Assembly: GCA_003818495.1 (NCBI GenBank)
Contig: RPRK01000036.1
Span: 1 to 32,088, forward strand
DNA: 32,088 bases
Source of the DNA: Burkholderiales bacterium
Lineage (GTDB): Bacteria; Pseudomonadota; Gammaproteobacteria; Burkholderiales; Burkholderiaceae_E
Direction: 5' to 3'
Shown here piece by piece: positions 1 to 32,088 of the stretch. The notes under the pieces are model-generated. The model had not been told where the DNA came from. It saw nothing but the letters and a program-made list of their open reading frames with translations, and ran no database searches. The stretch's first letter is position 1. Each line of letters begins with the position of its first letter. The position numbers were made by a program, and so were the translations under genes.

Positions 1-3000
1 TCGATCTTGGCGAGTGTCGGGTGGTGGCACTCGGGGCACTCCCTCCCGGTGATGCGCGGCGCCTCGGGCCGCGCGGCATGCGAAGCGACGGTGCCGTCGG
101 ACGTCGCATCGGCGGACGCGAACGCACGCATCGGGTCGAGCGGCGCGCCGTCCGCGTCGAGGATGCCGAGCATCTGGTAGCGGTGCAGCAGCAGTCGTGC
201 GAGGTAGGCGATCGTGGAGGGCCACACGCGGCTGCGGGTGTCGCCCGGCACCGGCGCCCAGAAGTCGCCGCGCGGTTCGGCGAAATCCACGAGCTTGGCG
301 AGCTTGCGGCCGATCCATGCCGTGTCGACGATGCGCATGTCGATCGACAGCAGCTTGGTGAGCCCGTCGAAGGCGCGCGGATACGTGCCGGCCAGCCAGA
401 CCGAGTAGGGCCGCCGGGTGCCGTCGGGCAGGGTCAGTTCCTTGACGATCACGTGGATGTCGTCGCCGGTGGCGGGGTTGGCGACGTCGACCGACCAGGA
501 CATCGTGCCGTCGGTGCCGGTCTTCGGCTCCTTGCGCGAGATGAGGGCGTCGAGCATCGGCGTGGCCGCAGGCGGTTCGGCGAACAGGCCGAGGGCCTCG
601 CAACGGTGGCGCACGATGCGGGCGAGCCCGGCCACCAGCGAGGGCATCGGTTCGGTACGCCCGGGCCCGAGCTCGAGCGCGAAGCCATCCTGTCCGGACG
701 TGGCGGCGAGCGAGTCGAGCTTCTTGGCGACCCAGGCGGTGTCGTCGCAGCGCAGGTCCATCGACAGCGTCTTGGCGATCGCGGCCAGCCCGCGCGGCTG
801 TTCGTTGCCGGTGACCCAGACCTCGAAGGGTCGCGCGATCGTGCCCTGCTCGACGTGGCCGACGACGACCGCGAAGTCGCCGGCCGGATGTTCGACCAGC
901 AGCGTCCAGGACGGGTTGCCGCCGGGGAGCACCGGCCGGTCGGGCCAGCGCAGCGACGCGAGGGCCGGTGCCGGGATCGCCTTGAGCGCGATGCGGCGAT
1001 CGGCATCGGACTGCTGGAGGTCGTCGGGCGTCAGTCGGGAGGGGGGCGGAGCGGCCGGCGCGCCGCGCGCGGGATCCACCGACAGCACCGAGCCGGTCAC
1101 GTCGTTCGGGCGGTAGATGGTGATGCCCTTCAGACCCATCCGCCACGCATCGGCGTACAGCGACGCGGTCTCCTCGAGCGGGGCCTCGGCCGGGACGTTC
1201 ACCGTCTTGGAGATCGCCGCGTCGATGTACGGTGCGACCGCGGCGACCATCTTCAGGTGGGCCTGCGCGCTCATGTCCAGCGCCGACACGAAGGCGTCGG
1301 GCAGTTCGGCGGTGCCGGCATCGAAGGCCGCATCGAAGGCGGCCGGATCGGGCTGCCGGGCTCGCCACAGACGGAATGCGTGATCGTGGACGCGGAAGGC
1401 CTGGCGGGTACCGTCGGCCATGCGCTTCATCCGCGTGTAGGCCCACGAGAACGCCGGCTCGATCCCGTTGGAGGCGTTGTCGGCGAAGGCGAGCGTGATC
1501 GTGCCGGTCGGCGCGATCGACAGCAGGTGCGAGTTGCGCAGGCCGTGGCGGGCGATCTCGGCCTTCAGGTCTTCCGGCAGCGTGGATGCGAAGCGCGGTG
1601 CGGCGAGGTAGCGCTCGGCGTCGAAGAGCGGAAAGGGGCCGAGCGTCTTCGCGAGGGCCACCGAGGCGCGGTAGGCCTCGTGGCACATGAACTCGGCGAC
1701 GCGCGCGGCGGTCGCGCGGCCGGCGTCGGAGTCGTAGCGCTGACCGAGCAGGATCAGCGCGTCGCCCAGCCCGAGGAAGCCGAGGCCGATGCGGCGCTTG
1801 GCGCGCGACTCCGCGTCCTGCTGCGGCAGCGGCCACAGCGTCACGTCGAGCACTCGGTCGAGGATCTCGACGCCGGCATGCACGAGGCGCCGCAGCCGGT
1901 TCCAATCGATGTCCGCATCGGGCTCGAAGGGGCGGCGCACGACGCGGGTCAGGTCCACGGAGCCGAGGTCGCAGCAGCCGTAGGCGGGAAGGAGCTGCTC
2001 GCCGCAGTTGTGGACGTAGAGCCCGTTCGCATCGAACGCATTGAGGCCGGGCACGCTCACGTCGAAGACCTCGGCGTCGCCATCGGGCTCGATGGACGCG
2101 ATGCCCGCGGTGAACGGCCCGGCGTCCGTCGTGAGGCGCTCGGTGCCGAGCGCCGCGTCGAGCCGGTCGTGTTTCCCGGCGTCCTCGAACCCGACGATGT
2201 CGGCGAATCGGGCGAGGCTCGCGCGGGCGACCTCCAGCGCGTGGCAGGGCAGGGGCGGGTGCAGCGCCGACCCGCCTCTGCCGTCGGGGAGCCTGCGCGC
2301 GCCCGCGATCCGACGCTGCGGGTGCACCGTCGAGGCGATGCCCAGCCTCAGCAGCATCCGCTGGACCGCATGCAGCGCGTCGAGCTCGTTCCGCTCCAGC
2401 AGCACGCCGATGTCCTCCGTCCCGGTCCCCCGGACACGGCCATCGGTGTCGAACACGGCTCGCAGCACACCGCGCTGGAACCCGGACGATGCGCGCTCGA
2501 CGGCGGGCCCGATCCGCCTGGCATCCGGCCCGATGCCGTAGCGCGCTCCGAGATCGGCGAGCGCGGGGCTGGACGTCTGGAGCTCGCCGCGCCCGGCACC
2601 CGCCACCCAACCGCGGAAATCGCCGTGCCGCGGGTTGCGGCGCAACGCCCGCTCGGCTCGCGCCATGACCGCTGCCGCACCGCCCGAGCCGGCCGGCGTG
2701 CCGTCGGCGTAGCGGACGAAGCCTTCGTCGCGGACGGTCAGCGTCGCGACCCGGTCGCCGAAGGCGCCGTCACCGATCAGCAGGCCGAGCAGGTAGCCCT
2801 CGTCGGCGTCGCCGTCACCGGCCCAGCCGTCGAGTGCCCGATGGTCGTTCAGGCGGATCCGATCGCCGGGCGTGAGGCGGCCCGCCTCGATCCATCCGGG
2901 CGCGTCCGCCCCGACCCGCCAGACCCGATGGTCCGCGGTCAGGCGAAGCGAATGGCCTTCGGTCGTCCGCAGCCGGACCACCGGCTTGCGACCCGTCGCG

Positions 3001-4013
3001 AAGAAGCCGCGCGGATCGGTCGTCCGGTGCCGTCCGTCGACGAGCAGCGTGGACGGGCGGCCGACGAGTTGCGTCACGGTGCGAGGACCCTCGGCCGTCA
3101 TCACCCAGGTCTCGCCCGTCACGCACGGATTGCTCGCGGCGATCGTCTCGCAGTAGGACAGGTTGTTGCGCGCATTGATCGTGTCGATGAAGAGCACGCC
3201 CGGCTCGGCGTACCCGTGCGCCGAGCGCATGATCAGATCCCAGAGCACGCGGGCGCGCACGGTCCGGTAGACCCACAGGCCGTCGTCGCGTCGGCGGGCG
3301 CCGGGGACCGAGTCGGACGGTTCGGCGTGATGGACGAGCTCGAAATCGGCGTCGGCCTCGACCGCGCGCATCAGCGTGTCGGTGACCGCGACGCTGACGT
3401 TGAACTGCGTGAGTTCGCCGGGCGTGCGCTTGGCGGTGACGAAGGCCTCGATGTCCGGGTGGTCGCAGCGCAGCACGCCCATCTGTGCGCCGCGCCGGGC
3501 GCCCGCGCTCTCCACGGTCTTGCACATCGCATCGAACACGCGCATGTAGCTGACCGGCCCCGAGGCCCGCGACGCCGTGCCCCGCACGAGCGCCCCGGCC
3601 GGGCGGATCGAGGAGAAGTCGTAGCCGACCCCGCCACCGCGGCGCATGGTCTCGGCCGACTGCTCGAGCGCGCGCATGATGCCGGGCGTGCCGTCGTGAT
3701 CGCCGGCCATGTGATCACCGATCGGCTGCACGAAGCAGTTGATCAGGGTCGCCTGGATGCCGGTGCCGGCGGCCGACGCGATGCGCCCCCCGGGGATGAA
3801 GCCGTCGCGCATCGCCTCGGCGAAGCGGTCCGCCTGCCCACCGTCGCCGGCGCGGGCGAGCGCGCGTGCGGTGCGCTCCAGCACCTCGTCGGCGCTGCGC
3901 TCGCCGCCCTTCGCGTACTTCTCGAGCAGCACCTCGGTGGCGACCTCCTGGGGCGGGAGCCCGAGGGCGATCGACGGCTCGGCGGACGGGTCGGGCTGGG
4001 TGTCTCGCTTCAT
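1..4013 (-). CDS. nrdJ: Class II (adenosylcobalamin-dependent) ribonucleotide reductase, intein-containing, 3' end cut by window edge
   Basis: Reduces ribonucleotides to deoxyribonucleotides using a cobalamin-generated thiyl radical. The visible precursor has about 1337 codons; removing a 373-residue intein leaves about 964, normal for proteobacterial NrdJ. The N-terminal lobe has the LINCFVQPI segment (Cys93). The barrel carries the NPCGEQ radical-site motif, split by the intein between Pro296 and Cys670 of the precursor; further on are a GCCDLGS segment and an APTGTI-type loop. The C-terminus holds two similar units of about 45 residues, then the start of the Cys-rich swinging tail (CPEC), where the window ends, so only a few residues are missing. 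The ATG at 4013 is the first in-frame start of the conserved region; no good Shine-Dalgarno precedes it. The gene is divergent from dsbB. I saw no B12 riboswitch box or NrdR box upstream. Identification is secure. Confidence 0.95.
280..828 (-). repeat. nrdJ: Internal protein repeat in the NrdJ C-terminal domain
   Basis: Two diverged units lie in the C-terminal part of NrdJ, at about 698-828 and 280-411. Each follows the pattern aromatic-x-VW, a glycine turn, then a helix with LSxDxR, then D-TAW and KL. I read them as a duplicated TSCPD-type domain, which often ends class II reductases. The domain name is from memory; the similarity between the two units is visible directly. Confidence 0.6.
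2007..3125 (-). mobile_element. Intein with LAGLIDADG homing endonuclease, in frame within nrdJ
   Basis: This 373-residue protein-splicing element sits inside NrdJ. It starts with Cys1 (TGC at 3123-3125). Splicing block B shows Thr63 and His66 (LTADH). The C-terminal blocks read VFDVSVPG and then GLYVHN, with the penultimate His372 and terminal Asn373, followed by extein Cys (2004-2006). Between the splicing halves lie both LAGLIDADG-type helices: [10 protein letters not shown] (residues 111-120, 2766-2795) and [10 protein letters not shown] (residues 220-229), each keeping its acidic residue. Joining the flanks regenerates the [18 protein letters not shown] stretch typical of class II reductases, which fixes both boundaries. 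The element is therefore full length and by motif competent for splicing and homing; activity itself is inferred. Confidence 0.95.
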
Positions 4014-4170
4014 GATGCGGCTCGTCGGCGTGCGGGAAGGTGACGGGAAGGTGAGGCGGGCGTGGGCAGGGGGACTGTCGGGCGCGGTGTGGACTCATCG
4101 TACGCCGCCGGTGGCTCGCCACGTGCGCCACCCGGCGGGAATCGTGCACCGGCCGGGCTATCATCCCGAC
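4014..4170. promoter_or_regulatory. Divergent promoter region nrdJ / dsbB
   Basis: This 157-bp gap lies between divergent starts. On the minus strand TACGAT (4097-4102) is a plausible -10 for nrdJ. On the plus strand TATCAT (4159-4164) is a plausible -10 for dsbB, ending only 6 bp before its ATG. Neither has a convincing -35. A small palindrome, GTGGCTCGCCAC, lies just upstream of the nrdJ -10. I looked for a cobalamin riboswitch box and an NrdR box and found neither. Confidence 0.45.
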
Positions 4171-4701
4171 ATGACGCGTTCCTATTCGTCCCTGCGCCAT
4201 TCGCGCGCGCCGCGCACCGCCGGGCTGCTGGCCGCGATCGGCGTGGGCAGCCTCGCCGCCCTCGGGGTGGCCCTGGTCGCCCAGCACGGCTTCGACATCC
4301 AGCCGTGCCCGTGGTGCGTGATCCAGCGGATCGTGCTGATCGCCGTCGCGGCCGTCGCGCTGGCCGCGGCGCTGGCCGCCCGCGCGGCGCCGCGTGCGTC
4401 CGGCCTCGCTGGCGGCGCGGTGCTGCTGGCACTGGCGGCGGGCGGGACGGTCGCTGCGTGGTACCAGCACACGGTCGCGGCCAAGCAGCTCTCCTGCGCG
4501 TTCACCTGGGCCGATCGCACGCTGATGTCGCTGCAGCTCGACGCCTGGCTGCCGTCCCTGTTCAAGGTCGGCGCCACCTGTGCCGATGCCTCGAACGCCA
4601 CGCTCCTCGGACTGCCGTTCGAGGTGTGGGGCGGCGGCTGGTTCGCGCTGGTGGCGCTGGGCGCCCTCGCGACGCTGGTCGCATCCCTGCGCGGCCGCTG
4701 A
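4171..4701 (+). CDS. dsbB: Disulfide bond formation protein DsbB
   Basis: Inner-membrane quinone reductase that reoxidises periplasmic DsbA. The 176-residue product has four hydrophobic segments (about 17-37, 51-70, 77-97 and 150-173), the usual DsbB topology. The first periplasmic loop carries the redox pair Cys46-Pro-Trp-Cys49 followed by VIQR. The second loop carries Cys109 and Cys137, so both disulfides needed for electron relay are present. The ATG at 4171 has no Shine-Dalgarno; a TATCAT -10 ends 6 bp upstream, so the mRNA may be leaderless. It is divergent from nrdJ and convergent with oxyR, making it the first of several redox genes here. Confidence 0.95.
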   Translation: MTRSYSSLRHSRAPRTAGLLAAIGVGSLAALGVALVAQHGFDIQPCPWCVIQRIVLIAVAAVALAAALAARAAPRASGLAGGAVLLALAAGGTVAAWYQHTVAAKQLSCAFTWADRTLMSLQLDAWLPSLFKVGATCADASNATLLGLPFEVWGGGWFALVALGALATLVASLRGR

Positions 4702-4716
4702 GCCCCGGACCGGACT

Positions 4717-4732
4717 GCGGCCCTCGGGCCGC
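4717..4732. terminator. GC-rich hairpin between convergent dsbB and oxyR
   Basis: A perfect inverted repeat, GCGGCCC-TC-GGGCCGC, lies 15 bp after the dsbB stop and just beyond the oxyR stop on the other strand. There is no T-run, so it is at best a rho-assisted or bidirectional stop. The position between convergent genes is the main support. Confidence 0.3.
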
Positions 4733-4765
4733 GACCTCAGGCTGCGACCTCAGGCCGCGACCTTG
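4727..4765. repeat. Three tandem copies of a 13-bp unit at the oxyR 3' end
   Basis: The unit GGCYGCGACCTCA occurs at 4727-4739 and 4740-4752, with a diverged copy (ending TTG) at 4753-4765. The middle copy contains the oxyR stop codon, and the third codes for the last residues of OxyR. The unit is not a multiple of three, so changes in copy number would change the OxyR C-terminus. Confidence 0.7.
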
Positions 4766-5682
4766 GGCCGACGCCGCTTCGGCTCGCGCCCCAGCGTCGC
4801 CGCGATCTCCGCGAGCGCCTCGAACTCCGCGATGCGGGCCGTGCTCGCCCGCGCCACCAGCGCGATGCCGCGGCGCGGGGCGGGCGAGCCCATCGGCCGC
4901 GCGACGACCGAGGTGCCGGCCAGCAGTCCGGCCCGCAGCGCCATCTCGGGCAGCAGCGCGATCCCCAGCCCCTCCTCGACCATCTGCACCAGCGTCGTCA
5001 CGCTCGTGGCCTCGATGCCGGTGGCGTTCGCCCGCTCGGCGAGTCCGCAGCCTTCGAGGGTGTGACTGCGCAGGCAGTGGCCCTCCTCGAGCAGCAGCAG
5101 ACGCTGGTGGTCGAGCTGCGCGACCGAGGCGCGCGCCGGTCGCACGGCGGGGTCCCCCTCGGCGGCGATCAGCCACAGCTCGTCGTCGAACAGCGGCCTG
5201 ACGAGGAGTCCGGTGGTGTCGTACGGCAGCGCGATCAGCGCGAAGTCGAGCGAACCGTCGCGCAGCTGCTCGAGGGAGCGCGAAGTCGTCTCCTCGCGCA
5301 GCGCGAAGCGCAGCCGCGGAAAGCGCTCGCGGGCGGTCCGCACCAGTGCGGGCAGCATGAACGGGGCGATCGTCGGGATCGCGCCGAGCCGCAGCAGGCC
5401 GGTCATCGGCTCGGCCGCGATCGACGCGCGCTGGACCAGGTCGGTCGCCATCGACAGCAGCGCGCGCGCGCGCTCGACCACCTCCTCGCCGATCGGCGTC
5501 ATCCGGACGTGCTGGCGGTCACGCTCGACGAGCTGCGCACCGAGCTGACGCTCGAGCTCCTGGATGCCGCCCGACAGCGTCGACTGCGTGACGAACGACG
5601 CCTCGGCCGCCTGCGTGAAGTTAAGTTTCTCGGACAGCTTCACCAGATACGACAGCTGGCGGAGCGAGGGCAGGGCGCTCAT
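4750..5682 (-). CDS. oxyR: LysR-family peroxide sensor OxyR
   Basis: Transcriptional activator switched on by H2O2 through an intramolecular disulfide. The 310-residue protein has a LysR winged helix-turn-helix at about residues 5-64 (FTQAAEASFVTQSTLS) and a substrate-type regulatory domain. The sensing cysteines are Cys203 and Cys212 in GHCLRSHTLEGC; their nine-residue separation matches Cys199/Cys208 of E. coli OxyR, which separates it from other LysR proteins. The ATG at 5682 has GGAG six bases upstream. It is transcribed divergently from ahpC, the classical OxyR target arrangement, so it very likely controls ahpC-ahpF and itself. The C-terminus ends in a basic stretch (KRRRPK) within a short tandem repeat. 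Confidence 0.96.
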   Translation of the reverse strand: MSALPSLRQLSYLVKLSEKLNFTQAAEASFVTQSTLSGGIQELERQLGAQLVERDRQHVRMTPIGEEVVERARALLSMATDLVQRASIAAEPMTGLLRLGAIPTIAPFMLPALVRTARERFPRLRFALREETTSRSLEQLRDGSLDFALIALPYDTTGLLVRPLFDDELWLIAAEGDPAVRPARASVAQLDHQRLLLLEEGHCLRSHTLEGCGLAERANATGIEATSVTTLVQMVEEGLGIALLPEMALRAGLLAGTSVVARPMGSPAPRRGIALVARASTARIAEFEALAEIAATLGREPKRRRPKVAA

Positions 5683-5821
5683 CGGCGTCTCCGATCAGGA
5701 ATATCGGTATTATCCGTTGGAACGATTCAGCGCGAAAGCTCAGACTGCGCTTCGTCGTCGATGCACACCGCATCGCCCGTCCGCCCCACACCTGTTCCGC
5801 AACCCACCACGGAGTCCACCC
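5683..5821. promoter_or_regulatory. oxyR-ahpC divergent promoter with candidate OxyR sites
   Basis: The segment 5692-5726 is strikingly AT-rich for this DNA. It holds CGAT-N7-ATCG (5692-5706) and ATCC-N7-CGAT (5712-5726), dyads whose half-sites sit 11 bp apart, as in OxyR binding. They match the E. coli OxyR consensus only loosely. On the minus strand GATAAT (5709-5714) could be the oxyR -10. ahpC has GGAG at 5811-5814 as its ribosome site. Exact operator positions are inference. Confidence 0.4.
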
Positions 5822-6385
5822 ATGTCCCTGATCAACACCACCGTCCAGCCGTTCTCGACGACCGCCTTCCACAACGGCAAGTTCGTGCCCGTCACCGACG
5901 AGACCTTCAAGGGCAAGTGGTCGGTCCTGATCTTCATGCCGGCCGCGTTCACCTTCAACTGCCCGACCGAGGTCGAGGACGCCGCCGACAACTACGCCGA
6001 GTTCCAGAAGGCCGGCGCCGAGGTCTACATCATCACGACCGACACGCACTTCTCGCACAAGGTGTGGCACGAGACCTCGCCGGCCGTGGGCAAGGCGAAG
6101 TTCCCGCTGGTCGGCGACCCGACCCACACGCTGACCAACGCCTTCGGCGTCCACATCCCGGAAGAGGGCCTGGCGCTGCGCGGTACCTTCATCATCAACC
6201 CGGACGGCCAGATCAAGACCGCCGAGATCCACGACAACGCGATCGCCCGCGACGTCAAGGAGACCCTGCGCAAGCTGAAGGCCGCGCAGTTCGTCGCCAA
6301 GAACCCCGGCCAGGTCTGCCCGGCCAAGTGGAACGAAGGCGCCTCGACGCTGACCCCGTCGCTGGAACTGGTCGGAAAGATCTGA
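5822..6385 (+). CDS. ahpC: Alkyl hydroperoxide reductase peroxiredoxin AhpC
   Basis: Typical two-cysteine peroxiredoxin of the cytosol that reduces H2O2 and organic peroxides and is recycled by AhpF. It has 187 residues like E. coli AhpC. The peroxidatic Cys47 lies in FTFNCPTE and the resolving Cys166 in GQVCPAKW, at the same positions as in the enteric enzyme. The motif reads FNCPTE instead of the common FVCPTE, a small substitution next to the reactive cysteine. The ATG has GGAG seven bases upstream. It is preceded divergently by oxyR and followed by ahpF after 181 bp. Confidence 0.97.
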
Positions 6386-6566
6386 CCTAGGACAACGACC
6401 GGAACCGGCGCGACGATCCACAATCGACGCGTCGGGACAGTTCCGCTGTCCGATCGGGTGCGCACCGCGCACGCGCGTCCCGCTCGCCCGATCCCGCAGC
6501 GGCATTGCCCACGAGGCCGCCGCCTCGCCATCCATCCGATACCTCACGGACCTGCCGGAGCACACC
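6386..6566. other. ahpC-ahpF intergenic region with a short hairpin
   Basis: This 181-bp gap separates two genes that normally act together. It holds the inverted repeat GGACAG-TTCCG-CTGTCC (6435-6451), which may be a partial terminator or an mRNA-stabilising stem giving more AhpC than AhpF. ahpF has its own GGAG at 6557-6560. No clear separate promoter is visible. Confidence 0.35.
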
Positions 6567-8174
6567 ATGCTGGACGCTACCCTCAAGACGCAGCTCGCCG
6601 CCTACCTCGAACGCGTTCAGCGTCCGATCGAGCTCGTCGCATCGCTGGACGACAGCCAGACCGCCGCGCAGATGCTCGAGCTGCTGCAGGCCATCCAGGC
6701 GTGTCGCGCCGACAAGATCACGCTGCGGCTGGACGGTACGGACGCCCGCCGCCCGTCCTTCGTGGTGCAGCGCGCCGGCGAAACCGCCCGGCTGCGCTTC
6801 GCCGGCCTGCCGCTGGGTCATGAGTTCACCTCGCTGGTGCTCGCGCTCCTCTGGACCGGCGGCCATCCGCCGAAGGTCGAGCAGGACGTGATCGATGCCA
6901 TCGTGGCGCTCGACCAGGACCTCGACTTCGAGGTCTACATGTCGCTGACCTGTCACAACTGTCCCGACGTCGTCCAGGCGCTCAGCCTGATGGCGATCCT
7001 GAACCCGCGGATCCGCACCACCGTGATCGAGGGCGGGGCCTTCCCGGCCGAGGTCGAGTCGCGGCAGGTCATGGCGGTGCCGATGGTCTTCCAGGCCGGC
7101 GAGATCTTCGGATCGGGCCGCATGATGCTCGAGGAGATCGTCGCCAAGCTCGACGTCGGCGCGGCGGCCCGCGAGGCCGGCAAGCTCGCGACCAAGGACG
7201 CCTTCGACGTGCTGATCGTCGGCGGCGGCCCGGCGGGCGCCGCGGCGGCCGTCTACGCGGCGCGCAAGGGCATCCGCACGGGCATCGCCACCGAGCGCAT
7301 GGGCGGGCAGGTGAACGACACGATGGCGATCGAGAACTACATCTCGGTCCTGGAGACCGACGGCCCGAAGTTCGCCGCGGCGCTCGAGCAGCAGGTGCGC
7401 CACTACGGTGTCGAGATCATGAGCCAGCTGCAGGCGACGAAGCTCGTCCCGGCGGCGACGCCCGGCGGCCTCGTGGAGGTTCAGTTCGCCAACGGCGGCT
7501 CGCTCAAGTCGCGCACGGTCATCCTGTCGACGGGCGCCCGCTGGCGCAACGTCAACGTGCCCGGCGAGGACGCCTACCGCGGTGCCGGGGTCAACTACTG
7601 CCCGCATTGCGACGGCCCGCTCTACAAGGGCAAGCGCGTGGCGGTCATCGGCGGGGGCAACTCCGGCGTCGAGGCGGCGATCGACCTGGCCGGCATCGTC
7701 GAGCACGTGACCCTGCTCGAGTTCGCGGACCGCCTCAAGGCCGACGCGGTGCTCGTGAGCAAGCTGCAGAGCCTGCCGAACGTCACCATCCACGTCAGCG
7801 CCCAGACGACCGAGATCACCGGCGACGGCAAGAAGGTCGATGGCATCCGGTTCAAGGACCGCACGAGCGGTGCCGAGCATCACGTCGCGTTGGCGGGGGT
7901 GTTCGTGCAGATCGGGCTGCTGCCGAACACCGACTTTCTCAAGGGCACCACCGAGCTCTCGCGCTTCGGCGAGATCGAGATCGATGCCCACGGACGCACC
8001 AACGTCCCGGGCGTCTTCGCGGCCGGCGACTGCACCACCGTCCCGTTCAAGCAGATCGTGATCAGCGCGGGGGCGGGTGCGACGGCGGCGCTCTCGGCCT
8101 TCGACCACCTGATCCGCACCTCGGCTCCGGTCGAGTCGGCGGCGTCCCCGGTGGCGGTCGCGGTCGCCGCCTGA
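6567..8174 (+). CDS. ahpF: Alkyl hydroperoxide reductase flavoprotein subunit AhpF
   Basis: NADH-dependent flavoprotein that passes electrons to AhpC. The 535-residue protein has an N-terminal double thioredoxin fold with the CHNC pair (Cys129/Cys132), an FAD-binding GGGPAG (about 219-224), a thioredoxin-reductase-like disulfide CPHC (Cys345/Cys348), an NAD-binding GGGNSG and a C-terminal FAD-contact segment ending GDCT. Both redox pairs fall at exactly the E. coli residue numbers, so the whole relay is intact. The C-terminus carries about 15 extra Ala/Val-rich residues. It is probably cotranscribed with ahpC under OxyR control and is followed by a strong hairpin. Confidence 0.97.
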
Positions 8175-8179
8175 GGCGC

Positions 8180-8201
8180 GCCGGCGGCCGACGCCGCCGG
8201 C
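8180..8201 (+). terminator. Hairpin after ahpF
   Basis: GCCGGCGGC and GCCGCCGGC form a perfect 9-bp stem around CGAC, starting five bases after the ahpF stop. No T-run follows, as is common in very GC-rich genomes. Position and stem strength support a terminator role. Confidence 0.5.
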
Positions 8202-8247
8202 CAGGACCCGCGCCGGGCCCTGCGGCGGTTCGGCGGCCGTCTCGCGC

Positions 8248-8280
8248 TACGATCACGGGCGGGCCTCCGGGTCCGCCCGT
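8248..8280 (+). promoter_or_regulatory. Candidate -10 and leader hairpin of the DUF411 gene
   Basis: TACGAT (8248-8253) resembles a -10 element. Directly downstream ACGGGCGG (8255-8262) and CCGCCCGT (8273-8280) form a perfect 8-bp stem with a 10-nt loop, about 20 bp before the start codon. If the -10 is used, the stem lies at the very 5' end of the transcript. No -35 is clear. Confidence 0.35.
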
Positions 8281-8299
8281 TCCACGTCCGGGAGCTTCC

Positions 8300-8803
8300 A
8301 TGCATCTCCGCCCCGCTGCCGTCCCGCGCCGGCGCATGCTCGCCGCGATCGCGACCGGCCTCGCCGCCGGCTTCTCCGCCGGCTTCTCCGCTCTGGCCCA
8401 CGCGGCGACCCCCGCCCGCAGGCCGCCGGTCGAGGTCTGGAAGGATCCGAGCTGCGGCTGCTGCCGCGACTGGGTCGCCTACCTCGAGCGCGAGGGCTTT
8501 CAGGTCGTGGTCCACGACGTGGGCAACACTGCGGCCCGTCGCCGTCTCGGGATGCCGGCCAGGCTGGGCTCGTGCCATACCGCGACGGTCGACGGCTATG
8601 TGATCGAAGGGCACGTGCCGGTGGAGGACATCCGCAGCCTGCTCGACGAACGTCCCGCCGGCGTGCTCGGCCTCGCCGTGCCGGGCATGCCGGTCGGATC
8701 GCCGGGCATGGATGGCGCGATCTACGGCGGGCGGCGGGACCCGTACGACGTCCTGCGCGTCGCCCGCGACGGCCGGGTCGACGTCTACCGCTCCGTGCGC
8801 TGA
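8300..8803 (+). CDS. Exported DUF411 metal-binding protein
   Basis: A 167-residue protein of the DUF411 family, which is often linked to copper or other metal handling; the biochemical role is not firmly known. The N-terminus RRRMLAAIATGLAAG looks like a signal peptide, possibly Tat-type, with cleavage expected after AHA (about residue 34), so the protein is probably periplasmic. The family core follows: VWKDPSCGCCRDW with the CGCC motif, a thioredoxin-like GF-VVVHDV segment, and a later Cys-His in GSCHTA. The ATG at 8300 has GGAG five bases upstream. It follows the peroxide operon after its own hairpin and faces a lipoprotein gene. Confidence 0.85.
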   Translation: MHLRPAAVPRRRMLAAIATGLAAGFSAGFSALAHAATPARRPPVEVWKDPSCGCCRDWVAYLEREGFQVVVHDVGNTAARRRLGMPARLGSCHTATVDGYVIEGHVPVEDIRSLLDERPAGVLGLAVPGMPVGSPGMDGAIYGGRRDPYDVLRVARDGRVDVYRSVR

Positions 8804-8861
8804 GCGCCCGGCCCCGATCGGCGCGCGGGACGGAGCGGGCCTCGGCGGGACCAGGCCTGAC

Positions 8862-9677
8862 TCAGCGCGCGCCGCCGCTGCCCACCGCGCCCTGCACCTG
8901 TGCCACGCGTCCCTGCTGCCAGGCGTCGGCGCCATCGGCCGGACGTGTGGCCGGGATGTCGGCGCGCTGCCGCTTCTTCTCCGCGCTCGCGACGCCGATC
9001 TCGCGATCGCGCTCGGACAGCAGCACCGGATCGAGCTGACCGTCCCCGGTGAAGCCCATCATCAGCTGCGGCACGCCACGCGGGACCGGGCCGTCACCGT
9101 CCGGCCAGAGCCGCCATGCCTTCGCATAGGTCCGGACGAGTCGGCTCGCGAGCGCATGCTCCACCTCCTCGGGCAGGCCCGGGGCGACCAGGGTCCCGGC
9201 CTTCACCTGATGGACCTGGCTGTGCCAGTAGGCCTTCTCGTCGTCGGGCAGGTCCGCGAACAGGCGCTCGCTGATCACGTACTCGACGCCCGTCAGGCGG
9301 GCCTGGGCGCCGGTGCCGTCGAACAGCGCGCACTGCATCACCTCGTCGCCGAGCGAGGCGCAGTAGTGCTGGACCCGCTGCTGCGATCCGAGGTCGCCAT
9401 TGCGGAACTGGAAACCGTCGAGGTGCGCGACGAATGCGTCGACCGGCGCGCGCGGCTGCGGATGGCCTGCCACGGGAGCGATCAGCGAGTCGGGCGGAAC
9501 GGTGGCGCCGACCTTCGGCGCCCCGAGGTCGCAGCCGGAGAGGGCGGCCAAGGCGGCGATCAGCAGCAGCGACGCGGTGGCCACGCGGGGACGCCCGCGG
9601 GCAGGGTCCGCGGCGGCGCGATGCGGAGTCGCGAAGCGGGGCGGCGCGCGAACCGCGAGGGGCGCGTTGAAGGTCAT
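8862..9677 (-). CDS. DUF1264 (OBAP-like) lipoprotein
   Basis: Predicted lipoprotein of 271 residues. A hydrophobic stretch followed by the lipobox LSGC (Cys49) marks it for lipid attachment, though the segment before it is unusually long and basic. The mature part matches the DUF1264 family, whose plant members are oil-body-associated proteins: a HYC...C pair near the start, GVEYVISERLF, the W-H-S-QVHQVKAGTLVAPGLP block and a PQLMMGFT tail. No activity is established for bacterial members. I chose the ATG at 9677 because GGAG lies seven bases upstream; an ATG at 9707 is also in frame, and a GTG near the hydrophobic core would give a more normal signal peptide. It is convergent with the DUF411 gene. 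Confidence 0.8.
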   Translation of the reverse strand: MTFNAPLAVRAPPRFATPHRAAADPARGRPRVATASLLLIAALAALSGCDLGAPKVGATVPPDSLIAPVAGHPQPRAPVDAFVAHLDGFQFRNGDLGSQQRVQHYCASLGDEVMQCALFDGTGAQARLTGVEYVISERLFADLPDDEKAYWHSQVHQVKAGTLVAPGLPEEVEHALASRLVRTYAKAWRLWPDGDGPVPRGVPQLMMGFTGDGQLDPVLLSERDREIGVASAEKKRQRADIPATRPADGADAWQQGRVAQVQGAVGSGGAR

Positions 9678-9922
9678 CGGCAGGCTCCGGTCGGTCTTGT
9701 CCGGCAAGGCCGGTCATCGCAGTGCAGCACGATCCGCTCCCGGAGGCGGGGCGGGCGATCCGTGAAGCTCGGTGAAACCGGGCCGTCGGGCGTCGTCCGG
9801 AGCGTCGCCGTACTGGCCGCGCGGATCGGCGCCGCGTACCATCGCCGTCACCGGTCGGGCGTTGCCGCGCGCGGTCCGCACCGGTCGATCCGACCTCAGT
9901 ACCGACCCAGGGAGAACCGACC
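9678..9922. other. Divergent intergenic region (lipoprotein / psiF)
   Basis: This 245-bp gap holds a short inverted repeat CCGGC-AAG-GCCGG (9701-9713) in the lipoprotein leader. TACCAT (9837-9842) could be a -10 for the psiF-like gene, with about 75 bp of leader. GGAG at 9911-9914 serves the TTG start. Nothing else stands out, and no Pho box could be recognised. Confidence 0.3.
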
Positions 9923-10168
9923 TTGAAACGCATCCTGCTGATGACCGCGCTGATGGCCTTCACCGCCGCCGCCCACGCCGAGGGCGCCACCTGCACCGCG
10001 ACGGCCGGCGACAAGAAGCTCGCGGGCGCCGCCAAGAACAGCTTCATGAAGAAGTGCGAGACCGACGCGAAGACCACCTGCGACACTCAGGCCGCGGAGA
10101 AGAAGCTCGCGGGTGCCGCGAAGAACAGCTTCGTGAAGAAGTGCGTGACGGACGCGGTCGGGAAGTGA
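9923..10168 (+). CDS. PsiF-family secreted small protein with two repeats
   Basis: An 81-residue exported protein of the PsiF family, named for a phosphate-starvation gene of E. coli; its molecular function is unknown. A signal peptide (KRILLMTALMAFTAAAHA) is followed by two copies of the PsiF repeat, each with KKLAGAAKNSF and a following KKC, so the mature protein has evenly spaced Cys and Lys residues. The likely start is TTG at 9923, because it supplies the basic residues of the signal peptide and has GGAG eight bases upstream; the first ATG (9941) would lose them. It is followed by two strong hairpins and so is probably a single-gene unit. Confidence 0.85.
   Translation: MKRILLMTALMAFTAAAHAEGATCTATAGDKKLAGAAKNSFMKKCETDAKTTCDTQAAEKKLAGAAKNSFVKKCVTDAVGK
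10013..10144 (+). repeat. DNA-level tandem duplication inside the psiF-like gene
   Basis: The 45-bp segment 10013-10057 recurs at 10100-10144 with only three differences, two of them silent. The period is 87 bp (29 codons). The near identity at DNA level points to a recent duplication or ongoing conversion between units. Confidence 0.8.
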
Positions 10169-10181
10169 TCGCCTGACCCCA

Positions 10182-10227
10182 GCGGCCGGGCGCCGCCCGG
10201 CCGCCCCGGCGCGTCGCTCCGCGCCGG
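10182..10227 (+). terminator. Two tandem strong hairpins after psiF
   Basis: GCGGCCGGGC and GCCCGGCCGC (10182-10204) form a 10-bp stem with a 3-nt loop. One base later CCGGCGCG and CGCGCCGG (10206-10227) form an 8-bp stem with a 6-nt loop. Together they would end the psiF transcript before the cyclase promoter. No T-run is present. Confidence 0.5.
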
Positions 10228-10252
10228 ATGCGCCCGGGCGCCTCGGGCAGGC

Positions 10253-10258
10253 TACGAT
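10253..10258 (+). promoter_or_regulatory. Candidate -10 for the cyclase-thioesterase pair
   Basis: TACGAT lies 54 bp before the cyclase ATG, in the same GCTACGAT context as the candidate ahead of the DUF411 gene. No good -35 is seen. Confidence 0.3.
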
Positions 10259-10312
10259 CGGGGAGCTCGGCGGCACCTGCCGTGCCTGCCGATCCCTCCT
10301 GGAGCCCCCGAG

Positions 10313-11449
10313 ATGTCCGAGCCGTACCGCGTGCCTGCCCCGAACCCCGCCCTCCGACTGCGCGCCACCGTGGCCGCCCTCGCCGCGCTCGCCGCCGTCG
10401 CCGGGCCGGCGCAGGCCGTCGAGCCCGCGAGCGTGCTGGACGCCTCGCGCAAGCTCGTGCCCACCGGCCCCTGGCCCGCCGGCGACGAGCTGGGCATGGC
10501 CAACGCGCTCGGCGCGGGCACGCAGATGCGCTGCGGCTGGCACCTGTCCCAGCCGAAGGCGCGCAGCTACGAGCTGTCGCACATCCGCTCGAACACGATG
10601 CCGAAGTCGCCGTTCACCGGCCCGTACACCACCCAGTACAAGCCCTCGAGCGTGCTGCCGTTCACCGCGCACGCGTTCAATTCCGAGAAGTACGCGGCCG
10701 ATGCCGAACCGGCGCAGCAGGGCACGCAGATCGATGCGCTCGGCCACTTCGCCTACCTCGACAAGCCGTGGGACGGGCAGGGCACCCCGCCGCTCGACAC
10801 CGCGCGCTACTACGGCGGCTACACGCAGCAGCAGGTCAAGCCGACGCCGGACTCGCCGCTGCTCAAGCTCGGCATGGAGAAGATGCCGCCGCTGGTGAGC
10901 ACCGCGGTGCTGCTCGACGCGCAGGCGTTCGTCGGCCGCGGCCAGCCCATGAAGGGGGGCGATCTGGTCACCGCCGCGCACATCCAGGCGATGCTCAAGG
11001 CGCAGGGGCTGGGCAAGCGCGGCATCCTGCCGGGCGACATCGTGCTGATCCACACCGGATGGGGCGCGCAGTGGAAGGATCCGGGCGGCGACTCGACGCC
11101 GTACTACACCCAGGGCCCGGGCCTGTCGTACGACGCCGCGCTGCTGCTCGGCCGGGCCCGGATCGTCGCGGTCGGCCTCGACGTGCCCTTCATCGATCCG
11201 GTCGCGGAAGGCTTCCTGCAGGGCAAGGCGCCGCCGGCCGCGGGCACCCCGGCCGGCCTGCCGTTCGCCGTCCACCACCACATGCTGACGCAGATGGGCA
11301 TCCACCACCTCGAGAGCGTGCGGACCGCCGACCTGGCGGCCGACCGGGTCTGGACCTCGTGCACGATGATCCTGCCGCTGCGCACCGCGGGTGCCGCCGG
11401 TTCGGCGATCCGTCCGGTCGCCTACGGCGTGCCGGGACGTCGCCCGTGA
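10313..11449 (+). CDS. Exported cyclase-family (kynurenine formamidase-like) protein
   Basis: A 378-residue member of the metal-dependent cyclase/hydrolase family (PF04199), whose known members hydrolyse amides such as N-formylkynurenine. It has an N-terminal signal peptide ending AQA (about residue 35), so it acts outside the cytosol. The family motif HxGTHxDxxxH appears as Q135-Q-G-T-Q139-I-D141-A-L-G-H145: Asp and the last His are kept, both leading His are Gln. A later DIVLIHTGW segment and a His-rich HHHMLTQMGIHHLES segment fit the rest of the fold. GGAG lies eight bases before the ATG at 10313. Its stop overlaps the GTG of the downstream thioesterase by four bases. The substrate cannot be told from sequence. 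Confidence 0.85.
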   Translation: MSEPYRVPAPNPALRLRATVAALAALAAVAGPAQAVEPASVLDASRKLVPTGPWPAGDELGMANALGAGTQMRCGWHLSQPKARSYELSHIRSNTMPKSPFTGPYTTQYKPSSVLPFTAHAFNSEKYAADAEPAQQGTQIDALGHFAYLDKPWDGQGTPPLDTARYYGGYTQQQVKPTPDSPLLKLGMEKMPPLVSTAVLLDAQAFVGRGQPMKGGDLVTAAHIQAMLKAQGLGKRGILPGDIVLIHTGWGAQWKDPGGDSTPYYTQGPGLSYDAALLLGRARIVAVGLDVPFIDPVAEGFLQGKAPPAAGTPAGLPFAVHHHMLTQMGIHHLESVRTADLAADRVWTSCTMILPLRTAGAAGSAIRPVAYGVPGRRP

Positions 11450-11883
11450 GCGAGGCGGCTGCTGCGGAGGGCTCGGCCGGCCGGGGGCCGACGCTGCCCG
11501 GCCGGGACCTGCTCGATGCCATGGGGTTCGTCCGGATCGTCGAGGTCGATGCCGAGGCGGGGCGGGTGCGTGCGGAGTTCGACGTGCTGCCGCGCTTCTG
11601 CCATACCGACGGGACGATCGCCCAGGGAGGCTTCGTGACCGCCTGGCTCGACTTCTCGATGGCGCAGGCCGCGCTGGTGCGGGGCGGCCCGGGCGTGATC
11701 GGCGTCGCCACGCTGGAGCTGAAGGTGAGCTTCCTGCAGCGCGTCGGTCCGGGCCGGGTGATCGCGGAGGGCCGGGTCCAGCGGATGGGCCGGCGGGTCG
11801 CCTTCCTCGAGGCGTCGCTGCACGATCCGGGCGGTGCGCTGCTCGCCAACGCCTCGTCGACGGCGATCGTCAACGCCCGCTGA
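11446..11883 (+). CDS. PaaI-family hotdog thioesterase
   Basis: A 145-residue single-domain hotdog protein, probably hydrolysing an acyl- or aryl-CoA thioester in the cytosol. The central helix motif HTDGTIAQGGFVTAWLDFSM corresponds to the HGG-x-D region of PaaI/4HBT enzymes, with the Asp in place and a longer loop before the glycines. The strands after it (VATLELKVSFL and VIAEGRV) are typical. It starts with GTG in a GTGA overlap with the upstream cyclase gene, which implies translational coupling and a shared substrate pathway; that last point is inference. It faces an MBL-fold gene 37 bp away. Confidence 0.85.
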   Translation: MSEAAAAEGSAGRGPTLPGRDLLDAMGFVRIVEVDAEAGRVRAEFDVLPRFCHTDGTIAQGGFVTAWLDFSMAQAALVRGGPGVIGVATLELKVSFLQRVGPGRVIAEGRVQRMGRRVAFLEASLHDPGGALLANASSTAIVNAR

Positions 11884-11920
11884 GTGCCCGGTGCCCGGTG
11901 TCCGTCGACGCCGGGCGCAG

Positions 11921-13198
11921 CTAGCGGCGCGCCGTGGCGGGGTCGTCCTCGGCCAGCGCCCAGTGCTGGAGCGGCACGAACCGATGGCTCTCGCCGCGCT
12001 CCAGCGTCCTGATCCTCGACCGTCCGACCGACGCCTCGCGAGCCGCCGGCGCCGCCGCGGGCGCACGGTCGGCCTCGCCCCGGAAGTCCCCGAGCCGAAG
12101 CGCGATCGCGGTGCGGGGGGCCAGTCGCTCGATCGCCCTGAGGCTCGAGGGCGCATCCATCGAACCGCCGACACCGAGGACGGTGGTGCCGCCGACGTGC
12201 AGCAGCGCCAGGTCGAGGTCGACGAGCCTGGGCGCGAGCGCGCCCAGCAGCGTGTCGTCGATGCCGGTGTCGCCGCTGATCCAGAGCCGGTAGGCCGCGG
12301 GCGCGTCGGCGCGGCCGAACGCCATCAGCGTGCCCATGGACGCGGGCAGCATCGCGGCGATCCCGCGCGGGCCGGTGCGTGTCGGCGTGGCGGTCAGCTG
12401 CAGCCAGGCGTCGCCGCGATCGATGCGCAGTTCGCCCCACTCGGGCAGCGCGTGCACCGCCGCGAATCCCATCGACACCAGCTCGGCGCGGGCGGCGGCC
12501 GGCGCGACGATCGGCACGTCCCTGGGCAGCAGGCGTCGTGCCAGTCGGTCGAAGTGGTCCTCGCGGAGCCGGGACAGCACGACGAGATCGATCGGCGGCA
12601 GTTCGTCGAAGTCCAGGGCGGGATCGGCGCGTCGCAGGTCCGGCAGGCCCGGGAGGATGTGGGCGGGCTCGCCGCGCCGAAGGAAGTTCGGATCGGTGAG
12701 CACCGTCATCCCATGGCTGCGGATGAGCACGGTCGCCTCGCCGATCCAGGTGACGCTGCCTTCGGTCGGTACGCCGGCGCCGACGAACCGGTCGTGGATC
12801 GGCAGTCGGAGCTGGCGACGGGTGGGCGGCGCCTCGGGCGCGCCACGGTTGGCGCCGGCAGGTCGCCTCGCTTCGAGCGCAGCCTCCGCACCGGCATGAC
12901 CCGCCTGCAGCGTCTGCGCGAACTGGACGCGCATGCCGTGCAGACCGGCTTCGGCCGCGCGGGTGACCGCCGGATCCCACGTATCGTCTGGCGCGTCGGC
13001 CGTGGCCTGTCGGTGAGGGGCCGGGACGAGCCCGGACGGTGACGTCGGCGCCTGCGCCAGCATCCGCGAGGCGTACGGGGACACGCCCGCCGCGAGCGCC
13101 AGCATCAGCAGCACGGTGAGGATCGCGATGGAGGCCCCCCCACCGTGACGCTCCGGCCGAGATCGCCTGCCTGCCCGGCGCATCCGTACGCATCCCAT
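11921..13198 (-). CDS. MBL-fold protein with substituted metal ligands (probable pseudoenzyme), membrane-anchored or exported
   Basis: About 425 residues with the layout of UlaG/NAPE-PLD-like metallo-beta-lactamase hydrolases: a WIGEATVLI strand, TDPNFLRR, DLVVLS, SGDTGID and HVGGTTVLG. The expected HxHxDH reads R210-L-R-E-D-H (12554-12574), and the later IPIH-type ligand reads IALRLGDF (about 12083-12103). A PGRHGP-type histidine also appears replaced by Thr (TRTGPRG, about 12370). Three of the usual metal sites are thus lost while the fold motifs persist. A hydrophobic N-terminal helix (IAILTVLLMLALAAG) suggests a signal anchor. The start is uncertain: ATG 13198 has GGGA upstream, ATG 13183 is similar. 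It lies 94 bp downstream of spoVR on the same strand and could be cotranscribed. Confidence 0.8.
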   Translation of the reverse strand: MGCVRMRRAGRRSRPERHGGGASIAILTVLLMLALAAGVSPYASRMLAQAPTSPSGLVPAPHRQATADAPDDTWDPAVTRAAEAGLHGMRVQFAQTLQAGHAGAEAALEARRPAGANRGAPEAPPTRRQLRLPIHDRFVGAGVPTEGSVTWIGEATVLIRSHGMTVLTDPNFLRRGEPAHILPGLPDLRRADPALDFDELPPIDLVVLSRLREDHFDRLARRLLPRDVPIVAPAAARAELVSMGFAAVHALPEWGELRIDRGDAWLQLTATPTRTGPRGIAAMLPASMGTLMAFGRADAPAAYRLWISGDTGIDDTLLGALAPRLVDLDLALLHVGGTTVLGVGGSMDAPSSLRAIERLAPRTAIALRLGDFRGEADRAPAAAPAAREASVGRSRIRTLERGESHRFVPLQHWALAEDDPATARR

Positions 13199-13292
13199 GC
13201 TCTCGATCCCGATCGACGTCGGCCGGGCACGCCGATCGCGGCCGGTCCGATGTCGCGGGAGGCAATAGGCATGCCCCGGGCCGTGCCGCGCC

Positions 13293-14969
13293 TCAGCGCC
13301 CGACGCCGCGCAGCGCGCTGGTCGCGGCCGAGCCGGCGACGCGGCGCTGGCGCGCCTCCATCCGGCATTCGTGCACCGGGATGATCCGGCCATCCTCGGC
13401 CTGGGTCTCGAGCTTCACGGTGAAGCCCCAGAGCTGGGCCATGTGGCGCACCACCGGTTCGCACTCGGGCGCGAGCGCGCGCCGGTCGCGCCGGAAGTGG
13501 CGCAGCGTGAGCGAGCGGTCGCCCTCGAGGTCGACCGAGACGACCTGGATGTCGGGCTCGCGCTCCCCGAGCGAATACTGCTTCGACAGCGATTCGCGGA
13601 CCAGCCTGTAGCCGGAGTCGTCGTGGATCGCGCCGATGCGGCGGGTCGGTTCGGAATCGTCGTCGACGAGGCAGAACAGCCTGAAGTCGCGGATCACCTT
13701 GGGCGAGAGGAACTGCGCGATGAAGCTCTCGTCCTTGAAGTTGCGCATCGCCCAGTCGAGCGTCGTGTGCCAGTCGCTGCCGGCGATGTCGGGGAACCAG
13801 CGCCGGTCCTCGTCGGTCGGCGCCTCGCAGATGCGGCGGATGTCGCGGAACATCGCGAACCCGAGCGCGTACGGATTGATCCCGCCATAGCGCTGGCTGT
13901 CGAAGCCCGGCTGGGTGAGCACGTTGGTGTGCGAGGTCAGCACCTCCAGCATGAACGCGTCCGAGACCAGGCCCTCGTCGTACATGGTCTGCAGGATCGT
14001 GTAGTGCCAGAACGTGGCCCAGCCCTCGTTCATCACCTGGGTCTGGCGCTGCGGATAGAAGTACTGCGAGATCTTGCGGACGATCCGCGCGAGCTCGCGC
14101 TGCCACGGTTCGAGGAGCGGCGCGTGCTTCTCGACGAAATACAGCAGGTTCTCCTGCGGCTCGGCGGGGAAGCTGCGGTGCCGCGCCTCGGCGGCGTCGT
14201 CGTTCGGCCGGCTCGGCAGCGTGCGCCACAGGTCGTTGACCTGCTGCTGCATGTGCAGCTCGCGCTCCTTGAGCCGTTCCTGCTCCTGCGCGAGCGAGCG
14301 CTTGTTCGGCCGCTTGTAGCGGTCGACGCCGTGGTTGGCGAGCGCATGGCACGCGTCGAGCACCCGCTCGACCTCGAGCTCACCGTGACGCTGCTCGCAT
14401 TCGGCGACGAAGCGCTTGGCGAACACCAGGTAGTCGATGATCGAGTCCGCGTGGGTCCAGGTGCGGAACAGGTAGTTGCCCTTGAAGAAGGAGTTGTGGC
14501 CGTAGCAGGCGTGCGCGATGACCAGCGCCTGCATCGGCATCGTGTTCTCCTCCATCAGGTAGGCGATGCACGGGTCCGAGTTGATGACGATCTCGTAGGC
14601 CAGTCCCATGTGGCCGCGGCGGTAGGTCTGCTCGGTCGACAGGTAGTGCTTGCCGTACGACCAGTGGGTGTAGCCCACCGGCATGCCGTGCGACGCGTAC
14701 GCGTCCATCATCTGCTCGGCGGTGATGACCTCGATCTGGTTCGGGTAGGTATCGAGGCCGTAGCCGCGGGCGATCCGTGCGATCTCGCGGTCGTAGCGCT
14801 CGATCAGCTCGAAGGTCCATTCGGAGCCGCCCGGCAGCGCGCGGTCCGCACGGGTCGCGACCGGCTCGGGGCGAGGCAGTGCCGCGGTGTGCGGGGGCGT
14901 CGCGTCGACGTCCGGGACCGCGCCGGGCAGCGGTTCGGTCGCGGGCGTCGGGGAAGCGGGATCGGTCAT
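13293..14969 (-). CDS. spoVR: SpoVR family protein (YcgB-like)
   Basis: A 558-residue SpoVR-family protein. In Bacillus SpoVR is needed for spore cortex; in Gram-negatives the family is part of a stress or stationary-phase module of unknown mechanism. Family blocks are clear: YPNQIEVITAEQMMDAY, GMPVGYTHWSYGK, the HACYGHNSFFKGNYLF block, QVMNEGWATFWHY and the NPYALGFAMFRDI block. The first 45 or so residues are a Pro/Ala/Thr-rich tail not needed for the fold. The ATG at 14969 has AAGGA upstream. It is the last gene of a tight leftward operon with prkA and the DUF444 gene, 23 bp after the latter's stop. Confidence 0.95.
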   Translation of the reverse strand: MTDPASPTPATEPLPGAVPDVDATPPHTAALPRPEPVATRADRALPGGSEWTFELIERYDREIARIARGYGLDTYPNQIEVITAEQMMDAYASHGMPVGYTHWSYGKHYLSTEQTYRRGHMGLAYEIVINSDPCIAYLMEENTMPMQALVIAHACYGHNSFFKGNYLFRTWTHADSIIDYLVFAKRFVAECEQRHGELEVERVLDACHALANHGVDRYKRPNKRSLAQEQERLKERELHMQQQVNDLWRTLPSRPNDDAAEARHRSFPAEPQENLLYFVEKHAPLLEPWQRELARIVRKISQYFYPQRQTQVMNEGWATFWHYTILQTMYDEGLVSDAFMLEVLTSHTNVLTQPGFDSQRYGGINPYALGFAMFRDIRRICEAPTDEDRRWFPDIAGSDWHTTLDWAMRNFKDESFIAQFLSPKVIRDFRLFCLVDDDSEPTRRIGAIHDDSGYRLVRESLSKQYSLGEREPDIQVVSVDLEGDRSLTLRHFRRDRRALAPECEPVVRHMAQLWGFTVKLETQAEDGRIIPVHECRMEARQRRVAGSAATSALRGVGR

Positions 14970-14992
14970 CGGGACGGGTCCTTCAATGTCCT

Positions 14993-16318
14993 TCAGGCGG
15001 CCATCTTCTGCTTGCGGGCGAACAGCTCGCGCAGCACCGGATAGACGTCGGCCCGGGTCATGATCCGGCCCATCGCCAGGTTGCGCGCGCCGGAACGGGC
15101 CAGTTCGAACTGCTCCCAGAGCGATTGCGGCTGGGCCGCGTCGATCTCGATGTAGCAGTAGTACTGCACGCGGGGGAGCAGCTCGTTGACGAGCAGCTCG
15201 TGGCACTTCGGACAGTCGCTCTCCCAGTTGTCGCCGTCGGACGCCTGGGCGACGTAGACGTTCCACTGGTCGAGGGGAAAGCGCTCCTTGATGGTCTCGA
15301 CGGCCAGCTCGAGCGCGCTCGAGACCAGCGTGCCGCCCGATTCGCGCGAATGGAAGAAGCCGTCCTCGTCGACCACCGCCGCCGTCGTGTGGTGGCGGAT
15401 GAAGACGATCTCGATGCGCTCGTAGTGCCGGGTGAGGAAGAGGTGGAGCAGGATGAAGAAGCGCTTGGCCAGGTCCTTGCGGTTCTCGTCCATCGAGCCC
15501 GAGACGTCCATCACGCACAGCATCACCGCCTGCGACACCGGCTTGGGCTGCTGCACGCGGTTGTTGAAGCGCAGGTCGAACTCGTCGATGAACGGCACGC
15601 GGGCGATGCGGCCGAGCAGCCGGTCGCGCTCGGCGAGGAGCGCCTGCAGCGCGGCGTCCTCCGGCTCGGTGGCGGCCGCGTCGTCCTGCACGGGTGGCGC
15701 GACGGGCGTGGTCGCCGCGAGCCGGCGCCGCTCGACCGCGATCCGCTCGTAGACCTCGCGCAGCTGGGCCCGGTACGGCGCGGCGAGGGCGATGCGACGC
15801 GCCAGCGACTCGCGCATCGTCCGCATGATCGACAGGTTCGAGGGCGTGCCGTCGCTGCGGAAGCCGCCGCGGCGCAGCTTGGTCTGCGGGATCTGGGCGA
15901 GCTGGGTCTTGACCAGGTCGGGGAGCGCCATGTCCTCGAAGAAGAACTCGAGGAACTCCTCGCGGGTCAGCGCGAAGGTGAACGCATCCTCGCTCTCGCC
16001 GGAGTCGCCGGCCTTGCCCGAGCCGCCGCCGCCGCCACCGCCCTGCGGCCGGGGGATCTTGTCGCCGGTGGTGAACTCCTTGTTGCCCGGCAGCACGCGC
16101 TCGCGCCGGCCGCCCGGCCCGAGCGAGAAGTTCGGCTCGGTGAGGTCGCGCGCCGGGATGGTGACGTTGCCCCCCTTGTCGGTGTCGGCGATCTTGCGCT
16201 GCGCCACCGCCCGGGCGACGGCCTCGCGCACCTGCGCCTTGTAGCGCTTGAGGAAGCGCTGCTGGTTGCCGGCGCTCTTGCGCCGGCCGTTCGCGCGTCG
16301 ATCGATGATCTCGGACAT
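14993..16318 (-). CDS. yeaH: YeaH/YhbH family DUF444 protein, VWA-like
   Basis: A 441-residue DUF444 protein, the regular partner of PrkA kinase. The N-terminus begins IIDRRANGRRKSAGNQQRF, typical of the family. A glycine-rich linker lies at about 93-99. The C-terminal half is a von Willebrand A-like domain with the metal site motif DVSGSM (about 271-276) and a GGTLVSSALEL block. GGAGGAG stands about eight bases before the ATG at 16318, a strong ribosome site. It starts 31 bp after prkA and ends 23 bp before spoVR. In E. coli the equivalent gene pair responds to nitrogen and stationary-phase signals; regulation here is not visible. Confidence 0.95.
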   Translation of the reverse strand: MSEIIDRRANGRRKSAGNQQRFLKRYKAQVREAVARAVAQRKIADTDKGGNVTIPARDLTEPNFSLGPGGRRERVLPGNKEFTTGDKIPRPQGGGGGGGSGKAGDSGESEDAFTFALTREEFLEFFFEDMALPDLVKTQLAQIPQTKLRRGGFRSDGTPSNLSIMRTMRESLARRIALAAPYRAQLREVYERIAVERRRLAATTPVAPPVQDDAAATEPEDAALQALLAERDRLLGRIARVPFIDEFDLRFNNRVQQPKPVSQAVMLCVMDVSGSMDENRKDLAKRFFILLHLFLTRHYERIEIVFIRHHTTAAVVDEDGFFHSRESGGTLVSSALELAVETIKERFPLDQWNVYVAQASDGDNWESDCPKCHELLVNELLPRVQYYCYIEIDAAQPQSLWEQFELARSGARNLAMGRIMTRADVYPVLRELFARKQKMAA

Positions 16319-16349
16319 GGCGGCGCCTCCTCCCGGTCGGCGGCCGGCG

Positions 16350-18371
16350 TCAGGACGACTTGCGCACGCGCAGGTACCACTCCACCAGCAGGCGGACCTG
16401 CTTGGGCGTGTAGCCCTTCTCGACCATGCGGTCGACGAAGTTCTGGTGCTTGTGCTGTTCGTCGGCCGATGCCTTGGCGTTGAACGAGATCACCGGCAGC
16501 AGGTCCTCGGTGGTCGAGAACATCTTCTTCTCGATCACGCCGCGCAGCTTCTCGTAGCTCGTCCACGGCGGGTTCTTGCCGCCCGCGTTGGCGCGCGCGC
16601 GCAGCACGAAGTTGACGATCTCGTGCCGGAAGTCCTTCGGGTTGGCGATGCCGGCGGGCTTCTCGATCTTCTCGAGCTCGTCGTTGAGCTGGTTGCGGTC
16701 GAGCATCTCGCCGGTGTTCGGGTCGCGGAACTCCTGGTCCTGGATCCAGAAGTCCGCGAACGTGACGTACCGGTCGAAGACGTTCTGGCCGTACTCGGAG
16801 TACGACTCGAGGTAGGCCGTCTGGATCTCCTTGCCGATGAACTCGGCATAGGGATGCGACAGGTGCTCCTTGATGAAGGCGAGATACTTCTTCTCGACCT
16901 CGGGCGAGAACTGCTCGCGCTCGATCTGCTGCTCGAGGACGTAGAGCAGGTGCACCGGGTTGGCGGCGACCTCGCCGTGGTCGAAGTTGAAGACCTTCGA
17001 CAGCACCTTGTAGGCGAAGCGCGTCGACAGCCCGCTCATGCCTTCGTCGACACCGGCGAAGTCGCGGTACTCCTGCAGCGACTTGGCCTTCGGGTCGACG
17101 TCCTTGAGGTTCTCGCCGTCGTAGATGCGCATCTTCGAGAACAGGCTGGAGTTCTCGGGCTCCTTGAGCCGGGTGAGGATCGCGAACTGCGCCATCATCT
17201 TCAGCGTGCCGGGGGCGCACGGCGACTGCGACAGCGAACTCGATTCGAGCAGCTTGTCGTAGATGCGCACCTCCTCGGTCACGCGAAGGCAGTACGGCAC
17301 CTTGACGATGTAGATCCGGTCGAGGAAGGCCTCGTTGTTCTTGTTGTTGCGGAAGGCCTGCCACTCGCTCTCGTTCGAGTGGGCGAGGATCACGCCGTCG
17401 AACGGAATGGCGCCGAATCCTTCGGTGCCCTTGTAGTTGCCTTCCTGCGTCGCGGTGAGCAGCGGATGCAGCACCTTGATCGGGGCCTTGAACATCTCGA
17501 CGAACTCGAGCAGACCCTGATTCGCCAGGCACAGCCCTCCGGAGTAGCTGTAGGCGTCCGGGTCGTCCTGCGAGAACCGCTCGAGCTGTCGGATGTCGAG
17601 CTTGCCGACCAGCGAGGAGATGTCCTGGTTGTTCTCGTCGCCCGGCTCCGTCTTGGCGACGGCGATCTGCTGGAGGATCGAGGGCCGGAGCTTGACGACG
17701 CGAAAGCGCGTGATGTCGCCGTTGTACTCCATGAGCCGCTTGACGGCCCAGGGCGACATGATGGGATTGAGGTAGCGGCGCGGGATGCCGTACTCGGCCT
17801 CGATCGACGGTCCGTCCTCGATCGCCGAGAACAGGCCCAGCGGAGACTCGTTCACCGGCGAGCCCTTGAGCGCGTAGAAGGGCATCGCCTCCATCAGCGA
17901 CTTCAGCTTCTCGGCGAGCGACGACTTGCCGCCCCCCGGCGGACCGAGCAGGTAGAGGATCTGCTTGCGTTCCTCGAGCGCCTGGGCCGAGTGCTTGAAG
18001 AAGGACACCATCTGCTCGATGGTCTCCTCCATGCCGTAGAACTCGCGGAACGCGGGATACACCCGCATCACCTTGTTCGAGAAGATCCGGGACAGCCTCG
18101 GATCGGACCGCGTGTCGAGCAGCTCGGGCTCGCCGATCGCCATCAGCATCCGCTCGGACGCGGTGGCGTAGGCGCTGCGGTCTCGCTTGCAGAGCTCGAG
18201 GTACTCCTGCAGCGAGTACTCCTCCTCGAGTCGGGCTTCGTAGCGGGCCTTGTAGCGGCCGAGGATGCCCGGTCCGCCGGGTGCCTGGGGTGGGTGCGCG
18301 ACGCTGCGAGCAGCCAGTCGTGCGGTGCCTTCGTCGAAGGCGGAGAGGACCTGCTTGAGACCGGCTTCCAT
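16350..18371 (-). CDS. prkA: PrkA/YeaG serine protein kinase (AAA-type)
   Basis: A 673-residue PrkA-family protein: an AAA-type ATPase core with Walker A GPPGGGKSS (residues 143-151) and a C-terminal kinase-like domain. It is known as a stress and sporulation kinase in Bacillus and as YeaG in E. coli. Conserved blocks include RLSRIFSNKV, YPAFREFYGMEETIEQ and ILAHSNESEW. The first 33 or so residues precede the point where E. coli YeaG begins and form an extra N-terminal segment; the ATG at 18371 has GGAGG six bases upstream, so this extension is probably translated. It leads the operon prkA-yeaH-spoVR. Confidence 0.96.
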   Translation of the reverse strand: MEAGLKQVLSAFDEGTARLAARSVAHPPQAPGGPGILGRYKARYEARLEEEYSLQEYLELCKRDRSAYATASERMLMAIGEPELLDTRSDPRLSRIFSNKVMRVYPAFREFYGMEETIEQMVSFFKHSAQALEERKQILYLLGPPGGGKSSLAEKLKSLMEAMPFYALKGSPVNESPLGLFSAIEDGPSIEAEYGIPRRYLNPIMSPWAVKRLMEYNGDITRFRVVKLRPSILQQIAVAKTEPGDENNQDISSLVGKLDIRQLERFSQDDPDAYSYSGGLCLANQGLLEFVEMFKAPIKVLHPLLTATQEGNYKGTEGFGAIPFDGVILAHSNESEWQAFRNNKNNEAFLDRIYIVKVPYCLRVTEEVRIYDKLLESSSLSQSPCAPGTLKMMAQFAILTRLKEPENSSLFSKMRIYDGENLKDVDPKAKSLQEYRDFAGVDEGMSGLSTRFAYKVLSKVFNFDHGEVAANPVHLLYVLEQQIEREQFSPEVEKKYLAFIKEHLSHPYAEFIGKEIQTAYLESYSEYGQNVFDRYVTFADFWIQDQEFRDPNTGEMLDRNQLNDELEKIEKPAGIANPKDFRHEIVNFVLRARANAGGKNPPWTSYEKLRGVIEKKMFSTTEDLLPVISFNAKASADEQHKHQNFVDRMVEKGYTPKQVRLLVEWYLRVRKSS

Positions 18372-18662
18372 GAGCTACCTCCAATCACGCAAGCGCTGGG
18401 ACCATCCTGATCCTGCGGGACGTGCAGCCTCCCGGCAGGAGGATGCGCGTCGCGATGACGCCGATGGGCGGCGGTTGGCGTTGTACCCACGCGCCGCCTT
18501 CCGCCGAGGTCTCGCAAGATCCGTACCTAGTGACTCTGCACGACCCCCGTGCCGGCGCGGTTGCAACGGCGCTACTCGGATTTCCGACGCTCGTGCGCGG
18601 CAGGTCGCGAGCGCATCGTTGCAGGGTTCCTGTCCGTGTGTCGCAATGACCCGGCGCACCTG
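18372..18662 (-). promoter_or_regulatory. prkA upstream region
   Basis: This 291-bp gap between cueR and prkA (same strand) must hold the prkA promoter. It contains the strong ribosome site and a CCTCC-CGGCA-GGAGG inverted repeat (about 18428-18442). A sequence resembling a sigma-54 site lies close to the start but has the wrong spacing. I see no open frame with gene-like features in it. Confidence 0.3.
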
Positions 18663-19109
18663 TCAGTCTCGTGCGAGGTCCTCGATGATCGGGCACTGTG
18701 GCCGACGGTCTCCGTGGCAGTGCGCGGCGGCGTTCGACAGCGCGTCGCGCATCCGGGTCAGCATGACGATGCGGCGATCGAGCTCGTCGACGTGCTCCAG
18801 CGCGATGCGCTTGACGTCGGCACTCGCGCGGTCCGGATCTCGCCACAGCGACACCAGTTCACCGATCCGCTCCAGGCCGAACCCGAGCTCGCGCGCGTGC
18901 TTCACGAAGCGCAGCGTGTGCAGCTCGTCGTCGCCGTATCGGCGATAGCCCGCGTCGGTGCGCGCGGCGGGCCCGACCAGGCCGATCGACTCGTAGTGGC
19001 GGATCATCTTCGCCGACAGGCCGGTCGCGATGGCGGCCTCGCCGATGTTCATCGTGCGGCGGGCGGCCGCGGACCGCTGCGGTGCGGGTCGGTCTCGGAC
19101 GGCGGACAT
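18663..19109 (-). CDS. cueR: Cu(I)-responsive MerR-family regulator CueR
   Basis: Copper sensor that distorts its operator to activate copA. The protein has a MerR helix-turn-helix (IGEAAIATGLSAKMIRHYE), a long dimerisation helix and a C-terminal metal loop with Cys131 and Cys139 (CHGDRRPQC). Ser96 in the ASADVK segment marks a monovalent-metal sensor. Counted from the internal Met20 these become Ser77, Cys112 and Cys120, the exact E. coli CueR numbers, so translation may begin at 19052 (giving 129 residues). The ATG at 19109 (148 residues) has AGAGG five bases upstream and lies 9 bp after the copA stop, so I kept the longer form. It is probably cotranscribed with copA. Confidence 0.93.
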   Translation of the reverse strand: MSAVRDRPAPQRSAAARRTMNIGEAAIATGLSAKMIRHYESIGLVGPAARTDAGYRRYGDDELHTLRFVKHARELGFGLERIGELVSLWRDPDRASADVKRIALEHVDELDRRIVMLTRMRDALSNAAAHCHGDRRPQCPIIEDLARD

Positions 19110-19118
19110 GGCGGCCTC

Positions 19119-21590
19119 TCAGGCGACGTGGACGGCGGCGGGGCGATCGGCCGGCGCGGCGGCGGCCGGGCGCGCCGTGCGGGGGGACCATCTCGAGAGC
19201 AGCAGCGCGTTGGTCATCACGCTGACCGAGCTGGCGGCCATCGCGGCGCCCGCGATGACCGGCGACAGCAGGCCGGCTGCGGCCAGGGGGATGCCGACGG
19301 CGTTGTAGGCGAACGCCCAGAACAGGTTCTGGCGGATCTTCGCGACGGTTCGCGCCGAGATCTCGATGGCGGCCGGCACCAGCATCGGGTCGCCGCGCAT
19401 CAGCGTGATGCCGGCGGTGTGCATCGCGACGTCCGTGCCGGTGGCCATCGCGATGCCGACGTCGGCCGCGGCGAGCGCGGGCGCGTCGTTGATGCCGTCC
19501 CCGACCATCGCGACCGCGCCGCCCCCGGCCTCGGCGCGCAGCCGCGTGATGTGGCCGGCCTTGTCCGCGGGCAGGACCTCGGCGATCGCCTGGGTGATGC
19601 CGAGCTCGCGGGCCACCGCTTCGGCCGCACCCCGGTTGTCGCCCGAGATCATCACGGTGCGGATGCCCATCGAAGCGAGCCGCGCGACCGCCTCGCGGGC
19701 GCCGGGCTTGACCGTGTCGCCGAAGGCGACCACGCCGAGCACGGCCGTCGCGTCGAGCAGCCACGACACCGTCCGGCCGGCCGCCTGCTGCGCTGCCGCG
19801 AACTCGCCGAGATCCCCGGGCGGAACCAGGCCGTGGTCGGCCATCAGCCGGGCGCTGCCCAGGCGGAGCAGACGCGCCCCGATGCGTCCCTCGACGCCCC
19901 GGCCGGGGAGGGCCGTGACGGCTTCGGCCGGTTCGGCCGCGACGGTCCCGGGCTCGGCCTTCGCCGCCTCGATCACGGCACGGGCCAGCGGATGCTCGCT
20001 GCCGGCCTGCAGCGCGGCCGCGAGGCCGAGCAGCGTCGCGCGCGTCGTGCCCGGCGCGGGCTGCGCGGCGACGAGGACGGGGCGGCCGACGGTCAGCGTG
20101 CCGGTCTTGTCGAAGGCCACGATCTTCACGCGATGGGCGAGCTCGAGCGCCTGGGCGTCCTTGATGAGCACGCCGTGGCGGGCGGCGACGCCGGTGCCGG
20201 CCATGATCGCGGCGGGCGTCGCCAGCCCGAGCGCGCACGGGCAGGCGATCACCAGGACGGCGACGGCGGCCACGATCGCCGGCTCCATGCCGCGACCGGC
20301 GAGCAGCCAGCCGACGAGCGTCGCGGCGGCCAGGACGAGCACGACCGGCACGAAGACCGTCGAGACCCGGTCGACGATCCGCTGGATCGGCGCCTTCGCG
20401 GCCTGCGCGTCCTCGACCATCCGGACGATCCGGGCCAGCACTGTCTCGGTGCCCACCGCACCGACCTCGAGCACGATGCGCCCGGAACCGTTGATCGATC
20501 CGCCGACCAGCCGATCGCCGGGATGGCGCGACACCGGCAGCGGCTCGCCCGTCAGCATCGACTCGTCGACCTGGGTGCTGCCCTCGCGCAGCGTGCCGTC
20601 GACGGGCAGCCGCTCGCCGGGCAGCACCACCACCCGGTCGCCTACGCCGATCCGTGCCAGCGGCACGAGCGTCTCGCGGCCGTCCTCGAGCCGGCGCGCC
20701 GTGTCCGGGCGCAGGGCCTGCAGCGCGCGGATCGCCTCGGTCGTGCGGCGCCGCGCGCGCATCTCGAGATACTTGCCGAGCAGCACCAGCGCGATCACGA
20801 CCGCGGAGCCCTCGTAGTAGAGGTGCGGGGCGTGACCCGGATGGGCGGTCAGCCACAGCCAGGTCGACAGCCCCCAGCCGGCGGTCGTGCCGATCGCCAC
20901 CAGCAGGTCCATGTTGCCGGTACCCGCCTTGAGGGCCGCCCAGCCTGCCCGATAGAAGCGGGCGCCGAGGACGAACTGGACCGGGGTGGCCAGCAGGAAC
21001 TGGAGCCAGGCCGGCGGCATCGGATGCAGGCCGAACGGCAGCGCGAGCATCGGGAGCGCCAGCGGCGCCGCCAGCAGCATCGCCCACAGCACGCGGCGGC
21101 GCTCGGCGGCGAGCCGGCGCTCGGCCGGGTCGACGGTCCCGCCGGTGGGCGTGGCCGAGGGATCCGGCCGCGGCGTGGCCGTGTAGCCCGCCTCGGTGAT
21201 GGCCGCCACCAGCGCCGCTTCGCGGTCGCCGCCGACGACTGTGATGCGCGCCGACTCGCCGGCCAGGTTGACCGCGGCGTCGACCACGAACGGCTGGCGG
21301 CGGAGCGCGCGCTCGACCCGGCCGACGCAGCTCGCGCACGTCATGCCTTCGATGGCGAGGTCGACGGTGACGGTCGGCACGGTGTAGCCGGCATCGGTCA
21401 CGGCGGCCACGACGGCGGGCGCCGACACGGACGCGCCGTGGACGGTCGCGGATTCGGAGGCGAGGTTGACCGACGCGTCGGCGACGCCCGGCACCTTGAC
21501 GAGCGCGCGCTCGACGCGGGCGACGCACGAGGCGCAGGTCATGCCGTCGATCGGCAGCGTCAGAGACGGCAGCGGGGTGGGGGTGTCCAT
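19119..21590 (-). CDS. copA: Cu(I)-exporting P1B-type ATPase CopA
   Basis: Inner-membrane pump that exports Cu(I). The 823-residue protein has two N-terminal heavy-metal-associated domains (GMTCASC at Cys19/Cys22 and Cys84/Cys87), about eight membrane helices, the transport motif CPC in [12 protein letters not shown] (about 449), the phosphorylation site DKTGT (about 493), a SEHP motif in the nucleotide domain and the hinge GDGIND (about 695). The final helix [15 protein letters not shown] has the Met/Ser pattern of Cu(I) pumps. The ATG at 21590 has no Shine-Dalgarno, and the promoter -10 ends 6 bp upstream, so transcript and reading frame may start together. cueR follows in the same direction. 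Confidence 0.97.
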
Positions 21591-21596
21591 GCCGAC

Positions 21597-21627
21597 AGCT
21601 TCGGCCTTACCCTGATGGGAAGGTCAA
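21597..21627 (-). promoter_or_regulatory. CueR-dependent copA promoter and operator
   Basis: On the minus strand TTGACC (21622-21627) is the -35 and GAAGCT (21597-21602) the -10, separated by 19 bp, the overlong spacer typical of MerR-family promoters. The spacer contains the dyad read on the plus strand as CCTTACC-CTGAT-GGGAAGG (21605-21623), with one mismatch between 7-bp arms. The layout closely resembles the E. coli copA promoter. A copZ promoter on the opposite strand is not equally clear. Confidence 0.85.
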
Positions 21628-21680
21628 GTGTAGTGCCAGCGGACGGGGCACACTCCGATCCGACACTGGGGAGAATCGGG

Positions 21681-21875
21681 ATGGAACAGCGTTTCGAGGT
21701 GCAGGGCATGACCTGCGGCCATTGCGTGAAGGCGGTGACGGCGGCGGTGACGAAGGCCGACCCCGCGGCCAGGGTGGCCGTCGACCTGCCCACCGGGCGG
21801 GTCGACGTCGATTCCTCGCTCGCCCGGGACCGGATCGCGGCGGTGATCCGCGACGAGGGCTACACGGTCGCCTGA
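21681..21875 (+). CDS. copZ: Copper chaperone CopZ (heavy-metal-associated domain)
   Basis: A 64-residue single heavy-metal-associated domain that would carry Cu(I) in the cytosol to CopA. The binding motif GMTCGHC lies at residues 9-15, and the fold ends with DEGYTVA, as usual. The ATG at 21681 has GGAG seven bases upstream, unlike copA. It is transcribed divergently from copA with the CueR operator between them, so common control is likely though its own promoter is not obvious. It is convergent with pgi, 24 bp away. Confidence 0.92.
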   Translation: MEQRFEVQGMTCGHCVKAVTAAVTKADPAARVAVDLPTGRVDVDSSLARDRIAAVIRDEGYTVA

Positions 21876-21899
21876 CGAGGCCGGCGGCGGCCGGCGCGG

Positions 21900-23468
21900 T
21901 CAGCCGCGCAGGCGAGCGGCCGAGGCCAGCGTGGCCGGATCGAGCCCGGCCGGTGCCTCGCCGGCGAGCAGGCGCTCGACCGAGCCCGCCATCACCTTGC
22001 CGTATTCGACGCCGAACTGGTCGAACGGGTTGATCCCGAGCACGACCGCCGCGGTGAAGGTGGCGTGTTCCCAGCAGGCGAGCAGCGCGCCGAGCGCCGA
22101 CGCGTCGAGCCGGGGCAGCGTGATCAGCGTGCTCGGGCGATCACCCGGGAAGTGCCGGTGCAGGTCGCCGTCGCCGGCCTCGCGCCCGAGCGCGAGCGCC
22201 GCGGCCTGGGCCAGGCAGTTGGCGACCAGGATGCGATGCCGATCGTCGCCGGCCGAGGTCGGCGCGGTCCGCGACTCGCGGGCGACGATGAAGTCGACCG
22301 GCACGACGTCCGGACCCTGGTGCAGCTGCTGGAAGAACGAATGCTGGGCGTTGGTGCCGGACGTGCCCCATACGACCGGCGACGTGGCGCGCGCGATGCG
22401 CCCGCCCTCGAGCGTGGCCGACTTGCCGTTGCTCTCCATCACCAGCTGCTGGGCCCATGCGGGCAGGAGCCGCAGCCGCTCCGCGTAGGGGATGATCGCC
22501 TGCGTCGGCAGGCCGAGGAACGCGCGGTTCCAGACCGAGACCAGGCCGAGCCGGGCGGGCAGGTTCGTGGCCACCGGGGTGTCGCGGAAATGGCGGTCGA
22601 TGCCCGCCGCGCCGTCGAGCAGCGCGTCGAAGGCGGCCGGGCCGCAGCGGACCGCGATGCCGAACCCGACGCTCGACCACAGCGAGTAGCGCCCGCCGAC
22701 CCAGTCGCGGAACTCGAGCAGCAGCTCGGGCAGGAAGCCGCGGCGATGCGCGACCTCGGGGGCGGCGGTGACGCCGATGAACTGCGCCGCGGCGGCGTCC
22801 GGCGGGCATCCGCCCGCGAGCAGCCAGGCGCGGGCGGCGTCGGCGTTGGCCAGGGTCTCGCGCGTGGTGAAGGTCTTGCTGACGACCGCGAAGGCGGTGG
22901 TGGCCGGATCGAGGCCGTCGAGTTCCCGGTCGAGGTCGTCGGGGTCGACGTTGGCGACGAACCGGACGTCGAAGTCGCCCGGCCCGCGCAGGGCGTCACA
23001 GACGAGCCGGGGGCCGAGATCCGAGCCGCCGATGCCGAGGCAGACGAGCGCGGTGATCGGCATGCCGCGAAAGCCGGGCAGGGCGCCCTCGCGCAGGCGG
23101 TTCGCGAGCGCGGTCATGCGGGCGCGCTGCGCGGCGACCGCCGACGCGACCGCGGCGTCTCCGCCGACGCCGCGCAGGGCGGTGTGCAGGGCCGGCCGGC
23201 CCTCGGTCGGGTTGGCGATGCGGCCGGCGAACAGGTCGTCGCGGCGTGCCTCGAACCCGCTGGCATCGGCCCAGGCCGCGAGTTCGGCGAGGACGGCCTC
23301 GTCGAGCTTCTGTCTGGAGACGTCCGCGTGCAGGGGGCCGGCCTCCAGGGACAGGCGTGCGGGCCGGCCCGGATCGGCGAGCAGCGTGCGCAGGTGGATC
23401 GGCCCGAGCCGTCGCCGGTGGGCGTCGAGGGCGGCGGCGTGATCCGCGGGGGAGGCGGCGGTCGTCAT
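21900..23468 (-). CDS. pgi: Glucose-6-phosphate isomerase
   Basis: Interconverts glucose-6-phosphate and fructose-6-phosphate in the cytosol. The 522-residue protein shows LGIGGSDLGPRLV, the VVSKTFTTRETLAN phosphate-binding block, VGGRYSLWSSVG, the family signature GTSGTNAQHSFFQQLHQG and the C-terminal FDQFGVEYGK with the catalytic lysine (usually FDQWGVELGK). It is slightly shorter than E. coli Pgi (549). The ATG at 23468 lacks a convincing ribosome site; it agrees with the normal start of the family. It is divergent from the alkylation-repair operon with only 49 bp between the starts. Confidence 0.97.
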   Translation of the reverse strand: MTTAASPADHAAALDAHRRRLGPIHLRTLLADPGRPARLSLEAGPLHADVSRQKLDEAVLAELAAWADASGFEARRDDLFAGRIANPTEGRPALHTALRGVGGDAAVASAVAAQRARMTALANRLREGALPGFRGMPITALVCLGIGGSDLGPRLVCDALRGPGDFDVRFVANVDPDDLDRELDGLDPATTAFAVVSKTFTTRETLANADAARAWLLAGGCPPDAAAAQFIGVTAAPEVAHRRGFLPELLLEFRDWVGGRYSLWSSVGFGIAVRCGPAAFDALLDGAAGIDRHFRDTPVATNLPARLGLVSVWNRAFLGLPTQAIIPYAERLRLLPAWAQQLVMESNGKSATLEGGRIARATSPVVWGTSGTNAQHSFFQQLHQGPDVVPVDFIVARESRTAPTSAGDDRHRILVANCLAQAAALALGREAGDGDLHRHFPGDRPSTLITLPRLDASALGALLACWEHATFTAAVVLGINPFDQFGVEYGKVMAGSVERLLAGEAPAGLDPATLASAARLRG

Positions 23469-23517
23469 GTCCGGAAACGGCGAGCGGCGTGGGAGGGGCG
23501 CGCGGATAATCCGGCGC
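23469..23517. promoter_or_regulatory. Compact divergent promoter pgi / ada-alkA
   Basis: Only 49 bp separate the two starts. GATAAT (23505-23510) is a good plus-strand -10, ending 7 bp before the ada-alkA ATG. The surrounding GGATAATCC is nearly palindromic, so the minus strand also reads TTATCC as a possible element for pgi. No -35 or Ada box can be recognised with confidence. Confidence 0.4.
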
Positions 23518-25065
23518 ATGTCCCCGATGCTGCCACAAACCGTCGACGCCGCCGCCTGCTGGCGGATGCTGCGCGCGCGCGATGCGCGCTTCGACGGTCG
23601 GTTCTTCGTCGGCGTCACCAGCACCGGCATCTACTGCCGGCCGGTCTGCACCGCGCGCACGCCGCGGCGCGAGAACTGCCGGTTCTTCCCGACGGCGGCC
23701 GGGGCCGAGCACCAGGGCTTCCGGCCGTGCCTGCGCTGCCGGCCCGAACTCGCCCCGGGTCATGCGAGCGTCGATGCGCCCGCGCGCCTCGCGCAGGCCG
23801 CCGCCGCGGCGATCGAGGAGGGGGCGCTGGAGGACGGCGGCCTGCCCGGGCTCGCCCGCCGGCTCGGCGTGACCGATCGGCACCTGCGCCGCGTCTTCGA
23901 TGCGCAGTTCGGCGTGTCGCCGATCGACTGGGCGCAGACGCACCGCCTGCTGCTCGCCAAGCGGCTGCTGACGGACACGACGCTCGCGGTGACCGAGGTC
24001 GCGCTCGCATCGGGCTTCGCGAGCCTGCGCCGCTTCAACGACGCCTTCGCGACCCGCTACCGGCTCGCGCCCACGGATCTGCGCAAGCAGGCGCGCGGCG
24101 CGGGTGCCGCGCAGGCGGATCCGGCGGCGGGTCTGGTGTTCCGGCTGGCCTACCGGCCGCCGCTCGACTGGGGAGCGCTGACCGGCTTTCTCGCGTTGCG
24201 CACGATCGATGGCGTGGAAACGGTCGAGACGGCGCCAGCGGCGCCGCGGCGGCGGGGGTCACGGCCCGAGCCCGTCTATCGGCGCATCGTCCGGGTGCCG
24301 GCGCCGCGCGGCGCCGAGCGCCTCGGCTGGATCGAGGTGGCACGACCCGCGGGCCGCGGCGCGGCGGGCCATCTGCTGGAGGTGCGCGTGGATGCCGCAC
24401 TGCTCGGCGCCATCCCGGCGGTGCTCGCCCGCGTGCGCCGCGTGTTCGACCTCGCCTGCCGTCCCGACGAGGTGGCCGACGTGCTCGGCGACCTGGCGCG
24501 TGGCCACGAGGGCGTGCGGCTGCCGGGGGCGTTCGACGGCTTCGAGATCGTGGTCCGCGCGATCCTCGGCCAGCAGATCACGGTGAAGCATGCGCGCACG
24601 CTCGCCGGCCGCTTCGCCGCCGCGTTCGGCGAGCCTGTCGCGACGCCGTGGCCGACGTTGCGGCATGCGTTCCCGTCGGCGGCGTCGATCGCCGGGCGCG
24701 ATCCCGCCGAGATCGGCCTGCTCGGCATCACGCGCCAGCGGTCCCGGACGATCGTCGAGCTCGCCCGCGCGCTCGCCGACGGGGGGCTGCGGCTCGAGCC
24801 GGACGGCGACGCCGCGGCGACGATCGCGCGGCTCGTGGCGGTCCCGGGCATCGGCGACTGGACCGCGCAGTACCTCGCGATGCGCGCGCTCGGCTGGCCC
24901 GACGCCTTCCCCGCGTCCGACGTCGGGGTGATGAGGGCGCTGGGCGTGAAGACCCCGCGCGAGGCGCTGGCCGCTGCCGAGGCCTGGCGGCCGTGGCGCG
25001 GCTATGCGGTGATCCACCTGTGGCGCACGCTCGCGCCGGTCACGAACGAGACGACGATCCCATGA
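23518..25065 (+). CDS. AdaA-AlkA fusion: methyl-phosphotriester sensor, AraC activator and 3-methyladenine glycosylase
   Basis: A 515-residue fusion. Residues 1-80 form the Ada zinc domain with Cys40, Cys44, Cys71 and Cys74 (YCRPVC and FRPCLRC), spaced as in E. coli Ada; Cys40 is the expected methyl acceptor. An AraC-type helix-turn-helix pair follows (about 95-175: LARRLGVTDRHLRRVF). Residues from about 190 form an AlkA N-terminal domain and a helix-hairpin-helix glycosylase (VPGIGDWTAQYL) with catalytic Asp468 in FPASD. One protein could thus sense methylated DNA, activate transcription and excise alkylated bases. I chose the ATG at 23518; 23527 and 23467 are also in frame. Its stop overlaps the next gene (ATGA). 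Confidence 0.93.
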   Translation: MSPMLPQTVDAAACWRMLRARDARFDGRFFVGVTSTGIYCRPVCTARTPRRENCRFFPTAAGAEHQGFRPCLRCRPELAPGHASVDAPARLAQAAAAAIEEGALEDGGLPGLARRLGVTDRHLRRVFDAQFGVSPIDWAQTHRLLLAKRLLTDTTLAVTEVALASGFASLRRFNDAFATRYRLAPTDLRKQARGAGAAQADPAAGLVFRLAYRPPLDWGALTGFLALRTIDGVETVETAPAAPRRRGSRPEPVYRRIVRVPAPRGAERLGWIEVARPAGRGAAGHLLEVRVDAALLGAIPAVLARVRRVFDLACRPDEVADVLGDLARGHEGVRLPGAFDGFEIVVRAILGQQITVKHARTLAGRFAAAFGEPVATPWPTLRHAFPSAASIAGRDPAEIGLLGITRQRSRTIVELARALADGGLRLEPDGDAAATIARLVAVPGIGDWTAQYLAMRALGWPDAFPASDVGVMRALGVKTPREALAAAEAWRPWRGYAVIHLWRTLAPVTNETTIP

Positions 25066-25601
25066 AGCATGCGCTCCGGCCGAGCCCGCTCGGCGACATC
25101 CTGCTCACCTTCGACGACGACGCGCTGCTCGGGCTGTACTTCGTCGGCCAGAAGGCCCAGCCCGTGATCGGGCCGCACTGGCGGGTCGACGATGCGCATC
25201 CCGTCGCGCGACGGACCGCCGATCGTATCGAGCGTTACTTCCTCGGGGTGGAGGAGCCGTTCGACGTGCCGATCGTGTTCGCCGGCACGCGCTTCCAGGT
25301 CGCGGTCTGGCGCTCGCTGCTCGAGATCCCCCGCGGCGAGACGGTCAGCTACGCCGAACTCGCTCGCCGCGTGGGCGCGCCCGCCGCCGTGCGCGCGGTC
25401 GGAGCGGCGGTCGGCCGCAACCCGGTGTCGATCTTCGTGCCGTGCCATCGGGTGGTCGGCAGCAACGGGTCGCTGACCGGCTATGCGGGCGGACTGCCGC
25501 GCAAGACCCACCTGCTGCGCCTCGAGCGCGCGCTCGGCGAGGATGGCCGTGCGCGGCGGGCGGGACCGCAGGCGGGCCTGCCCTTCGGTCCGCTCGCGTG
25601 A
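25062..25601 (+). CDS. ogt: Methylated-DNA-protein-cysteine methyltransferase
   Basis: Suicide enzyme that moves O6-alkyl groups from guanine to its own cysteine. The 179-residue protein has the family core: FQVAVWRSLLEIPRGETVSY, the RAVGAAVGRNP arginine-finger helix and the acceptor Cys128 in IFVPCHRVVGSNG, then GYAGGL and K-LL. It supplies the activity that in E. coli Ada is the C-terminal half, which the fusion protein upstream lacks. The ATG overlaps the upstream stop by four bases (ATGA) and its own stop overlaps the GTG of the transporter gene, so all three are translationally coupled. The symbol could equally be ada C-domain; ogt is the common name. Confidence 0.95.
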   Translation: MKHALRPSPLGDILLTFDDDALLGLYFVGQKAQPVIGPHWRVDDAHPVARRTADRIERYFLGVEEPFDVPIVFAGTRFQVAVWRSLLEIPRGETVSYAELARRVGAPAAVRAVGAAVGRNPVSIFVPCHRVVGSNGSLTGYAGGLPRKTHLLRLERALGEDGRARRAGPQAGLPFGPLA

Positions 25602-26527
25602 AGGCACGCGACGGGGTCGACCTGATCCTGCTCGCCGCCCTCTGGGGCGCGTCCTTCCTCTTCATGCGGATCGCGGTGCCGCAGTTCGGCCCGCTGCCGC
25701 TGATGGCGCTGCGCTGCGCGGTCGGCGCGGCGGTGCTCGTGCCGCTGCTCGCCTGGCGCGGCGACATCGGCGTGCTGCGCAGGCGACCCGGCGCCTTCGG
25801 CGTCGTCGGTCTGCTGAACTCGGCGCTGCCCTTCGCGCTGTTCGGGTTCGCGACGCTGACGCTGAGCGCCGGCTACTCGGCGCTGCTGAACGCGACCACG
25901 CCGCTGTGGGCGGCGCTTGTCGCCTACGCATGGCTGGGCGACGCGCCGACCCGGCGCCAGCTCGCGGGGCTGGCGATCGGCTTCGGCGGCGTGCTGGTGC
26001 TGGTGACCGGGCGCGGCGCGATCGCGCCGGGTGGCGGGCTGCTCGCGGTGCTCGCGGCGCTCGCGGCGACGCTGTCGTACGGCGTCGCCGCCGGGCATGC
26101 GCGCCGGTACATGACGGGCACGCCCGCGATCGCGCTCGCGGCGGGCTCGCAGATCGCCGCGACCGCGGTGCTCGCCGTGCCGGCCGCGCTCTCCTGGCCC
26201 GAGCGCATGCCGGACGCCGGCGCATGGCTGGCCGTGCTCGCGCTCGGCGCGGCCTGCACGGGCGTGGCCTACGTCCTGTACTTCCGCCTGCTGACGCGGG
26301 CGGGCGCCCCGACGGCGACCGCAGTCACGTTCCTCGTGCCGGTGTTCGCGGTGCTATGGGGCGGTCTCTTCCTCGGCGAGCGGCCGACGCCGACGATGCT
26401 GGCGGGCGGCGCGGTGATCTTCGCGGGGACCGCGCTGGCCACCGGCGTCCGGTGGCCGTTCTCGGCGGGCGCAGCGGCGGGTGGTGCGGCCGAGGGGCGG
26501 ACCCGGCAGAAGCGCCGGCCCGGCTGA
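25598..26527 (+). CDS. EamA/DMT-family transporter
   Basis: A 309-residue inner-membrane protein of the drug/metabolite transporter superfamily with about ten hydrophobic segments in two EamA repeats. The first repeat opens with LILLAALWGASFLFMRIA and ends near LVLVTGRG; the second ends with VPVFAVLWGGLFLGERPT and an AGTALATG helix. Family members mostly export small metabolites; the substrate cannot be read from sequence. Translation starts at GTG 25598 inside the ogt stop (GTGA), placing it in the alkylation-repair operon. The C-terminus is a basic cytosolic tail. It is convergent with uvrA after 43 bp. Confidence 0.92.
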   Translation: MKARDGVDLILLAALWGASFLFMRIAVPQFGPLPLMALRCAVGAAVLVPLLAWRGDIGVLRRRPGAFGVVGLLNSALPFALFGFATLTLSAGYSALLNATTPLWAALVAYAWLGDAPTRRQLAGLAIGFGGVLVLVTGRGAIAPGGGLLAVLAALAATLSYGVAAGHARRYMTGTPAIALAAGSQIAATAVLAVPAALSWPERMPDAGAWLAVLALGAACTGVAYVLYFRLLTRAGAPTATAVTFLVPVFAVLWGGLFLGERPTPTMLAGGAVIFAGTALATGVRWPFSAGAAAGGAAEGRTRQKRRPG

Positions 26528-26570
26528 GGTGCCGGCCCCGGTGAGCCGACGATCCGGGAGTCGCGGCGCC

Positions 26571-32088
<5,518 letters not shown>

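Follow-up and report, generated by a model that had tools for sequence, protein, structure and literature searches.

In a Burkholderiales draft genome, the gene that follows prkA, yeaH and spoVR encodes a protein of the MBL fold in which metal-binding histidines appear to have been exchanged, raising the question of whether it is still a metallo-hydrolase, a protein kept for another task, or a gene on its way to being lost. The first-pass annotation of the window (the whole stretch of DNA analysed, 32,088 nucleotides) had located it downstream of a prkA-yeaH-spoVR stress operon, and this position is confirmed, on the same strand. The gene, the main parts of its product and the operon genes are:

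11921..13198, minus strand: gene of the MBL-fold protein, a probable pseudoenzyme (425 amino acids plus stop; ATG at 13198 inferred from comparison with the ortholog)
13082..13135, minus strand: hydrophobic N-terminal segment, residues 22-39, putative signal peptide or membrane anchor (by eye)
12089..12757, minus strand: MBL-fold domain, residues ~148-370 (Pfam and alignments)
13293..14969, minus strand: spoVR (PF04293), directly upstream, 94-nt gap
14993..16318, minus strand: yeaH (DUF444, PF04285)
16350..18371, minus strand: prkA (PF08298 and PF06798)

The longest listed open frame of the gene extends from 13393 to 11921 on the minus strand, and the ATG at 13198 was taken as the start because the first ATG of the ortholog sits at the matching place. 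The predicted protein begins with a basic stretch, followed by the hydrophobic segment (the ortholog is hydrophobic there as well, by eye), a linker, and the MBL domain from about residue 148. In a Pfam search, the domain scored over the cut-offs of both PF12706 (Lactamase_B_2; E 4e-9, 36.7 bits, cut-off 27) and PF13483 (Lactamase_B_3; E 1e-7, 32.6 bits, cut-off 24), while its match to NCBIfam PRK00685 (E 0.0013, 18 bits) was far under the cut-off of 144 bits, and a PADLOC search gave zero matches at E <= 1e-3. The solved structure closest by sequence is NAPE-PLD (4qn9; E 4.5e-8 from the single sequence and 1.4e-19 from a family profile), which, like NAPE-PLD-like bacterial proteins, belongs to the same superfamily and has ligand columns that map directly onto the window protein. 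The UPF0173 protein TM_1162 (3x2z) is also related by profile (E 1.5e-15), but has the usual His in the alignment, which the window protein does not. The alpha-beta-beta-alpha fold is assigned from sequence homology; AlphaFold2 models from two and three sequences (pLDDT 36.5 and 40.7) were too poor for analysis of fold or pocket. Two badly aligned proteins (L080 and L084) were omitted from the alignment for the second model, and scans of viral contigs for alignment depth yielded 6, 0, 0 and 1 loci.

The best-matching family consists of MBL proteins from the Burkholderiales genus g69 (L036-L038 and L088-L115) and plasmid-borne MBL-fold metallo-hydrolases from Natrinema, Haladaptatus, Streptomyces, Rhodococcus, Nonomuraea and Gloeothece, which are 32-44% identical to the window protein over most of the domain and have the same order of motifs. 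Three of the g69 proteins (L036-L038) likewise begin with export-like segments (by eye), while a C-terminal YxVFxSPLxDF segment present in the family is missing from the window protein. Canonical members of the family occur on haloarchaeal plasmids (L042, L047, L048 and L049), the L049 copy being apparently truncated. The NAPE-PLD-like bacterial relatives are more distant (~23-35% identical) and keep their ligands, which appear normal by eye in 32/32 of them, with the third His gap-shifted in the printed alignment.

In the numbering of human MBL-fold proteins, metal site 1 is formed by H116, H118 and H196, and site 2 by D120, H121 and H263, with D221 bridging the two. PMC4819959 gives this numbering (H116, H118, D120, H121, H196, D221, H263) and describes a di-zinc site in NAPE-PLD. 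The ligand columns of NAPE-PLD were taken from the profile alignment to 4qn9, with whose motifs those of the window protein coincide, and the corresponding residues, numbered in the 425-amino acid protein starting at 13198, are:

12554..12571, minus strand: RLREDH replacing HxHxDH (R210 and R212 for His; D214 and H215 kept)
12569-12571, minus strand: H210 replaced by Arg (ligand column alignment)
12563-12565, minus strand: H212 replaced by Arg (ligand column alignment)
12557-12559, minus strand: D214, kept (ligand column alignment)
12554-12556, minus strand: H215, kept (ligand column alignment)
12374-12376, minus strand: H275, the RHG-type ligand His, replaced by Thr (alignment; Ser in the ortholog)
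12269..12271, minus strand: D310, the Asp of SGDT, kept (ligand column alignment)
12095-12097, minus strand: H368, the IPIH-type ligand His, replaced by Arg (ligand column alignment)

Four of the seven di-metal ligand residues are therefore replaced, spread over three motif positions and equivalent to H116, H118, H196 and H263 in the human numbering. The first-pass annotation, whose span (12083-12574) runs from the HxHxDH motif through the last ligand, had proposed these changes (HxHxDH to RLREDH, the PGRHGP-type His to Thr and the IPIH-type His to Arg) together with retention of SGDT, and alignment to canonical members bears out each of them. All seven ligands are present in the 43/43 other aligned proteins, comprising 13 from L036-L048 and 30 from L088-L117 (the incomplete L049 was dropped; the set includes two NAPE-PLD-like proteins, L040 and L041, and the distant, long-branched L117). 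These relatives all keep the H-x-H-x-D-H motif, the His of RH, the last His and the Asp of GDT, a motif that reads ADT in L039; the seven columns read R, R, D, H, T/S, D, R in the window protein and its ortholog, in contrast to the g69 and plasmid relatives, which retain the full set. Judged from these alignments, the window protein lacks the residues needed for a normal di-metal site, and it probably no longer works as a zinc-dependent hydrolase.

A scan of genome contigs recovered a sole relative, in a Burkholderiales MAG labelled LacPavin (L029; 74% identical over the queried domain), the sequence of which is that of genome G007 (3939 bases, 100%), placed in the same genus as the window's own genome. 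Its motifs are SRLREDHFD, TPTRSGP, ISGDTGID and PLRL, such that EDHFD and SGDT are intact in both orthologs, the Arg replacements at 210, 212 and 368 are common to both species, and the Thr at 275 is a Ser. The loss is therefore not a defect of a single strain. Both species also have the same order of genes (prkA, yeaH, spoVR, the 94-nt gap, the MBL-fold gene, a convergent thioesterase gene and a cyclase-family gene), an arrangement consistent with co-transcription of the MBL-fold gene with the operon. A scan for promoters and terminators found 0 of each, with shuffled sequences giving 0.0 and 0.1, and so has little power here.

Comparison of the two orthologs, using our own approximate Nei-Gojobori count, gave a dN/dS of 0.28 (bootstrap 0.18-0.43) in the domain and 0.37 over the entire gene. 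Being averages across the full divergence, these values would hide a recent end of selection. The two genes are 73% identical in nucleotides, with open frames of 425 and 431 codons, and all indels between them (6/6) are multiples of three. Of 57 family-invariant columns, 91% are kept between the orthologs, compared to 69% of the 39 most variable. The stop-free frame alone is weak proof, because 25% of 2000 runs of a neutral simulation without indels were also free of stops. The five neighbours tested are each under stronger constraint, with dN/dS of 0.04 for PrkA, 0.09 for YeaH, 0.09 for SpoVR, 0.17 for the thioesterase and 0.16 for the cyclase. Purifying selection on the MBL-fold gene is real but moderate.

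The erosion of conserved positions extends beyond the metal site. Nine canonical members of the family (from Burkholderiales, haloarchaea, Actinomycetota and one cyanobacterium), used as references, share 63 invariant columns, of which 40 are kept in both orthologs, with changes in 4/7 ligand columns and 19/56 other invariant columns (Fisher p = 0.21); the proposition that metal ligands alone were lost was not supported. One of the changed non-ligand columns holds a His that is invariant in the nine references and present in 40/43 relatives:

12677..12679, minus strand: R174, replacing the family His of FLH, non-ligand (alignments)

Invariant His columns were changed more often than the others (5/6 versus 18/57, p = 0.02, in a comparison chosen post hoc), and four of the five changed His columns became Arg. 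CGN codons lie one or two steps from CAY, and because the gene is 75% GC (88% at third positions), design has a fair competitor in the drift of unneeded His to Arg. A tree built from the 43-relative alignment without L040 and L041 joins the two orthologs to the rest through a long stem branch, at 2.25 changes per column; the program flags the position of this branch as unsure.

The degenerate form is narrowly distributed. Among 74 family genomes it is found in the window's own genome (G000) and G007 alone, with the next best match at E 3e-22, and no further degenerate copy was seen in samples of 399, 398 and 369 genomes from the order, phylum and class, respectively (overlapping and partial samples, in which the best candidates per genome were scored). 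By comparison, 47/62 genomes of genus g69 contain a match at E <= 1e-30, and the ligands are kept in 31/31 of these matching genomes examined (30 loci plus L038). SpoVR is found in 36/74 family genomes, and inspection of 30 spoVR loci, with ~1.0-1.5 kb downstream covered per locus (1 base only in L079), revealed a full MBL-fold gene in two (the window included), a remnant in one and no match in 27. Across these loci the gene is not a constant companion of spoVR, as a regular member of the operon would be.

Two further species are informative in this respect. In G011, where SpoVR shares 94% identity with that of the window, spoVR is directly followed by the convergent thioesterase gene, and a search of the rest of the genome found no close copy of the MBL-fold gene (best E 5.5e-14). 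In G005 a remnant is left:

L053, ~2421-2775: remnant of the MBL-fold gene in G005, with hydrophobic segment and C-terminal tail, MBL core gone

This remnant comprises the pre-start region, which is 77-79% identical in nucleotides, together with the C-terminal tail and a hydrophobic segment that matches weakly; the ~0.85 kb core is missing, and the remaining pieces are in different frames. The SpoVR nucleotide tree has the topology (G005,(G011,(window,G007))), with supports of 0.835, 0.997 and 0.816 from the outside in, suggesting, most simply, that the ancestor of this four-species clade already had the gene and that two lines later lost it or had it broken. The ligand loss, again most simply, predates the split of the two species that still carry the gene.

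We favour, with a probability of about 0.6, the reading that the gene encodes a lineage-restricted MBL-fold pseudoenzyme that is probably exported or anchored in the membrane and is retained for some task other than hydrolysis. It is related to an exported-looking branch of UlaG/NAPE-PLD-like metallohydrolases. Its first metal site (H210, H212 and H275) is wholly lost, and the second lacks a single ligand (H368); its expression is presumably linked to that of the stress operon. The surface of the domain or the old active-site pocket, which would now contain arginines, might bind an anionic ligand or a protein partner, although this is a guess. On this most economical reading, moderate selection keeps the protein in two species while their relatives can dispense with it, and it is possibly on its way out. 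The first-pass annotation had suggested selection for a non-catalytic role, and one part of this stands, since a protein without the normal metal site seems to be kept, as indicated by the shared loss, the in-frame indels and the domain dN/dS. The other part is not supported in the form proposed, with losses reaching beyond the ligands, constraint below that of the neighbours, and the gene gone or reduced to a remnant in two of the four clade species; that selection acted for one particular non-catalytic role would be plausible at most.

Such a protein is best read as comparable in kind to CPSF100 and INTS9, MBL-fold proteins in which HxHxDH is likewise destroyed and which, according to PMC4819959 and PMC7980224, have lost metal binding and act as parts of complexes. 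As described there, bound metal was not seen in yeast CPSF100, and INTS9 has NYHC where HxHxDH is expected. Unlike the window protein, in which the Pfam search detected no beta-CASP domain, each carries this domain and has an active relative as its partner (CPSF73 and INTS11, respectively). A corresponding heterodimer with an active close paralog was considered and set aside, since the window's own draft genome contains no other match to the protein at E <= 1e-3; the same genome has 14 other PF12706 places, eight of them over the cut-off.

Several observations count against the pseudoenzyme reading, including the existence of two orthologs only, the weak constraint, the absence of the gene in G011 and its fragmentation in G005, the lack of a pairing match in the own genome, the arginines that could reflect GC-biased drift, and two His residues outside the motifs. 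Some of these would suit a decaying relic, in which an enzyme that had lost its use was worn away at its metal site and at further conserved positions, and two intact copies happen not to have been lost yet. The disappearance and frame disruption within the same four-species clade, the altered non-ligand columns, the long stem branch of unsure placing and the constraint weaker than in five neighbours are all in keeping with decay; frames that stay open at this divergence, indels exclusively in multiples of three, an upper bootstrap of 0.43 for the domain dN/dS and substitutions that avoid family-conserved columns are less so, and we regard the relic as somewhat unlikely.

An enzyme working with one metal at the second site (D214, H215 and D310) and using Arg side chains to assist in the binding of a charged substrate would account for the retention of exactly these three residues in both species and for the intact EDHFD and SGDT motifs. 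It is quite improbable given that H368 of the same site is Arg and all three site-1 His are gone, and the orthologs are too similar for three kept residues to mean much. Similarly doubtful is a bolder version of the favoured reading, in which an MBL-fold protein of the periplasm, coupled to PrkA-YeaH-SpoVR, would serve as a binding or sensor protein, with Arg replacing the metals in place and charge so that the pocket accepts an anionic signal. An artefact, with the real ligands elsewhere, the alignment wrong or the sequence faulty, could be suspected from the fragmented draft genome (572 contigs, 5.74% contamination) and from H162 and H249, which by eye are common to both orthologs, unusual in the family and outside the ligand motifs. 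The same residues in another species' genome refute a sequence fault, and the motifs align clearly to 43 relatives, leaving this explanation highly improbable.

The MBL-fold pseudoenzymes met in the literature, as far as its accessible parts extend, are eukaryotic RNA-processing factors, while the case described here is bacterial, probably exported, and belongs to the UlaG/NAPE-PLD-like branch; none of the titles listed in literature searches, with subscription literature mostly outside their reach, concerns this protein. A gene that is intact, broken or gone across related species would offer a compact case of a metalloenzyme turning into a binding protein or disappearing, and cautions that such a gene should not be annotated as encoding an active metallo-hydrolase.

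The surroundings of the locus show some further features. The neighbourhood of the ortholog continues (L029, 9758-12906) with proteins resembling subunits F and C of alkyl hydroperoxide reductase (by eye). The window contains a gene for a small PsiF-repeat protein (PF07769) with paired KLAGAAKNSF motifs at 9923-10165, and small proteins resembling it are encoded downstream of spoVR in two other loci (L058 and L059; by eye).
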